Part shown: positions 1 to 64,000 of the stretch, piece by piece
Numbering within the stretch: the first letter of the stretch is position 1
Layout: every line of letters begins with the position of its first letter
Assembly (NCBI RefSeq): GCF_014204975.1
Contig: NZ_JACHMM010000001.1
Span: 7,006,037 to 7,070,036 of the forward strand
Source: Jiangella mangrovi
GTDB taxonomy: Bacteria > Actinomycetota > Actinomycetes > Jiangellales > Jiangellaceae
DNA length: 64,000 nt
Direction: 5' to 3'
The notes under the pieces: model-generated
Databases searched by the model: none
What the model was told of the DNA's origin: nothing
The model's input: the letters and a program-made list of their open reading frames with translations, nothing else
Program-made: the position numbers and the translations under genes

Positions 1-411
1 GACCGGGGCCAGGCCCTCGCGCAGCTCGGCGTACCGGTCCGCCCGCTCGGCCGGCGTCATCCGCCAGGTCCGCCCGACCGACGCGTAGGCCGGCCCGGCG
101 ATGGCCGGCGCGCCCACGGTCGCGGCGACGTCGACGACGTGGCGCAGGTAGTCGCGGGTCCGGGCGACGGTGTCCGCGTCAGTGGCGACCAGCTCGCGGC
201 CGTCGCCCATGACCAGCGCGACCGCCGCCGAGAGGCCGTGGTCGCCCAGGACCTTCGCCGCCCGGGCGGGATCCCAGTCGCCGGGGTTCTCGACCGGCAG
301 CTCGACGACGTCGAACCCCCAGTCGCGGATCCGCGGCGCCAGCTCGGCGAGGGTGGCGTCGGTGAGCGGCGACGTCCACACCCAGGTGTTGACCCCGAAG
401 CGTCGGGTCAT
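1..411 (-). CDS. Sugar phosphate isomerase/epimerase, 3' end missing
   Basis: Partial leftward gene running off the left edge; 137 residues are visible from the ATG at 411. The protein begins MTRRFGVNTWVWTSPLTD and continues with IRDWGFDVVELPVENP, the beta1/alpha1 pattern of the AP-endonuclease-2-like TIM-barrel sugar epimerase family (D-psicose/D-tagatose 3-epimerase relatives). Such enzymes use a metal to isomerise or epimerise ketoses or inositol derivatives in the cytoplasm. The metal-binding residues lie in the missing part. It follows the sugar ABC operon on the same strand, 90 bases after the binding-protein gene, so it probably works on the imported sugar. Substrate is not readable from this fragment. 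Confidence 0.75.
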   Translation of the reverse strand, partial: MTRRFGVNTWVWTSPLTDATLAELAPRIRDWGFDVVELPVENPGDWDPARAAKVLGDHGLSAAVALVMGDGRELVATDADTVARTRDYLRHVVDVAATVGAPAIAGPAYASVGRTWRMTPAERADRYAELREGLAPV

Positions 412-436
412 CGGTCGGGTCTCCTCTCCCCCGAGC

Positions 437-480
437 CCCGCCGATCACCGGCACGCTGCGGCGTACCGGTGATCGGCGGG
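437..480. terminator. 15-bp perfect hairpin between binding-protein and epimerase genes
   Basis: CCCGCCGATCACCGG at 437-451 pairs perfectly with 466-480 around a 14-base loop. It lies just after the binding-protein stop and before the epimerase start, on an otherwise leftward operon. There is no T-run. It could be a partial terminator or a 3' stabilising hairpin that raises binding-protein mRNA above the downstream gene; both roles are inference. Confidence 0.6.
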
Positions 481-501
481 TGACCGGGTGCGGTCAGCGG
501 G

Positions 502-1737
502 TCAGCGGTCCTGCCAGGCCGCCGGGAAGCCCGGCAGGTCCTCGCCGCCGAACTTGGCGTAGTGCAGGGCGGGCATGTCGGCGTTGCGCTCGAGGTAGTC
601 GTCGCGCTCGGCCTCGGTGATCTCGTCCTGCGGGAGCACCCACTCCGAGGGCACCTGCTCGCCGGCCCAGATCATGGTCGCGGCGAGGATCGGGGTGCGC
701 CACTGGAAGTTCGAGTAGACCGGAGCGACGGCGGTCATGCCGGTCTCCTGCCACTTGCGCATGAAGCTCAGCTCGTCCTCGCCGGCCATGACCGGGTAGT
801 CGTTGCCGGTGTCCTCGAACGCCTCGATGGCCGCGACGGCGCCGTCACCGGCGTCCATCCAGATGCCGTCGACCTCGCCGCGCTGCAGGTACTGCGTGAC
901 GATGTTCTTGATCTCCGCGCCGTCGCCGCCGGTGAACTCGTCGCCGAGCACCTCCAGCTCGCTGTCGGCGAAGATCTCCTGCGCCGCCGCCCAGCGATTC
1001 TCCAGCACGTCGACACCCGGCAGGATGCGCAGCGCCAGCACCGTCGAGCCCGGCTCGAGGTTGTCGACCAGGAACTCCGCCGCGTCGGCGCCGTACGCGT
1101 AGCCGCCGATCGGGTGGATGAACGTCACCATGCAGTCGGTGTTGACGCCGCGGTCGAACACGATGACCGGCACGCCGCTCGCGCAGGCCGCCTCGACGGC
1201 CGGAGTGAGCGTCGCCGTCGTCGACGGCGAGATGATGATCGCGTTGCAGTCGCCGGCGTCGATGAACGCCTGGATGTCGGAGATCTGCTGGTTGTCGTCG
1301 TCGGCGGCGTCGGACACCCGGAACTCGCCGATCAGGCCCTGCTGCTGCAGCACCTCGACCTGCTGCTGCATGGTGATCCAGCCGGTGACGCGCCACGGGT
1401 TGCTGACCGAGGCGTTGGAGAAGCAGAGCGTGTTGCCGTCCTGCGCGAACTCCGCGGTGTCGACGTACTCGGGCTCGATCGCCTGCAGCCACGGCGTGGC
1501 CGGGTCACCTTCGGGCTCGATGTCACGCTGGGCGAGCTGGCGCTCGAAGTCGGCGCGGACGAAGAACTCGCCGTCCGCCGTCTCCTGCTCCGGCTCCTCC
1601 TCGCCCTCGGCGCCCGGGTCCTCGGCGGCCGCGGACTCGTCGGGTGCCGCGGTGTCGGCCGGCTCGTCGGTGGTGCAGGCCGCGAGCATCAGGGCCGCGG
1701 CAGCCGCTGCCGCCAGTAGAGCGCGCGTAGTGCGCAT
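502..1737 (-). CDS. Sugar ABC transporter substrate-binding lipoprotein
   Basis: Lipoprotein of 411 aa that captures a sugar outside the membrane for the permease/ATPase genes upstream. The start at 1737 follows AAGGAGGGGG; a longer in-frame reading adds an unlikely leader. Residues 1-20 are a lipoprotein signal ending in LAAC. A long acidic Asp/Glu/Pro linker (about residues 24-55) precedes a Peripla_BP_4 (ribose/xylose-type) domain with SNPWR, an IIISPSTTATLTPAVEAAC-like segment and a VPVIVFDRGV-like segment. It is the last transport gene of the leftward operon, followed by a strong hairpin. The exact sugar is unknown; family and nearby ROK regulator suggest a pentose, hexose or polyol. Confidence 0.88.
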   Translation of the reverse strand: MRTTRALLAAAAAAALMLAACTTDEPADTAAPDESAAAEDPGAEGEEEPEQETADGEFFVRADFERQLAQRDIEPEGDPATPWLQAIEPEYVDTAEFAQDGNTLCFSNASVSNPWRVTGWITMQQQVEVLQQQGLIGEFRVSDAADDDNQQISDIQAFIDAGDCNAIIISPSTTATLTPAVEAACASGVPVIVFDRGVNTDCMVTFIHPIGGYAYGADAAEFLVDNLEPGSTVLALRILPGVDVLENRWAAAQEIFADSELEVLGDEFTGGDGAEIKNIVTQYLQRGEVDGIWMDAGDGAVAAIEAFEDTGNDYPVMAGEDELSFMRKWQETGMTAVAPVYSNFQWRTPILAATMIWAGEQVPSEWVLPQDEITEAERDDYLERNADMPALHYAKFGGEDLPGFPAAWQDR

Positions 1738-1771
1738 CGTTCCCCCTCCTTGGGTGACGATCACAAATGGG

Positions 1772-2815
1772 TCAGGACTGCGTTGCGGGTTGGGGTTGGG
1801 TCGGGACTTCCTGGTGGTGCCGGGGACGCGCCCTCTCACGGGCCGCATAGGCGACAGCCGCGATGATGATCACGCCTTGGACCGCCGGCCTGATGGTCGA
1901 CGGCAAGCTCAGCTGGTTGAACAGGACGAACAGCGCCTCGAGCGTGAGCGCACCGGCCATGGCGGCGATGACGGAGCCCTTGCCGCCGCCGAGCACGACA
2001 CCGCCCAGCACCACGGCGGTGATCGCGGTGAACTCCAGGCCCTGGCCGACCTGCGCCGTGACGCCCGCGTACCCGCCGATGAGGATCGCGGCGAGGGTCG
2101 CCATGACGCTGGAGGCGACGAACGCCAGGGTGCGGACCCGCCAGACCCGGACGCCGGCGAACCCGGCCGCCCGCTCGTTGTCGCCGGTGGCCATCAACGT
2201 GCGGCCGTACGAGCTGCGCATGACCGCCACGGCGACGATGACGATCCCGAGCAGGATCATCAGCGCCCACGGCAGTTGCCGTACGACCGCCATGTCGATG
2301 CCGCCGCGCCCGGGCTGGCGGAACGCCTCGGACAGGGCGCCGGTGGGTGCGCCGCCGGTCCACAACCGGATGGCGCCGTAGAGCACCAGCATCATGCCGA
2401 GGGTCGTGATGAACGACTGCACCTTCAGCAGCGTCGTGACCAGCCCGTTGACCAGGCCGACCAGGATGCCGAACCCGAGCATCAGCAGGATGACGGGGAC
2501 GGTGCGGCCCTCCTCGCCGTCGATCAGCGCCGCGGCGATGACCACCTGGGCGCCCACCAGCGACCCGACCGACAGGTCGAACTCGCCGGACACGATGACG
2601 AAGTACTGGCCGATCGCGAGGATCATCAGCGGAGCGGCCTGCTTGAGGAACGCCATCAGCGACGGCGGCTCGGCGAAGCTCGGGTTCACGATGAAGATCC
2701 ACGCGAACACGACGATGAGCAGCGCGAACACCGTGCCGCTGCCGCCGCCGAAGAGACGCGCGAGCAGGTCGCCGACGCTCGGGCGCCGGGAGGGCTGCTG
2801 GGTCGTGGCGCTCAC
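1772..2815 (-). CDS. Sugar ABC transporter permease (ribose/xylose type)
   Basis: Integral membrane permease of 347 aa, BPD_transp_2 family (RbsC/XylH-like). About eight to ten hydrophobic segments are visible, and the family signature appears as GEFDLSVGSLVG followed by the GLVNGLVTTLLKV loop that contacts the ATPase. The start overlaps the stop of the other permease (ATGA at 2812-2815), so the two are translationally coupled. Two different permeases indicate a heterodimeric channel. It feeds the same sugar as the binding protein downstream. Confidence 0.88.
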   Translation of the reverse strand: MSATTQQPSRRPSVGDLLARLFGGGSGTVFALLIVVFAWIFIVNPSFAEPPSLMAFLKQAAPLMILAIGQYFVIVSGEFDLSVGSLVGAQVVIAAALIDGEEGRTVPVILLMLGFGILVGLVNGLVTTLLKVQSFITTLGMMLVLYGAIRLWTGGAPTGALSEAFRQPGRGGIDMAVVRQLPWALMILLGIVIVAVAVMRSSYGRTLMATGDNERAAGFAGVRVWRVRTLAFVASSVMATLAAILIGGYAGVTAQVGQGLEFTAITAVVLGGVVLGGGKGSVIAAMAGALTLEALFVLFNQLSLPSTIRPAVQGVIIIAAVAYAARERARPRHHQEVPTQPQPATQS

Positions 2816-3918
2816 TTGGTGCCTCCCGTGCTGCCGGCCGGGACGGGGTCGCCGGGTGCTGAGTCCGGTGGCGGCGGGCCGGGTGGCGCGGAGCCGCCGC
2901 TGCCGCCGTCACCCCCGAAGCGGACCCGGCTGGCCTTCCGGTCGATCTGCCGGCGGGCGTAGATGGCGACGGCGGCGACGATGATCACGCCGCGCAGCAC
3001 GTCCTTGAAGAACGGGTCGACCTCGAGGATGTTGAAGACGGTGTCGAGCACGGCCAGGATCAGCACGCCGGCGATGGTGCCGCCGATGCCGCCGCGCCCG
3101 CCCATGAGCAGCGTCCCGCCGAGCACGACGGCGGCGATGGAGTCGAGGTCGTAGCCGGAGTCGTAGACCAGCGCGCTGCCGGTGCCGAACCGGGCCGCGA
3201 GCAGCAGGCCGGCCAGGCCCGCGGCGACCGCGCACAGCACGTGCGCCGTCACGATCACCCGGCCGGTGCGGATGCCCGAGAGCCGCGAGACGTCCTCGCT
3301 GCCGCCCACGGCGAACATGTGGTAGCCGGTGCGGGTCTTGCGCAGGAACAGGATCCCGGCGACGGCGACGGCCAGCATGACGATCGTCGACAGCGGGACC
3401 GGGCCGATGCGGCTGTAGCCGAACTGCTGGAACGAGCTCGGCACGTCGCCGGCCGGACCCTGGTACTCGGTGTCGAGATAGCCCTTGATGATCAGCCCGA
3501 CGCCCAGCGTCGCGATGAACGGGTTCACCTTGAGCACCGAGATGATCAGGCCGTTGGTCAGGCCGATCAGGGCGGCCACCACCAGGACGGCGCCGATGGC
3601 CAGCGGCACCCGGGCGGGGTCGCCGTTCATCGTCGTCGCGGCGATCAGGCTGCACAGCGCCATGACGTAGCCGACCGACAGGTCGAGCGACCGGCAGAGG
3701 ATCACCAGCGTCTGGCCGATGGCGACGAACCCGAGCAGGCTCGACCGGGTCAGCATGTCGCGGGTGTTCGCGGTGCTGAACAGGTTGTGTCCGTCGACGG
3801 CGACCAGGATGGCGCCGATGACCACGACCCCGGCGAGCGCCAGCCACACCAGCTCGGTGGCGCCCAGACGGCGGCGGGCGGTGCGGGTGCTCCCGGCGAC
3901 GGCGACCGCGCGGCTCAT
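2812..3918 (-). CDS. Sugar ABC transporter permease (second subunit)
   Basis: Second BPD_transp_2 permease, 368 aa. It shows the family motif CRSLDLSVGYVMAL and the ATPase-contact loop GLTNGLIISVLKVNPF, with multiple membrane segments from about residue 25 to 330. The C-terminal tail (about 335-368) is a low-complexity Gly/Pro/Ser stretch likely in the cytoplasm. Its start overlaps the stop of the ATPase gene (ATGA, 3915-3918) and its stop overlaps the start of the next permease. It pairs with that permease in one importer. Confidence 0.88.
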   Translation of the reverse strand: MSRAVAVAGSTRTARRRLGATELVWLALAGVVVIGAILVAVDGHNLFSTANTRDMLTRSSLLGFVAIGQTLVILCRSLDLSVGYVMALCSLIAATTMNGDPARVPLAIGAVLVVAALIGLTNGLIISVLKVNPFIATLGVGLIIKGYLDTEYQGPAGDVPSSFQQFGYSRIGPVPLSTIVMLAVAVAGILFLRKTRTGYHMFAVGGSEDVSRLSGIRTGRVIVTAHVLCAVAAGLAGLLLAARFGTGSALVYDSGYDLDSIAAVVLGGTLLMGGRGGIGGTIAGVLILAVLDTVFNILEVDPFFKDVLRGVIIVAAVAIYARRQIDRKASRVRFGGDGGSGGSAPPGPPPPDSAPGDPVPAGSTGGTK

Positions 3919-5447
3919 GACTGCTCCCCGTTGGTTGCGGCGTCGTGCCCCGTCGCCAGGGCCATGACGGTCTCCTCGCCGATGTCTCCGGGGCCGCCGG
4001 TCAGCTGACCCGCGATGCGGCCGTCGCGCAGGACGACGACGCGGTCGGCCATGCCGATGACCTCGGGCAGCTCGGACGAGATCATGAGAATCGCCACGCC
4101 CTGCGCCGACAGCTCGCGCATGAGCGTGTAGACGCGTTCCTTCGCGCCGACGTCGATGCCGCGGGTGGGCTCGTCGAGCACGATCACCTTCGGCTCAGTG
4201 GCCAGCCACTTGGCCAGCACGACCTTCTGCTGGTTGCCGCCGGAGAGGAACCGCACCTCCTGGCTGCTGCCGCGCGAGACAAGCTCGAGCGAGTTGAGGA
4301 TGCCGGGAATGCGCCGGGCGCCCTGCGCCGCACGGCGGGGCAGGACGGCGTCGAGCACCAGCCGCGCGTTGGCCGCGACGGACTGGTTGAGCACCAGGCC
4401 CTCGCCCTTGCGGTCCTCGGTGACCAGCGCCAGCCCGGACCGGACGGCCTGCCGCGGCGAGCGCAGCGTCACCGGGCGGCCGTCGAGCAGCACCTCGCCG
4501 CGGGTGAACCGGTCGACCCCGAACAGCGCGTGCGCGATCTCGGTCCGCCCGCTGCCCTGCAGCCCGGCCAGCGCCACGATCTCGCCGCCGCGGACCGTCA
4601 GGTCGATGCCGTCGACCTGCTCGTTGCCGCCCTGGCGGATCTCGAGCCGGACGTCGCCGGGTTCGGTTCCCGGCACCTTGTCCGGGAAGAAGCTGGAGAT
4701 CGGCCGGCCGACCATCTTGCGGACCAGCTCGTCGGAGGTGATGTCGGCGGTCGCGACGGTATCGACCAGCGCGCCGTCCTTGAGGATCGTGACGCGGTCG
4801 GACAGGTCGAAGATCTCCTTGAGCCGGTGCGACACGTAGAGGATGGCGACGCCGCGCTGCTTCAGCGTCGCGATGAGGCGGTAGAGCAGTTCCACCTCCT
4901 CGTCGGCCAGCGCGGCGGTCGGCTCGTCCATCGAGATGATCCGCGCGTCGTAGGACAGCGCCTTGACGATCTCGACGATCTGCTGGCCGGCCACCGACAG
5001 CGAACGCACCCGCGTCTCCGGTCGCAGCCAGGTGAGCCCAAGGTCGGTCAGTAGCGCCTGGGTGTCGGCGTTCATCCGCCCCGCGTCGACCAGCCGGTTG
5101 CGGCGCGGCTCGCGGCCGAGGAACACGTTCTCGGCGACGGTGCGCTCCGGCAGCAGGTTGAACTCCTGGAACACCGTCGACACACCGGCCTGCTGCGCCT
5201 GCAGCGGGTGCTCGAACCGGACGCTCTGCCCGTCGAGCTCGACGGTGCCGCCGTCCGCCTGGTAGACGCCGGCGAGGATCTTCATCAGCGTCGACTTGCC
5301 GGCGCCGTTCTCGCCGATGAGCGCGTGCACCTCGCCCGCGCGCAGATCGAGGTCGACGCCGTGCAGCACCTGGACCCCGAGGAACGACTTCTCGATGCCG
5401 CTCATCCGCAGCAGCGTCGTGGCGGGACTCACCACGTCAGAGCTCAT
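3915..5447 (-). CDS. Sugar ABC transporter ATP-binding protein (two ATPase domains)
   Basis: Cytoplasmic ATPase of 510 aa with two fused nucleotide-binding domains, as in RbsA/XylG. The first has GENGAGKST and the linker LSVAGQQIVEIVKAL with MDEPTAAL. The second has a degenerate Walker A, GLQGSGRTE, an intact signature LSGGNQQKVVLAKWL and LDEPTRGIDVGAK. An asymmetric pair is normal for this family. The start at 5447 (MSSDVV) overlaps the oxidoreductase stop by ATGA; upstream in-frame sequence is out-of-frame shadow of that gene. It powers the two adjacent permeases. Confidence 0.9.
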   Translation of the reverse strand: MSSDVVSPATTLLRMSGIEKSFLGVQVLHGVDLDLRAGEVHALIGENGAGKSTLMKILAGVYQADGGTVELDGQSVRFEHPLQAQQAGVSTVFQEFNLLPERTVAENVFLGREPRRNRLVDAGRMNADTQALLTDLGLTWLRPETRVRSLSVAGQQIVEIVKALSYDARIISMDEPTAALADEEVELLYRLIATLKQRGVAILYVSHRLKEIFDLSDRVTILKDGALVDTVATADITSDELVRKMVGRPISSFFPDKVPGTEPGDVRLEIRQGGNEQVDGIDLTVRGGEIVALAGLQGSGRTEIAHALFGVDRFTRGEVLLDGRPVTLRSPRQAVRSGLALVTEDRKGEGLVLNQSVAANARLVLDAVLPRRAAQGARRIPGILNSLELVSRGSSQEVRFLSGGNQQKVVLAKWLATEPKVIVLDEPTRGIDVGAKERVYTLMRELSAQGVAILMISSELPEVIGMADRVVVLRDGRIAGQLTGGPGDIGEETVMALATGHDAATNGEQS

Positions 5448-6583
5448 GCGGGCACCTCCACCCACTCGCCCTCGGCGGCCGACGTCATGACGGCCTCGGC
5501 CAGCCGGGCCGCGCGCAGGCCGTCGTCGAAAGTGGGCAGGCCGTCGGGCGTCGCGCCGACGATCGCGGCCTGGGTGTCGGCGACGAACGCGTCGAAGCAG
5601 TCCTGGTAGCCCTGGGCGTGGCCGGCGGGAACGCGGGCGTACCGGGCGGCCTGGGCGCTGAGCGTCTCGGGGTCGCGGACCAGCTGGCTGCTGCGCTCGC
5701 GGCCGCCCCACCACAGCTGCTCGGGGTTCTCCTGGTCGAACGAGAACGACCCGCGCGACCCGGACACCTCGAGCAGCAGCCGGTTCTTGCGCCCGGCCGA
5801 GACCTGGCTGACGACGACGGAGCCGATGGCGCCGCTCGCCGTGGCGAACTGGACCACGACGACGTCCTCGGTGGTGACGTTGCGCAGGGTGTCGACGCCG
5901 CGCAGCTTGTTCACCGTCGACGACTGGGCCGCGATCCGGGTGATCCGCTCCCCCGTCACGAACTCGAGCAGGTCGCACCAGTGCGAGCCGATGTCGCCGA
6001 ACGCGCGTGTGGGTCCGCCGAGGTGGGGGTCGACCCGCCAGTTGTCGTCGGTGGGGTGCAGCAGCCAGTCCTGCAGGTAGCTGCCGTGGGCCAGGAAGAC
6101 GGTGCCGACCTCGCCGGAGCGGACCCGCTCGCGGGCCTCGCGGACCATCGGGTGGAAGCGGTAGACGAACGGGACGGCGGCGACCCGGCCCGCCTCGCGC
6201 GCGGCGTCGGTCATCGCCGCGGCGGCCGTGCTGGAGATGGCCAGCGGCTTCTCGCATACGACGTGCTTGCCGGCGGCGAGCGCGGCCAGCACCACCGGTT
6301 CGTGCAGGTGGTTGGGGGTGCAGACGTGGACGACGTCGACGTCGGCGGTGTCGAGCAGCTCGTCGAGGGAGGCGAAGACCGCGTCGGCCTGCAGGTCGCC
6401 CTGGGCCGCGGCGGCGCGCTCCGGGGTGGAGCCGACGGCCCCGACCACCCGGCCGCCGGCGACCTGGACCGCCCGTGCGTGCACCCGGCCCATGAAGCCC
6501 GTCCCGACGATCGCTGCTCGGTATCCCGTCATCGAGACGGGGTCGTCGCCGGCCTCGCGGTCTGTGATCGGAGTCACTGCCAT
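5444..6583 (-). CDS. Gfo/Idh/MocA family oxidoreductase
   Basis: NAD(P)-dependent sugar or inositol dehydrogenase of 379 aa, first gene of the sugar operon. The Rossmann motif is AAIVGTGFMGRVHARAV near residue 21. CEKPLAI supplies the family's EKP motif, and the second domain continues to the C-terminus. The start is taken at the ATG at 6583: a TTGACG/TAAGTT promoter ends eight bases upstream, so translation may be leaderless, which fits the lack of a ribosome site. ATG at 6532 (MTGYRAA) is the alternative. It likely oxidises the imported sugar or its derivative; the partner epimerase is at the end of the operon. Confidence 0.85.
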   Translation of the reverse strand: MAVTPITDREAGDDPVSMTGYRAAIVGTGFMGRVHARAVQVAGGRVVGAVGSTPERAAAAQGDLQADAVFASLDELLDTADVDVVHVCTPNHLHEPVVLAALAAGKHVVCEKPLAISSTAAAAMTDAAREAGRVAAVPFVYRFHPMVREARERVRSGEVGTVFLAHGSYLQDWLLHPTDDNWRVDPHLGGPTRAFGDIGSHWCDLLEFVTGERITRIAAQSSTVNKLRGVDTLRNVTTEDVVVVQFATASGAIGSVVVSQVSAGRKNRLLLEVSGSRGSFSFDQENPEQLWWGGRERSSQLVRDPETLSAQAARYARVPAGHAQGYQDCFDAFVADTQAAIVGATPDGLPTFDDGLRAARLAEAVMTSAAEGEWVEVPA

Positions 6584-6591
6584 GGCAGAGG

Positions 6592-6621
6592 AACTTAGAG
6601 GCACTTTTGCACGCACGTCAA
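6592..6621 (-). promoter_or_regulatory. Predicted promoter of the sugar operon
   Basis: On the minus strand TTGACG (6616-6621) and TAAGTT (6592-6597) are separated by 18 bases. The oxidoreductase ATG lies eight bases after the -10-like hexamer, which predicts a leaderless transcript. The palindrome at 6603-6629 overlaps the -35 hexamer and spacer. Confidence 0.45.
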
Positions 6622-6629
6622 GCAAAAGT
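6603..6629. promoter_or_regulatory. Inverted repeat, probable ROK repressor operator
   Basis: ACTTTTGC (6603-6610) and GCAAAAGT (6622-6629) form a perfect 8-bp inverted repeat with an 11-base spacer. It sits in the divergent region between the ROK regulator and the sugar operon and overlaps the predicted leftward promoter. That is where a local repressor should bind. Binding by the adjacent ROK protein is inference. Confidence 0.55.
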
Positions 6630-6694
6630 TGCGTGGCGATTACCGCATCTCCGGATGTTGCACGGAAAGAAGTCTGGTGTGTTTCACTAGTGCC

Positions 6695-7939
6695 ATGCTC
6701 GAAGGCGGAGGCGTCACGACGTCACGGCCGGCAAACGTGCTGCCAGACGGCACCTCGATGTACTCGGCGGGGTCCCTCTTCCAGTTGCTGCGCGACGGCC
6801 GGCCGCGTACGCGTGCCGAACTGGCCACCGAGACCGGGCTGGCCCGCTCGACGGTCACCCAGCGCGTCGACGCGCTGCTCGCGAGCAACCTCATCGGCCC
6901 GGCCGACAAGGCCGCCTCCACCGGCGGCCGGCCGCCCACGCGCTTCGCCTTCAACCCCAACGCGCGCTACGTGCTGGCCGCCGACATCGGCGCCACGCAC
7001 GCCCGCCTCGCCCTCACCGACCTCGCCGCCCAGGTGCTCGCCCAGTCCGCCGACGACCTGCTGGTCGCCGCCGGGCCCGAGACCGTCCTCGACTGGGTCG
7101 ACCGCGTGGGCCACGAACTGATCCGCGAGGCCGGCCGCGACCCCGCCGACCTCCTGGGCGTTGGCATCGGGCTGCCCGGCCCGGTCGAGCACTCCACCGG
7201 CCGCCCTGTCAGCCCGCCGATCATGCCCGGCTGGGACGGCTTCGACGTGCAGGGCTACCTGCAGGACCGCTTCGGCGGCGTCGTCGTGCTGGTCGACAAC
7301 GACGTCAACATCATGGCGCTCGGCGAGCACGACGTCGCCTGGAGCGACGCGCCGCACATGATGTTCGTCAAGGTCGCCACCGGCATCGGCAGCGGCCTCA
7401 TCAGCGACGGCCGGCTGCACCGCGGCGCGCAGGGCGCGGCCGGCGACATGGGCCACCTGCAGCTGCCGCACGGCGCCGACATCGTCTGCCGCTGCGGCAA
7501 CACCGGCTGCCTCGAGGCCGTCGCCAGCGGCGCCGCCATCGCCGCCAAGCTGGCCGCCCGCGGCATCGAGGCCTCCACCAGCTTCGACGTCGTGGGGCTG
7601 GCCCGCGGCGGCAACATCGAGGCGCTGCAGCTGCTGCGGCAGGCCGGCCGCGACATCGGCGAGGTACTGGCCGCCGCGGTCAGCCTGTTCAACCCGTCGG
7701 TCATCGTCATCGGCGGCTCGCTCTCGCAGGCCGGCGAGCACCTGATCGCGGGCGTGCGCGAGATCGTCTACCGGCGCTCGCTCCCGCTGGCCACCCAGGA
7801 CCTGCGCATCGTGCAGTCCAGCACCGGCGACCGCGCCGGCATCATCGGCGCCGCGGTCATGGTCATCGACCACGCCCTCGCGCCGGCCCAGGTCGACGTC
7901 CTCATGTCGGCCGCGGCGGCGCCCGCCGCCATGAGCTGA
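6695..7939 (+). CDS. ROK family transcriptional regulator
   Basis: Repressor/kinase-family protein of 414 aa, divergent from the sugar ABC operon and so its likely regulator. Residues 25-68 form a winged helix (LRDGRPRTRAELATETGLAR, then STVTQRV). The rest is a ROK domain with phosphate-binding ADIGATHARL near residue 96 and the zinc motif CRCGNTGCLE preceded by GHLQLPHG. The kinase fold therefore looks complete, though ROK regulators often only bind sugar. The ATG at 6695 is preferred over the TTG/GTG region upstream. It probably releases the palindrome at 6603-6629 when the sugar is present. Confidence 0.87.
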   Translation: MLEGGGVTTSRPANVLPDGTSMYSAGSLFQLLRDGRPRTRAELATETGLARSTVTQRVDALLASNLIGPADKAASTGGRPPTRFAFNPNARYVLAADIGATHARLALTDLAAQVLAQSADDLLVAAGPETVLDWVDRVGHELIREAGRDPADLLGVGIGLPGPVEHSTGRPVSPPIMPGWDGFDVQGYLQDRFGGVVVLVDNDVNIMALGEHDVAWSDAPHMMFVKVATGIGSGLISDGRLHRGAQGAAGDMGHLQLPHGADIVCRCGNTGCLEAVASGAAIAAKLAARGIEASTSFDVVGLARGGNIEALQLLRQAGRDIGEVLAAAVSLFNPSVIVIGGSLSQAGEHLIAGVREIVYRRSLPLATQDLRIVQSSTGDRAGIIGAAVMVIDHALAPAQVDVLMSAAAAPAAMS

Positions 7940-7949
7940 CCACGTCCGC

Positions 7950-9095
7950 TCAGTTCTCCCAGCGCGGCAGCAGCTCGACCACCCGTTCCACCGCGGCGAC
8001 CATGCCGTCCGGCGCCTGACGCCGGCTCGCGATGCGCAGCACGACGCCGACGCGCGAGCCGATCGATGAGCTGACGGCCTGGTACTCGGTGCCGCCCGGC
8101 CCGGTCTCGACGTTCGCGCCTGGGAACGGGCTGCACGCCTGAGTCACCGGGCACACCGCGTCGTACGGCGCCGCGCGTTGCCACACTTCGACGTCGACCT
8201 CGACGCCGTCAGGTAACACGTATCGGCCGACCAGGGAGCCGGGACCGTTGCGATCCACGTCGACGTCCAACGGACTTCGTTCCGTCAGCGGGCCCAGGCC
8301 CAGCTCGGCCTCGACGCCCGCCCGGACGTCCTCCCAGCGGGCCGCGGCCGACTCCAGGTCCACGCCGGTCGACCAGGCGATCCCGCCCTCGGCGGCGACC
8401 GAGAGCGCGGCCTCGGCCAGCGCGGTCGCCTCGTCCCGGGTCAGCGTCACACCGTCGCGGACGTCCCAGGTCATCAGGACGCCGTGCGTGCCGTCCAGGA
8501 GCGACACCAGCCCGGTGCCGCCGCCCAGCACGTCGGCCACCACCCGCCAGCGACCCGCGTCGTCCTGACCCTCGACACAAGGCCGCGGAGCCACGGTGAC
8601 GGCCAGCTCGGGCGTCGGCTCGCTGCACGGCCGGAAGGCGTCGGCGTGGTCCTCGTGCACGATGACGGTGGCCGCGAACCGCTCGTCGCCGCGCTGGAGC
8701 TGCAAGGACAGCGTGGGCTCGACCGGATCGCCGCTGACGTCGGCCGCGAGTGACACGTCGGCGGGCAACGCGTCCTCCACGGCCCGCCACACCGCCGACC
8801 TCATCGGGTCGTCGGCCACGACCGGCGCCACGACCGGGGCCACCACCGGCTGCGGGACGTCCTCCGTGAGCGGCCGCCGCGCCACCTCGCCGTCGACGAC
8901 CGACATCGGCGACGACGGCAGGGCGAGGCCGACGGCGACGACGGCAAGAGCGGCGACGGCCGCGCCGGCGCCGATGCGGCGGCGGCGGACCCGGGCCCGG
9001 CCGCCGCGCACCACCGCGTCGAGGTCGAACGGAGCGGGTGGCTCGGTCGCGGCCGCCGCACGGCGTACCCGGGTGATCGTCTCGTCGGTCATCAC
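7950..9095 (-). CDS. Membrane-anchored hypothetical protein paired with a SigE-family sigma factor
   Basis: Protein of 381 aa. Residues 1-42 are cytoplasmic and Arg-rich, 43-62 form a single membrane helix (GAGAAVAALAVVAVGLAL), and the remainder is a large outside domain with about four cysteines and no family I recognise. Its start overlaps the sigma factor stop (ATGA, 9092-9095). This position and topology are those of an anti-sigma or sensor partner, although no zinc anti-sigma motif (HXXXCXXC) is visible. A similar pair lies at 14612-16160. It ends 10 bases from the convergent ROK gene. Confidence 0.7.
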   Translation of the reverse strand: MMTDETITRVRRAAAATEPPAPFDLDAVVRGGRARVRRRRIGAGAAVAALAVVAVGLALPSSPMSVVDGEVARRPLTEDVPQPVVAPVVAPVVADDPMRSAVWRAVEDALPADVSLAADVSGDPVEPTLSLQLQRGDERFAATVIVHEDHADAFRPCSEPTPELAVTVAPRPCVEGQDDAGRWRVVADVLGGGTGLVSLLDGTHGVLMTWDVRDGVTLTRDEATALAEAALSVAAEGGIAWSTGVDLESAAARWEDVRAGVEAELGLGPLTERSPLDVDVDRNGPGSLVGRYVLPDGVEVDVEVWQRAAPYDAVCPVTQACSPFPGANVETGPGGTEYQAVSSSIGSRVGVVLRIASRRQAPDGMVAAVERVVELLPRWEN

Positions 9096-9610
9096 GCACC
9101 TCCGCCGTTCTCCGTCACGTACTGCCCGGTGAGATCGCGGCGCAGCCGGGCGAGCGCGTCGTGGGTCTGCCGCTTCACCGTGCCCTGGCCGACGCCCAGA
9201 ATGGCCGCGACCTCGTCGACCGAGCGGTCCTCCAGGAACCGCAGCACCACGACCGCTCGCTGCTTGACCGTCAGCCCGGCGAGCGCGCCGGCGAGGTCGA
9301 GACGAGCGGCGATACCGTCGGCGTGGTCGCCGGACGGCACCTCCGGGAGCTCCTCACGCGTGTACTCCCGCCGCCACCAGGGCCGCCGCGTCTCGCTGAT
9401 GGCGCGGCGCACCAATGTCGTGCGCAAGTAGGCGCCCGGGTCGCTGGCGGCGTGCGCCCGCGGCCAGGCGGCATAGACCCGCTCCAGCGCGTCCTGCACG
9501 AGGTCGTCTGCCCGGTGCCAGTCACCGCACATCGCGTAGGCCAGCCGCCGCAGCCGCGGCAGCTCCGCCCCGGTCACCGCGAGGAACGAGTCCTCGAGCT
9601 CCGCCCGCAT
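9092..9610 (-). CDS. SigE-family ECF RNA polymerase sigma factor
   Basis: ECF sigma factor of 172 aa, SigE family common in actinomycetes. Region 2 is seen as YAMCGDWHRADDLVQDALER (about 25-45) and region 4 as LTVKQRAVVVLRFLEDRSVD followed by EVAAILGVGQGTVKRQTHDA. It directs RNA polymerase to an unknown regulon. It is coupled to the downstream membrane protein by ATGA overlap. The start at 9610 is the only reasonable ATG. No autoregulatory promoter motif was identified. Confidence 0.88.
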   Translation of the reverse strand: MRAELEDSFLAVTGAELPRLRRLAYAMCGDWHRADDLVQDALERVYAAWPRAHAASDPGAYLRTTLVRRAISETRRPWWRREYTREELPEVPSGDHADGIAARLDLAGALAGLTVKQRAVVVLRFLEDRSVDEVAAILGVGQGTVKRQTHDALARLRRDLTGQYVTENGGGA

Positions 9611-9671
9611 CCGTCTCCGCCTCTCTCGGCCGTCGCAGGATAGACGCGCGGCCCGGGCGGGCGGTTGTGTG

Positions 9672-10319
9672 TCAGTTCTCGGCGAGGAGCTGCTCGAAGG
9701 GGGTCGGGACGGCGAACGGGTCGGCGGCCTGACGGGGTGGGCGGACGGCCACGAGGTCGGCGAACTCGCGCACGCCCCGCTCGATGCGCCGCGTCAGCCC
9801 CGTGGGTGCGCCGGCGCCGTCACCGTCGCCGCCGGTCTCCGCGCCCCAGTCGGCGGTGGCCGCGTAGACCGCCGTCGGCACGACGATCGCGTGCAGGTAG
9901 GTGAACAGCGGCCGCATGGCGTGCTCGAGCGCGAGAGAGTGCCGCTCCGTCCCGCCGGTGGCGCCGAGCAGCACCGGCATGCCCTCGAGCGCGTCGGCCT
10001 CGACCACGTCGAAGAAAGTCTTGAACAGGCCGCTGTAGGAGGCGGTGAAGATCGGCGACACGGCGATGAGCCCGTCGGACGTCGTCACCGCCTCGATGGC
10101 CGCGCCGAGCGTCGGGCTCGGGAAGCCGCTGAGCAGGTGGTTCGTGAGGTCGTGCGCGTACTCGCGCAGTTCTATGACCCGCAGGTCGACATCGACGTCG
10201 CGCGCGGCGAACTGCCGGCCCGCCGCCTCGGCGAGCCGGTCGGCCAGCAGCCGCGTCGACGACGGCTGGCGCAGCCCCGCCGACACGACCGCCACCCGGC
10301 GCGTCGTCGATGTCGTCAT
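9672..10319 (-). CDS. NAD(P)H-dependent FMN reductase (CE1759 type)
   Basis: Flavodoxin-fold FMN reductase of 215 aa. The nucleotide-binding segment is AVVSAGLRQPSSTRLLADRL near residue 10, and VSPIFTASYSGLFKTFFD near 95 is the conserved flavin-site region. It supplies reduced flavin to the luciferase-like monooxygenase encoded just upstream; the two genes overlap by ATGA (10316-10319). The same two-gene pairing is known in corynebacteria (CE1758/CE1759). The C-terminal tail after about 175 is variable. The substrate oxidised by the pair is unknown. Confidence 0.85.
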   Translation of the reverse strand: MTTSTTRRVAVVSAGLRQPSSTRLLADRLAEAAGRQFAARDVDVDLRVIELREYAHDLTNHLLSGFPSPTLGAAIEAVTTSDGLIAVSPIFTASYSGLFKTFFDVVEADALEGMPVLLGATGGTERHSLALEHAMRPLFTYLHAIVVPTAVYAATADWGAETGGDGDGAGAPTGLTRRIERGVREFADLVAVRPPRQAADPFAVPTPFEQLLAEN

Positions 10320-11464
10320 CGCGAGGCCTCCGCGGCGTCCGCGACCCGGCCGGTGACGTCGTCGACGGCGTGCACCGTCGTGTCGCGCCCGCCGCCGGCC
10401 GCCTCGACCAGCGACGCGTGGGTCGGTGCGTCGGGGATGTGCGCCGGCCGGCCGGTGGCCATCTCGCGGCGCAGCACCGGCACGACCTCGGTGCCGAGGA
10501 TCTCGATCTGCTCGAGGACGATGTCGAGCGGGAGCCCGGCATGGTCCATGAGGAACAGCTGGCGCTGGTAGTGGCCGACGTCGTCGCGCATGGCCGCGTA
10601 CCGGTCGATGACCTGCTGCGGGCTGCCGACCGTCAGCGGCGTCTGCTCGGTGAACTCCTCGAGCGAGGGGCCGTGGCCGTAGACCGGCGCCACGTCGAAG
10701 TAGGGCCGGAACTCGCGCACCGCGTCCTGCGAGTTGGGCCGCATGAACACCTGGCCGCCGAGCCCGACGATGGCGGTGTCGGCCGCGCCGTGGCCGTAGT
10801 GCTCGAAGCGGCGGCGGTAGAGCGCGACCATCTGCTTCGTGTGCGACATCGGCCAGAAGATGTTGTTGTGGAAGAAGCCGTCACCGTAGTAGGCGGCCTG
10901 CTCCGCGATCTCGGGGCTGCGGATCGAGCCGTGCCAGACGAACGGCGGCACACCGTCGAGCGGGCGCGGCACCGACGTGAAGCCCTGCAGCGGGGTGCGG
11001 AACCGGCCCTGCCAGTCGACGACGTCCTCCCTCCACAGCCGGTGCAGCAACGCGTAGTTCTCCACAGCCAGCGCGATGCCGTCGCGGATGTCCTTGCCGA
11101 ACCACGGGTAGACCGGGCCGGTGTTGCCGCGGCCCATCATGAGGTCGACGCGGCCGTCGGTGAGGTGCTGCAGCTTGGCGTAGTTCTCCGCGATCAGCAC
11201 CGGGTCGGTGGTCGTGATCAGCGTCGTCGCCGTCGAGAGGATGATCCGCTCGGTCTGCGCGCCGATGTAGGCCAGCGTCGTGGTGGGCCCCGAGGCGATG
11301 AACGGCGGGTTGTGGTGCTCGCCGGTCGCGAAGACGTCGAGGCCGACCTCTTCCGCCTTCTTGGCGATCGCGACCGTCGCCTTGATCCGCTCGTGCTCCG
11401 TCGGGGTTCGCCCCGTGGTGGGATCGGTGGTCACGTCGCCCACCGTGAAGATCCCGAACTGCAT
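10316..11464 (-). CDS. LLM-class flavin-dependent monooxygenase (CE1758 type)
   Basis: Luciferase-like monooxygenase of 382 aa with an (alpha/beta)8 barrel. It begins MQFGIFTVGDVTTDPTTGRT and has FATGEHHNPPFIASGPTTTL, the usual LLM substrate-side segment, and LMMGRGNTGPVYPWFGKD. It oxidises an unidentified small molecule using reduced FMN, probably from the overlapping reductase. GGGAG precedes the ATG. A GTTGACGTGTCAAC palindrome lies 26 bases upstream of the start, which suggests control by a MarR-type repressor. Confidence 0.86.
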   Translation of the reverse strand: MQFGIFTVGDVTTDPTTGRTPTEHERIKATVAIAKKAEEVGLDVFATGEHHNPPFIASGPTTTLAYIGAQTERIILSTATTLITTTDPVLIAENYAKLQHLTDGRVDLMMGRGNTGPVYPWFGKDIRDGIALAVENYALLHRLWREDVVDWQGRFRTPLQGFTSVPRPLDGVPPFVWHGSIRSPEIAEQAAYYGDGFFHNNIFWPMSHTKQMVALYRRRFEHYGHGAADTAIVGLGGQVFMRPNSQDAVREFRPYFDVAPVYGHGPSLEEFTEQTPLTVGSPQQVIDRYAAMRDDVGHYQRQLFLMDHAGLPLDIVLEQIEILGTEVVPVLRREMATGRPAHIPDAPTHASLVEAAGGGRDTTVHAVDDVTGRVADAAEASR

Positions 11465-11489
11465 CTTCCGTCACTCCCTCTCGCCGGAT

Positions 11490-11503
11490 GTTGACGTGTC
11501 AAC
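11490..11503. promoter_or_regulatory. GTTGACGTGTCAAC palindrome, candidate MarR-type operator
   Basis: Six-base arms GTTGAC/GTCAAC flank a two-base centre, 26 bases upstream of the monooxygenase ATG. TACATT lies just upstream on the minus strand and could be its -10. A nearly identical site (12 of 14 bases) is at 13823-13836. The regulator is not in the immediate vicinity. Confidence 0.5.
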
Positions 11504-11563
11504 CAAATGTACCCGCCACAACCGGAAGGTGCGTGCTCGTATTCCAGGGTGACACGCTTCGGT

Positions 11564-12949
11564 TCACCCGTGCAGTCGTGTGCGCGCCTCGGCGTAGGTG
11601 TCACGGACCCGGCTGCCGCCGTCGCCGCTGGGCTCGAGGGTCGTCTCGGTGTCGAGCGGCCAGGCGGGCGGGGTCGCGGCGCCCGAGAGCGCCCAGGCGG
11701 CCTGCCGGGCGGCGCCGAGCGCGACGTACTCCCCCGGCGCGGGCACGACGACGGGGACGCCGAACACCTCGGGGGCGACGGCGCGGACGGCGGCGGACTT
11801 GGCGGCGCCGCCGATGAGCAGCACCCGGCGCACGGTGACGCCCTGCGCGGCGAGCGCGTCGACGCCGTCGGCCAGGCCGCAGAGCATGCCCTCGACGGCG
11901 GCGCGGGCCAGGTTCGACGGGGTCATGGCGACGCGGGTGAGGTTGACCAGCGAGCCGGTCGCGTCCGGCAGGTCGGGGGTGCGCTCGCCGTCGAGGTACG
12001 GCAGCAGCACCAGGCCGCCGGCGCCGGACTCCGCCTCGAGGGCGAGCCGGTCGAGGCCGGCGAGGTCGGTGCCGAGCAGCGTCGCGGCAGCGGTGAGCAC
12101 CCGGGCGGCGTTGAGAGTGGCGACGAGCGGCAGGTGCCGGCCGGTGGCGTCGGCGAATCCGGCGACCGTGCCGGTGGCGTCGGCGACCGGCGCCTCGGCG
12201 ACGGCGAACGCGGTGCCGCTGGTGCCGAGCGAGACGACGACGTCGCCGGGCTCGAGCGTCAGGCCCAGCGCGGCGCCCATGTTGTCGCCGGTGCCGGGGG
12301 CGATGGCCGCGCCTGACGCCGTCGTCCCGACGGACTCCGACGGCGCAGCCACGCGCGGGACGCCGATCGCCCGGCCGAAGCCGAGCTCCAACAGGTCGGG
12401 GCGGTACTCGCCGGTCGCGGCCGACCAGTAACCGGTGCCGGAGGCGTCGCCGCGGTCGGTCGTGGGCTCGGCCGGGCGGCCGGCCAGCTGCCAGGTCAGG
12501 TAGTCGTGCGGGAGCATGACCTGGCGGACCCGGGCGGCGTTGTCCTTCTCGTGCTCGGCAAGCCAGCGCAGCTTGGTGACCGTGAAGCTGGCGACCGGGA
12601 CCAGCCCGACGGCCTCGGCCCAGGCCGCGGGGCCGCCGAGCTCCGCCGTCAGGTCGCGGGCGGCGCCGGCCGAGCGGGTGTCGTTCCAGAGCAGCGCGGG
12701 ACGCACGACGTCGCCGTCGTCGTCGAGCACCACCATGCCGTGCTGCTGCCCGCCGACGGCGACCGCCGCGGCCCGGTCGAGCAGGCCGTCGCCGGCCTTG
12801 CCCAGGGCGTCCCACCAGGCGCGGGGGTCGACCTCGGTCCCGTCGGGGTGGTCCGCCCGCCCGGACTCGACGACGGTGCCGTCGTCGCTGTCGACGAGGA
12901 CGATCTTGCAGGACTGGGTGGACGAGTCGACGCCAGCGACGAGGGTCAT
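11564..12949 (-). CDS. xylB: Xylulokinase
   Basis: FGGY-family sugar kinase of 461 aa that phosphorylates D-xylulose. It begins [19 protein letters not shown], has [11 protein letters not shown] and WNDTRS for sugar binding, [12 protein letters not shown] for nucleotide binding, and a C-terminal [19 protein letters not shown] segment typical of XylB. The ATG at 12949 is chosen because it starts directly at the first strand; ATGs at 12961 and 12958 are possible. It follows the DsbA-like gene by 49 bases on the same strand. It may serve the pentose importer at 0.5-5.4 kb, but that is not shown. Confidence 0.88.
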
Positions 12950-12998
12950 GCCCCGCATCATGCCCGGCAGCCGGTCGTGCGCGCGAGCGCGGGGCTGA

Positions 12999-13652
12999 CT
13001 ACTGGGCGGCGGGGGCGCTGGCGCGGCGGTAGGCCTCGGCGAGGGCGCCGTCGAACACCTCGACCGGCTGCGCGCCCGAGACGCCGTGGGTGCGGCCCAT
13101 GACGAAGAACGGGACGCCGCTCGCGCCGAACTGGCGGGCCAGGTCGATCTCGGCGCGGACGTCGTCGGCGTAGGCGTCGCCGTCGAGCACCTTGCGGGTC
13201 TCGTCCTCGGGCACGCCCACCTCGGCCGCCAGGCGGACCACGTTCTCCGGAGTGCCCAGATGCACGGACTCGATGAGGTGCGCGTGCATGAGCCGCTCGT
13301 GCAGCTCCGGGCCGACGCCGTGCTCGCGGGCCAGGTGCGCGACCCGGTGCGCGTCGAACGTGTTGGCGACCCGGGCGGTGTCGAGGTGGTAGTCGAGGCC
13401 CTCGGCGGCGGCGAGCGTGGTGACCCGCTCGTTCATCTGCACGACTTGCTCGGCGCTGACGCCGTACTTCGTCCGCAGGCTCTCCGACACCGGGCCGTCG
13501 GCGCCGGGCGGGGTGGACGGGTCCAGCTGGAAGCTGCGCCACACGATCTCGATGTCGCCGGCGTGCTCGAACCGGCCCAGCGCGGTCTCGAGCCGCCGCT
13601 TGCCGATGTAGCACCACGGGCAGACGAAGTCCGACCACACCTCGACCAGCAC
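12999..13652 (-). CDS. DsbA-family (FrnE-like) oxidoreductase
   Basis: Thioredoxin-fold protein of 217 aa with no signal peptide, hence cytoplasmic. The redox motif is CPWC at residues 11-14 ([16 protein letters not shown]), and SGVPFFVM carries the cis-proline loop. It belongs to the FrnE/2-hydroxychromene-2-carboxylate isomerase-like branch, linked to dithiol oxidation and stress in other bacteria. It lies 31 bases downstream of a 44-aa peptide gene that ends in a two-cysteine motif, suggesting a small thiol partner. Control probably comes from the palindrome at 13823. Confidence 0.85.
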
Positions 13653-13683
13653 TGTCGTGTTCTCCTCTTCGTTGGGGGATCGC

Positions 13684-13818
13684 TCAGACGGCGCAGAAGC
13701 CGTCGGCGCACTCGCCGGCGTCGGTGGCGCCGTCGGGGGTGCCGAGCACGATGAGCGCGGGTGGCGCCGGCGTGTCGCCGATGTCGGTCGTGGCCGTCAG
13801 GTCCCGCGGTTCGCTCAT
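13684..13818 (-). CDS. 44-aa hypothetical peptide with C-terminal CX4C motif
   Basis: Small protein of 44 residues starting MSEPRDLTATTDIG and ending ECADGFCAV, with the only two cysteines four residues apart. It has no signal peptide or membrane segment and I recognise no family. It lies 31 bases upstream of the CPWC oxidoreductase on the same strand, so it may be a substrate, redox partner or regulator of it. No Shine-Dalgarno is visible, and a palindrome begins five bases upstream of the ATG, so translation may be leaderless. It could also be a spurious ORF. Confidence 0.45.
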   Translation of the reverse strand: MSEPRDLTATTDIGDTPAPPALIVLGTPDGATDAGECADGFCAV

Positions 13819-13822
13819 GATG

Positions 13823-13836
13823 GTTGAAGCGTCAAC
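13823..13836. promoter_or_regulatory. GTTGAAGCGTCAAC palindrome, candidate MarR-type operator
   Basis: Five-base arms GTTGA/TCAAC around AGCG, immediately before the 44-aa peptide start and in the divergent region with the RraA-like gene. It matches the site at 11490-11503 at 12 of 14 positions. Confidence 0.5.
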
Positions 13837-13885
13837 GGGTACGGGCGCATTCCCGTCGCCGCCGTGATGTGCGCGAGAATGCGGC

Positions 13886-14557
13886 GTGCACACGCCAGAG
13901 CAGCGAGCAGAGATCCGCCGGCGCTTCGCCGCCGTCGACACGTCGAACGTCGCCGACGTCCTGGACGGATTCGGCCGGCCCGACCAGGGGCTGGCGCCGT
14001 CGCTGGCGGCGGTGTCGGGCGAGCGGGTGGCCGGCTGGGCGTACACGATCCGCGGCCAGATGCGCCCGTACTCGGGTGGCGGCGACGCGGCCAAGATGGA
14101 GGCCTGTCAGGGCATCGGCCCCGACGAGGTCGCCGTCTGGGCCGGCGACGGGCACGGCGTCTGCTACTTCGGCGAGCTGATCGCGCTGGGACTGCGCGAG
14201 CGCGGCTGCGTCGGCGCCCTCGTCGACGGCGGGGTGCGCGACCTGCGCTGGCTGCGCCGGCACGACTTCCCGGTGTTCGCCCGCTACCGGACGCCGGTGC
14301 AGTCGATCGGGCGGTGGGCGGTCACCGGCTGGCAGGAGCCGGTCTACCTACGCGGCGCGACGACGGCGTGGGTGTCGGTCGAGCCCGGCGACTTCGTGCT
14401 CGCCGACGAGGACGGCGCCATCGTGGTGCCGTCCTCGCTGGTCTCGCAGGTGCTGGAGGCCGCGGAGCGGCTGACGGCGACGGAGGTCTCGATCCGGGCG
14501 GCGCTGCAGGAGGGACTCACCCTGGTCGAGGCGCTCGCCCGCTTCGGCCACGTCTAG
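13886..14557 (+). CDS. RraA-like / 4-hydroxy-4-methyl-2-oxoglutarate aldolase family protein
   Basis: Cytoplasmic protein of 223 aa in the RraA/dimethylmenaquinone-methyltransferase-like family, most members of which are metal-dependent aldolases for oxaloacetate or methyl-oxoglutarate. NVADVLDGFGRP near residue 21 and GALVDGGVRDLRWLRRHDFP near 115 carry the family's GxxxDGxxRD active-site pattern (Arg and Asp). PGDFVLADEDGAIVVP is the C-terminal family motif. GTG at 13886 is the start; it is divergent from the redox peptide operon. The physiological substrate is not evident. Confidence 0.8.
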   Translation: MHTPEQRAEIRRRFAAVDTSNVADVLDGFGRPDQGLAPSLAAVSGERVAGWAYTIRGQMRPYSGGGDAAKMEACQGIGPDEVAVWAGDGHGVCYFGELIALGLRERGCVGALVDGGVRDLRWLRRHDFPVFARYRTPVQSIGRWAVTGWQEPVYLRGATTAWVSVEPGDFVLADEDGAIVVPSSLVSQVLEAAERLTATEVSIRAALQEGLTLVEALARFGHV

Positions 14558-14611
14558 CGTGCAACGGACGGTGATCCGGCGGCGTCCCAGGGGTGAGGCC
14601 GGGGAGGCGCC

Positions 14612-15094
14612 GTGGAGACGTTCGAGGAGTGGGCCGGCAGCAGGCTGGTGCGGCTCAAACGCATCGCCGTCCTGCTGGCCGGGAATCACGCCGACGCCGA
14701 CGACCTGCTGCAGGAGACGCTGACCAAGGCCTACGTGGGCTGGCGCAAGGTCAGCCGGGCCGACGATCCGGACGCCTACGTGCGGGCCATGCTGGTGAAC
14801 ACGCACATCTCCGCCGCTCGATCCCGGGCACGGCGAACGCAGCGCGACCGGCTCGCGGCGAGCCCGGAGGGCATCGACACCGTTCCGGACGTGGTCGACC
14901 GCTCGGCGCTGTCGGCCGCGCTGGCCGAGCTGGGGGCGCGGCAGCGCGCGGTCGTGGTGCTGCGCTACTACTGCGACCTGCCGGACCCCCAGATCGCCGC
15001 GCTGCTCGGGTGCAGCGAGGGCACCGTGCGCAGCCAGGCCGCCCGGGCGCTTGCCCACCTGCGCGCCGGCGCCGTGGAAGGCGAGTTGCGATGA
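14612..15094 (+). CDS. SigE-family ECF RNA polymerase sigma factor
   Basis: ECF sigma factor of 160 aa. Region 2 reads LAGNHADADDLLQETLTKAY (about 23-42), region 4 reads LGARQRAVVVLRYYCDLPDP followed by QIAALLGCSEGTVRSQAARA. GTG at 14612 is the start, after GGGGAGGC. It precedes a one-helix membrane protein by 25 bases, repeating the arrangement at 7950-9610. The target regulon is unknown. Confidence 0.88.
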   Translation: METFEEWAGSRLVRLKRIAVLLAGNHADADDLLQETLTKAYVGWRKVSRADDPDAYVRAMLVNTHISAARSRARRTQRDRLAASPEGIDTVPDVVDRSALSAALAELGARQRAVVVLRYYCDLPDPQIAALLGCSEGTVRSQAARALAHLRAGAVEGELR

Positions 15095-15119
15095 CCGACG
15101 ACGACCGGGGAGGTCCGCG

Positions 15120-16160
15120 ATGACGGTGAACGACGAACGCGAGCTGGCCGAGCGCCTGCACGCCGAGGTGACACAGGTCGACGTCGACGCCGCCGTGGTG
15201 GGGGTCGCGGTGCGGCACGGACGGCGGCGGGTGCTCCGCCGCCGCATCGCCACGGCCGCCGGGGTGACCGGCGGGCTGGCCGTCGTCGCCGGCGGACTGC
15301 TGCTGTGGGCCGACCCGCCCGGCGACACGGCCGACGGCGTCGTCTCGCAGCCCGAGAACGAGGTCCTGCTCATGGCACCGCCCGGTGTGCCGGACTCCCT
15401 GGGTCCGGGCCTCAACGTGGCCCGCCTCATGGGGCTGCAGGAGGGCACGCTCGCCGTGGACGACCGGAACTGCCTGGTGCTCGAGTCGAGCGTCGGGGAG
15501 CTCCTGGCGGTCGTGTGGCCTGCCGGTTCCACCGCGGCGCGCGACGCCGAGGGCCGCGCCGTGCTGTACGACCACAACGGCGCCGTCGTCGCGCGCGAGG
15601 GTCAGGGCATCTCCTTGGGCGGCGGCGTGGGCGGCTCGATCGATCCGGAGCACCCGTGCGCCGCCGACCACGTGTGGTCCGCCAATCCCGGCATCTCGCT
15701 GACTCCCGGCACCGATCCCGGCCCGGGTGGCCGGGACGTCACCCTGTCGATCATCGAGCCGATGCTGGCCGCACGTCCGGAGTTCGACGCGGGCTTCCGG
15801 CAGTGGAGCCGGCAGGGCGCGGCGGTGATCGTGGGCATCGTCGACTCCGTCGACCCGGCCGCGGCCCAGGCGTTCCAGAACGAGCTGAAGCAGGCCTTGG
15901 CCGCCGACGAGGCCGCGTCGAAGCTGTGGTTCCGGTCCGCTGTCGCACCGGAGGCGGAGCTGCAGGCCCTCGCCGACGAGTTCATGGACACCACGTCGGA
16001 GTGGGCGAGCGATCCGGCCGGGGTTCAAGAGATCATCAGCATGCCGGTCGAGGGCCTGCTCACGATCCTGGTCGACGGCCCCGAGGTGGCGCCGGGTCTG
16101 GACGGCACCACGCGGACACTGCCGTCGGGCGCCGTCGTGACCATCGACGTCATGTCCTGA
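15120..16160 (+). CDS. Membrane-anchored hypothetical protein paired with a SigE-family sigma factor
   Basis: Protein of 346 aa. The first about 42 residues are cytoplasmic and end in Arg-rich RRRVLRRR. One membrane helix follows (IATAAGVTGGLAVVAGGLLL), then an outside domain of about 280 residues with only two clear cysteines. No family is recognised. ATG at 15120 follows GGGGAGG. Its place after a sigma factor suggests an anti-sigma or sensor role; no zinc anti-sigma motif is present. The two window copies share layout but little visible sequence. Confidence 0.7.
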   Translation: MTVNDERELAERLHAEVTQVDVDAAVVGVAVRHGRRRVLRRRIATAAGVTGGLAVVAGGLLLWADPPGDTADGVVSQPENEVLLMAPPGVPDSLGPGLNVARLMGLQEGTLAVDDRNCLVLESSVGELLAVVWPAGSTAARDAEGRAVLYDHNGAVVAREGQGISLGGGVGGSIDPEHPCAADHVWSANPGISLTPGTDPGPGGRDVTLSIIEPMLAARPEFDAGFRQWSRQGAAVIVGIVDSVDPAAAQAFQNELKQALAADEAASKLWFRSAVAPEAELQALADEFMDTTSEWASDPAGVQEIISMPVEGLLTILVDGPEVAPGLDGTTRTLPSGAVVTIDVMS

Positions 16161-16172
16161 GCCGGCGGATCC

Positions 16173-19043
16173 TCAGGCGCTGGTGCCGATGCCCCGCTCG
16201 CGGAGGTCGCGGCGGTGCTTCTCGAGCGCCATCAGCTCGCCGAAGAGCCGGTTGTAGATCTCGACCTGCGCCGACGGGTCGGTGCGCTGCAGCTTGGCCT
16301 TCAGCGCGACCAGCTGGCGCGACACCCACACCTCGTGCAGCCGCAGCACCACGGAGTCGGCGTAGCGCTGGACGGAGCCTTCGTCGACGGGCATGGCCTC
16401 GACGGCGAGCTGGGTGACGATGTGCCGGGCCGACTCGTCGGAGGCCGCGGCCAGCAGCGCCTCGACCCACTCGTGCCCACCGGCCTGGGTGGCGCAGCCG
16501 CCGGCCTTGGCGACGGTCTCGCGCACCGCGCGGTAGGCCGGCGACAGGAACGCCTCGGCCCCGAGGTCGTCGAACGTGGGGCCGGCCAGGGCGGGCCGCT
16601 GGACGGCGATGCGCAGCGCCGCCCGCTCGAGCTCGAGTGCCTGCGGGTCGACGTTGCCGTGAACGGGCACGCCGAGGGCCTGTTGCCCGGCCGCCGGTGG
16701 CGGGGCGGCGCGGCCACGCCCACCCCCGGCGGCGCGACGGTCCGGAACGCCGGCCGCGGCGCGCACGCGCGACACGACGTCGCGTTCCCAGTTCTCCGAA
16801 TGGCCCGACGGCGGTCCGACCCAGCCGGACAACCGGACGGCGTACTGGTCGCGGACGGAGCGATCGCGGATGCGGGCGATAAAGGGGATCGCCTTGTCCA
16901 GTGCACGGGCCCGGCCCTCGGCGTTCTCGAGGTCGTACTCGTCGATCATGGTGCGCACCGCGAACTCGAACAGCGGCCGGTGCCGGGCGATCAGCTCGCG
17001 CACGCCGGGGTCGCCCGAGGTCTGCCGCCGCTCGCACGGGTCGAGGCCGTCGGGGTCGATGGCGACGTAGGTCTGCCCGACGAAGCGCTGGTCGCCCTCG
17101 AACGCCCGCAGCGCCGCCTTCTGCCCGGCGGCGTCGCCGTCGAAGGTGAAGATGACCTGGCCGCGGTACTCGTCCTGGTCGCGCAGCAGCCGGCGCAGGA
17201 TCCGCGCGTGGTCCTCGCCGAACGCCGTCCCGCAGGTGGCGACGGCGGTGGTGACGCCGGCCAGGTGGCAGGCCATGACGTCGGTGTACCCCTCGACGAC
17301 GACCGCCTGCGAGGTGCGGGCGATGTCCTTCTTGGCGAGGTCGACGCCGTAGAGGACGTGGCTCTTCTTGTAGATGGGCGTCTCAGGGGTGTTGAGGTAC
17401 TTGGCCTCGATGCGGTCGTCGTCGTACAGGCGGCGCGCCCCGAACCCGACGACGTCGCCCAGCAGGTCGTGGATGGGCCAGACCAGCCGGCCGCGGAACC
17501 GGTCGTAGGGCGCGTTGCGACCCTGCGCGACCAGCCCCGCGGTGATGATCTCGTGGTCGCTGAACCCCTTCTGCCGCAGGTGCTTGCGCAGCACGTCGCC
17601 GCCCTGCGGGGCGTAGCCGACGCCGAAGCGCTGCGCCGCCTCCTGGTCGAACCCGCGCTCGTCGAGGAACCGCCGGCCGATCGTCGACTCCGGCGACCCG
17701 GCCAGCTGCTCGGCGTAGTACTCGGCGGCCACACGGTGCGCCTCGACCAGCCGGGTGCGCTGCTCGCGGTTCTGCCGCGGCGCCGGCCCGGACCCCGTCT
17801 CCTCGTAGCGCAGCTGCATGCCGACCTTGTCGGCCAGCCGCTCGATCGCCTCGGTGAACGAGAGCTGGTCGATCTTCTGCACGAAGCTGATGACGTCGCC
17901 GCCCTCAGAACAGCCGAAACAGTTGCCGGTCAGGATGTTGTCCGCCAGCACGAAGGCATGTCCGTCCCCGACCTCGGCGCAGAAGACCTCCTCGACGCGA
18001 TCCGTCGTCTCCACCGACCGCACCACCCAACCCCGGCGGGTGTATTTCTTGTGCGCTGAGACGAAACGCTGCCTGTGCTCAGGGATGAGGAAGAACTCGT
18101 CGGTGAGATCGTCATTGACTAGATGGATCCGGAAGATGTCGCTCGGCTCCCGGCCTTCGAAGCCTTGGCGAGTCTGCTTGGTGATCCCGAATGTGCCGAT
18201 CCCCAGCCGCATGCAGAGCGTGCGTACGAACTCGAGGTGCTCCCGCCGCGCTGAGTTGAGGATGACCGTCCCGTCGGCCGCCACACAGCCGTCGGCGGCG
18301 AAATAGCCTGCAAGCCAGCCGTAGAGGTACGGAGTCGACTCGTCCAGGTCCGGAAGGTCCTTGAAGAAGCGCGGCAGATGATGGACCAACATGTTCGGGC
18401 CCGAGGCGCTGGTGTGACTGTGGGGGAACCACTTCAGCAGTGCAGTGTCTTTTGGCGGACACAGCAGAGCCATGGTGCCAGTGCCGTTGCGCGTGCCGTC
18501 GCCGAAGGTGATGCCATGGGCTATGCCGAATGGCGAGGGAGTCGTACGCGCGATGCGTGATCGCGGATATGTGAACGCTAGCTTCGAGCCTGGCCGCAGT
18601 TCCTTGGTCAGTACTTCGCGTGTGGACCTCAAAGTCGCACCAGAGCGCACGAACCACCGATGCTCATCGGTCGCGTAGATCTCTTTGACCTGACGATTCC
18701 TCGTGAGCGTGATCTTCAGCAGAGGTTGGACGCCGTAGGACTTGAACGGAGCCTCGACCCAGTCAGCATGGCGGTTCAGGATGCGATGCGTTCCACCTGC
18801 CAGCTCACGTATGGGTCGCGGACCGTCCCAGGTGAGGACCTCTGTCTCACCCGCGAGGCAATGGAAGAATCCGCGCGCGGGCGTGACGTGGAAAGACGGC
18901 GACTTCTCGTCGTGGAAGGGGCAGAGGCCCTTGAGCGACCCGCCGCCCGCGTTGCGCAGCGCGACGTACTCGCCGACGATGACGTCGATGCGGGCGCGCT
19001 CGCGAATGGCCGCGATGTCCTCGTCCCGGATTCGACCTGCCAC
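16173..19043 (-). CDS. dnaG: DNA primase with in-frame intein
   Basis: Replicative primase precursor of 956 aa; removal of the intein (residues 62-374) leaves 643 aa, the normal DnaG length. The CHC2 zinc finger is CPFH at 41-44 and, after splicing, HCFGC from residues 61 plus 375-378. The TOPRIM domain has VVVEGYTDVMACH and FTFDGDAAGQKAAL; the C-terminal about 170 residues are the DnaB-binding domain. It makes RNA primers for replication. GTG at 19043 is the start. It is convergent with the sigma-partner gene and divergent from the glycosylase, and must be spliced to rebuild the finger. Confidence 0.95.
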   Translation of the reverse strand: MAGRIRDEDIAAIRERARIDVIVGEYVALRNAGGGSLKGLCPFHDEKSPSFHVTPARGFFHCLAGETEVLTWDGPRPIRELAGGTHRILNRHADWVEAPFKSYGVQPLLKITLTRNRQVKEIYATDEHRWFVRSGATLRSTREVLTKELRPGSKLAFTYPRSRIARTTPSPFGIAHGITFGDGTRNGTGTMALLCPPKDTALLKWFPHSHTSASGPNMLVHHLPRFFKDLPDLDESTPYLYGWLAGYFAADGCVAADGTVILNSARREHLEFVRTLCMRLGIGTFGITKQTRQGFEGREPSDIFRIHLVNDDLTDEFFLIPEHRQRFVSAHKKYTRRGWVVRSVETTDRVEEVFCAEVGDGHAFVLADNILTGNCFGCSEGGDVISFVQKIDQLSFTEAIERLADKVGMQLRYEETGSGPAPRQNREQRTRLVEAHRVAAEYYAEQLAGSPESTIGRRFLDERGFDQEAAQRFGVGYAPQGGDVLRKHLRQKGFSDHEIITAGLVAQGRNAPYDRFRGRLVWPIHDLLGDVVGFGARRLYDDDRIEAKYLNTPETPIYKKSHVLYGVDLAKKDIARTSQAVVVEGYTDVMACHLAGVTTAVATCGTAFGEDHARILRRLLRDQDEYRGQVIFTFDGDAAGQKAALRAFEGDQRFVGQTYVAIDPDGLDPCERRQTSGDPGVRELIARHRPLFEFAVRTMIDEYDLENAEGRARALDKAIPFIARIRDRSVRDQYAVRLSGWVGPPSGHSENWERDVVSRVRAAAGVPDRRAAGGGRGRAAPPPAAGQQALGVPVHGNVDPQALELERAALRIAVQRPALAGPTFDDLGAEAFLSPAYRAVRETVAKAGGCATQAGGHEWVEALLAAASDESARHIVTQLAVEAMPVDEGSVQRYADSVVLRLHEVWVSRQLVALKAKLQRTDPSAQVEIYNRLFGELMALEKHRRDLRERGIGTSA
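17922..18860 (-). other. Intein coding segment inside dnaG, with LAGLIDADG-type endonuclease
   Basis: Codons 62-374, 313 residues. Block A is CLAGETEVLTWDG, with Cys1 as first residue. Block B is ATDEHRWFV, with the TxxH pair. An endonuclease motif YLYGWLAGYFAADGCVA is at about 239-255. Block F is EVFCAEVGDGHAFVLADN and the last residues are LTGN, followed by Cys375 as the +1 residue. The penultimate residue is Gly rather than the usual His. Two 60-base lines within it are 58% and 62% GC by hand count, against 78% for a flanking line, pointing to transfer from elsewhere. Confidence 0.92.
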
Positions 19044-19111
19044 GCGCAGAGTCTACGACCGCCGGCCTCGCGCGGCCTATGTGACCGGCCGTCCGGGGTA
19101 CGGATCCGGGC

Positions 19112-19912
19112 ATGCCGGAGCTTCCGGACGTCGAGGGCTTCCGCCGGGTGCTGAGCAGAGCGGCCGGACGACGGATCGACGGCGTCGACGTGCTCGATGC
19201 GGGCGTGCTCCGGGGCGTCGACGGCGGCGAGCTGCGCGACGCGCTGGTGGGAGCCGCCTTCGCCGGTCCGCGCCGGCACGGCAAGTGGCTGATCGGACCG
19301 CTCCGAGCCGGCCCGCGGCACCGCCTCGACGAGCCGAGCGTGGTCTTCCACTTCGGCATGACCGGCTCTCTGACCTGGATCGACGCCGACGCCGATCGGC
19401 ACCGTCTCGACCGTGTCATCATCAGCGCCGGCTCCCGCGAGCTGCGCTACCGCGACCTGCGCAAGCTGCAGGGCATCCGGCTCGTCCCCGACGACGACGG
19501 CGTCGGCTCGCTGCTCGCCGGCCTCGGCCCGGACGCCGCGCGGATCGGTGCCGCCGAGCTCGGCCGGCGCCTCGCCCGCCGGCAGCGCACCCTCAAGCCC
19601 GCGCTGACGGACCAGGCCGTCGTCGCGGGGCTGGGGAACCTGCTGGCCGACGAGATCCTGTGGCAGGCCCGCATCCATCCTCGCCGAGGCACCCTGGACC
19701 TCACCGACGCCGACCGGCGCCGTCTGCACCGCACCATGACCACCGTTCTGGACCGCTCGACGCGGGTGGGACGGGTGCCCGGCAGGGACGACTGGCTCAC
19801 CGGCCACCGCGACGACCGTGACGGCGTCTGCCCGCGGTGCGGGACGCCGCTGCGGCGCACGCGGCTCGGCGGCCGCACGACGGTCTGGTGCCCGCGCTGC
19901 CAGTCGGAGTGA
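19112..19912 (+). CDS. Fpg/Nei family DNA glycosylase
   Basis: Base-excision repair enzyme of 266 aa that removes oxidised bases and nicks the site. The N-terminus PELPDVEGFRR gives the catalytic Pro2 and Glu3. FHFGMTGSL and GLGNLLADEILWQARIHP (H2TH region) are family motifs. The C-terminal zinc finger is CPRC and CPRC separated by about 16 residues, ending near the C-terminus. The ATG at 19112 must be the start to expose Pro2 after Met removal. It diverges from dnaG. Whether it is MutM-like or Nei-like cannot be settled by eye. Confidence 0.9.
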   Translation: MPELPDVEGFRRVLSRAAGRRIDGVDVLDAGVLRGVDGGELRDALVGAAFAGPRRHGKWLIGPLRAGPRHRLDEPSVVFHFGMTGSLTWIDADADRHRLDRVIISAGSRELRYRDLRKLQGIRLVPDDDGVGSLLAGLGPDAARIGAAELGRRLARRQRTLKPALTDQAVVAGLGNLLADEILWQARIHPRRGTLDLTDADRRRLHRTMTTVLDRSTRVGRVPGRDDWLTGHRDDRDGVCPRCGTPLRRTRLGGRTTVWCPRCQSE

Positions 19913-19919
19913 CGACGGC

Positions 19920-19940
19920 GACCGGCCCTGCCGGCCGGTC
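19920..19940. terminator. Hairpin between convergent glycosylase and dgt genes
   Basis: GACCGGCC (19920-19927) pairs perfectly with GGCCGGTC (19933-19940) around a five-base loop, overlapping the dgt stop. Without T-runs it is a plausible bidirectional terminator for the two converging genes. Confidence 0.5.
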
Positions 19941-21165
19941 AGCGGGTGAGCTGAGTGTGCAGGGCGACGGCGGAGTCGTCGGTCAGGGAGGCGACCTGGT
20001 CGACGATGACCCGGAGCCGGGCGGCGTCGTCGGCGGCGGTGGACCAGGCCTCCTGGAACGCCGGCTCCAGCGACCCCGGGGCGCGCAGCCGCAGCGCCGA
20101 CACGAGCTCCTCGATCAGCTCCCGCTGCCGGGCGTAGATGGGCGCCCGGTCCGACGCCGTCATGACGTAGACGGCGGCCAGGCCCTTGAGCACCGCCACC
20201 TCGACCCGGGTCGCCCGCGGCACCACGAGGTCGGCCGCGTAGCGGGTCAGGCTCCCACCGCCGTACGAAGCGTGCGTCGCCCGCTCGGCGTCGTCGCAGA
20301 AGCGGCCGATCAGCTGGCTCGTCATGTCCTTCAGCGCCGCCAGCGACCGCAGCCGGCCGTCGTACGACGCGACCCAGTACGGCAGCGCGCGCAGCCGGTC
20401 CAGTGCCTCGGTGATCTCCTCGGCCTCGGCGTCGGGCAGGTACCACTCGCGGGTCAGCCCGGCCACCCGCGTGCGCTCATCTGCGTCGTCGAGGCGCCCG
20501 CCCACCTGCAGCCGGCCGCCCACGATGGCGTCCTCGACGTCGTGGACGCAGTAGGCGACGTCGTCGGAGAAGTCCATGACCTGCGCCTCGAGGCAGCGGC
20601 GATCGCCGGCGGCGCCGTCACGCAGCCAGCCGAACACCTCGGCGTCGTCGTCGTAGACGCCGAACTTGCGGCCCTCGCGTTCGCCGCGGCGCCACGGGTA
20701 CTTGGTCGAGGCGTCGAGGCTGGCCCGGGTGAGGTTCAGCCCGGCCGACCGGCCGTCGGGGTGTGCGGCCTTCGCCTCGAGCCGGGTGAGCAGCCGCAGC
20801 GTCTGCGCGTTGCCCTCGAACCCGCCGATACCGGCCGCGATCTCGTCGAGCACCTGCTCGCCGTTGTGCCCGAACGGCGGATGCCCGAGGTCGTGCGCGA
20901 GGCAGGCGGCGTCGACGACGTCGGGGTCGCAGCCGAGCTCCTTGCCGAGCTCGCGGCCGACCTGCGCCACCTCGAGGGAGTGGGTGAGCCGGTTGCGGAC
21001 GAAGTCGTCGCTGCCGGGCGCCACCACCTGCGTCTTGGCCGCCAGCCGACGCAGCGACGCCGAGTGGACGACGCGTGCCCGGTCGCGCTCGAACGCCGTG
21101 CGCACCGCCCGCTTCGGGGGCTCGGCCGCCCACCGCTCGCGGTCGGCGTCGTCGTAGCCGCTCAT
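19939..21165 (-). CDS. dgt: Deoxyguanosinetriphosphate triphosphohydrolase-like protein
   Basis: HD-domain enzyme of 408 aa that hydrolyses dNTPs to deoxynucleosides and triphosphate. [16 protein letters not shown] and [16 protein letters not shown] give the metal-binding H...HD...D set, and [16 protein letters not shown] is a further family motif. The ATG at 21165 is preferred to the GTG one codon earlier. It sits one gene from dnaG, as in mycobacteria, consistent with a role in nucleotide pool control during replication. Confidence 0.93.
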
Positions 21166-21247
21166 CACGGCCAGAGGTTACGCTGCCCGGCGCGCCGCCG
21201 CGCCCAGTACCCTGGCGCCAGGGTCCGTCCAGGGGGAGGCGCGGCGC

Positions 21248-22450
21248 ATGAGTGAACCGTCCAACTACGCGGTCGTCGGCGGGGGCATCGTCGGCTCCGC
21301 CATCGCGCGCGCCCTGGCCCGCTCGGCCGACGGCGCCACGGTCACCGTGCTCGAGAAGGAGCCCGAGCCGGCGCTGCACCAGACGCGGCGCAACAGCGGC
21401 GTCGTCCACGCCGGCATCTACTACACGCCCGGCTCGGCGAAGGCCCGGTTCTCGCGCCGCGGCGTCGGCCTGCTGCGCGCCTACTGCGACGAGAAGGGCC
21501 TGACGTACGACGAGTGCGGCAAGGTCATCGTCGCCCTCGACGAGGCCCAGCGCGGCCGCCTCGACGACCTGCACAAGCGCGCCATCGCCAACGACGTGCC
21601 CGGCGTGCGCACGCTCGACCCCGACGAGCTGGCCGAACTCGAGCCGCACGTCCGCGGCGTCGCCGGCCTGCACTCCCCCTCCACCGCGATCGTCGACTTC
21701 GCCGCCATCGCCGCGGCGCTGCTGGCCGACGCCGTCGACGCCGGCGGGACGGTGCGCACCGGCTTCGAGGTGACGAACTTCCACCAGTCGGACGACGAGG
21801 TCCGGGTCACCGGCGCGTCCGGCGAGACCCTGGCCTTCGACCGCGTCGTCGTGTGCGCGGGCCTGCAGTCCGACCGGCTGGCCCGCCTCGCCGGCGACGA
21901 CCCGTACCCGCGCATCGTCCCCTTCCGCGGCGAGTTCGCGCTGCTCCGGCCCGAGCGCCGGCACCTCGTCAACGGCCTGGTCTACCCGGTGCCGGACCCG
22001 CGCTACCCGTTCCTCGGCGTGCACCTCACCAAGCGGGTCGACGGCGAGGTCATGGTCGGGCCGAACGCCGTGCTGGCGCTGGCCCGCGAGGGCTACCGCA
22101 AGCGCGACGTCGACCCCGCCGAACTCTTCCGGCTGGCCCGCTGGGGCGGGTTCCGCCGGTTCGCCTGGTCCAACCGGCGCACCGCCGTCCAGGAGCTGCG
22201 CGGGTCGTACAGCCGGCGACGGTTCGCCGCGGCCGCCCGCGAGTACCTGCCCGAGCTGACCGTCGCCGACCTCGTGCCCGCGCCGGCCGGCATCCGCGCC
22301 CAGGCCATGGCCGCCGACGGCACCCTTGTCGACGACTTCCGCTCCAGCCGGCGCGGCAACATCATGTGCATCCGCAACGCCCCCTCGCCGGCCGCGACGG
22401 CGTGCCTGGCCATCGCCGACGACGTCGTCGGCGAGCTCCTCGGCGACTGA
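21248..22450 (+). CDS. lhgO: L-2-hydroxyglutarate oxidase
   Basis: FAD-dependent oxidase of 400 aa in the DAO family that converts L-2-hydroxyglutarate to 2-oxoglutarate, repairing a metabolic by-product. The FAD Rossmann motif is AVVGGGIVGSAIARAL at about 8-23. HQTRRNSGVVHAGIYYTPGS is the characteristic LhgO segment, and the C-terminus has GIRAQAM and the FAD-contact MCIRNAPSPAATACL. GGGGGAGG precedes the ATG. It is divergent from dgt and convergent with the LPXTG gene. Confidence 0.9.
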   Translation: MSEPSNYAVVGGGIVGSAIARALARSADGATVTVLEKEPEPALHQTRRNSGVVHAGIYYTPGSAKARFSRRGVGLLRAYCDEKGLTYDECGKVIVALDEAQRGRLDDLHKRAIANDVPGVRTLDPDELAELEPHVRGVAGLHSPSTAIVDFAAIAAALLADAVDAGGTVRTGFEVTNFHQSDDEVRVTGASGETLAFDRVVVCAGLQSDRLARLAGDDPYPRIVPFRGEFALLRPERRHLVNGLVYPVPDPRYPFLGVHLTKRVDGEVMVGPNAVLALAREGYRKRDVDPAELFRLARWGGFRRFAWSNRRTAVQELRGSYSRRRFAAAAREYLPELTVADLVPAPAGIRAQAMAADGTLVDDFRSSRRGNIMCIRNAPSPAATACLAIADDVVGELLGD

Positions 22451-22456
22451 CGCGAA

Positions 22457-22488
22457 CGAGCGCCCGGCCCCGAAGGACCGAGCGCTCG
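22457..22488. terminator. Possible bidirectional terminator
   Basis: CGAGCGC (22457-22463) and GCGCTCG (22482-22488) form a seven-base inverted repeat with an 18-base loop between the stops of the converging lhgO and LPXTG genes. The stem is short, so support is limited. Confidence 0.3.
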
Positions 22489-22514
22489 ATCGGCGTGCTG
22501 GTCGAGCCGGGTGG

Positions 22515-23237
22515 CTACGGCTTCACGAACCGGTGCCGCAGCGCGAGCGCACCGGCCGCGAGCAGCACCAGCGCGGAGCCGAGCAGCACCGCGGGAGAGC
22601 CACCGGTGTCCGGCAGCTCGCCGCCATCGTCGTCACCCTCGGAGGGCGACGGCGATGGGGTGTCGCTCGGGGACCCGCTGGGCGACTCCGACGGAGACCC
22701 GCTGGGGGACTCGCTCGGCGACTCGGAGGGAGACTCCGACGGGGTCTCCGTCGGCTCCTCGGTGGGAGGCTCCGTGGGCTCCTCGGTCGGCGGCTCGGTG
22801 GGCTCCTCCGTGGGAGGCTCGGTCGGCGGCGTGGTGGGCTCCTCGCCGTTCTCCTCGCCGCACACGAACCAGTGGCTGATGTTCGGGAGCTGACCGCCGT
22901 TGTTCAGCGGCGAGACGAACTCGCGGCCCTCGAACGGCGGCTGGGTGTAGACGTGGTAGCCGTCACCACCCTTGACGATGACGGCGGTGATGGTCCATGA
23001 GTCGTCGACCTGCTCGATCTCCAGGATCTTCCCGTCGGTGACGGTGCCCTCGACGATGTCCTCGCCGAGCTCGGTGTCGCCGGTGAAGTTCGCACCGGCG
23101 GCGATAGCGGCCTCGCAGGTGGTGACGTTGTCGTGATCGAAGAACTGCGGGTCGTCCGGCTCCTCGCCGGCGGCGGCCGGCAGCGCGGCCCCCAGGGCGA
23201 CCGCCACGCAGGCAGCAGCAATGACAGTGGTACGCAC
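22515..23237 (-). CDS. LPXTG-anchored surface protein A
   Basis: Secreted, wall-anchored protein of 240 aa. Residues 1-23 are a signal peptide (AACVAVALGAALPAAAG). A unique domain of about 110 residues contains two cysteines (near 41 and 127). It is followed by a Pro/Thr/Glu stalk built on PTEPPTEE repeats, then PSES repeats. The sorting signal is LPDTGG, a hydrophobic helix and RHRFVKP. A sortase would attach it to peptidoglycan. No sortase is in the window. The next gene encodes a paralogue with the same architecture. The domain's function is unknown. Confidence 0.82.
   Translation of the reverse strand: MRTTVIAAACVAVALGAALPAAAGEEPDDPQFFDHDNVTTCEAAIAAGANFTGDTELGEDIVEGTVTDGKILEIEQVDDSWTITAVIVKGGDGYHVYTQPPFEGREFVSPLNNGGQLPNISHWFVCGEENGEEPTTPPTEPPTEEPTEPPTEEPTEPPTEEPTETPSESPSESPSESPSGSPSESPSGSPSDTPSPSPSEGDDDGGELPDTGGSPAVLLGSALVLLAAGALALRHRFVKP
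22752..22838. repeat. 24-bp tandem repeats coding the PTEPPTEE stalk (first copy)
   Basis: Imperfect tandem units encode PTEPPTEE in the wall-spanning stalk of surface protein A; the adjacent stretch to about 22670 encodes PSES repeats. Boundaries are approximate. Near-identical units occur in the neighbouring paralogue at about 23610-23702. Confidence 0.75.
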
Positions 23238-23348
23238 TATTGCCCCTCAGATGTCAGAAGTAGGTGCACACACAGAAGCGCCCCTGCGGAGGCAGGGGGA
23301 ACATATCGGACACCGGGCGTGCAAGGCAACGAGCGTCCACAAACGACA

Positions 23349-23384
23349 CGCCGGGCGCGTGACCAGGTGGTCACGCGCCCGGCG
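23349..23384. terminator. 16-bp perfect hairpin terminator after LPXTG protein B
   Basis: CGCCGGGCGCGTGACC (23349-23364) pairs perfectly with 23369-23384 around AGGT, 14 bases beyond the stop of the leftward gene. It is the strongest hairpin in the window; a T-run is absent, as is common in actinomycetes. Confidence 0.75.
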
Positions 23385-23398
23385 GGCATCGGTGCGAA

Positions 23399-24109
23399 CT
23401 ACGGCTTGACGAAGCGGTGACGCAGCGCGGCCGCACCGGCGGCCAGCAGGATCGCGGCGGCCGCGATGAGAACCGTCGGCGAGCTACCGGTGTCGGGCAG
23501 GGCCGGCTCCTCGGGCGTCTCCGAGGGAGTCGGGGTCTGCGACGGCGACTCGCTGGGGGTCTCCGACGGCGTCTCGGACGGGGTCTCGCTCGGCGTCTCC
23601 GACGGAGTCTCGGTGGGCTCCTCGGTCGGCGGCTCGGTCGGCTCCTCCGTGGGAGGCTCCGTGGGCTCCTCGGTCGGGGGCTCCGTCGGGGGCTCGGTGG
23701 GCGGGTACGGGTGGACCTTGCAGACCGTGTAGTTCGCGATCTCAGCGGACTGACCGTCGATGTCCGGGGCGGTCAGGTCAGTGAGATCGTTGGTCCAGAG
23801 GTAGAGGTTCGTCTGCTCACCATTGCTCACCAGCGCGGCGAGGTCGATGCCATCGCTGATGTCGGTGATGTCGAGCGACAGGTCGTCATCGGAGACCGTG
23901 TCGGTGAACCACGGGTGGTTCAGCGAGGTCCCAGGGGTGGTGTTGCCCTCCCAGTAGATCTCACCGTCAACGACGTCGTTTTTGCAGGAGGTGATGTTGC
24001 CAACGAGGACCTCGTCGGGCTCGGCGGCGGATGCGGACAGGGTGCCGACGGCTGCGGCACCGATGAGGGCTGCCGGCAAAACGGCAGCAAGGAATGCGGA
24101 TCGGCGCAT
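23399..24109 (-). CDS. LPXTG-anchored surface protein B
   Basis: Wall-anchored protein of 236 aa starting at ATG 24109 after AAGGGGC. The signal peptide is residues 1-28 (ending SASAAEP). The exposed domain of about 110 residues has two cysteines and differs in sequence from protein A. The stalk has PTEPPTEE, then PSET repeats, and the sorting signal is LPDTGS, helix, RHRFVKP. The last residues are identical to protein A, so the pair arose by duplication with divergence of the display domain. A hairpin terminates it before protein A, so the two are separate units. Confidence 0.82.
   Translation of the reverse strand: MRRSAFLAAVLPAALIGAAAVGTLSASAAEPDEVLVGNITSCKNDVVDGEIYWEGNTTPGTSLNHPWFTDTVSDDDLSLDITDISDGIDLAALVSNGEQTNLYLWTNDLTDLTAPDIDGQSAEIANYTVCKVHPYPPTEPPTEPPTEEPTEPPTEEPTEPPTEEPTETPSETPSETPSETPSETPSESPSQTPTPSETPEEPALPDTGSSPTVLIAAAAILLAAGAAALRHRFVKP
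23610..23702. repeat. 24-bp tandem repeats coding the PTEPPTEE stalk (second copy)
   Basis: Imperfect tandem units of the same type as at 22752-22838, encoding the stalk of surface protein B. Boundaries are approximate. The shared repeats could mediate recombination between the paralogues. Confidence 0.75.
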
Positions 24110-24163
24110 GGTGGTGCCCCTTGAGTATGAAAACGCTCTCATTTCGACATTAAGCGGACGGAG

Positions 24164-24191
24164 AGTATCGAATCCGCACGCTTGGTCGCAA
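24164..24191 (-). promoter_or_regulatory. Possible promoter of surface protein B
   Basis: Minus-strand TTGCGA (24186-24191) and GATACT (24164-24169) with a 16-base spacer, leaving a leader of roughly 50 bases before the ATG. The region is visibly richer in A/T than its neighbours. Confidence 0.3.
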
Positions 24192-24211
24192 TGTGCCCCG
24201 CCTGTCCGTTT

Positions 24212-26932
24212 TCAGCGACTGTCGCTGCCCTCCGTCGCCAGCGCCGCACGGCCGGCCTCCAGCCGGGCCACCGGAACCCGGAACGGCGAGCACGACACGT
24301 AGTCCAGCTTGATCGACTCGAAGAAGTGGATCGAGTCCGGATCGCCGCCGTGCTCGCCGCAGACGCCGAGCTCGAGGTCCCCGCGCGTCTCCTTGCCCTC
24401 CCAGGCGGCGATGGACACCAGCCGCCCGACCCCGTCGGCGTCGAGGGACTCGAACGGGCTCACGCCGAAGATGCCGCGCTCGAGGTAGGCCGGGAAGAAC
24501 GTCGCCTCGACGTCGTCGCGCGAAAAGCCCCACGTCGTCTGGGTGAGGTCGTTGGTGCCGAAGGAGAAGAACTCGGCCGCCTCGGCGATCTCGTGCGCCG
24601 TCATCGCCGCGCGCGGCAGCTCGATCATCGTGCCGATGGGGAACCGCAGCTCCGTCCCGGTCTCGGCCGCGACCTCGGCCACCGTCGCCTCGGCCATGTC
24701 GCGGATCGCCTCGAGCTCCTGGACGGCAGCCACCAGCGGCACCATGATCTGCGGCCGCGGGTCCAGCCCGCGCGCCAGCAGCGACGCGGCGGCCTCGGCG
24801 ATGGCCCGCACCTGCAGCTGGAACAGCCCCGGCACGACCAGCCCGAGCCGGACGCCGCGCATGCCGAGCATCGGGTTCTGCTCGTGCAGCCGCTGCACCT
24901 CGGCGAGCAACGCGGCCGCCTCCTGATCCGGCGAGCCGGTCGCGTCGCCGACGGCCACCCGCACGGACAGGTCGGTGATGTCGGGCAGGAACTCGTGCAG
25001 CGGCGGGTCGAGCAGCCGGATCGTCACCGGGTGGCCGTCCATCGCCTCGAGGATCTCGGTGAAGTCGGCGCGCTGCAGCGGGCGCAGCTCGTCGAGGCCG
25101 GCGTCGCGCTGCTCCGGCGTGCGGGCGAGGATCACGTGCTCGACGATCTTGCGCCGCGCGCCGAGGAACATGTGCTCCGTCCGGCACAGCCCGATGCCGG
25201 CGGCGCCGAGGTCGCGGGCCCGGCGGGCGTCCTCGCCGGTGTCGGCGTTGGCGCGCACCTCCATGCGGCGGCGGTCGTCGGCGTGGCGCATGAGCCGCAG
25301 GACGGCGTCGACGACCTCCTGCCGGGCACCATCCGCCGCGGTCGACGGCCCCGTCGGGGCCGACGGGGCCGCGTCGCCGTACAGCGCGTCGACGACGGCC
25401 GACGGCACCACCGGTACCTCGCCGAGGAACACCTCGCCGGTGCCGCCGTCGATCGAGATGACGTCGCCCTCGGCGACCCGGGCGCCGTCGGGCGTGGTGA
25501 ACTCGCGCGCTCGCGGATCGACCCGCAGCGCCTCGACGCCGACGACGCAGGTGCGGCCCATGCCGCGGGCGACGACGGCGGCGTGCGACGTCTTGCCGCC
25601 GCGTGAGGTGAGGACGCCGCGCGAGGCGACCATGCCGCGCAGGTCGTCGGGGTTGGTCTCGCGCCGGACGAGGATGACGTCGTCGCCGCGCTGGGCCCAC
25701 TCGACGGCGGTGGCGGAGTCGAACGCGGCCCTGCCGACGGCGGCGCCGGGGCTGGCCGCCATGCCGCGGGCGATCGCCGTCCGTGCCGCGGCGGGGTCGA
25801 ACTGCGGGAACATCAGCTGCGCGAGCTGCGCCCCGGTGACCCGCGACAGCGCCTCGTCGGCGTCGATGAGGCCCTCGTCGACCAGCTGGCCGGCGATGCG
25901 GAACGCCGCTGCCGCCGTCCGCTTGCCGACCCGGGTCTGCAGCATCCACAGCTTTCCGCGCTCGATGGTGAACTCGATGTCGCAGAGGTCGCGGTAGTGC
26001 TTCTCCAGCGTCTCCATGATGTCGAGGAGCTGGTCGTACGAGGCCTTGTCCAGCCGCTCCAGCTCGGCCAGCGCCAGCGTGTTGCGGATGCCGGCGACGA
26101 CGTCCTCGCCCTGTGCGTTGGGCAGGTAGTCGCCGTAGACGCCCTGCTCGCCGGTGGCGGGGTCGCGGGTGAACGCCACGCCGGTGCCGGAGTCGGGTCC
26201 GAGGTTGCCGAAGACCATGGCGACGACGTTCACGGCGGTGCCGAGGTCGTCGGGGATGCGCTCCTGACGGCGGTAGATGCGGGCCCGCTCGGTGTTCCAG
26301 GACTCGAAGACGGCGTGGATGGCGCGGTCGAGCTGCTCGCGCGGATCCTGCGGGAAGTCGACGTCGCTCTCGCGGCGGACGATCTCCTTGAACTCCGCGA
26401 CCAGCTCATGCAGGTCCGCGACGTCGAGATCCACGTCCGACGAGGCGCCGCGCGCGTGCTTGCGCGCCTCGAGCGCCTTGTCGAAGTGCTCGCCGTCGAC
26501 GCCCAGCACCGTCTTGCCGAACATCTGGATGAGCCGGCGGTAGGAGTCCCACGCGAACCGCTCGTCGCCGGCGACCGCGGCCAGCCCCTCGACGGAGGTG
26601 TCGGTGAGGCCGACGTTGAGGACGGTGTCCATCATGCCGGGCATCGAGAACTTGGCCCCGGAGCGCACCGACACCAGCAGCGGGTCGGTGGCGTCGCCGA
26701 GCCGCTTGCCCATGCCCGACTCGAGGCCGCTGAGATGCCACTCGATCTCGTCGGCGAGGCCGTCGGGCTCGCGGCCCGTGGCCAGGTAGGTGCGGCACGC
26801 CTTGGTGCTGATGGTGAACCCCGGCGGGACGGGGAGCCCCAGGGACGTCATCTCGGCGAGGTTGGCACCCTTGCCGCCGAGCAGGTCGCGTTGGTCCTTG
26901 CTGCCCTCGGTGAAGTCGAAAACGTACTGCAC
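24212..26932 (-). CDS. ppdK: Pyruvate, phosphate dikinase
   Basis: Enzyme of 906 aa interconverting pyruvate, ATP and phosphate with PEP, AMP and PPi. The ATP-grasp domain begins at once (DLLGGKGANLAEMTSLGLPV). The swivelling phosphohistidine domain has GGKTSHAAVVARG with catalytic His450. The C-terminal PEP-binding barrel has GLCRTEHMFLG, FGTNDLTQTTWGFSRDD and GVCGEHGGD with its active-site Cys. The GTG at 26932 follows GGAGGG at good spacing; upstream reading is not coding. It is alone on its strand, so likely its own unit, serving gluconeogenesis or glycolysis. Confidence 0.94.
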   Translation of the reverse strand: MQYVFDFTEGSKDQRDLLGGKGANLAEMTSLGLPVPPGFTISTKACRTYLATGREPDGLADEIEWHLSGLESGMGKRLGDATDPLLVSVRSGAKFSMPGMMDTVLNVGLTDTSVEGLAAVAGDERFAWDSYRRLIQMFGKTVLGVDGEHFDKALEARKHARGASSDVDLDVADLHELVAEFKEIVRRESDVDFPQDPREQLDRAIHAVFESWNTERARIYRRQERIPDDLGTAVNVVAMVFGNLGPDSGTGVAFTRDPATGEQGVYGDYLPNAQGEDVVAGIRNTLALAELERLDKASYDQLLDIMETLEKHYRDLCDIEFTIERGKLWMLQTRVGKRTAAAAFRIAGQLVDEGLIDADEALSRVTGAQLAQLMFPQFDPAAARTAIARGMAASPGAAVGRAAFDSATAVEWAQRGDDVILVRRETNPDDLRGMVASRGVLTSRGGKTSHAAVVARGMGRTCVVGVEALRVDPRAREFTTPDGARVAEGDVISIDGGTGEVFLGEVPVVPSAVVDALYGDAAPSAPTGPSTAADGARQEVVDAVLRLMRHADDRRRMEVRANADTGEDARRARDLGAAGIGLCRTEHMFLGARRKIVEHVILARTPEQRDAGLDELRPLQRADFTEILEAMDGHPVTIRLLDPPLHEFLPDITDLSVRVAVGDATGSPDQEAAALLAEVQRLHEQNPMLGMRGVRLGLVVPGLFQLQVRAIAEAAASLLARGLDPRPQIMVPLVAAVQELEAIRDMAEATVAEVAAETGTELRFPIGTMIELPRAAMTAHEIAEAAEFFSFGTNDLTQTTWGFSRDDVEATFFPAYLERGIFGVSPFESLDADGVGRLVSIAAWEGKETRGDLELGVCGEHGGDPDSIHFFESIKLDYVSCSPFRVPVARLEAGRAALATEGSDSR

Positions 26933-27159
26933 AGGCCGGCCCTCCGTGTCGCGTACGGCATCCAACGAGCGAGTTTCGCGGAGCCTAACGACGCGGACGG
27001 AGCGCCCGCCTGGACCACATCCGGACCAATTCCGGCGCGAGCGACCGTCCCGGCCACCCGTGCCCCCGTTCCCCGCGTCCGGCCCCGATCCCATGGTGGG
27101 CGGCGCGTGATGCACGGCACACGCGCTGGTACGGACCTCTCCCTACCAGTGGCGGGAGC

Positions 27160-27408
27160 TCAGCCGGGAGCCGACGAGCCGCCGGGAAGGTCCTCGCCGA
27201 TGGTGTCGCTGAGCTGGTTCACGTTGAACACCAGCCAGACGAAGATGCCGGCCGCGAGCGCGGACACCACGATGGTGCCGAGCGAGAACTTGGACTGCAC
27301 GGCCTTGTAGATGACGAACACGATGGCGACGGTGACGGCGACGGTCCGCAGCACCGGCTGCAGGTCCACGGCGGTGGTCGAAGCCCAGTCGAGGAGTCCT
27401 GCCTGCAT
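27160..27408 (-). CDS. Small two-helix membrane protein
   Basis: Protein of 82 aa beginning MQAGLLDWASTTAVDLQPVL. Two hydrophobic segments are seen: TVAVTVAIVFVIYKAV (about 23-38) and IVVSALAAGIFVWLVFNV (about 46-63). The tail is hydrophilic. Similar small membrane proteins are frequent in actinomycetes but I cannot name a function. The ATG at 27408 is preferred over an upstream in-frame start because the extra residues look non-coding. It lies between the glucoamylase-family gene and ppdK. Confidence 0.6.
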   Translation of the reverse strand: MQAGLLDWASTTAVDLQPVLRTVAVTVAIVFVIYKAVQSKFSLGTIVVSALAAGIFVWLVFNVNQLSDTIGEDLPGGSSAPG

Positions 27409-27490
27409 ACCGCCAAGATACGGATGAACCCCGCCGGCCCGCTGCCCCTCGCCCAATTCGCGGACGAGGGGCAGCGCCGGTGCCGGCCGG

Positions 27491-28990
27491 TCAGCGGTAG
27501 TTGGTGAACTCCTCCATGGCGATGACGGGCTTCACCCGCGCCTGCACGTCGGGCGTGACGAAGGCGTCGCGCAGCAGGTCGTCGGCGAGGGCGTTGCCGA
27601 TCGCGCCCATCACCATGCCCTGGTCCAGTGAGAGGAACCACTCGTCGACGGTGCCGGTGCCGACGTTGACGGCGTCGCGGAAGCCCCACTCGGAGTAGAT
27701 GTCGAAGTCGTCCTCCAGGTTCGCGAGGTTCTCCATCGCCTGCTCGGGGGCGTAGCGCAGCGCCAGGAACGAGGCGTGCGGCGTGACGACGCCGTTGGTG
27801 TAGTCCTCGGGCTCGGGCGCCGGCTGGGCCGGCTTGTCGCAGCCCTCCCAGCCGGGGTCGACGAGGGTGGCGTCGTTGTTCGACGGGTAGCCGTTCGGGT
27901 CCATCCCGATCGCGTCCACGCCGTAGACGTTGTAGCCGCCGTTGGTGTTGTTCGACGGCGAGAAGCCCCAGTAGCCGTACTGGGCCTCCTCCATTCCGTG
28001 CTCGATGTGCGCCTGGACGGTGTTGGGGTGGTTGACGGCCCAGCTGCGCCGGCCCCAGGACTCCTCGGGCACGAACAGCGACGGCATGAGCGCCTCGAAC
28101 ATGCTGCCGCCCCAGCCGGGGACCACCTCGATGCCGCGGTACTGGTAGGCGCCCTCCCAGACCTGCTGGCGCAGGTAGGTGCGGTGCTCGCCCTCGGACT
28201 TCTGCTCCGTCCAGCTCCAGTCGCAGGTGTTCGGGAAGCTGCGCCAGGTGCCGAAGTAGGTCTTGCGCGGCAGCTCGCCCTTCGCGATGCCGATGTAGGT
28301 GGCGATGCGGCTCTCGCTGACCAGCGTGTCGTAGCAGCAGGGCGCGGCGCCGGTGCTGGGCGCGTAGTGGAACAGGATCCGGTTCACCTCGGGCCGGTAG
28401 TAGAACCCGAAGTCCATGCTGTCGTAGAGCGCGCGGGCCGGTTCCGCGAGCTCCGGGACGGCCTCGGTGACGACCTGCAGGCCGGTCGCCAGCCAGCCGT
28501 TGTCGACCGACGACAGGTGCGGGACGACGGTGCTGCCGTCGTCGGGCCAGGTGGTGATGACCTCGCCGGTGTGGTGGTCGTACCAGTTGTAGAACTGGCC
28601 GCTCTCCTCGTGCCGCTCCAGCCCCTCCAGCGTGCCGAGGGTGACGGCGAGCCGGTCGACCAGCTCGGCGCGCTCGATGATGCCGAGCTCCTCGGCGACG
28701 ACGGCGCTCCACATGTAGGCGCCGATGTTGGTGGTCGACGTCTGCACGCTGGTGGTGCCGTCGTGCTTGAGCTTGTCCGCGGGCATCCCGCTGGCCTCGT
28801 CCGTCATCGCGACGAACGACGCCCAGGTGTCCTCGGCGTAGCGCTGCAGCGTGGCGCGGTCGGCGGCGGACAGGCCGTCGGCGGGCCGGGCCGCGACGGT
28901 CGGTGTGGCCTGGGTGGGCAGGGCCAGGCCGGCCGCCAGGGCCAGGGCGGCCCCCGCGGCGACGGCCTTCGCGCTTCGTCGTAGGTGCAT
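27491..28990 (-). CDS. Secreted glucoamylase-family protein (GH144-like)
   Basis: Secreted protein of 499 aa with signal peptide 1-28 (LALAAGLALPTQA). Its (alpha/alpha)-barrel-type sequence includes QTSTTNIGAYMWSAVVAEEL, YNWYDHHTGEVI and GWLATGLQVVTE. The C-terminal half has GWGGSMFEALMPSLF and the VTPHASFLALRYAPE-like motif of the glucoamylase/DUF3131 group. Members of this group, including GH144, cut beta-1,2-glucans; others are uncharacterised. AAAGGA precedes the ATG. It follows the 1442-aa ThuA protein by 27 bases on the same strand, so the two form an operon for an extracellular glycan. Confidence 0.78.
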   Translation of the reverse strand: MHLRRSAKAVAAGAALALAAGLALPTQATPTVAARPADGLSAADRATLQRYAEDTWASFVAMTDEASGMPADKLKHDGTTSVQTSTTNIGAYMWSAVVAEELGIIERAELVDRLAVTLGTLEGLERHEESGQFYNWYDHHTGEVITTWPDDGSTVVPHLSSVDNGWLATGLQVVTEAVPELAEPARALYDSMDFGFYYRPEVNRILFHYAPSTGAAPCCYDTLVSESRIATYIGIAKGELPRKTYFGTWRSFPNTCDWSWTEQKSEGEHRTYLRQQVWEGAYQYRGIEVVPGWGGSMFEALMPSLFVPEESWGRRSWAVNHPNTVQAHIEHGMEEAQYGYWGFSPSNNTNGGYNVYGVDAIGMDPNGYPSNNDATLVDPGWEGCDKPAQPAPEPEDYTNGVVTPHASFLALRYAPEQAMENLANLEDDFDIYSEWGFRDAVNVGTGTVDEWFLSLDQGMVMGAIGNALADDLLRDAFVTPDVQARVKPVIAMEEFTNYR

Positions 28991-29017
28991 GAACAGTCCT
29001 TTCCGGGGTGGACGGGG

Positions 29018-32000
29018 TCAGCTGCCGGCGGGCCGGCTGCGGCCGGCGGCGGCGATGATCTCGTTGCGCTCGGTGCGCGTCAGCACGCCGTCGTGCACGA
29101 GGTGCTGGGTCACGCTGCGGACGTGCATGAGGAACCGGCCCTCGCTCGGCCACTCGGCCTCGTCCTCGATGAGGTCCTCGACGGTGCAGCCGTCCTCGCG
29201 CTCGTGGTTGGTGACGCCGGAGTCGACGTCGCGGATGACGACGGTCGGGCTCTCGTCGGAGTCGGGGCAGGCGTCCGGCGGCCCGGACTCGAGCACGTGG
29301 AACCAGTCGAACGCGACGGTGGTCGCCTGCGTCTGCTCCTGGCCGAACGCGTAGAGCCCGACGTCGGCCGTGGCCAGCCGGTCGTTCTCGATGACGCCCA
29401 CCTGCTCGAAGTTCACGCCGTCGGCGCTGTACCAGCCGGTGTACGTCGTGCCGGACTTCTCCAGCCGCAGCCACCAGGTGGTGACGTCGGCGGGCAGCGT
29501 GACCTCGGGGAACGCCGGCTGGAAGATGTCGTCGATCTCGTGGCGCATCTCGATCTTGCGCTCGCACGGCTCTCCGACCGGCGAGGTGCCGACGTAGTCC
29601 AGCTTGAGGAAGGTCTGGTCGCTCTCGTAGACCAGCAGGCCGCCCTGCTGCCAGCGCTCGCATACCGGGCCGGACACCTTCGTCTCGACCACCCAGTCGC
29701 CGGCGGGCATGGACTGCAGCATGAGGTTCGGCGCGTTGTTGTGCTGGTCGAACAGGTTGGTCGGCGTGGTGTCGATCTTCAGTTGGCCGCCCTCGACCCG
29801 GAACCGGTTGAGGTCAGGCCGGACCACCTGGTCCCAGCGGCAGCCGTCGAGCCGGTCGCCGTCGAACTCGTCGTCCGGGGCGGGGTCGCTGCCCGGGTCG
29901 GCGCACTCGATGGGCGGCGACGCCTCGGGCACCGCCTCGACCCGGACGGAGTCGTGCGCCACCGAGCCGGCCGTGTCGGTGACCGTGACCGTCGGCCGGT
30001 AGACGCCGGAGAGCTCGTAGGTGTGGGTCACCTCCGCGCCCGTGGCCGTCGTGCCGTCACCGAGGTCCCAGGCGTAGGTGAGCTCCTGGCCCTCGGGGTC
30101 GGTGGCCTCGGCGCTGAGCGTGACCTCGTAGGGCAGCTCGCCGGACGGCGGCGTCGCCTCGACCGACCAGATCTCCGGCCGCGCGTCGACCGACACGCCC
30201 TTGCCGCGGAACTTCAGGTAGTTGAGGTTGAACAGGCCGGTCGACCCGGGCTCGTGGCGGAACACGAAGAACAGCTCGTGGGTGCCGCCGGGGTCCTCGA
30301 CCGGGACGGTGACGTCCTTCCAGGACTGCCAGCCGCCGGTCGGCTCGATGAACCCGCTGTCGCCGACCAGGGGGCCGTCGGGCGCGCCGGAGCGGATCTC
30401 GATGCGCCCGCCGCTGCCGCCCGACGCGAACCGGTAGGTGATCGCGTCGATCCCGGCGAGGTTCATCGGGTCGTAGGAGATGTAGTCGCCGTCGTCGATG
30501 AAGCCGATGTTCTGCCGGCCGCCGCGCGGGTCGCTGGTCGCCTCGAGCTGGATGCCGCTCATCGTCTGGAAGTGCTCGGCCTCCTTGAGCTTGGGCTGCA
30601 GGACGTGCAGGTCGCGCCCGGTCAGCGCGCCGACGCCGTCGCCGCCCTGGTCGGTGTAACGCGCCTCGAGCACCCAGAACAGGTCCTCGCCGGCGGGGTG
30701 TCCTTCGTCGGTGTTGGTCGCGACGGTGCCCTCGCAGCCGGGCAGCACCTCGACGGGGTGCGCGTGGCCCGCGTGCCCGAAGAGCACCTGCAGGTCGACG
30801 CCGTCGCAGCTGATGGTGCCGTCGCCGGTGGAGCCGTCCTCGGCGTCGGTGACGTCGATGTCGAACGCGATGTCGTCGCCGAAGTCGAAGAAGCCGCCCT
30901 CGACGGGTGGGTCGAGGGTCACCTCCGGCGCGGTGTTGCCGGCGGTGATCTGGACGGTCTGCGAGCGGGTCGCGCCGTCCTCGGCCATCACCGTCAGCCG
31001 GGCGGAGTACTGGCCGGCGACGGTGTACGTGTGCGTCGGGTTCGGGTCGGTGGACTCGGCGCCGTCGCCGAACGCCCAGTGGTAGGTGACGGGCAGTCCG
31101 CTCGGGTGGCCGGAGCCCTCGCTGCTGAACTGCACCTCGAGCGGCAGCGCGCCGGACGTAGGGTCGGCGCCGGCCTGGGCGACGGGCCGGGTGCCGCTGC
31201 CGGCGTACTCGATGCGGTAGATGCCGGAGTCGGCGTTGTTGCCGCCGAACCCCGTCCCCCACTCGATGACGTACAGCGCGCCGTCGGGCCCGAACGTCAT
31301 GTCCATGGGGCGCAGGAACTGCATGCTGGTGAGCAGCGGGTTGATGTCGTGGGCGTCGTCGTCGCCGTCGGGCCGGATCTCCCAGACGTCGTTGTCGAAC
31401 GGCCGCACGTAGCCGTCCTCGGTGTTCGTCCACTCGTAGAACAGCGCGGCGCCGTCGTAGTACTGCGGCCACTTGACGTCGGAGTCCAGCGCGTCGTCGT
31501 AGCGGTAGACCGGGCCGGCCATGGCGCCTCCGCCGGTGCCCATCTCGGGCGCGTTGGTGCCGGACTCGGAGCGGCCGTAGTAGATGTCGGGTGCTGTGAC
31601 GGGGGGCAGCTCGGTCAGGCCGGTGTTGTTCGGCGAGTCGTTGACGGGGGCGGCGCAGTCGAACGCCGGGCCGGCGGTGCTGGTGGCGAAGTCCCAGTCG
31701 CGGAACGGGCCGGCGCCGTGGCAGTACGGCCAGCCGAAGTTGCCGGCCGCGGTGATGCGGTTCCACTCGACCTGGCCCTCGGTGCCGCGGTCGGGGTCCG
31801 CCTGCGGCGCGTCCGGCCCGTAGTCGCCGACGAGCAGCGCGCCCGTCGCGCCGTCGACCTCGATGCGGAACGGGTTGCGGAAGCCCATGGCGTAGATCTC
31901 TGGCCGCGTCTGCGCCGTGCCGGGAGCGAACAGGTTGCCGTCGGGGACGGTGTAGCTGCCGTCGGGCTCGGGGTGGATGCGCAGCACCTTGCCGCGCAGG

Positions 32001-33346
32001 TCGTTGGTGTTGGCCGAGCTGCGCTGGGCGTCGTACGGCGCCCGGCCCGGCCGCTCGTCGATGGGCGCGTAGCCCTGCGACTCGAACGGGTTGGTGTCGT
32101 CGCCGGTGGCGAGGTAGAGGTTGCCGGCGGCGTCGAAGCTCAGGCTCCCGCCGGCGTGGCCCGAGACCGCCCGGTCGACCGGCACCTCGAGCAGCTGCAC
32201 CTCACTGGCGAGGTCCAGCGTCGTGCCCGTGAGCGTGAACCGCGACAGGCGCTGCTCGGCCTCCGTCCCGTCCGGCGAGTAGTAGAGGAAGACCCAGCCG
32301 TTCTCGGCGAAGGCCGGGTCGAGCGCGATGCCGAGCAGGCCGTCCTCGCGCTGCGTGTAGACGTCGAGGGTGCCGACGACGGTGGTCTGGCTGGTCTCGG
32401 GGTCGATCATGCGGACCTCGCCGGCCCGCTCGACGTAGAGCACCCGGCCGTCCGCCGCGACGTCTAGCTCCATCGGGTTCGCCGTGCCGGTGTCCAGCGG
32501 GACCTTGTCGAATGTGTCCCACACCGTCCCGCCGCAGTCGGCCGCCGTCGCGCCGGCCGCGGTCTCGATGCCGCCGAGCAGGTGCTGCAGGAACTCCGGC
32601 TCGGAGTAGCTCTCGGTGGTGTGCCCGCCCGCGGTGTACCAGGAGCGGCCGCCGTCGTAGGCCTGGCACCAGGCGATCGGGTGGTCGAGGCCCATCGGGT
32701 TCGCCTCGGGGTCGTACGTCGACTCGTCGAGGCTGGCCAGCACGTGCACGTCGCCACGCGGGTTGGTGCGGAAGGAGTACCACTCGTCGAAGCGCTGCCA
32801 GTCCGTCGGGAGGTGCTGCGTGGACGGGTGGGCGCGGTCGGCGACGGTGATGGTGGCGTCCTGGTTGCGCGGATGGCCCTGGAAGTAGGCCCCGACCAGC
32901 TCGCCGTACCACGGCCAGTCGTACTCCGTGTCGCTGGCCGCGTGGACGCCGGCATAACCGCCGCCGGCCTGGATGTAGCGCTCGAACGCCGCCTGCTGCT
33001 CGTCGTTCAGCACGTCGCCCGTGGTCGACAGCCAGACGACGGCGTCGTACTGGGCGAGGTTCTCGTCGGTGAACGCGCCGGCGTCCTCGGTGGCCGTGAC
33101 GGTGAACTCGTGCTGGGTGGCCAGCTGCCGGATCGCCGCGATGCCGGCCGGGATCGAGTCGTGCCGGAACGCGGCGGTCTTGCTGAAGACGAGGATCGAG
33201 TAGCCGCCGTGGCCCGGATGAGCCACGGCGGTCTGGGCTCCGGCCGCGGTCAGCAGGGCGGCGAGCAGCGTGAGGATCGCTCCCCACACCGCCGATGTGC
33301 GTGACGTGCGCCTGAGTCGTCGCCGGCGCGGTCCGGGCTGAGCCAT
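29018..33346 (-). CDS. Secreted multidomain ThuA / sugar dehydrogenase / PKD / CBM protein
   Basis: Secreted protein of 1442 aa. Domains in order: signal 1-42; ThuA-like fold about 48-270 (ILVFSKTAAFRHDSIPAGI); six-blade PQQ/sorbosone-dehydrogenase-like propeller about 290-690 (EDGLLGIALDPAF, GFRNPFRIEVD); PKD about 725-800 (YHWAFGDGAEST); a beta-sandwich; a CBM6-like domain about 930-1060 (AEHFQTMSGIQLE); a second PKD about 1075-1150; a DUF1349-like laminin-type domain about 1175-1370; and a helical tail. ThuA proteins and such dehydrogenases act on disaccharides. It is first in the operon, behind a LacI-type palindrome, with GAGAGGA before the ATG. Its exact substrate is unknown. Confidence 0.85.
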   Translation of the reverse strand: MAQPGPRRRRLRRTSRTSAVWGAILTLLAALLTAAGAQTAVAHPGHGGYSILVFSKTAAFRHDSIPAGIAAIRQLATQHEFTVTATEDAGAFTDENLAQYDAVVWLSTTGDVLNDEQQAAFERYIQAGGGYAGVHAASDTEYDWPWYGELVGAYFQGHPRNQDATITVADRAHPSTQHLPTDWQRFDEWYSFRTNPRGDVHVLASLDESTYDPEANPMGLDHPIAWCQAYDGGRSWYTAGGHTTESYSEPEFLQHLLGGIETAAGATAADCGGTVWDTFDKVPLDTGTANPMELDVAADGRVLYVERAGEVRMIDPETSQTTVVGTLDVYTQREDGLLGIALDPAFAENGWVFLYYSPDGTEAEQRLSRFTLTGTTLDLASEVQLLEVPVDRAVSGHAGGSLSFDAAGNLYLATGDDTNPFESQGYAPIDERPGRAPYDAQRSSANTNDLRGKVLRIHPEPDGSYTVPDGNLFAPGTAQTRPEIYAMGFRNPFRIEVDGATGALLVGDYGPDAPQADPDRGTEGQVEWNRITAAGNFGWPYCHGAGPFRDWDFATSTAGPAFDCAAPVNDSPNNTGLTELPPVTAPDIYYGRSESGTNAPEMGTGGGAMAGPVYRYDDALDSDVKWPQYYDGAALFYEWTNTEDGYVRPFDNDVWEIRPDGDDDAHDINPLLTSMQFLRPMDMTFGPDGALYVIEWGTGFGGNNADSGIYRIEYAGSGTRPVAQAGADPTSGALPLEVQFSSEGSGHPSGLPVTYHWAFGDGAESTDPNPTHTYTVAGQYSARLTVMAEDGATRSQTVQITAGNTAPEVTLDPPVEGGFFDFGDDIAFDIDVTDAEDGSTGDGTISCDGVDLQVLFGHAGHAHPVEVLPGCEGTVATNTDEGHPAGEDLFWVLEARYTDQGGDGVGALTGRDLHVLQPKLKEAEHFQTMSGIQLEATSDPRGGRQNIGFIDDGDYISYDPMNLAGIDAITYRFASGGSGGRIEIRSGAPDGPLVGDSGFIEPTGGWQSWKDVTVPVEDPGGTHELFFVFRHEPGSTGLFNLNYLKFRGKGVSVDARPEIWSVEATPPSGELPYEVTLSAEATDPEGQELTYAWDLGDGTTATGAEVTHTYELSGVYRPTVTVTDTAGSVAHDSVRVEAVPEASPPIECADPGSDPAPDDEFDGDRLDGCRWDQVVRPDLNRFRVEGGQLKIDTTPTNLFDQHNNAPNLMLQSMPAGDWVVETKVSGPVCERWQQGGLLVYESDQTFLKLDYVGTSPVGEPCERKIEMRHEIDDIFQPAFPEVTLPADVTTWWLRLEKSGTTYTGWYSADGVNFEQVGVIENDRLATADVGLYAFGQEQTQATTVAFDWFHVLESGPPDACPDSDESPTVVIRDVDSGVTNHEREDGCTVEDLIEDEAEWPSEGRFLMHVRSVTQHLVHDGVLTRTERNEIIAAAGRSRPAGS

Positions 33347-33420
33347 GAGCGGTTCCTCTCCATCGAGTCCCCCTGCCCCCCGGTGCCCGGCCCCTGGATT
33401 CGGCTGGCCGCCCGCCGAAT

Positions 33421-33445
33421 GTAACCGGTATCAGTAACCGGTTAC
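33421..33445. promoter_or_regulatory. LacI-type operator, GTAACCGGTTAC
   Basis: A perfect 12-bp palindrome GTAACCGGTTAC (33434-33445) has a central CG typical of LacI-family sites, and GTAACCGGT recurs 13 bases to the left (33421-33429). It lies about 90 bases upstream of the ThuA gene start. No LacI gene is in the window. Confidence 0.6.
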
Positions 33446-33596
33446 GAAGAGATTTCCGTACCAAATGTCCGGTGTCAAGAGGCGGTGCCCAGGCTCCCGT
33501 CCTTGTGGTGCTCACTGGAGCTGTGGACAGCGATGATCATCAAGGATCGCGTACGCCACTACGCGTTCTCGCGCCCCACCACGCCTACATGCCTAG

Positions 33597-34603
33597 GGCG
33601 TGTCTAGTGGATCTTGTTGGTTGGTCTCGGTAGAACGGGTTTGTGCTTGATCGACATGACCTGACCGATGTGGAGTGGGCTGGTCTGGAGCCGTTGTTGC
33701 CGGATCGGAGTCCGCGCCGGGGCGGTCGTTGGGTGGATCACCGCATGGTGATCAACGGGGTGCTGTGGCGGACCCGGACCGGCGCCCCGTGGCGCGATCT
33801 GCCGCCGGACTACGGGACGTGGCAGACCGTGTATGCGCGGCATCGCCGCTGGTCAGCCGATGGTACGTGGGAACGGATCGTCGCTGGGTTGCAGGCCGGG
33901 AGCGACACCGACGACGCCGGGCGGTGGGTGGTGGCGATGGACTCGACGGTGGTCCGCGCCCACCAGCATGCCGCGGGCGCGCGGCATGAACCGCCCAAGG
34001 ATGTGCCTGCCGAGCGGCTGGGGGTCGCCCTGGGCGACCAGCCGGCCCGGACGGGGGGGCGGCATCGAATGACAAGAAGCCGCCGCTGCGGGAAGGGTTG
34101 GGTCGTTCTCGCGGCGGATTGACCACGAAGCTTCACCTGATCGCTGATCGCCGCTGCCGTCCGTTGGCGCGGGTGACCACCGCCGGGAACCGCAACGATT
34201 CGCTGGCCTTCGAACCGCTCATCACCCGATTGTCGATCCGCCGCCGCGGCGGCGGGCGGGCACGCACCCGGCCCAGCCAGCTGCTGGCCGACAAGGCCTA
34301 CTCCACCGGGCCCATCCGCGCGTGGCTGCGCAAACACCACATCACCGCGGTCATCCCGACCCCCAGCAGCCAGCAGCGTGGACGCCGCAACCGCGGCCGC
34401 AACGGCGGCCGGCCCCCGAACTTCGACCCCGCCGCCTACCGCGACCGCAACACCGTCGAGCGCACGATCAACAAGCTGCGCGGCTACCGCGCCGTGGCCA
34501 TGCGCACCGACAAACGCGACTTCGTCTACCGCGGAACCATCGACGTCGCCAGCATCAGAATCTGGCTCCGCGACCACCAACGACAAGATCCGCCAGACAC
34601 GCC
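33597..34603 (+). mobile_element. IS5-family insertion sequence (IS427-like), 1007 bp
   Basis: The element has 21-bp terminal inverted repeats (33597-33617 and 34583-34603) matching at 19 positions and starting GGCGTGTCT. Both ends are flanked by CTAG (33593-33596 and 34604-34607), consistent with a target duplication of the YTAR type. Two overlapping frames encode the transposase, joined by a -1 shift. Both ends and both frames are intact, so it may be recent and active. It sits between the ThuA operon promoter and the dusB 3' end and interrupts no recognisable gene. Confidence 0.9.
33643..34122 (+). CDS. IS5-family transposase, first frame (orfA)
   Basis: N-terminal part of the transposase, 159 aa as an unshifted product. 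It starts at GTG with LDRHDLTDVEW, a common IS5 opening, and has INGVLWRTRTGAPWRDLP and AMDSTVVRAHQHAAGAR, with the first catalytic Asp at residue 100. Residues after the G7 run at 34053-34059 (after QPARTGG) are out of frame. A -1 slip at G7 gives a 321-aa transposase. Confidence 0.88.
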   Translation: MLDRHDLTDVEWAGLEPLLPDRSPRRGGRWVDHRMVINGVLWRTRTGAPWRDLPPDYGTWQTVYARHRRWSADGTWERIVAGLQAGSDTDDAGRWVVAMDSTVVRAHQHAAGARHEPPKDVPAERLGVALGDQPARTGGRHRMTRSRRCGKGWVVLAAD

Positions 34604-34607
34604 CTAG
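34059..34607 (+). CDS. IS5-family transposase, second frame (orfB)
   Basis: C-terminal part reached by -1 slippage at GGGGGGG (34053-34059). It includes GRSRGGLTTKLHLIADRRCR, LLADKAYSTGP (second catalytic Asp) and RNTVERTINKLRGYRAVAMR (catalytic Glu). It has no good independent start: the nearest, at 34098, is a TTG without a ribosome site. The stop TAG (34605-34607) lies in the flanking target sequence, not in the element. Confidence 0.85.
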   Translation, partial: AASNDKKPPLREGLGRSRGGLTTKLHLIADRRCRPLARVTTAGNRNDSLAFEPLITRLSIRRRGGGRARTRPSQLLADKAYSTGPIRAWLRKHHITAVIPTPSSQQRGRRNRGRNGGRPPNFDPAAYRDRNTVERTINKLRGYRAVAMRTDKRDFVYRGTIDVASIRIWLRDHQRQDPPDTP

Positions 34608-34943
34608 TGAAGGTCGGGTAATCATGGTGGGCGGCCCAGGAACACCGGGAATCCCACCACGTGGACACCACCGGTCGTCGGGAGGGGGTTATCCCCGCTA
34701 TAGCGAGGAAAAGTCCCACCCGACAACCGCAGCGGCCGCCGCAACCCCGCACCCGTCGCCAGACTCCCCCCGTCCCCCTGATAGCTGCCCGTTCTTAGAC
34801 CGCGGGGACCCGGGTCAAGTCGAAGCCCCCCAACCACACGGTCAAGCAACCCCAGAGGGCGCCGACTTGAGGCGGGTTCCCGCGGCTAAGAGAATGGGCA
34901 GCAGGGGGACGGGGAACCCAACCCAACCCCACGAGCCCAAAGA
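34608..34943. other. Intergenic stretch rich in inverted repeats
   Basis: No convincing gene lies here. It contains a GGTGGG/CCCACC pair, a stem-like segment around 34675-34730 (CGGTCGTCGGG with CCCGACAACCG, enclosing GGGGTTATCCCC), and the long hairpin at 34771-34911. It is between the IS end and the convergent dusB stop. Whether it encodes a structured RNA or is a relic element cannot be told. Confidence 0.5.
34771..34911. repeat. Long imperfect inverted repeat, arms about 58 bases
   Basis: The arm at 34771-34828 (CGTCCCCCTG, then CTGCCC, TTAG, CCGCGGG, ACCCG, TCAAGTCG) recurs in reverse complement at 34855-34911, with a few small gaps and a loop of about 25 bases. It follows the dusB stop by about 30 bases and may serve as its terminator, or be an ancient mobile palindrome. 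Confidence 0.7.
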
Positions 34944-36086
34944 TCAGCCGCCGGAGATGCCGATCTCGGCATCGGCGAGGTCGCCCGCGTCGCAGGTGTC
35001 GTCGAGCCAGCCGGCCGGGAGCGCGACCTTGCGCGGACTCCCCTGGCGGCCGCGGGGCGTCCCCAGCTCCGCGACGGGATAGGGCTGCGACGGGTCGAGC
35101 TCGCCCAGCAGGACGTCGAGCTCAGCCAAAGAACTGACCATTCCCAGCGACGCCCGGACCTGCGAACCCGCGATGAAGCCCTTGAGGTACCAGGCCATGT
35201 GCTTGCGCATGTCGCGCAGGCCGCGGTCCTCGCCCATGAGCTCGGCGAGCAGCTCGGCGTGCCGGCGCATCATCGCGGCTACCTCGCCGAGCGTCGGCAG
35301 CGACGGCACCGGCTGACCGCGCAGCACCGCGGCCAGGTCGCGGAACAGCCACGGCCGGCCCAGGCAGCCGCGGCCGATGACGACGCCGTCGGCCCCCGTG
35401 GTCTCGAGCATGCGGACGGCGTCGGACGCCTCCCAGATGTCGCCGTTGCCGAGCACCGGGATGGACACGTGCTCCTTGAGCCGCGCGATGGAGCCCCAGT
35501 CGGCCGAGCCGGAGTAGTGCTGGGCGGCGGTGCGGCCGTGCAGCGCGATGGCGGCCGCGCCAGAGTCCTCGGCGATGCGCCCGGCGTCGAGGTAGGTCAG
35601 CAGGTGGTCGTCGATGCCCTTGCGGGTCTTCATGGTCACCGGAATGCCGTACGGCTCCGCCGCGGCCACCGCCGAGCGCAGGATCCGCTCCAGCAGCCCT
35701 CGCTTGTACGGCAGCGCCGCGCCGCCGCCCTTGCGGGTGACCTTGGGCACCGGGCAGCCGAAGTTGAGGTCGACGTGGGCGACGCCGTAGTCGCCGGCGA
35801 GGACCTTGACCGCCTCGCCGACGTAGTGGGGGTCGACGCCGTAGAGCTGGACCGAGCGGACGTCCTCGACGTCGGCGAAGACCAGCATGTTCAGCGTCTT
35901 CTCGTCGCGCTCGACGACGCCGCGCGAGGTGATCATCTCGCACACGTACAGCCCGGCGCCCTGCTCGGCGCAGAGCCGGCGGAACGCGGCGTTGGTGACG
36001 CCCGCCATGGGCGCCAGGACGACGGGCGGGTCGACCCGCAACGACCCCAGCTGCAGCGGGGCCACCTCCGGCAACGTGGTCAGCAT
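34944..36086 (-). CDS. dusB: tRNA-dihydrouridine synthase
   Basis: FMN-dependent tRNA modification enzyme of 380 aa. The barrel starts [39 protein letters not shown] carries the catalytic Cys, and [11 protein letters not shown]-like and [12 protein letters not shown] segments are Dus motifs. [16 protein letters not shown] closes the FMN phosphate site, followed by a C-terminal helical domain. Start ATG 36086 lies inside the glyS stop region (7-base overlap), so it is translated with glyS. The two make a tRNA-related operon. Confidence 0.93.
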
Positions 36087-37459
36087 GTGGGGAGTCGCTC
36101 CAGGAGGTAGCCCTCGACGCGGTCGAGACCGATGCGCTCCTGGTGCATGGTGTCGCGGTCGCGGACGGTGACGGCGTCGTCCTCGAGGGTGGCGAAGTCG
36201 ACCGTGACGCAGAACGGCGTGCCGATCTCGTCCTGACGGCGGTAGCGGCGGCCGATGGCGCCGGCGTCGTCGAACTCGACGTTCCACCGCGCCCGCAGCC
36301 GGGTGGCGAGGTCGCGCGCCTTGGGCGAGAGGTCGGCGTTGCGCGAGAGCGGCAGCACCGCGACCTTGACCGGCGCGAGCCGCGGGTCGAAGCGCAGCAC
36401 GTGCCGGGTGTCGACGCCGCCCTTGGCGTTGGGCGCCTCGTCGACGTCGTAGGCGTCGAGCAGGAACGCGAGCACCGAGCGGGTCAGCCCGGCGGCCGGC
36501 TCGATGACGTACGGCGTCCAGCGCTCGCCCTTCTCCTGGTCGAAGTAGCTGAGGTCCTGGCCGGAGTGCTTGGCGTGCGTGGTGAGGTCGAAGTCGGCGC
36601 GGTTGGCCACGCCCTCGAGCTCGGCGAACTCCGTTGTCCCGAAGCCGAAGCGGTACTCGATGTCGACGGTGCGCTTCGCGTAGTGCGAGAGCTTCTCCTT
36701 GGGGTGCTCGTAGAGCCTCAGGTTGCCCTCGGACAGCCCCAGCCCGGTGTACCAATTCCACCGCTCCTGCAGCCAGTACTCGTGCCACTGCTCGTCGGTG
36801 CCGGGCTCGACGAAGAACTCCATCTCCATCTGCTCGAACTCGCGGGTGCGGAAGATGAAGTTGCCGGGCGTGATCTCGTTGCGGAACGACTTGCCGACCT
36901 GCGCGATGCCGAACGGTGGCTTCTTGCGCGAGGCGTTCATGACGTTGACCACGTTGGCGAAGATGCCCTGGGCGGTCTCGGGCCGCAGGTAGTGCAGGCC
37001 CTCGTCGGACTCGACCGGGCCGAGGTGGGTGGTGAGCAGGCCGTTGAACATGCGCGGCTCGGTCCAGGAGTCCTTGGCGCCGCACGTGGGGCAGGGCACC
37101 TCGGCCATGCCGCCGACGACGGGGCGCCCGGAGATCTCGGCGAACTCGTCCTCGAGCTGGTCGGCGCGGTAACGGCGGTGGCAGGCCTGGCACTCGACGA
37201 GGGGGTCGACGAACTCCTCGACGTGGCCCGACGCGACCCAGACCTCGCGCGGCAGGATGACCGCGGAGTCGAGGCCGACGACGTCGTCGCGCTGCTGCAC
37301 CATGGCGCGCCACCACTGCCGGCGCACGTTCTCTTTCAGCTCGACCCCGAGCGGCCCGTAGTCCCAGGCCGAGCGCGTACCGCCGTAGATCTCACCCGTC
37401 GGGAAGACGAAACCACGGCGCTTGGCGAGGGAGACGATGGCGTCGACGGGCGCAGGCAC
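36080..37459 (-). CDS. glyS: Glycine--tRNA ligase
   Basis: Class II aminoacyl-tRNA synthetase of 459 aa, the single-chain homodimer type. Near the N-terminus is [14 protein letters not shown], then [20 protein letters not shown] zinc-type insertion has [12 protein letters not shown] and [10 protein letters not shown]. Motif 2 is [20 protein letters not shown], and motif 3 lies near [18 protein letters not shown] at 37459 is chosen because GGAG lies eight bases upstream; GTG at 37468 is the longer choice but overlaps that site. It overlaps dusB by seven bases. Confidence 0.93.
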
Positions 37460-37493
37460 GGTGGTCACTCCATTCGGGGTCTCGGCGTCCGGG

Positions 37494-38720
37494 TCAAGCT
37501 TCGAGGGTAGACGACGTGGGCTTGCGGCGTCGGCCAGCCGGGCGGGCCGATCGTCCCCGGACGGCCAGAACCGCGAGCGCCGTCGTCACCGGGACCGCCG
37601 CGATGATGCCGAGCCCGCCGACGAGCGCCCGCACGATCTCTTGCGCCACCGCCTCGGTGGTCAGGACGTCGGTGACCCCCTGGCCCGCGACGCTGAACAG
37701 CATGAGCAGCGGCAGGGCGGCGCCGACGTAGGCCAGGACCAGCGTGTTCACCGTGGCGGCGACGTGCTCGCGGCCGATGCGCAGCCCCGCGGCCAGCAGC
37801 GACCGCCGCGACGACGACGGGTCGGCGGCGGCCAGCTCCCACACCGCCGCGCTCTGGGTGACGGTGACGTCGTCGAGCACGCCCAGCGCGCCGATGACCA
37901 GCCCCGCGAGCAGCAGCCCGCGCAGGTCGATCTCGGTGTTGACGGTGCCGAGGTAGGACGCCGCCTCGCCGGCCAGCCCGGTGAAGTGCGCCACGGACGT
38001 GAACAGCGACCCCAGGAGCCCCGTCAGCGCCAGGCTCACCAGCGTCCCGATGAGCGCCACCGACGTGCGGATCGACAGCCCGTGCGCGAGGTACAGCGTC
38101 ACGATCATGATGAGCGACGCCCCGACGACGGCGACCGGCAGCGGCGACTCCCCCGTCAGCAGCGCCGGCAGCACGAACACCAGCAGCACCACCATGGTCA
38201 CGCCCAGCCCGCCGAGCGCGGCCAGCCCCTTCCAGCCGGACAGCACGACGACGGCGACGGCGAACAGCCCGGCCAGCCACAGCAGCGGCACGCTGCGCTG
38301 GAAGTCGAGCACTTCGTAGCGGCTCTCGAGCGGTGCGTCGGGCAGCGCGCTGAGCACGACCTCGTCGCCCTCGTGGAACTCCGGTGCACCGAGGCCGAAC
38401 GGCAGCGGGACGATCGTCTCGATGCCCTCGTCCGGGCCGGCGTCGACGCGGACCCGCGCCTGCAGGCACTCGCCGGCGGTGTCCTCGCCCTCCGGCGTCG
38501 GCGGGGTGTCGACGACGTCCTCGCACGGCTCGACGGCGAGGATGGTGCCGTCGGTGCGCACCCCGGCCTCGATGCTCGGCGTCTCGCCGGACGGCCACAG
38601 CACGACCAGCCCGGCGATGGTGGCGAGGATCAGCGGGATCAGCACCGCGAGCACGAGGTTGCGCACGTGCGGGCCGGCGGGCGGCGCGGGTTCGGTGCTG
38701 TGCAGGTGGACGGCGCTCAC
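37494..38720 (-). CDS. YibE/F-family multi-spanning membrane protein
   Basis: Integral membrane protein of 408 aa. One helix near residue 23, then an outside domain of about 100 residues with three cysteines (CEDVVDT, ECLQARV), then about seven to eight helices. [20 protein letters not shown] and the [20 protein letters not shown] loop are the YibE/F signature. Function is unproven for the family; transport has been proposed. Start GTG 38720 overlaps the preceding stop (GTGA). Confidence 0.85.
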
Positions 38721-39094
38721 CGGTCGAAATCCGTGGGGACGACGGGTGCGGCGGCCTCGCCCAGGCCCACCTGGTCGGCGTCGGAGGCCCGGACGCTGGC
38801 GCCGCTGCTCTCGACCGTCGCGACGATCTCGAACGCCGTCGGCTCGTCGATGGCCAGGGACAGCAGCGGGACGGCCTCGAGCTTGGACTCGTACGACGAG
38901 AGCGCGCGCCGGTAGGAGCCGACATTCTCCCACTCGCTGCTGACCACCCACAGCTCGGGATCGTCGGCCGCGCGGCCCACGTGGCCGCCGCGCCAGCCCG
39001 GCTTGGTGGCGAGCACCTCGAGGGCCCGGCGGGCGCGGTCGCGGAACGTCACGGCGTCCGCGGGCGGGACCCGGTACCGGGTGACGACGAGCAT
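38717..39094 (-). CDS. ABM-fold protein (antibiotic biosynthesis monooxygenase family)
   Basis: Protein of 125 aa with the ferredoxin-like ABM fold: MLVVTRYRVPP, then FRDRARRALEVLATKPGW and WVVSSEWENVGSYRRALSSY. Family members oxidise aromatic or haem-like substrates without cofactor, but many are uncharacterised. ATG 39094 follows AAAGGA at proper spacing; the longer in-frame reading begins in non-coding sequence. It is translationally coupled to the YibE/F gene. Confidence 0.75.
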   Translation of the reverse strand: MLVVTRYRVPPADAVTFRDRARRALEVLATKPGWRGGHVGRAADDPELWVVSSEWENVGSYRRALSSYESKLEAVPLLSLAIDEPTAFEIVATVESSGASVRASDADQVGLGEAAAPVVPTDFDR

Positions 39095-39205
39095 CGTGAT
39101 CCTTTCGAGGCCAGGAGCCGGCTCGACTCTGTCGGAGCCATGGAGCAGTATGTCGACCAACCACCGTACGATGCTCGGTGATCAGCCCGTCCCGAAGGAT
39201 CTCCA

Positions 39206-39616
39206 GTGCCGCAGAACCGCCAGCCGCGCCGCAACCCGAACCGCCGGCCCACCGCGCCGGGCGCCGGGTCGCGCGCTCCGCGGTCCGGGGGCAGCCGCCG
39301 TCCCGCCCCGGCCGGCCCGCCGCCCAGGTCGAGCCTGCGCGCACGCATCGAGGCGGCCAGCTACCCCGTCCTGGTGAAGCTCACCGCGGCGCCCAAGTGG
39401 CTGCTCGGCGTCGTCACGGCGGCCGTGCTGCTCGGCGGCCTGCTCGCGCCGTCGCCCATCGGCCCGGCGCTGCTCGGCCTGGTCGTGCTGTTCCTCGCCT
39501 GGCTGCTGGTGCTGGCCTGGCCGCGGCTCTCGGCCGGCCAGCGCATGAGCCGCGGCTTCATCGTGCTGGCGCTCGGCGCGCTCGTGGTGGCCCGCGCCGG
39601 CGGCTGGCTGGCCTGA
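39206..39616 (+). CDS. Small actinobacterial membrane protein, function unknown
   Basis: Protein of 136 aa. Residues 1-45 are disordered and Arg/Pro-rich. Then two or three helices: LLGVVTAAVLLGGLLA (about 68-83), ALLGLVVLFLAWLLVLAW (about 88-106) and FIVLALGALVVARAGGW at the end. No enzyme motif is visible. GTG 39206 follows AAGGA-type sequence. It is divergent from the ABM-fold gene. It resembles conserved actinobacterial membrane proteins of unknown role. Confidence 0.65.
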   Translation: MPQNRQPRRNPNRRPTAPGAGSRAPRSGGSRRPAPAGPPPRSSLRARIEAASYPVLVKLTAAPKWLLGVVTAAVLLGGLLAPSPIGPALLGLVVLFLAWLLVLAWPRLSAGQRMSRGFIVLALGALVVARAGGWLA

Positions 39617-39662
39617 ACCATGTCGCCCTCGCCGCCATCCGATCCGTGTCGTTCTGCGTAGG

Positions 39663-39681
39663 TTAGGTTAGGCTATTCTCG
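39663..39681. promoter_or_regulatory. Iron box (IdeR/DmdR-type) before the iron transporter operon
   Basis: TTAGGTTAGGCTATTCTCG matches the 19-base IdeR/DtxR consensus TWAGGTWAGSCTWACCTWA at 15 positions, with the left half perfect. It lies 34 bases upstream of the binding-protein ATG. Confidence 0.75.
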
Positions 39682-39715
39682 CCTCGACAACCGGATCGCA
39701 CCCACCGAGGACACC

Positions 39716-40756
39716 ATGACCCGCCGACGCTCCATGACCGCGTTCGCCGCCGGCCTCGCCGCCGCCGCTCTCGGGCTCACCGCCTGCTCCGACAACAGCG
39801 ACGAGGACCCCGTCGCGTCGGCCTCGGACGACACCCTGGTCGTCTACAACGCGCAGCACGAGCAGCTGACCCAGGAGTGGGCCGACGCGTTCACCGAGGA
39901 GACCGGCATCGAGGTCGTCCTGCGCAACGGCGGCGACGCCGAGCTGGGCAACCAGCTGGTCCAAGAGGGTGACGAGTCGCGCGCCGACGTCTTCCTCACC
40001 GAGAACTCCCCCGCGATCTCGCTGGTCGAGAACGCCGGCCTGCTGGCCCCCGTCGACCAGGCCACCCTGGACCAGGTGCCCGAGCAGTACCGGCCCGCGA
40101 CCGGCGACTGGACCGGCATCGCGGCCCGCTCGACGGTGTTCGTGTACAACCCGGACGAGCTCACCGAGGCCGAGCTGCCCGCGTCGATCATGGACCTCGC
40201 CGACCCCGCCTGGAAGGGCCGCTGGGGCGCGGCGCCGGGTGGCGCCGACTTCCAGGCCATCATCTCGGCCATGCTCGAGCTCGAGGGCGCCGACGCGACC
40301 GGCCAGTGGCTGGAGGCGATGAAGGACAACGCCACCGCCTACCAGAACAACATCGCGACCATGAAGGCCGTCAACGCCGGCGAGGTGCCCGGCGGCGTCA
40401 TCTACCACTACTACTGGTTCCGCGACCAGGACGGCACCCAGGAGAACAGCGGCAACACCGAGCTGCACTACTTCCGCAACCAGGACCCGGGCGCGTTCGT
40501 CAGCGTCTCCGGCGGCGGCGTGCTCGCGTCCAGCGCGAACCAAGACGAGGCGCAGCAGTTCCTCGCGTTCGTCACCGGCGAGACCGGCCAGGAGATCCTC
40601 GGCACCGGCTACAGCATGGAGTACCCCGTCGCCAGCGGCGTCGCGGCCAACCCGGCGCTGCCGACGCTCGACTCGCTGCAGGCGCCCGCCGTCGACCCGT
40701 CCACCCTCAACAGCGTCGAGGTCACCGATCTGATGACGGACGCGGGGTTGCTCTAG
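39716..40756 (+). CDS. Iron(III) ABC transporter substrate-binding lipoprotein
   Basis: Lipoprotein of 346 aa of the FbpA/FutA type. The signal ends LTAC at residues 20-23, then an acidic linker. LVVYNAQHEQLTQEW is the family opening, WKGRWGAAP a mid-domain motif, and VIYHYYWFRDQ supplies the tyrosines that ligate Fe3+ in relatives. It hands iron to the adjacent permease. GAGGA precedes the ATG. First gene of a three-gene operon behind an iron box, so expressed when iron is scarce. Confidence 0.9.
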   Translation: MTRRRSMTAFAAGLAAAALGLTACSDNSDEDPVASASDDTLVVYNAQHEQLTQEWADAFTEETGIEVVLRNGGDAELGNQLVQEGDESRADVFLTENSPAISLVENAGLLAPVDQATLDQVPEQYRPATGDWTGIAARSTVFVYNPDELTEAELPASIMDLADPAWKGRWGAAPGGADFQAIISAMLELEGADATGQWLEAMKDNATAYQNNIATMKAVNAGEVPGGVIYHYYWFRDQDGTQENSGNTELHYFRNQDPGAFVSVSGGGVLASSANQDEAQQFLAFVTGETGQEILGTGYSMEYPVASGVAANPALPTLDSLQAPAVDPSTLNSVEVTDLMTDAGLL

Positions 40757-40770
40757 AGGGTGTCCCGCTC

Positions 40771-42335
40771 GTGACCGTCATCCCCGACACCCTCCCGCCG
40801 CCGCCCACCACCGGCGCCGACCGCGGGCCGCGGCCGTCCTTCCTGCTCGTGGTCGCGGCCACGCTGCTGGCCGCCGTCATGCTGGTGCCGCTGGGCTACG
40901 TCGTCTCGGTGGTCGTCGACGTCGGCTGGGGCACGCTCGAGCCGCTGATCTTCCGCCCGCGCGTCGGCGAGCTGCTGGTCAACACCGTCCTGCTGGTGGT
41001 CCTCGGGGTGCCGGCGACGGTGCTCCTGGGCGTCGGCGGGGCCTGGCTGGTCGAGCGGACGACGCTGCCGGGACGGCGGTTCTGGGCGGTCGTGCTGGTG
41101 GCGCCGCTGGCCATCCCGGCGTTCGTCGCCAGCTACGGGTGGGCCAGCGCGGTGCCGTCGATCCACGGGCTGAGCGGCGGGCTGCTGGTGTCGGTGCTGG
41201 CCTACTACCCGCTGGTGTACCTGCCGGCCATGGCGGCGATCCGCGGCCTCGACCCGGCGCTCGAGGAGTCCGCGCGCTCGCTGGGGCTGGGCTCGTGGGC
41301 GGTGTTCGGGCGGGTCGTGCTGCCGCAGCTGCGGCTGGCGATCCTGGGCGGCGGGCTGATCGTCGCCCTGCACCTGCTGGCCGAGTACGGTGCGTTCGCG
41401 TTCATCCGCTTCGACACGTTCACCACGGCGATCGTCGTGCAGTACCAGTCGACGTTCGCCGGCCCCGCGGCTGGCGCCCTGGGCGTCGTGCTGTCGGCCC
41501 TGTGCCTGACGCTGCTGGTCGGCGAGGCGGCGGCGCGCGGCCGGGCCCGGTACGCGCGGGTGGGGTCCGGCGCGGCGCGGCCCGCGGTGCCGCAGCGGCT
41601 GGGCGCGTCGACCCCCCTGGTGCTGCTGGCGCTGACGGCGCTCGGCGTGGCCGCCGTCGCAGTGCCGCTGGCGAGCGTGGTGCGCTGGCTCGCGCGCGGC
41701 GACGGCTGGGCGCAGCCGGAGCTCTGGCCCGCCTTCGGGCAGACGGTGGTGCTGGCCTGCGGCGGGGCGCTAGCGGCCGTGCTGGTGGCGCTGCCGCTGG
41801 CCTGGCTGACCTCCCGCCACCCCGGCCCGCTGGCCCGCCTGCTGGAGGGCACGTCGTACGTCGCCGCCAGCCTGCCCGCCATCATCGTCGCGCTGGCCCT
41901 TGTGACGGTGACACTGCGGGTGCTGCCGGGGCTCTACCAGACGGCGTTCACCGTCGTGCTGGCCTACGTCATGATCTTCCTGCCGCGGGCGCTGGTACCC
42001 CTGCGCTCCGGGATCGCCCAGGCGCCGGTGGCGCTCGAGGAGATGGCCCGGTCGCTGGGCCACCCGCCGCTGCTGGCGCGGCTGCGGGTCACGCTGCCGC
42101 TGCTGGTGCCGTCGATCGCGGCGGGGGCGGCGCTGGTCGCCCTCGGCGCGGCCAACGAGCTGACGGCGACGCTACTGCTCGCGCCGAACGGCACCCGGAC
42201 GCTCGCGACCCAGTTCTGGTCCCAGGCGTCGGCCATCGACTACCCGGCGGCGGCGCCGTACGGGCTGCTGCTGATCCTGTTGTCCGTGCCCGCCGTGGCG
42301 ATGATGTTCGCCCAGTCCCGGAAGTGGGGTGCCCG

Positions 42336-42339
<4 letters not shown>
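40771..42339 (+). CDS. Iron(III) ABC transporter permease (duplicated)
   Basis: Membrane protein of 522 aa with two fused BPD_transp_1 halves, about 12 helices, FbpB type. The two ATPase-contact loops are LEESARSLGLGSWAVFGRVV and LEEMARSLGHPPLLARLRVT. GTG at 40771 is the likely start, 15 bases after the binding-protein stop. Its stop overlaps the ATPase start (ATGA). It moves Fe3+ across the membrane. Confidence 0.9.
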
Positions 42340-43412
<1,073 letters not shown>

Positions 43413-43464
43413 GACACCCGAACGATAGCTCGTCGCAATGCAAGAGGCCCGGTACGGTGGTGAG

Positions 43465-44064
43465 ATGAGCGACGACAGCAGACCGGTCGACCCGCTCGAC
43501 GCCATGGAGGCGGAAGCCTCGGACCCGGTCGACGTCGAGCTGGTGCAGGCCCTGCGCGCCTCCCTCGACAAGCACGCCCGCGAGCGGGCCGAGGAGACCA
43601 CTGACGACGACGGCGAACCGCTGCCTCGCCTGATCCTCGAGGGGCCGCGCCCCGAGACCGGCGACCCGCTGCTGCTGGTCGGGTACGCGCTGCTCGGCCA
43701 CCTGCAGGAAGGGTGGGAGTACGCCACCCTGCACGCCTCGGCGGCGGCCGACGACCTGCGGATGGCCGCGACGGTCAAGCTCGCCGGCGAGGGTCCGCTG
43801 ACGTTACGGCACCTGCACTACCTGCCCGACGTCGCCGCGGCCTGCGCGGAGCTGCGCCGGTCGATGTACCAGGACGACGGTCGCGGCGCCTGGTTCAACA
43901 TCACGATCATGCTCCGGCAGAACGGTGCCATCAACTTCATCGTCCTCGACGAGCAGCCGCCGTTCGCGTACTGGGGTCCGGGCGACGCCGAGCTGCTGCG
44001 GCGCGATCAGGAGCTCTACCCGCGCGATCCCGAGCACCTACCTTTCTGGCACCCGGCCCGCTGA
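43465..44064 (+). CDS. Hypothetical protein, possibly YezG-like
   Basis: Soluble acidic protein of 199 aa. The N-terminal half is charged (about 1-55), the rest has regular beta-type patterns: LILEGPRPETGDPLLLVGY, YATLHASAAADD and the end LDEQPPFAYWGPGDAELL. The C-terminal part loosely resembles YezG-type immunity proteins, but this is by eye and weak. ATG 43465 follows GGTGGTGAG. It is 52 bases downstream of the iron operon and its toxin, if any, is not in the window. Confidence 0.55.
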   Translation: MSDDSRPVDPLDAMEAEASDPVDVELVQALRASLDKHARERAEETTDDDGEPLPRLILEGPRPETGDPLLLVGYALLGHLQEGWEYATLHASAAADDLRMAATVKLAGEGPLTLRHLHYLPDVAAACAELRRSMYQDDGRGAWFNITIMLRQNGAINFIVLDEQPPFAYWGPGDAELLRRDQELYPRDPEHLPFWHPAR

Positions 44065-44071
44065 GTCGAGG

Positions 44072-44653
44072 TCAGCCGAGGTCGCCGTGGTCGAGGGCGG
44101 CCCGGCAGGCCCAGACCCACAGATCGGCGGCGCCCGAGCCGGGCGGCGTGGCGACGTCGACGAGGCGTTCGGCGCCGTCGGCGGTGCGGACGAGGGCGCG
44201 CAGGCCGCCCGGCGGCGGGCCGTCGCAGTCGGCGGCGAAGCCGTCCTGGACGAACCGGCCCCAGTCGCCCGGCTCGACGGTCACCGGATCGGGCGCGTTG
44301 CCGGCGGTAGGGGTGATGCCGTCGGCCTCGATGTGGAGGATCTCGATGCGGTGTTCGCCCGCGTTGAGCAGGTTCAGCTCCACCATCCCCGTCAGCCGCG
44401 CGCCGGGCTGGGTCAGCAGCGGCACCACCGGGCCGCCGACCACGCGGGCCTCGGCGTAGTCGGCCGCATCGCCGCGGGCCTGGACCACGACGCCGCCGAC
44501 GATCGCGCCGAGGAGGAACACCGCCGTCAGCACGAGCCAGGCGGGCGGGCGCCGACGCGCCGTCCGGTCCGGAGTCAGCGTCTGGTCGCCCGGCTCCGCC
44601 GGCCCGACGACGCCCAGGTCGAGGGGCTCCGAAGCTGCCTCACCGCGGTCCAC
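44072..44653 (-). CDS. Single-pass membrane protein downstream of the adenylation-acyltransferase
   Basis: Protein of 193 aa. The first about 37 residues are cytoplasmic, then a helix LVLTAVFLLGAIVGGVVV, then an outside domain of about 135 residues with two cysteines (ADCDGPP and WVWACRA). No family is recognised. GTG 44653 overlaps the end of the preceding gene by 79 bases; a later start is possible. It is on the same strand as the iron-regulated fusion protein and so may be part of the same system. It is convergent, 7 bases from the hypothetical gene. Confidence 0.6.
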   Translation of the reverse strand: MDRGEAASEPLDLGVVGPAEPGDQTLTPDRTARRRPPAWLVLTAVFLLGAIVGGVVVQARGDAADYAEARVVGGPVVPLLTQPGARLTGMVELNLLNAGEHRIEILHIEADGITPTAGNAPDPVTVEPGDWGRFVQDGFAADCDGPPPGGLRALVRTADGAERLVDVATPPGSGAADLWVWACRAALDHGDLG

Positions 44654-47199
44654 CCCACCATTGTCAGCCCGCCCGTCAGGCGGCCGGCCAGCCACCAGGC
44701 CGCGACGCCGACGGCGAGGGAGCCGGCCACGGCGAGGCCGGGGTGGATGTCGTTCAGCCGCGGGTAGACCTGCCAGTGCGTCAGGTAGACGTACAGCGAA
44801 CTGCTGGCCAGCACGCTCACCACCCGGCTCAGCGCCGACGGCACCGGCACGGTGGTCAGCCACAGCAGCGACGCGATCCCGGCGACGATCGCCAGCTCGC
44901 GCGCGGACTGGCCGAAGAAGCCTGGCACGGTCGCCGCCAGCACCGCCGTCAGGGCCAGCCGCTGCCACCACGTCGTCGACCGGGCCGCCGCCCAGCCGAA
45001 GGCGAACAGCCAGAACACCGGCATGGTGTGCGGCACCCCGAGGTCGACGATCCCGTACCGCCCGAGCAGCCCGAACCCCAGCAGCACGGCGGGGAAGACG
45101 AGCGGGAACCGCCGCTCCAGCCGGTCGACGGACGGGATCGCCAACAGCGCCGCCAGGACGACGAGGATGTAGACGAGCACCTCGACGAACCAGAAGTGCC
45201 ACTCCGACGTCCACGACGACGGCCCGAACAGGCCGTTCATCAGCACGATGTTGAGCGGGCCGTACTGGTTCGTCAGCAGCACGACGCCGGCGATCCAGAT
45301 GACGCTGGGGACGGCGATGCGGGCGATGCTGACGGCCTGCTGCCGCAGCCGCGTCACCCGGCCGGCGCTCGTGAGCCGGAACCGGGCGAAGTTGAACCCG
45401 GCCACGGCCACCAGCACGTGCGCCCCGCCGAGCAGCGTGAACAGCCCGGCGTGGGTGCTGATGACGCACACGATCGCCAGCGCCCGGAGCGCCGCGCTCG
45501 TCTCGAGCCGCCGCAGCCGCAGCACCCGCCGCCAGCCGCGCGCCTCCACGGCGACCAAGGACGACGCGCCGGCCGCCAGCTCGCGCAGCGGCGTCACGTG
45601 CCAGTTCGGCGGGACGACGCCGAGCTCGTCCTCGAGCCGGATCGACATCTCGACGTACGAGAGCGAGTCCCCGCCGAGGTCGACGAAGGTGCTGTCCAGT
45701 GTCGCGTCGGGCCGGCCCAGCAGCTCGGCATACAGCGCGCGCAGCCGCTCCGGCAGGTCGCCCGGCGACGAAGACCCCACCGCGGCCGAGGCGACCGGCG
45801 CGGCCGGCGCGGCCGACGTCACCAGCCGCGCCAGCTCCGGGTAGTCGACCTTCCCGTTGGCCAGTCTCGGCAACGGGGCGACAGCGGCGACGGTGACCGC
45901 GCGAACCGGCAGCCCGAACCGGTCGGCGATCTCCCGGCGGACGGCGTCCGGCTCGGCTCCGTCGACGGCGACGAGCAGCTCGCCGTCGGCGCCGGTGCAG
46001 CGGACGGCGACGCCGGGGCGGGACAGGGCGGTCTCGAGGTGGTCGAGGTCGACCCGCAGCCCGGCGATCTTCACGAACCGGCTGCGCCGCCCGACGATCT
46101 CGACCAGGCCCTCGGGCGTGCGCCGGGCGAGGTCGCCGGTGCGCAGCGCCGTCACGGTCCGGCCGAGGGCGAGGTCGGCCGGCTCCGACGCGTACCCCAG
46201 CATCACGTTGGGGCCGTGGTAGACGAGCTCGCCGACGCCGGGCGTGGTGACCTCGGGCGCCGGCTCGATGACGAACGAGCCGCCCGGGATCGGCACCCCC
46301 ACCGCCGACGGGTGCGCGGCGGCCAGCTCCGGCGGCAGGTACGCCATCCGCGCCGTCGCCTCGGTCTGCCCGTACATGACGACGAAGTCCCACCCGCCGC
46401 GCCGCCCGAGCTCGGCGTAGCGGCGCACCCGGCCGGGGTCGAGCCGCCCGCCGGCCTGCGTGACGTAGCGCAGCCGCGGCAGCCGCATCCGGTCGAATCC
46501 GACACGGTCCAGCAGGTCGAACGTGTGCGGGACGCCGGCGAGTGTGGTGCCGCCCTCGGCCTCGAACAGGTCCCAGAAGCAGGAGTCGGCGACGGACAGG
46601 TCGCTGAGCACGACGGTCGCGCCCCGCAGCAGGTGCGTGTGCACCACCGACAGCCCGTACACGTAGTGCAGCGGGAGGGTGGTCACGGCGCGGTCGGTGT
46701 CGCGCACACCGAGGAACTGCGCGATCGACTCCGCGTTGGCCTGGACGTTCCGGTGCGACAGCCGGGCCAGCTTCGGCGAGCCGGTCGAGCCGGACGTCGA
46801 CATCAGCAGTGCCAACTCGGGGTGCAGGTCGTGCGCGGGCGGGCGCCGCCGGACCTCCAGCTCGCCGCCGGGCGGCAGCACGGCGTCGGGGTCGTAGGCG
46901 GCCGCGACGGTGCCGGCGTGCGCGGGCGGCACCAGTAGCGCGACGTGCCCGCCGACCAGCGCCGCGAGGTAGGTGACCAGCTGGGCGGCGTCGTTCGCAC
47001 CACTGACGAGCACCAGCCGCCGTCCGCCGCCGAGCCGGGCCGCCGTCGCGTCGACCTGCTGGGCCAGCTCGCGGTAGGTCCAGCGCTGATCTCCGGCGAC
47101 GACGGCGAGCCGGTCCCCGTGCCGGGCGAGGTCGCGCGCGAACGGCACGGCCACAGGCGCACCCGCCGCGGGCACGGACTGCGGCAAGGCCAACGTCAT
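44575..47199 (-). CDS. Adenylation / acyl-carrier / membrane acyltransferase fusion protein
   Basis: Protein of 874 aa. Adenylation domain 1-460: STSGSTGSPK (134-143), YGQTEA (276-281), LRTGDLA and catalytic Lys450 in NGKVD. Carrier domain about 480-550: LGGDSLSYVEM with phosphopantetheine Ser512. Membrane acyltransferase_3 domain about 565-860 with about ten helices and His583. The simplest reading is that one polypeptide activates an acid, loads it on its own carrier and transfers it to a membrane-side or outside acceptor. An iron box lies 53 bases upstream, so it should be made when iron is low. The acid and acceptor are unknown. Confidence 0.85.
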   Translation of the reverse strand: MTLALPQSVPAAGAPVAVPFARDLARHGDRLAVVAGDQRWTYRELAQQVDATAARLGGGRRLVLVSGANDAAQLVTYLAALVGGHVALLVPPAHAGTVAAAYDPDAVLPPGGELEVRRRPPAHDLHPELALLMSTSGSTGSPKLARLSHRNVQANAESIAQFLGVRDTDRAVTTLPLHYVYGLSVVHTHLLRGATVVLSDLSVADSCFWDLFEAEGGTTLAGVPHTFDLLDRVGFDRMRLPRLRYVTQAGGRLDPGRVRRYAELGRRGGWDFVVMYGQTEATARMAYLPPELAAAHPSAVGVPIPGGSFVIEPAPEVTTPGVGELVYHGPNVMLGYASEPADLALGRTVTALRTGDLARRTPEGLVEIVGRRSRFVKIAGLRVDLDHLETALSRPGVAVRCTGADGELLVAVDGAEPDAVRREIADRFGLPVRAVTVAAVAPLPRLANGKVDYPELARLVTSAAPAAPVASAAVGSSSPGDLPERLRALYAELLGRPDATLDSTFVDLGGDSLSYVEMSIRLEDELGVVPPNWHVTPLRELAAGASSLVAVEARGWRRVLRLRRLETSAALRALAIVCVISTHAGLFTLLGGAHVLVAVAGFNFARFRLTSAGRVTRLRQQAVSIARIAVPSVIWIAGVVLLTNQYGPLNIVLMNGLFGPSSWTSEWHFWFVEVLVYILVVLAALLAIPSVDRLERRFPLVFPAVLLGFGLLGRYGIVDLGVPHTMPVFWLFAFGWAAARSTTWWQRLALTAVLAATVPGFFGQSARELAIVAGIASLLWLTTVPVPSALSRVVSVLASSSLYVYLTHWQVYPRLNDIHPGLAVAGSLAVGVAAWWLAGRLTGGLTMVGWTAVRQLRSPSTWASSGRRSRATRR

Positions 47200-47251
47200 G
47201 ACTTCTCACGCACCGTTTCGCACGGAGCCGTGCTCGAGGCTCGGCGACTTT

Positions 47252-47270
47252 TAAGGCGAGGCTTACCTTA
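47252..47270. promoter_or_regulatory. Iron box (IdeR/DmdR-type) before the adenylation-acyltransferase gene
   Basis: TAAGGCGAGGCTTACCTTA matches the 19-base consensus TWAGGTWAGSCTWACCTWA at 17 positions and is a near-palindrome. It is 53 bases upstream of the ATG at 47199 in an otherwise GC-rich intergenic region. Confidence 0.85.
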
Positions 47271-47333
47271 AATGTCGCGAGCCAGACATTCAACCCAGTG
47301 AGGCAAGGCATCCCTCACCAGCGCGCGCCACGG

Positions 47334-50300
47334 TCAGAAGCGTAGCCAGGTCCCGGCCAGTGGCTGCTGCTCGGCCCCCGGCACGGAGTAGTCGCAGACG
47401 CCGCCGTCGAACACGCCCAGCAACCGTTCCCACTGCGCGTCGCTGAACTCGACGGCGTAGTCGGACCGTTGCGGCGAGCGCAGCCGGCACTTGACGACGT
47501 CGGCCGCGACGGACTCGCCGGCCACCTCGCGCGGGAAGGACGCCGTCGGGTACAGGGTCTCGCAGGTGCTGGACGGGTCGCGGGTGAGGGTCTCTGCCAC
47601 GAAGACCGGCTCGGCGTCGCGGGTCATGCAGCCCTCGACCAGCGTGGCCGGCCGCGCCGCGGCCACATCGGGCGACGGCGACGCCGCCAGGTTCCGCAGC
47701 CAGGTGTCCATGCTCGCGACGGCGTGCCGCAGCAGCGGGCTCTCGGTGCTGAACCCGGTGTAGCGCATGTCCTCGACCAGCCCGACGAGGTTCGCGGACG
47801 AGCCGTTCGCCTTCTCCAGCCGCTCGCGCATCGAGAACGAGTGGTAGCGCAGGTGCAGCTCGCCGTTCGGGTTGTCGTCGCGATACGTGCGGTAGTCGAT
47901 GATCGGGACGCTCGCCAGCCCGCCGCCACCGCTGGTCAGCCGGCCGGTCCGGTACGCCGCCGCGATGGCCGCCGGGTCCCCCGTCGTCCGCTCCGGCACC
48001 AGGTTCGCGTCGTCGTCGAAGCCGCCGACGTGCTCGTTGAGGTCGAGGAACTGGTCGGCGCTGATGGCCCCGGACGACAGCGCAGCCAGCCCGTACTGCA
48101 CGCCCACGTTGTCCAGCGGGCGGCGCGCGAACCCCGTCGCCGGGTCGCGGCCGTAGACGTTGACGGCGTGGTCGTAGACGCCGCAGCGGACGCCGTCCGG
48201 GTTGGCCGACGGGTCGTAGCGCTGCGCCGCCGGCACCATGGCGCAGTAGGAGCGCGGGTCGATGCGGCGGGCGCCCCCGGCGACGGCGGCAGCGGTGGCA
48301 TCGGTCGCGAACCCGGTGACGGCCAGCCGCTCGTCCTCGGTCCAGGAAGACCCCCGCCTGGTGAAGTAGGAGTCCAGGAGCCAGGCGTCGGTGATCATGT
48401 TCACGGTCGCGAAGCCGACGTCGGGGAACGAGCAGCCGACGATGATGCCGTCGAGGAGCCCCGGGTAGTTGTCGGCGATCTGGTACGCCTGGTACGACCC
48501 TCCGGAGCAGCCGAACCCGATGACGTGGTCGACCGGGCCGTACCGCTCGACAAACCGCTCCTTCACCATCGAGGCGGTCTCGGCGGCGGTGAGGTCGCTG
48601 CAGTTCGACCCGAAGACGTTCAGCGACGACGACATCAGCCCGTATCCCTGGCCCAGCAGGTACGGGTCGACGACGCCGCCGGTGTTGCGGCCCTGCCGGT
48701 ACCAGCCGTTGGTGCAGCCGCCGCCGAACGTGAACACCGTCGCGCCGTTCCACCCCGGCGGGCGCGCGTGCTCCGACGGCGCGGGCGCCGGATCCGCGAG
48801 CGGGTCGTGCAGCACGGTGGTCTGGTAGACGGCGCGGTTGACGGTGCCGGTCTCCATCCGCACGACGAACGGCACCCGCGCGCCGTCGCTGGTGGTCGTG
48901 GTCACCAGGTCGGCCGGGTACTCGGTGGCCCCGTCCGGCCATGGCGCGAACGTGTCGCCCGTCGTGCGGTAGAAGTGGTCGACGCGCTCGGCGATGCCGC
49001 AGTCCTCGTCCAGTGGCGCACCCAGCGTGCCGCCGATTACCGGCACCGTGAACTGCGCCGTCTCGCAGCGGAACGGCTGCTGGTGCGGGCCGGAGAAGAC
49101 CGGACCCTCGATCGGGTGGCCGGTGAGCCGGACCGCGGTCCGCGAGGCCTCGGACCCGGCGCGCGCGGCCAGCACGTTGGCGCCGTCGTGCAACCCGGTG
49201 ACCAGGCCGGTCAGGCTACGACCGGCCGGGTCGGGGGCGAAGGACGCGGAGACGTCGACGTCGTTGACGGTGACCGCGACGGCGTCGAGCGGAACGCCGT
49301 CGTCGTTCACGGAGACCCGCACCAGCGCGTCGCCGCCGCTCACCGCGTCGGGCCGGCTGGACAGGACGCTCAGCGCGAGCGTCCCGTCCCCCTCCTCGTC
49401 GCCGGCCTCCGAGGTCGTGACGGTGACCGGCGCGGACGCGGGACCGGCGAAGGCGGGCCGGCCGGGGTCGGGCTCGGTGAACGCGTAGACGCGGAACTCG
49501 TAGCTCGTCGACGGCGCCAGCCCGGTGACGTCGAGCGACGTCGCGGCCGCGCCCACGCGCCCGGCCAGCTCCCACAGCTCGGTCCCGGCGACCCGCCGCT
49601 CGACGTCGTAGCCGTCGGCCCCGTCCGTCCCGGTCCACGAGACCCGGGCCGACGACGGCGACAGCGCGCTTCCCGCGACTCCCGCCACGGCGCCGGGAAC
49701 CGGGTCGCGGGTGACCAGCACCGCGTCGGCGATGACGAACCCGTCGGCATCGTCGGACAGCTCGACCCGCCCGGCCGCGCCCGCCTCGAACCGGTACGCC
49801 CCGAGGTCCACCCAGACGCCCGGCCGCGAGTCGCCGACGACCCTGGCCTGGCCGCGCTGGTCGATCCGGGCCGTCGTCGCGCCGTCGGCGTGGTGGACGG
49901 TGAACGGCGCGTCGGAGGCGCGGTTGGCGTGCGCGACCGCCCACGCCAGCACGTGGTACTCCCCCGTGACCGGCACGTCGACCTGCCAGCTGACCGACCG
50001 GGCGCCGGTGCCGGCCGCCGCGGACCGGTAGCTGACGCCGTAGTACGGGTGCCCCGCCTGGCCCGTCGCGCGGCCCCAGGTGCCGGTCATGCGGAACGCG
50101 CCGACAGACTCGTCGTCGACGACGACGTCGCGCTTGGTCTCGTCGGACGGGTGCTCGGCGGCGATCAGCGTCAGCTCGTCCGGCGCGATCGTGGTGCCGC
50201 CGAGCCGGCCCGGCTCCAGCAGCGTGAACCGGATCCGGTGCAGTCCACGATCGAGCGCGACGTCGCCGTGCTGGTAGGTCTGGTACGCCGCGCCGCTGTC

Positions 50301-52493
50301 CAGGCTCGGGTCCAGCACGCCGTCCGGCAGCAGCTGCCCGTCGATGCTCATCTGGATCCGGCCGGCGTCCTGACCGCGGGCGTAGCGCACGGCGACCTCG
50401 AACGCGCCCTCGTCGCGCGGCAGCCGGAACGGCAGCTCCAGGTAGTCGCCGGGACCGGTCGCCTCGTACGTGAGCGCAGCGCCGCCACGGGCGTTCTCGT
50501 CGGCGACGGGCTCGGGTCGGGGCTGCGGCACTCGTGCCCGTTCGGTCTCGTCCAGCGGCAGGTGCACGACGGCGTCCGCCGCGGCCGCGCTGTCCCGAGA
50601 GGCCGCCAGCGCCGCCACCTCGTCCGCCGTCAGCGCCCGGCCGTACAGGCGCACCTCGTCGACGCCGCCCACCAGCCGGTTCGCGCCGTCCGGCCGCTGC
50701 CCGACGTAGATGCCGTCACGGGCGCTGAACGCGAGGTCGCCGGTCGGGGACGCCGCCTGGGCGACCCGGACCCCGTCGACGTACAGCGCGAGGTCGCCGC
50801 CGCCGCGGGTCAGCGCGACATGGTGCCAGGCGTCGTCGGCGTAGGCGCCGGGCGCGGTGAGCGTGGCGGTGGCCAGGCCGGTGTCGACGAGCGCCTGGAT
50901 CCGGTTGCTGCCCGGCTCGGCGCGCAGCCACCACTGCGGCGTGGCCGACCCCCAGCCGTACGCCCAGAGGATCGCCTGGCTGGCCGTGGCGCCGGTGCGG
51001 AACCAGGCCGTGGCGGTGAACGTGTCGCCGGCGGCGCGGACGGCGTCGGTGGCGGGGATCTCGAGGTGGTCGTCGCCGTCGAGGATCGCGGCGCCGTCGG
51101 CGAACGACGGCGCCCCGCCCACCAGCGCGTCGTTGCCGCCCGCGGCGTCCGGCGTCACGGTGCGGGTGGCGGGCGCCCCGGCCGGCGGCCGCGTCACGGC
51201 GCCCGCCGCGTCGCCCAGCTCGAACGCGTGCTCCGTGATGCCCGGCCCGTCGCCGGAGCCGGTGTCGCGGCCGTCGGTCAGCCAGGCGAGGTCGAACCGC
51301 GCCATGACCAGCCGCGCCGGCGAGCCGAGGATCTCGCCGTCGCGGCCGTAGAACAGCAGCAGCGTCCCGTCGGACAGCACCGCGAGGTCGGAGTAGTACG
51401 ACGGGCCCGGGTTGACGATCGTGTCGTAGCGGTAGGTGGCGCCGTCGTCGTAGCTGACCGACACGGTGAGCGCCTCGCGGCGGGCGGAGTCGGGCCGCGC
51501 GTGCAGCAGGCGGCCCACGCCGTCGGCACCCTCGTAGTGCAGGAACCCGGCGTCGACGGCGGTGTAGCGGCCGGTCGCGGGCTCGAGCACGGGGTCGGAC
51601 CAGGTCTCGCCGCCGTCGGCGCTGACCGAGCTGATCCGCTGCCGGTGCCCGCCGGCCGCCGACCGCCCGTTGACGACCAGGGCGCCGTCACCGCGCTCGT
51701 AGATGCGGCTCTCGTTGATCGGGTAGTTGACGTCGACGGGGACCGGCTCGCCCGCGTGCCAGGTGGCGCCGTGGTCGTCGCTGTAGATCGCCGAGACACC
51801 GTAGAGCCGCTCGGGCGTGGTGTGGCCGACGACCTCGCGGCGGTGCAGCACCTGCATGACCAGCCGGCCGTCCTGGAGCTGCAGGCCGTGGCCCGGGCCG
51901 GGACCGTGCAGCGTCCAGTCGTACGGGTTGCCGGCGAACAGCTCGTCCAGCTCCTCCGGCGCGCTCCAGGTGACGCCGTCGTCGCTGCTGCGGCTCAGGT
52001 AGATCTCCTGGTAGTCGCCCGAGCAGCCGGTGTTGGCCGGGTCGAGGATCGAGAGGCCGAAGAACAGGAAGACCTCGCCGGTCTCGCCGTCGACCACGGG
52101 CGTCGGGTTGCCCCACGACTGCCCGTCGACGGACGGGACGACGATGCGGCTCGGCTCCCACGAGTCGCCGCCGTCGGTGCTGCGGCGCAGGACGATGTCG
52201 CGCGGCCCGGCGTCGCAGACTTCGTGCCGGCCCTCGGTGAACGCCAGGGTCGTGTCCGACGGCGTCACCGCGAGACCCTGCACGTGGTAGCTCTCGTGCG
52301 GGCCCTCGGCGGAGTCCCAGAGGACGGTCTCGTCGAACTCCCCCGGCGCGGTATCGGCGACGGGGTCAGCTGCCGGTTCCGCTGTGGTCACCGCGGGGGT
52401 CGCCGCAGGGGTCGCCGCGGCCGGCGGCACCGTCGTCAGGGTGAGGGCCGCGGCCAGCACCGTCGCCGCCGCCCGCCAGATCCGCCGTCGCAT
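47334..52493 (-). CDS. Secreted sialidase / LamG / FN3 / DUF6351-type esterase fusion
   Basis: Secreted protein of 1719 aa. Signal 1-28; sialidase beta-propeller about 55-400 with repeated Asp boxes (STDGGDSWEP, SSDDGVTWSAP, SDDHGATWHAG, SADGGETWSDP) and PSYYSDLAVLSDGTLLLFYG, carrying the likely catalytic Tyr; LamG-like domain about 430-640; carbohydrate-binding-type and golvesin-like segments about 680-930; FN3 about 935-1025; C-terminal alpha/beta hydrolase about 1060-1719 of the DUF6351/tannase-like type with nucleophile Ser1330 in GFGCSGGSY. It likely trims and de-esterifies a sialylated or similar glycan. AGGGAG precedes the ATG. A 14-bp palindrome overlaps its promoter. Confidence 0.85.
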   Translation of the reverse strand: MRRRIWRAAATVLAAALTLTTVPPAAATPAATPAVTTAEPAADPVADTAPGEFDETVLWDSAEGPHESYHVQGLAVTPSDTTLAFTEGRHEVCDAGPRDIVLRRSTDGGDSWEPSRIVVPSVDGQSWGNPTPVVDGETGEVFLFFGLSILDPANTGCSGDYQEIYLSRSSDDGVTWSAPEELDELFAGNPYDWTLHGPGPGHGLQLQDGRLVMQVLHRREVVGHTTPERLYGVSAIYSDDHGATWHAGEPVPVDVNYPINESRIYERGDGALVVNGRSAAGGHRQRISSVSADGGETWSDPVLEPATGRYTAVDAGFLHYEGADGVGRLLHARPDSARREALTVSVSYDDGATYRYDTIVNPGPSYYSDLAVLSDGTLLLFYGRDGEILGSPARLVMARFDLAWLTDGRDTGSGDGPGITEHAFELGDAAGAVTRPPAGAPATRTVTPDAAGGNDALVGGAPSFADGAAILDGDDHLEIPATDAVRAAGDTFTATAWFRTGATASQAILWAYGWGSATPQWWLRAEPGSNRIQALVDTGLATATLTAPGAYADDAWHHVALTRGGGDLALYVDGVRVAQAASPTGDLAFSARDGIYVGQRPDGANRLVGGVDEVRLYGRALTADEVAALAASRDSAAAADAVVHLPLDETERARVPQPRPEPVADENARGGAALTYEATGPGDYLELPFRLPRDEGAFEVAVRYARGQDAGRIQMSIDGQLLPDGVLDPSLDSGAAYQTYQHGDVALDRGLHRIRFTLLEPGRLGGTTIAPDELTLIAAEHPSDETKRDVVVDDESVGAFRMTGTWGRATGQAGHPYYGVSYRSAAAGTGARSVSWQVDVPVTGEYHVLAWAVAHANRASDAPFTVHHADGATTARIDQRGQARVVGDSRPGVWVDLGAYRFEAGAAGRVELSDDADGFVIADAVLVTRDPVPGAVAGVAGSALSPSSARVSWTGTDGADGYDVERRVAGTELWELAGRVGAAATSLDVTGLAPSTSYEFRVYAFTEPDPGRPAFAGPASAPVTVTTSEAGDEEGDGTLALSVLSSRPDAVSGGDALVRVSVNDDGVPLDAVAVTVNDVDVSASFAPDPAGRSLTGLVTGLHDGANVLAARAGSEASRTAVRLTGHPIEGPVFSGPHQQPFRCETAQFTVPVIGGTLGAPLDEDCGIAERVDHFYRTTGDTFAPWPDGATEYPADLVTTTTSDGARVPFVVRMETGTVNRAVYQTTVLHDPLADPAPAPSEHARPPGWNGATVFTFGGGCTNGWYRQGRNTGGVVDPYLLGQGYGLMSSSLNVFGSNCSDLTAAETASMVKERFVERYGPVDHVIGFGCSGGSYQAYQIADNYPGLLDGIIVGCSFPDVGFATVNMITDAWLLDSYFTRRGSSWTEDERLAVTGFATDATAAAVAGGARRIDPRSYCAMVPAAQRYDPSANPDGVRCGVYDHAVNVYGRDPATGFARRPLDNVGVQYGLAALSSGAISADQFLDLNEHVGGFDDDANLVPERTTGDPAAIAAAYRTGRLTSGGGGLASVPIIDYRTYRDDNPNGELHLRYHSFSMRERLEKANGSSANLVGLVEDMRYTGFSTESPLLRHAVASMDTWLRNLAASPSPDVAAARPATLVEGCMTRDAEPVFVAETLTRDPSSTCETLYPTASFPREVAGESVAADVVKCRLRSPQRSDYAVEFSDAQWERLLGVFDGGVCDYSVPGAEQQPLAGTWLRF

Positions 52494-52502
52494 GCCAGCT
52501 CC

Positions 52503-52516
52503 CTAATACGTATTAG
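52503..52516. promoter_or_regulatory. CTAATACGTATTAG palindrome, LacI-type operator
   Basis: Perfect 14-bp palindrome with central CG, beginning nine bases upstream of the ATG of the sialidase gene and just before its ribosome site. TAATAC within it could also be the -10, so repressor and polymerase would compete. Confidence 0.6.
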
Positions 52517-52644
52517 AGTGGATGGCCACGACGTTACCGGGACATTTCGAGCGCGGACAATGGCTCCCCCGCGCACCGCCGCCCGGCACGCAGACCAGCG
52601 ATCACCGTCCGCCCGTGACCCGATTCGCCATCCCAGCCCACGTT

Positions 52645-52711
52645 GATCTTGGAGTAACCGTGGGATCAACCGGGACATTCCGCTCGCCAACCCCGCGGTT
52701 ACTCCAAGATC
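52645..52711. repeat. 19-bp inverted repeat, GATCTTGGAGTAACCG
   Basis: GATCTTGGAGTAACCGTGG (52645-52663) recurs in reverse complement at 52693-52711 with one mismatch, separated by 29 bases. It lies in the 355-base gap between the divergent-in-function sialidase gene start and the zur 3' end; the rest of that gap shows no gene. Possible zur terminator or a dispersed palindrome. Confidence 0.6.
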
Positions 52712-52848
52712 GACTTCTGGCCGGCGGGCAGCCGGGGTCGGCGGAGTGCGAACGTCACTGTCGGCACCCGCCCGTAGGGTGGGACTCCCTCCCAACCGGG
52801 CGGGGACCGCACCCCGAGCGAGCGGACGCGTGAACCGCGCCGCGGCCG

Positions 52849-53262
52849 TCAGGCGGCGGCGCAGCGGGGGCAGGTGCCGAAGATCTCGAGCGTGTGCGAC
52901 ACGTCGGCGTAGCCGTGCTGGTCGGCGACCGACTTGGCCCAGCGCTCGACCGTGGGGCCGGCGATCTCGACCGTCGCGCCGCAGGACCGGCAGACCAGGT
53001 GGTGGTGGTGCTCCTCGCGGACGCAGCGGCGGTACACGGCCTCGCCGGCGTCGGAGCGCAGCACGTCGACCCGGCCGTCGTCGGCGAGGGTCTGCAGGGT
53101 GCGATAGACGGTGGCCAGCCCGACCCCGGCGCCGCGAGCCCGCAGCAGCGAGTGCAGCTCCTGGGCGCTGATGAAGTCCTCGGTCTCGTCGAGGACCTCG
53201 TCGACCGCGGCGCGCTGTCGCGTGCGGCGGTGCTCCTTGGCCGGCTGTTGGCGTACCGTCAC
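52849..53262 (-). CDS. zur: Zinc uptake regulator Zur (Fur family)
   Basis: Fur-family repressor of 137 aa. Winged helix about 10-75: TRQRAAVDEVLDETEDFISA, GVGLATVYRTLQTLADDG. The metal sites are HHHHLVCRSCG (about 88-98) and FGTCPRCAA at the C-terminus, a structural Cys4 zinc site. GTG 53262 gives the usual actinobacterial length; ATG 53304 is the longer alternative. It is divergent from znuA and the Zur box at 53415 lies between. With zinc bound it should repress the znu genes. Confidence 0.88.
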   Translation of the reverse strand: MTVRQQPAKEHRRTRQRAAVDEVLDETEDFISAQELHSLLRARGAGVGLATVYRTLQTLADDGRVDVLRSDAGEAVYRRCVREEHHHHLVCRSCGATVEIAGPTVERWAKSVADQHGYADVSHTLEIFGTCPRCAAA

Positions 53263-53414
53263 GTGAGTCGCCCGCTCCCCCTGCTCGCGCCTGTCGATTC
53301 TCATTCCCAACACAGTCTATCTCCGAAGGTGCTTCGGAGACGAGCGTCCGCGCCGCTTCGGCCCCGAAGATCCTCAACGGGCGAACGCCCCAGGACGTTC
53401 CGAACAGGCCCTTT

Positions 53415-53429
53415 TGACAATGGTTGTCA
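53415..53429. promoter_or_regulatory. Zur box, TGACAATGGTTGTCA
   Basis: Perfect 6-bp arms TGACAA/TTGTCA around TGG, close to the Zur/Fur-type consensus TGANAATGNTTNTCA. It sits 22 bases upstream of the znuA ATG, where a bound repressor would block transcription. Confidence 0.8.
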
Positions 53430-53450
53430 CTCTTGATGAGAATGTCTCCC

Positions 53451-54425
53451 ATGAAGAACCGTCGTGCGGCTGCGGCCGCGCTGAGCACCGCCGCCCTGGC
53501 GGGCCTCCTCCTCACCTCCTGCGGCGATGGCGGCGACGCCACCGCGAGCGGCGGCGACGGCCCCACCGTCGCCGCGGCCTTCTATCCGCTGGCGTTCGTG
53601 ACCCAGCAGGTCGCGGGCGACCACGCCACGGTCGAGAACCTCACCCAGGCCGGCGGCGAGCCGCACGACCTCGAACTGACGGGCCGGCAGGTCGGCGAGA
53701 TCGCCGACGCCGACCTGGTCGTGTATCTGGCCGGCTTCCAGCCGTCGGTCGACGAGGCGATCGAGCAGAACGCCGAGGATCGCGCCGTCGACGTCGCGGG
53801 CCTGGTCGAGCTGCTCGACAACCCCGAGGACCACGGCGACGAGCATGCCGAGGAGGAGCACGCCGAGGACGAGGACCACGAGGGTCACGACCACGGCGAC
53901 CTCGCCGGCGACCCGCACATCTGGCTCGACCCGACCAACCTCGAGCCGATCGCTGCCGCCGTCGCCGACCGGCTGGCCGAGGCCGACCCGGACCACGCCG
54001 ACGACTACCACGCCAACGCCGACGCGCTGACCACCGAGCTCGAGGCCCTCGACCAGGAGTTCGAGGCCGGCCTGGCCCAGTGCACGCAGCGGGTGTTCGT
54101 CGTGGCGCACGAGGCGTTCGGCTACCTCGCGCACCGCTACGACCTCGAGCAGGTGGGCATCTCCGGCATCGACCCCGAGGCCGAGCCGTCGCCGGAGCGA
54201 CTGGCCGAGGTGCACGACGTCGTCCGGGCCGAGGGCGTCACCACGATCCTCTACGAGCGCCTGGTCAGCCCGGACGTCGCCGAGACGCTGGCGAACGACC
54301 TCGGCGTCGAGGCGGCCGTCCTCGACCCCATCGAGGGACTCACCGACGACACCTCCGACCAGGACTACTTCAGCCTGATGCGGGCCAACCTGGAGGCACT
54401 GCGATCCGCCAACGGGTGTTCGTGA
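53451..54425 (+). CDS. znuA: Zinc ABC transporter substrate-binding lipoprotein
   Basis: Zinc-binding lipoprotein of 324 aa. Signal about 1-25 ending LLTSC. VAAAFYPLAFVTQQVAG is the family opening, with GGEPHDLELTG giving the first His ligand. A His/Asp/Glu-rich loop (about 120-155: EHAEEEHAEDEDHEGHDHGD) and GDPHIWLDP, HEAFGYLAHRY supply the rest. ATG 53451 is chosen for a normal signal peptide; ATGs at 53442 and 53436 are in frame. Controlled by the Zur box. Confidence 0.9.
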   Translation: MKNRRAAAAALSTAALAGLLLTSCGDGGDATASGGDGPTVAAAFYPLAFVTQQVAGDHATVENLTQAGGEPHDLELTGRQVGEIADADLVVYLAGFQPSVDEAIEQNAEDRAVDVAGLVELLDNPEDHGDEHAEEEHAEDEDHEGHDHGDLAGDPHIWLDPTNLEPIAAAVADRLAEADPDHADDYHANADALTTELEALDQEFEAGLAQCTQRVFVVAHEAFGYLAHRYDLEQVGISGIDPEAEPSPERLAEVHDVVRAEGVTTILYERLVSPDVAETLANDLGVEAAVLDPIEGLTDDTSDQDYFSLMRANLEALRSANGCS

Positions 54426-54438
54426 GTACGGTGACCTC

Positions 54439-55194
54439 ATGAGAGCCGCCGTCGTCGACGTCCGCGGGCTGCGGGTCGAGCTCGACGATCGCCCGGTGCT
54501 GCACGGCGTCGACCTCCGCGTCGTCGAGGGCGAGGTCGTCACACTCCTGGGCCCCAACGGATCGGGCAAGTCCACGCTGGTGCGCTCGACGGTCGGCCTG
54601 GTGCCGGTGGCCGCCGGCGAGATCCAGCTGTTCGGGACCCCGCTCAAGTCCTTCCACGACTGGTGGCGGGTCGGCTACGTGCCCCAGCGCACGACGGCGG
54701 CCGCCGGGGTTCCGGCGACGGTGCGCGAGGTGGTCGCCGCCGGCCGGTTGGCCCGGCGCACGCTGTTCCGGCCGGCCCGCAAGGCCGACCGCGACGCCGT
54801 CGACCACGCCATCGAGCTGGTCGGGCTGGCCGAGCACGCCGGGCGCAGCGTCGCCAGCCTGTCCGGCGGGCAGCAGCAGCGGGTCCTCATCGCCCGCGCC
54901 GCCGCTTCCGAGCCTGACCTGCTGGTGCTCGACGAGCCCAACGCCGGCGTCGACCGGCGCAGCCAGGAGGCGTTCGCCCGGGCGCTACGCACGTTCGTCG
55001 CGTCGGGCCGCACGGTGCTGCTGGTGCTGCACGAGATGGGGCCGCTCGCGCCGCTGGTCGACCGCGGCGTCGCCCTCGAGTCCGGCCGCGTCGTCCACGA
55101 CGGCCCGCTGCCGACGCCGTCGATGACGCTGACCGGGGCGCCGGACCACCACGACGACCATCGCGAGGACTACGGGGCGGGCCTGTTCGGATGA
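54439..55194 (+). CDS. znuC: Zinc ABC transporter ATP-binding protein
   Basis: ATPase of 251 aa. Walker A GPNGSGKST (about 38-46), signature [15 protein letters not shown], Walker B LLVLDEPNAGVD, switch His in LLVLHEM. It follows znuA by 13 bases and overlaps znuB by ATGA (55191-55194). It powers zinc uptake. Confidence 0.92.
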   Translation: MRAAVVDVRGLRVELDDRPVLHGVDLRVVEGEVVTLLGPNGSGKSTLVRSTVGLVPVAAGEIQLFGTPLKSFHDWWRVGYVPQRTTAAAGVPATVREVVAAGRLARRTLFRPARKADRDAVDHAIELVGLAEHAGRSVASLSGGQQQRVLIARAAASEPDLLVLDEPNAGVDRRSQEAFARALRTFVASGRTVLLVLHEMGPLAPLVDRGVALESGRVVHDGPLPTPSMTLTGAPDHHDDHREDYGAGLFG

Positions 55195-56180
55195 GCTTCC
55201 TCGACTACGACTTCATGCAGCGGGCGCTGATCGCCGCCGTCCTCACCGGGCTGGCCGCGCCCGCCGTCGGCACCTACCTGGTGCAGCGGCGGCTGGCGCT
55301 CATGGGCGACGGGCTCGGGCACGTCGCGCTGACCGGTGTCGCCGTCGGCCTGCTGACCGGCTGGGCGCCGGTGTGGACGTCGGTGGCGGTCGCCGTGCTC
55401 GGCGCGCTGGCCATCGACGCCGTCCGCGCCAAGGGCCGGGCGTCGGCCGACGTCGCGCTGGCCATGCTGTTCTACGGCGGCATCGCGGGCGGCGTGCTGA
55501 TCACCGGGCTGGCCGGCAGCACGGCGGCAACGCTCAACACGTACCTGTTCGGCTCCATCACGACGGTGTCCTCTGACGACCTGTGGGTGGTCGCCGTCCT
55601 GGCGGTCGTGGTCATCGCGCTGGGCGTGGGCCTGGCGCCGCAGCTCTTCGCCGTCTGCCAGGACGAGGAGTTCGCCCGGGTCAGCGGCCTGCCGGTGCGG
55701 CTGTACAGCATGCTGATCGCCGTCATGGCCGCGGTGACGGTCACCGTCGCCATGCGCACGGTCGGGCTGCTGCTGGTCAGCGCGCTCATGGTGGTGCCGG
55801 TCGCGACGGCGCAGCAGCTCACCCGCAGCTTCCGGACCACGTTCGCGCTGGCCATGGCGCTCGGCGTGGTGCCGTCGCTGGGCGGCGTGGTCTTCTCGTA
55901 CTACGTCGACGTCGCGCCGGGCGCGAGCATCGTGGTCGCGTCGCTGTGCGGGTTCGTGCTGGCCTGGCCGCTGGGCTCGCTGCTGCGGCGACGGCGCAAC
56001 GCCCGTTCCGTCAACGGCGAGGACCCGCGGGTCACCGGGGCGCACGTGCCCACCGAGCAGCACCCGCACCAGCACGACGACGAGTGCGGCCACCCCAAGG
56101 TCGAGCACGGCGACCACTCCGACTACCTGCACGACGGCCACCTCCACGCCGCGCACGGACGCCACTACGACGAGCACTGA
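55191..56180 (+). CDS. znuB: Zinc ABC transporter permease with His-rich tail
   Basis: ABC-3 family permease of 329 aa with about eight helices. It has LMGDGLGHVALTGVAVGLLT and ALMVVPVATAQQLTRSF motifs. After the last helix (about 270) a cytoplasmic tail of about 55 residues holds roughly 14 His (QHPHQHDDECGHP, EHGDHSDYLHDGHLHAAH-like), longer than in the usual family. It may hold zinc on the inside. It is last in the znu operon. Confidence 0.9.
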   Translation: MSFLDYDFMQRALIAAVLTGLAAPAVGTYLVQRRLALMGDGLGHVALTGVAVGLLTGWAPVWTSVAVAVLGALAIDAVRAKGRASADVALAMLFYGGIAGGVLITGLAGSTAATLNTYLFGSITTVSSDDLWVVAVLAVVVIALGVGLAPQLFAVCQDEEFARVSGLPVRLYSMLIAVMAAVTVTVAMRTVGLLLVSALMVVPVATAQQLTRSFRTTFALAMALGVVPSLGGVVFSYYVDVAPGASIVVASLCGFVLAWPLGSLLRRRRNARSVNGEDPRVTGAHVPTEQHPHQHDDECGHPKVEHGDHSDYLHDGHLHAAHGRHYDEH

Positions 56181-56217
56181 CCCGTCATTGTCGGTGCCAT
56201 GCCGCAGAATGGGCCGA

Positions 56218-57474
56218 GTGAACGGGGTGAGTACGGCAGGCGTCGAAGACCTCCTGCGCGAGCAGGCGCCACAGGTGCTGGGTGCGCTGGTGCGGCGGTA
56301 CGGGCATTTCGACGCCGCCGAGGACGCCGTCCAGGACGCTCTGCTCGCCGCCGCCGTCCAGTGGCCCGACGCCGGCGTCCCCGACAACCCACGCGCGTGG
56401 CTCATCACCGTCGCGTCGCGGCGGCTCACCGACCAGCTGCGCAGCGAGTCCGCAAGGCGCCGGCGCGAGGAGTCGGCGGCCGCGCTCACGCCGTCGGCCG
56501 ACCAGTTCACCGCGCCGCCCGCCGACGAGGCGCCGGCCGACTCCGACGACACCCTGACGCTGCTGTTCATGTGCTGCCATCCGTCGTTGTCGGCGCCGTC
56601 GCAGGTGGCGCTCACGCTGCGCGCCGTCGGCGGCCTCACCACCACGCAGATCGCGCGGGCGTTCATGGTGCCCGAGGCGACCATGGGTCAGCGCATCAGC
56701 CGGGCCAAGCAGAGCATCAAGACCGCCGGCGCCCGGTTCGACCTCCCGCCCGAAGAGGACCGCGCCGACCGCCTGCGCACCGTCCTGCACGTGCTGTACC
56801 TGATCTTCAACGAGGGCTACACCGCCACGTCCGGCGCCGACCTGCAGCACGTCGAGCTCGCCGCCGAGGCGATCCGGCTGACCCGCCAGGTGCACCGGCT
56901 GCTGCCCGACGACGGCGAGGTCACCGGGCTGCTGGCGCTCATGCTGCTCACCGACGCGCGCCGGCCGGCCCGCACCCGCCCCGACGGCAGCCTGGTGCCG
57001 CTGGCCGAGCAGGACCGCGGTCTCTGGTCGGCCAAGGCCGTCGACGAGGGCGTGGCGCTGGTCACCGCCGCCCTCCAGACCGGCGACGTCGGGCCGTACC
57101 AGGTGCAGGCCGCCATCGCCGCGGTGCACGACGAGGCGCCCACGGCCGACGACACCGACTGGCCGCAGATCCTGGCGCTGTACGAGGTGCTCGAGCGCAT
57201 CGCGCCCAACCCCATGGTCACGCTCAACCACGCCGTCGCCGTCGCCATGGTCCACGGGCCGCGGGCCGGGCTCGACCTCCTCGCGACGCTGGCCGACGAC
57301 ACCCGCCTGGCCGAGCACCACCGGCTCGAGGCCGTGCGCGCACACCTGCTCGAGATGGCCGGCGACACGTCCGCCGCGCGCGACGCGTACCGCCTCGCCG
57401 CACAGCGCACCACGAGCCTTCCGGAACAGCGCTACCTCGAGGGCAAGGCGGCCCGGCTCACCTCCGCGGAATGA
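56218..57474 (+). CDS. ECF42-type RNA polymerase sigma factor
   Basis: Sigma-70-family protein of 418 aa with an extended C-terminal domain (DUF6596) typical of group ECF42. Region 2: VLGALVRRYGHFDAAEDAVQ; region 4: GLTTTQIARAFMVPEATMGQ then RISRAKQSIK. The long C-terminal helical/TPR-like part (about 195-418) includes YLIFNEGYTATSGADLQ. These factors usually sit beside a YCII/DGPF-domain gene; none is seen here. GTG 56218 is one choice; ATG 56209 and GTG 56227 are possible. Confidence 0.85.
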   Translation: MNGVSTAGVEDLLREQAPQVLGALVRRYGHFDAAEDAVQDALLAAAVQWPDAGVPDNPRAWLITVASRRLTDQLRSESARRRREESAAALTPSADQFTAPPADEAPADSDDTLTLLFMCCHPSLSAPSQVALTLRAVGGLTTTQIARAFMVPEATMGQRISRAKQSIKTAGARFDLPPEEDRADRLRTVLHVLYLIFNEGYTATSGADLQHVELAAEAIRLTRQVHRLLPDDGEVTGLLALMLLTDARRPARTRPDGSLVPLAEQDRGLWSAKAVDEGVALVTAALQTGDVGPYQVQAAIAAVHDEAPTADDTDWPQILALYEVLERIAPNPMVTLNHAVAVAMVHGPRAGLDLLATLADDTRLAEHHRLEAVRAHLLEMAGDTSAARDAYRLAAQRTTSLPEQRYLEGKAARLTSAE

Positions 57475-57503
57475 TCACTGTCGACTGTGCACCTGGTCAT
57501 GAT

Positions 57504-57794
57504 CTAGGAATTGCGATGATCACTCACTTCGAACGATTCATCCCAGCCCATGACGAATGCGCCCAACAACCGCGCGAACCTCCCGTCGTCGCCGTTGGGC
57601 CGGTCGGCCGGCCTGGGCCGCCACTCGGCCATTGCTTCGTCAACAACGTCGACAACGCGATACAGAGCGCGCCGAGTCCACATAATCTGGTCAGAGGAAT
57701 GCCGCGGTTGCCGGCGAGAATGTGCCCGCTGAAGCGCTATCATGGCGCGTTCAATCGTGGCGAGTGAGTCATTCTCCGGTGCGCCCGCAGGCAT
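57504..57794 (-). CDS. Possible MarR-like fragment
   Basis: Reading frame of 96 aa with a protein-like composition: ENDSLATIERAMIALQRAHS and RALYRVVDVVDEAMAEW resemble the start of MarR regulators, but the DNA-binding part is absent and the end (GWDESFEVSDHRNS) is unrelated. ATG 57794 has no ribosome site and lies 27 bases from the divergent MarR gene. It may be a decayed regulator or a chance frame. The rest of the 57475-57821 gap shows nothing. Confidence 0.35.
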   Translation of the reverse strand: MPAGAPENDSLATIERAMIALQRAHSRRQPRHSSDQIMWTRRALYRVVDVVDEAMAEWRPRPADRPNGDDGRFARLLGAFVMGWDESFEVSDHRNS

Positions 57795-57821
57795 GAGTCG
57801 TCGGTGCTCAGAGGAGCTGTC

Positions 57822-58280
57822 ATGAACGGGTCGAGGGGGGCCGCGGACCGGCACCCGATCGGGTACTGGCTCAAGCTGGTCGATCGGCTGATCGACCAGT
57901 CGTTCGACGCCGTCCTGGGCAGCGCCGCCGTCACGCCCCGCCACTGGCAGATCCTCAACCTGCTCGAGGACGGCCCGGCCAGCTACGCGCAGATCGACGA
58001 CGAAGCCGCGCTGTACCTCGCGCCGCACATGCCCACCGTCCGCCCCGTCGTCGACGACCTCTGCAGCCGCGGCTGGGCCGCACCCATCGGGCCCGACCGC
58101 GTGGCGCTCACCGAGACCGGCGTCAAGGCGCTGAACGACATCCAGGCGCGGGTCGCTGCCGACCGGCAGCGGGTCACCGAGGGCATCACCGAGGACGAGT
58201 ACCGCGCCACCGTCGAGGTGCTCGCCCGCATGGCGACGAATCTCGGCTGGCGCGAAGAGCGCGACATGGGCCCGGTCTGA
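57822..58280 (+). CDS. MarR-family transcriptional regulator
   Basis: Winged-helix regulator of 152 aa: IGYWLKLVDRLIDQSFDAVL, TPRHWQILNLLEDG, LTETGVKALNDIQARV. Reads as a normal MarR dimer with wing near 85-95. GAGGAG precedes the ATG at good spacing. It is divergent from a MarR-like fragment. Its target is unknown; it could recognise the GTTGANNNNTCAAC sites, but these are far away. Confidence 0.8.
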   Translation: MNGSRGAADRHPIGYWLKLVDRLIDQSFDAVLGSAAVTPRHWQILNLLEDGPASYAQIDDEAALYLAPHMPTVRPVVDDLCSRGWAAPIGPDRVALTETGVKALNDIQARVAADRQRVTEGITEDEYRATVEVLARMATNLGWREERDMGPV

Positions 58281-58316
58281 CCCGCCTTGGGGCGGGATTC
58301 AGGGGATGCCGTCCCC
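58281..58316. terminator. Terminator region between converging MarR and uppS genes
   Basis: CCCGCCTTGGGGCGGG (58281-58296) is a six-base hairpin just after the MarR stop. GGGGATGCCGTCCCC is a second stem nearby. Together they could stop transcription from both sides. Confidence 0.5.
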
Positions 58317-58324
58317 GCCCACCA

Positions 58325-59116
58325 TCACACAGCCGGCGCGGTGGGGTCGGCGCCCCCATAGCGGCGGTCGCGCCGGGCGTAGATCTCGATGGCTTCCCAG
58401 AGCCGGCGCCGGTCGAAGTCGGGCCAGAGGGTGTCGAGGAAGACCATTTCTGCGTACGCCGACTGCCAGAGCATGAAGTTCGAGGTGCGCTGCTCCCCCG
58501 ACGGCCGGACGAACAGGTCGACGTCGGGGAGGTCGGGGTTGTAGAGGTAGCGCCCGAGGGTCCGCTCGTTCACCTTGTCAGGCTTGACGCGGCCGGCGGC
58601 GACGTCGGCGGCCAGCGCCGCCGCGGCGTCGCCGAGCTCGGCCCGGCCGCCGTAGTTGACGCAGAACTGCAGCGTGATGACGTCGTTGTCGCTGGTGCGC
58701 CGCTCGGCGTCCTGGAGCTCGCTGATCACGCTCTTCCAGAGCCGCGGGCGGCGGCCGGCCCAGCGGATGCGCACGCCGAGCGCGTCGAGCTCGTCGCGGC
58801 GGCGGTGGATGACGGTGCGGTTGAAGCCCATGAGGAAGCGCACCTCCTCGGGCGAGCGGCGCCAGTTCTCCGTCGAGAACGCGTACACCGACAGGCAGCG
58901 CACGCCGATCTCGATGGCACCGTGGATGACGTCGAGCAGCACGGCCTCGCCGGCCTCGTGGCCCTTGGTGCGCGGCAGCCCGCGGGAGTTGGCCCAGCGG
59001 CCGTTGCCGTCCATGACCAGCGCGACGTGCGCCGGCACGAGGTCCGGCGGAATGGGCGGCGGGACGGCTCCCGAGGGGTGCGGCGTCGGGGGCGTGTACG
59101 TGCGCTTCGTCTTCAC
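58325..59116 (-). CDS. uppS: Isoprenyl (undecaprenyl/decaprenyl) diphosphate synthase
   Basis: Cis-prenyltransferase of 263 aa that makes the lipid carrier for cell wall synthesis. [20 protein letters not shown] carries the catalytic Asp; [20 protein letters not shown] and the C-terminal [20 protein letters not shown] are family motifs. GTG 59116 is the start, 10 bases downstream of the recO stop. Usual actinobacterial order recO-uppS. Confidence 0.93.
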
Positions 59117-59126
59117 CGTTCGGGCG

Positions 59127-59855
59127 TCACCGTTCCACCAGGCCGAGCGAGCGGAGCCCGCGTTCGAGGTGCCACTGCAGGAACGCCGCGGTGATGCCGC
59201 TGGCCTCGCGGCGGGTGCGCGGCTGGCTGGAGTCGGCCGCGGGCCAGTCGCCGCTGAGCAGCGCCGCCAGCAGGGCGACGGTGTCGGCCGACGGCGCCAC
59301 CGTGCCGGACGGGCGGCACGACCCGCACACCATGCCGCCGGCCTGGACCGAGAACAGCCGGTGCGGCCCGTGCGCGTCGCAGCGAGCGCAGTCGGCGAAG
59401 CTCGGCGCGAACCCGGCGACCGACAGCCCCCGCAGCAGGTAGGCGTCGAGGACCAGGCCGGGGTCGTGCGCGGCGCCGGCGAGCGTGCGCAGCGCACCCA
59501 CGAGCAGCAGGTACTGCTGGACGGCCGGCTCGCGTTCCTCGGCGGTGAGCCGCTCGGCGGTCTCGAGCATGGCGGTGCCGGCGGTGTAGCGCCCGTAGTC
59601 GTCGGTGATGCTCATGCCGTACGGCGCGATGGTCTCGGCCTGCGTGACGATGTCGAGCGTGCGGCCCGTGGCGAACTGGCAGTCGACGTGCATGAACGGC
59701 TCGAGCCGCGCACCGAACCGGCTGGTGGTGCGCCGCACCCCCTTGCCGACGGCCCGGACGCGGCCGTTGTTCCTGGTGAGCAGCGTGACGATGCGGTCGG
59801 CCTCGCCCAGCTTCTGGGTGCGCAGCACGACCCCTTCGTCACGGTAGAGGCTCAC
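59127..59855 (-). CDS. recO: DNA repair protein RecO
   Basis: Recombination mediator of 242 aa. N-terminal OB fold: [20 protein letters not shown] then [15 protein letters not shown]. Zinc finger CARC (about 155-158) and CGSC about 20 residues later. It loads RecA with RecR in gap repair. GTG 59855 is the start. It is followed directly by uppS. Confidence 0.92.
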
Positions 59856-60016
59856 CTGTCCAGGGTAGCCGTAGCGTGGCGACTCCCCTGCTCCCGACGC
59901 ACGGGTTCACGCCGGGGACCTCGGCGCGGCGCCCGCTGACAGCAGCGCCACACCGGCCGCCCGGGCCGCCGTCGTCGATTCCGCCGGCCGACCGGCGCGG
60001 TTCTGGACCCCGCGCC

Positions 60017-60060
60017 CGTGTAGACGCTGAGAACAAGCAGTTGGCCTCAGCGTCTACACG
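60017..60060. terminator. 15-bp perfect hairpin between dacB and recO
   Basis: CGTGTAGACGCTGAG (60017-60031) pairs perfectly with 60046-60060 around a 14-base loop. It is about 85 bases after the dacB stop and likely ends or separates that unit. The remaining intergenic sequence (59856-60144) shows no gene. Confidence 0.65.
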
Positions 60061-60144
60061 TCGGGCAGGGACATCGACGCCAAACCCCGACACGCCGGCG
60101 CCATGCGCGTCGCCGTGTGGGTCACTCGCGCCAGGATCGTCATG

Positions 60145-61722
60145 TCAGCAGGCCTTGACCCAAGAGCACTCGACGTCGTCGGGGAGGTCGACGGCGGGGA
60201 TGCGGGTGCGGGTGGCGGCCGCCGCGCCGTCCTCGGTGTGGGTCGCGAGGCGGACGGCGATCGCGTCCTCCAGATCGCTCGGCTTGCCGCTCAGGTAGTC
60301 GTTGAGGACCACCGAGAAGACCAGCCGCCGGCCGTCGGCGTCGTCGACATAGCCCGACAGCGACGAGGCGCCGGTCAGCGAGCCGGTCTTGGCGTGCACG
60401 TTGCCGGCGGCCGGGGTGCCGGCCATCCGCGAGCGCAGCGTGCCGCCGACCATGCGGTCCGAGACGCCGGCGATCGGCAGCGCCTCGTGCCAGAAGTCGA
60501 ACCAGGGCCGGTCCTGCGCGGCGACCAGCAGGTCGGCCAGCTCGGCCGCGGGGACGAGGTTGCGCCGCGACAGCCCGGAGCCGTCCCGGTTCGCGACGGT
60601 GGCGGTGTCGACGCCGTAGCCGGGCAGCTCGGCGCGCAGGACCGCCAGCCCGGCCGCCCAGGTGCCGGCGCCGGAGACCTCACGGCCCATCGCCTTGATC
60701 AGCACCTCGGCGTGGCCGTTGTTGCTGAGCTTGAGGAACGGGACCAGCAGCTCGCTCAGCGGCATCGACTCGTGCTCGGCGACGACGGTGGCGCCGGACG
60801 GGGTGACGCCGCGGCCGGTCCCGCCGGTGACCCGCACGCCCGCGGCGGCCAGCGCCTTGACGAACACGTCGGCGGCGTAGTCGGTGGGCTCCTCGACGCT
60901 GGCCCACTCGCTCGCACCGCTGCCGCCGGCCGCGACGGTGCCGGAGACGACGATGCGGTCGCTGCCGTGCTCGCGCTCGACGGAGACGTCGGTGGCGGTG
61001 CCCGTGGTCGCCTCGTTCACGATGGTGACGGCGTCGGTGTCCGGGGTGAGGGTGACGACGGCGTCAGCCCCGGCCGAGGCGCTCGGATCGACGTTCACGA
61101 TGACGGTGCCCGCGTCGTAGTCGGTGTCCGGCGCGACGGTGAGCGCCGACACCGGCGCGGCGTAGTAGTACGGCTCGTCGTCCCAGGCCCAGTCGTTGCC
61201 GAGGCGCTGGTCGTCGAACCAGGTGTCGTCGGCCAGCACCCGCCCGGAGACCACGCGGACGCCGTCGTCGGCCAGCTGCGTCGCCAGCTCGGCGTAGTCC
61301 GCCGCCAGCAGGGTCGGGTCGCCGGTGCCGTGCAGGTAGAGGTCGCCGCGCAGCACCGGGCCGGTGCGCCCGGCCGTCGTCGCGACGGTGGTCGCGAACG
61401 TGTGGTCCGGGCCCAGCACGTCCAGCGCGACGGCCGAGGTCAGCAGCTTCTCGTTCGAGGCCGGCATCAGCCGCTGGTCGCCGTCGTGCTCGTAGAGCGT
61501 CTCGCCGGTCGCGGCGTCGCGCACGACGACGGACGCCTGACCGCCGTCCAGCCGCGGGTTCGCGAGGAGCGCGTCGAGGTCGGCGGTCAGGGCGTCGTCG
61601 GCCGCGACCGCGGCCGGGTCCGCAGCCGGCTCCGCCGCCAGCAGGTGGGAGGCGACGTTCCCCGTCACGACCAGCGCGGTGGCGCCGGCCGAGACGGCCA
61701 GGGTGCGGGTCCAGGTGGCCAT
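60145..61722 (-). CDS. dacB: D-alanyl-D-alanine carboxypeptidase/endopeptidase (PBP4 type)
   Basis: Penicillin-binding protein of 525 aa (peptidase S13) with an N-terminal signal/anchor (about 8-30). SxxK is Ser89-Asn-Glu-Lys92 in MPASNEKLL, SxN is in LKLSNNGHAEV and KTG in HAKTGSLTG. It trims or cuts peptidoglycan cross-links outside the membrane. AGGAG precedes the ATG. A DasR-like box is 33 bases upstream, suggesting control by amino-sugar status. Confidence 0.92.
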   Translation of the reverse strand: MATWTRTLAVSAGATALVVTGNVASHLLAAEPAADPAAVAADDALTADLDALLANPRLDGGQASVVVRDAATGETLYEHDGDQRLMPASNEKLLTSAVALDVLGPDHTFATTVATTAGRTGPVLRGDLYLHGTGDPTLLAADYAELATQLADDGVRVVSGRVLADDTWFDDQRLGNDWAWDDEPYYYAAPVSALTVAPDTDYDAGTVIVNVDPSASAGADAVVTLTPDTDAVTIVNEATTGTATDVSVEREHGSDRIVVSGTVAAGGSGASEWASVEEPTDYAADVFVKALAAAGVRVTGGTGRGVTPSGATVVAEHESMPLSELLVPFLKLSNNGHAEVLIKAMGREVSGAGTWAAGLAVLRAELPGYGVDTATVANRDGSGLSRRNLVPAAELADLLVAAQDRPWFDFWHEALPIAGVSDRMVGGTLRSRMAGTPAAGNVHAKTGSLTGASSLSGYVDDADGRRLVFSVVLNDYLSGKPSDLEDAIAVRLATHTEDGAAAATRTRIPAVDLPDDVECSWVKAC

Positions 61723-61755
61723 CGTGGGGCTCCTCTTGGTCGGGAGCCGACACGA

Positions 61756-61767
61756 TGGTCTATACCA
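61756..61767. promoter_or_regulatory. DasR/GntR-like box, TGGTCTATACCA
   Basis: Differs from the DasR core TGGTCTAGACCA at one base and extends to a palindrome ATGGTCTATACCAT. On the minus strand TTGACA lies nine bases upstream. It is the promoter region of dacB. Confidence 0.55.
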
Positions 61768-61776
61768 TTGGGACTG

Positions 61777-63659
<1,883 letters not shown>

Positions 63660-63667
63660 GAGACGAG

Positions 63668-63673
63668 ACTCTA
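63668..63673 (-). promoter_or_regulatory. Possible -10 element of leuA
   Basis: TAGAGT on the minus strand, eight bases before the leader GTG. It lies in the short gap after era. No convincing -35 was found. Confidence 0.35.
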
Positions 63674-63681
63674 GCACCCGC

Positions 63682-64000
63682 TCAGAAGCCGAGCTTGCCG
63701 AGCTGCTTCGGATCGCGCTGCCAGTCCTTGGCCACCTTGACGTGAAGGTCCAGGTAGACGGGGGTGCCGAGCAGCCGCTCGATCTGCAACCGGGCGTTGG
63801 TGCCGACCTCGCGCAGCCGGGCCCCCTTCTTGCCGATGACGATGGCCTTCTGGCTGTCGCGCTCGACGTAGAGGCTGGCGTGGATGTCGAGCAGCGGCCG
63901 GTCCTCGGGGCGGTCCTCGCGCGGGATCATCTCCTCGACGACGACGGCGATGGAGTGCGGCAGCTCGTCACGGACGCCCTCGAGCGCGGCCTCGCGGACC
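63682..64000 (-). CDS. era: GTPase Era, C-terminal part (start beyond the window)
   Basis: The last 106 residues of Era, running off the right edge. DELPHSIAVVVEEM and AKDWQRDPKQLGKLGF frame a KH RNA-binding domain with the signature VIGKKGARLREVGTNAR. Era assists 30S ribosome assembly by binding 16S rRNA. The GTPase domain is outside the window. Order era-leuA-recO is actinobacterial. Confidence 0.92.
   Translation of the reverse strand, partial: VREAALEGVRDELPHSIAVVVEEMIPREDRPEDRPLLDIHASLYVERDSQKAIVIGKKGARLREVGTNARLQIERLLGTPVYLDLHVKVAKDWQRDPKQLGKLGF

Follow-up and report, generated by a model that had tools for sequence, protein, structure and literature searches.

Within the window, a stretch of 64,000 nucleotides from the genome of Jiangella mangrovi, one gene encodes a single chain that joins a GH33-type propeller to a complete DUF6351 domain. 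A histidine occupies the place of the first triad arginine of sialidases in this propeller, and the gene is preceded by a palindrome that it shares with LacI-family genes elsewhere in the genome. We regard it as an even call that the chain is a secreted two-enzyme component of a catabolic regulon, which would deacylate its substrate and release a non-canonical ulosonic-type sugar.

The host is a one-contig Jiangella genome of 7.16 Mb, and the open reading frame list of the window gives the frame at 47334-52493 on the minus strand as one chain of 1719 amino acids. Its parts, together with the element in front of it, are as follows:

47334..52493, minus strand: whole 1719-residue chain; residues 1 to about 28 form an N-terminal signal-like stretch, as judged by eye
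51264..52352, minus strand: GH33-type Asp-box propeller, residues 48-410 (Pfam, structure match, model)
52284..52286, minus strand: codon of H70, which stands where sialidases have the first triad arginine (alignment to the Micromonospora viridifaciens sialidase)
50613..51080, minus strand: LamG-like domain (Laminin_G_3), residues 472-627 (Pfam)
49707..50516, minus strand: CBM35-like and golvesin-type pair, residues 660-929 (Pfam, sequence match to 6f2p); the CBM35-like match is weak and lies under the Pfam cut-off
49458..49685, minus strand: FN3 linker, residues 937-1012 (Pfam fn3)
47361..49373, minus strand: DUF6351, residues 1041-1711 (Pfam)
52503..52516, no strand assigned: proposed LacI-family operator, a perfect palindrome CTAATACGTATTAG located 9 bases ahead of the start codon

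In the Pfam search, BNR_2 covered residues 96-378 (E = 1.3e-31) and Golvesin_C residues 790-928, while DUF6351 (PF19878) was matched over profile positions 1-655 of 655 with 789 bits against a cut-off of 22.4 (E = 4e-237). These matches, five Asp boxes and the serine S1330 bear out the first-pass annotation, which had read a GH33-like propeller with Asp boxes, LamG, golvesin-like and FN3 modules and a C-terminal hydrolase with the motif GFGCSGGSY in one 1719-residue chain. A defence-system library gave zero matches. The opposite strand carries an open frame of 1725 amino acids at 47469-52646 (plus strand), which we read as a high-GC shadow and not as a gene.

The full chain was found in eight of the 22 genomes of the family (G000, G006, G010, G011, G013, G016, G018 and G019), and a ninth genome, G017, holds it in pieces with breaks at runs of N. 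The architecture is therefore real and not an assembly artefact of a single genome. The locus L101 was considered as a real split of the fusion; this was rejected, as the frame changes in its pieces coincide with runs of N, and the locus was counted apart. The copy in G013 (J. rhizosphaerae, L012/L095, an assembly of 440 contigs) shows a frame change near the end of DUF6351, due either to an error or to a real break.

The propeller and the place of the first arginine

A sequence search identified the sialidase of M. viridifaciens as the nearest solved structure to the propeller (E = 6.8e-28). The AlphaFold model of the propeller, built from a seven-row alignment (pLDDT 78.8, pTM 0.85), resembles this sialidase with a TM score of 0.80-0.81 at about 29% identity over the propeller. 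Five Asp boxes are present at residues 105, 169, 238, 291 and 347, whereas 2000 shuffles gave a mean of 0.002, and the domain has the sialidase-fold Asp-box beta-propeller of GH33.

Catalytic residues were mapped by sequence alignment to the M. viridifaciens sialidase, in which R68 is the first triad arginine (Arg1). H70 falls at Arg1, and the remaining positions are filled by D94, E261, R277 (Arg2), R339 (Arg3) and Y367. The chain of the window thus has the Tyr/Glu nucleophile pair and the acid/base Asp of sialidases, and it keeps two members of the arginine triad with His in the place of the third. The triad had not been placed before; R277 and R339 can now be assigned to it, and no arginine can be assigned to Arg1. 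Because this defining triad was tested and found incomplete, the sialidase reading is only partly supported.

The same positions were followed in an alignment, A1, of 40 rows representing 38 genes (L019/L102 and L021/L098 each stand for one gene present twice) from the family and one Nonomuraea. Family matches for which no locus had been retrieved were excluded, as were spans of fewer than 290 query residues and duplicates. Asp, Glu, Arg2 and Arg3 are kept in all 40 rows and Tyr in 37, and at the place of Arg1 27 rows have His and the other 13 have Arg. The 27 His rows are exactly those at 47% identity or more. Outside A1, two close matches and ten at 38-45% identity were checked separately, and weaker ones were sampled, not exhausted. 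With the two close matches added, all 29 family propellers that reach 47% identity, that of the window included, have His at Arg1. All eleven matches at 38-45% identity and at least 217 bits, one of them already in A1, have Arg at this place; with them, Arg stands there in all 21 of the more distant propeller genes checked. All 27 His rows share six further arginines (R218, R219, R263, R267, R333 and R384), which the 13 Arg rows seldom have.

In the propeller tree the His rows fall into two supported groups, one of 14 and one of 13 rows, with L087 (Arg, 44% identity) beside both; the tree does not order the three. A single origin of His at Arg1 is likely on this distribution. In a class-wide sample of 393 genomes, with at most five candidates scored per genome, propeller matches at E ≤ 1e-50 occurred in 17 genomes, all of the window's own family. 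One Arg-type propeller gene of Jiangella G005 (L175, 3934-6111) has Ala at the place of Glu261 in a pairwise alignment and is perhaps inactive or misaligned.

As judged from these residues, a changed pocket is the better reading of the propeller than a canonical sialidase, and the domain may still act in a sialidase-like manner on another acid sugar. A literature search on His at Arg1 of sialidases gave nothing on point among the papers listed, and we know of no activity for any close relative of the chain. Missing catalytic residues in either domain had been named at first as grounds for doubting the proposal; this applies in part to the propeller (Arg1) and does not apply to the esterase, in which Ser and His are invariant and several candidate acids are available.

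The DUF6351 domain and its partners

The GFGCSGGSY motif begins at residue 1326, with S1330 as its serine. Among 47 DUF6351 domains, S1330 (in GxGxSGG) and H1547 are invariant, as are H1126 and D1493; D1461 and D1369 are each kept in 46 and D1533 in 43, and of the cysteines seven are kept in all 47 domains and one in 46. The Ser and His of a putative Ser-Asp-His esterase triad are present throughout, with several candidate acids. Among D1533, D1461, D1369 and D1493 we favour D1533 as the candidate catalytic acid because it lies 14 residues before H1547. The distant relative L128, which served solely as a distant row, keeps S1330, H1547, D1533, D1461 and D1369 and lacks D1493, H1126 and two of the cysteines. 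This relative (2767-5178, 27% identity) is found on an IMG/VR contig of 65.6 kb that may be host DNA.

Alignment with hhalign related DUF6351 to tannase-family proteins at 97% over 173 columns, in the nucleophile half alone. The comparison used ten tannase-family proteins picked for the motif G-x-S-x-GG (from the eleven loci L136-L146, the one without the motif being omitted), and an E-value is available for one pair only. Tannases and feruloyl esterases of PF07519 carry a CS-D-HC disulfide motif. DUF6351 shows neither whole-domain homology to PF07519 nor this motif, as a Cys before the Ser is variable (21/47) and no Cys follows H1547, and PF07519 is absent among the Pfam matches of the chain. 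Searches against PDB profiles returned weak matches at the nucleophile elbow only (oligopeptidase B, 0.011; feruloyl esterase, 0.036), and the AlphaFold model of the domain (pLDDT 45 from a seven-row alignment) bears no claim. Taken together, the invariant Ser and His and the hhalign result make the tannase-like esterase of the first-pass annotation probable: DUF6351 is likely a serine esterase that is remotely tannase-like. The one published mention that we found is, in the part of the source available, a passing one, in which DUF6351 belongs to proteins of unknown function (PMC10434147); two T6SS-linked proteins of Paraburkholderia sabiae are described there as Rhs plus DUF6351 (PMC10434147), which may mean that antibacterial effectors use the domain as well.

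DUF6351 was above the cut-off in 61 of the 393 genomes of the class, of which 18 belong to the same family as the window. From outside the window we compared a chosen set, not all, of the DUF6351 loci: 34 distinct ones, each spanning at most 25 kb; three further loci are second copies. Eight of the 34, L101 included, are fusions. In another three (L016 of Nonomuraea, L098 and L102) the domain belongs to a row of sulfatase, BNR/LamG, GH106 and DUF6351 genes with sialidase-like propellers. In these rows of Nonomuraea and Jiangella, BNR/LamG or SASA follows DUF6351, and L098 has a short BNR/LamG piece before GH106. In six loci, LacI and FAD_oxidored genes lie no more than 10 kb away, joined in five of these by GH3 and GH2, while 17 have no match above 90 bits to the propeller, LacI, FAD_oxidored or GH queries; one of these 17, L123, shows weak sulfatase matches. 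In part of its range DUF6351 thus appears as a putative esterase of glycan clusters, with sialidase-like propellers as a repeated, not an exclusive, partner. Since GH106, GH2, GH3 and sulfatase genes are likewise found beside the domain, the ester it acts on is not necessarily that of a sialic acid.

The chain itself has not always kept the domain. In the window, G010 and G013 the gene lies between znu genes and an acyl-ligase gene; in G006 it adjoins zur/znu only, and in G011 it is at another place. In the znu slot of G005, G009 (J. aurantiaca) and G014 the chain ends just after FN3, without DUF6351. Since it is missing from the chain in these three Jiangella genomes, DUF6351 is dispensable to the chain. 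Two losses in Jiangella would be the simplest reading, because G009 is sister to the fused G013 in the propeller tree (100/98) and G005 and G014 form a separate branch; that His group, with its 14 rows, requires three changes if G017 is counted as fused. The fused domains do not form one clade in the DUF6351 tree, and the placement of the G019 domain as sister to the stand-alone copy of its own genome points to refusion or gene conversion.

These distributions bear on whether the two domains share a substrate. The propeller could be the glycosidase of an operon and DUF6351 a recruited general glycan-cluster esterase acting on an unrelated ester, for instance a feruloyl- or galloyl-type plant acyl group or that of another polysaccharide. 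Such a division would suit a domain that has GH3 and GH2 neighbours in five Jiangella loci and GH106, sulfatase and SASA neighbours at other places, that is remotely related to tannases and that has been lost, and perhaps regained, on the chain. We nevertheless consider it unlikely, as the fusion in eight family genomes and the propeller neighbours in three further clusters suggest a common substrate.

Palindrome, gene rows and a putative regulon

At up to one mismatch, the 14-mer CTAATACGTATTAG is found nowhere else in the 7.16 Mb genome. Its 12-mer core TAATACGTATTA occurs at three places under the same tolerance, and a reversed-pattern control at none. These places are in front of the fusion gene and directly in front of LacI-family genes at 609.7 and 6061.1 kb. 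The palindrome is present at all eight Jiangella orthologs, exact in seven and with one mismatch in G014, and it is also found at the G011 gene despite the different location. Eight LacI genes were tested. Those of three propeller rows (L134, L125 and L126) and of the sister cluster L135 are preceded by the palindrome, with one mismatch each and starting 12-32 bases before the frame; it is absent at the four beside stand-alone DUF6351 (L099, L104, L105 and L107). It is also absent from four Phytoactinopolyspora loci, two of which have an AraC gene in the row.

The Phytoactinopolyspora row (L106/L013) consists of genes for SBP5, a GH63-like protein (PF22422), FAD_oxidored (PF12831), a DHDPS/NAL-family protein (PF00701), a propeller, the fusion, PhyH and AraC. 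All of them are on the same strand and would probably be co-transcribed; the propeller is a tandem unfused copy, and a GlcNAc_2-epim gene lies beyond the row on the other strand. Parts of this row also occur in L101, L088 and L089. Jiangella has a paralogous row away from the fusion gene, in the order LacI, ABC, GH63-like, FAD_oxidored, aldolase and His-type propeller, with the ABC permeases named by eye; it is located at about 597-610 kb in the window's own genome (L115 and L134) and in part in L125, L126 and L127. One regulon common to the fusion gene and this sugar operon is strongly suggested for Jiangella by the shared sites, and we infer that a LacI protein binds the palindrome. L135 (own genome, 6051000-6070900), in which a LacI gene with the same operator core has a small alpha/beta hydrolase (named by eye), SBP5-like and FAD_oxidored-like neighbours, is a sister regulon.

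We also considered whether the fusion gene shares an operon with zur or with the acyl-ligase gene downstream, and rejected this, since the acyl gene has its own palindrome and the one at 52503 points to LacI genes. The gene at 44578-47199 (minus strand) encodes AMP-binding, PP-binding and Acyl_transf_3 domains and is preceded at 47249-47272 by a palindrome of iron-box-like type; similar ones occur in L108, L109 and L110. It looks like an iron-regulated acyl-transfer enzyme in a unit separate from the fusion gene. The region directly upstream of the fusion gene, 52849-56180, holds a zur-like gene of the FUR family, a ZnuA gene and genes that by eye resemble znuC and znuB; this zur/znu neighbourhood is kept beside the fusion gene in several Jiangella.

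The gene rows also bear on whether the propeller is an enzyme at all. With one of the three carboxylate-binding arginines lost, it could have ceased to be a hydrolase and become a sugar-binding module that targets the esterase. This seems to us improbable: the propeller retains its nucleophile pair and acid/base Asp, and both the three orthologs that retain propeller and lectin modules without DUF6351 and the unfused His-type propellers in a catabolic row would be odd for a targeting role.

The row aldolase matches the DHDPS/NAL superfamily only, far below equivalog cut-offs. The own genome has 11 PF00701 genes, of which one adjoins the His-type propeller of the operon at 599.0 kb and another is separated by about 1.7 kb from the Arg-type propeller at 6130.6 kb (L004). 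Because the match is at superfamily level and the genome has 11 such genes, an aldolase near the propellers suits a 2-keto-3-deoxy acid only weakly. The one NanE-family gene, at 2235.8 kb, is about 377 kb from the nearest PF00701 gene, and clustered nanA, nanK and nanE were found neither among the NanE-family and PF00701 genes of this genome nor in the table of an actinobacterial survey. In the part of that survey available, Jiangellales are entered for the clustered nan set with 17, 0, 0.00% and 13, 0, 0.00%, read here as genomes and species.

An ordinary sialidase with a built-in sialate O-acylesterase, in which His at Arg1 would merely tune affinity, has to be weighed against these results. 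In its favour, the closest structures solved are those of sialidases, the propeller retains Asp, Glu, Tyr and two Arg, a NAL-superfamily aldolase is in the row, and SiaBb1 of Bifidobacterium bifidum, in the part of its description available, offers a precedent for the pairing with an esterase. We judge it quite unlikely all the same, given His in 29 of 29 close matches versus Arg in 21 distant genes, 0 of 17 Jiangellales in the survey entries and a sole NanE-family gene with none of the 11 PF00701 genes nearby. What remains of the sialidase first proposed for this gene is a GH33-type propeller; a plain sialidase is disfavoured by the His at Arg1, by the survey entries and by the different operon with which the gene goes.

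Proposed mechanism and comparison with known systems

We propose that the propeller would act as a GH33-derived exo-glycosidase, with Tyr367/Glu261 as nucleophile pair and Asp94 as acid/base, in roles borrowed from sialidases. Its carboxylate pocket appears remodelled, with His for Arg1 and several arginines invariant in this group only; with a pocket of this kind, the terminal sugar is probably not plain Neu5Ac but another 2-keto-3-deoxy (ulosonic) acid, for example of the Kdn, Kdo or Dha type, and the caution over Kdo-type sugars expressed at the outset was right. The tannase-like serine esterase DUF6351 would strip an acyl group off the same glycan and thereby expose the sugar or its neighbour, while LamG, the golvesin-type pair and FN3 would anchor the chain to the glycan. 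Uptake of the freed acid may then proceed through the SBP5-type ABC transporter, and the NAL/DHDPS-family aldolase encoded in the operon may cleave it.

More specifically, and as a tentative extension that we would not yet call probable, the His-type propellers may represent a new GH33-derived specificity, built from the pocket around His70 and the group arginines, directed at an acylated ulosonic acid in glycans from soil or plants (actinobacterial Kdn teichulosonic acids or Kdo/Dha of rhamnogalacturonan II). DUF6351 would be the matching esterase, tied to the propeller by fusion, operon and a dedicated LacI-type operator. A gut Bacteroides GH33 enzyme reportedly acts on the Kdo/Dha of rhamnogalacturonan II; our literature searches on BT1020/Dha and on tannase with sialidase each gave nothing on point among the papers listed. 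As far as the available parts of the sources go, Kdn-containing teichulosonic acids of Streptomyces walls are a candidate soil glycan and rhamnogalacturonan II with Kdo/Dha is a candidate plant glycan.

If this proposal is true, it would provide the first function for the DUF6351 family, for which the fusion, the gene rows and the operator give a concrete and testable substrate class. The uniform replacement of Arg1 would be a natural experiment on carboxylate recognition by GH33 enzymes. The system may also mark an unrecorded catabolic pathway for soil or plant acid sugars in bacteria without clustered sialic acid genes, according to the available part of the survey.

Among known systems, the chain resembles the M. 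viridifaciens sialidase (GH33, 1EUR/1EUS) in fold, Asp boxes, Asp/Glu/Tyr, Arg2 and Arg3, and differs from it in His at Arg1, in the extra group-specific arginines and in DUF6351. The large form of this sialidase has further modules after the propeller, as in the chain. With the tannases and feruloyl esterases of PF07519, DUF6351 shares the nucleophile region and the preceding block, which are aligned by hhalign; however, the likeness is confined to the 173 matched columns, and CS-D-HC is lacking. Residues 660-929 of the chain align to the C-terminal 250 residues of a Paenibacillus xanthan lyase (6f2p, E = 3.7e-22), although the chain has no lyase domain. The closest parallel in design, in the part of its description available, is SiaBb1, a bifunctional protein with an SGNH O-acetylesterase and a GH33 domain, which likewise combines an esterase with a sialidase-type domain in one chain and makes a logic of deacylation followed by release, as suggested at first for the present chain, a sensible one. 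In contrast to the chain, SiaBb1 has an SGNH esterase instead of a tannase-like DUF6351, is an active Neu5Ac sialidase and comes from the gut and not from soil. A fusion of sialidase and esterase is therefore of a known kind; new here are the propeller subfamily, DUF6351 and the putative regulon.
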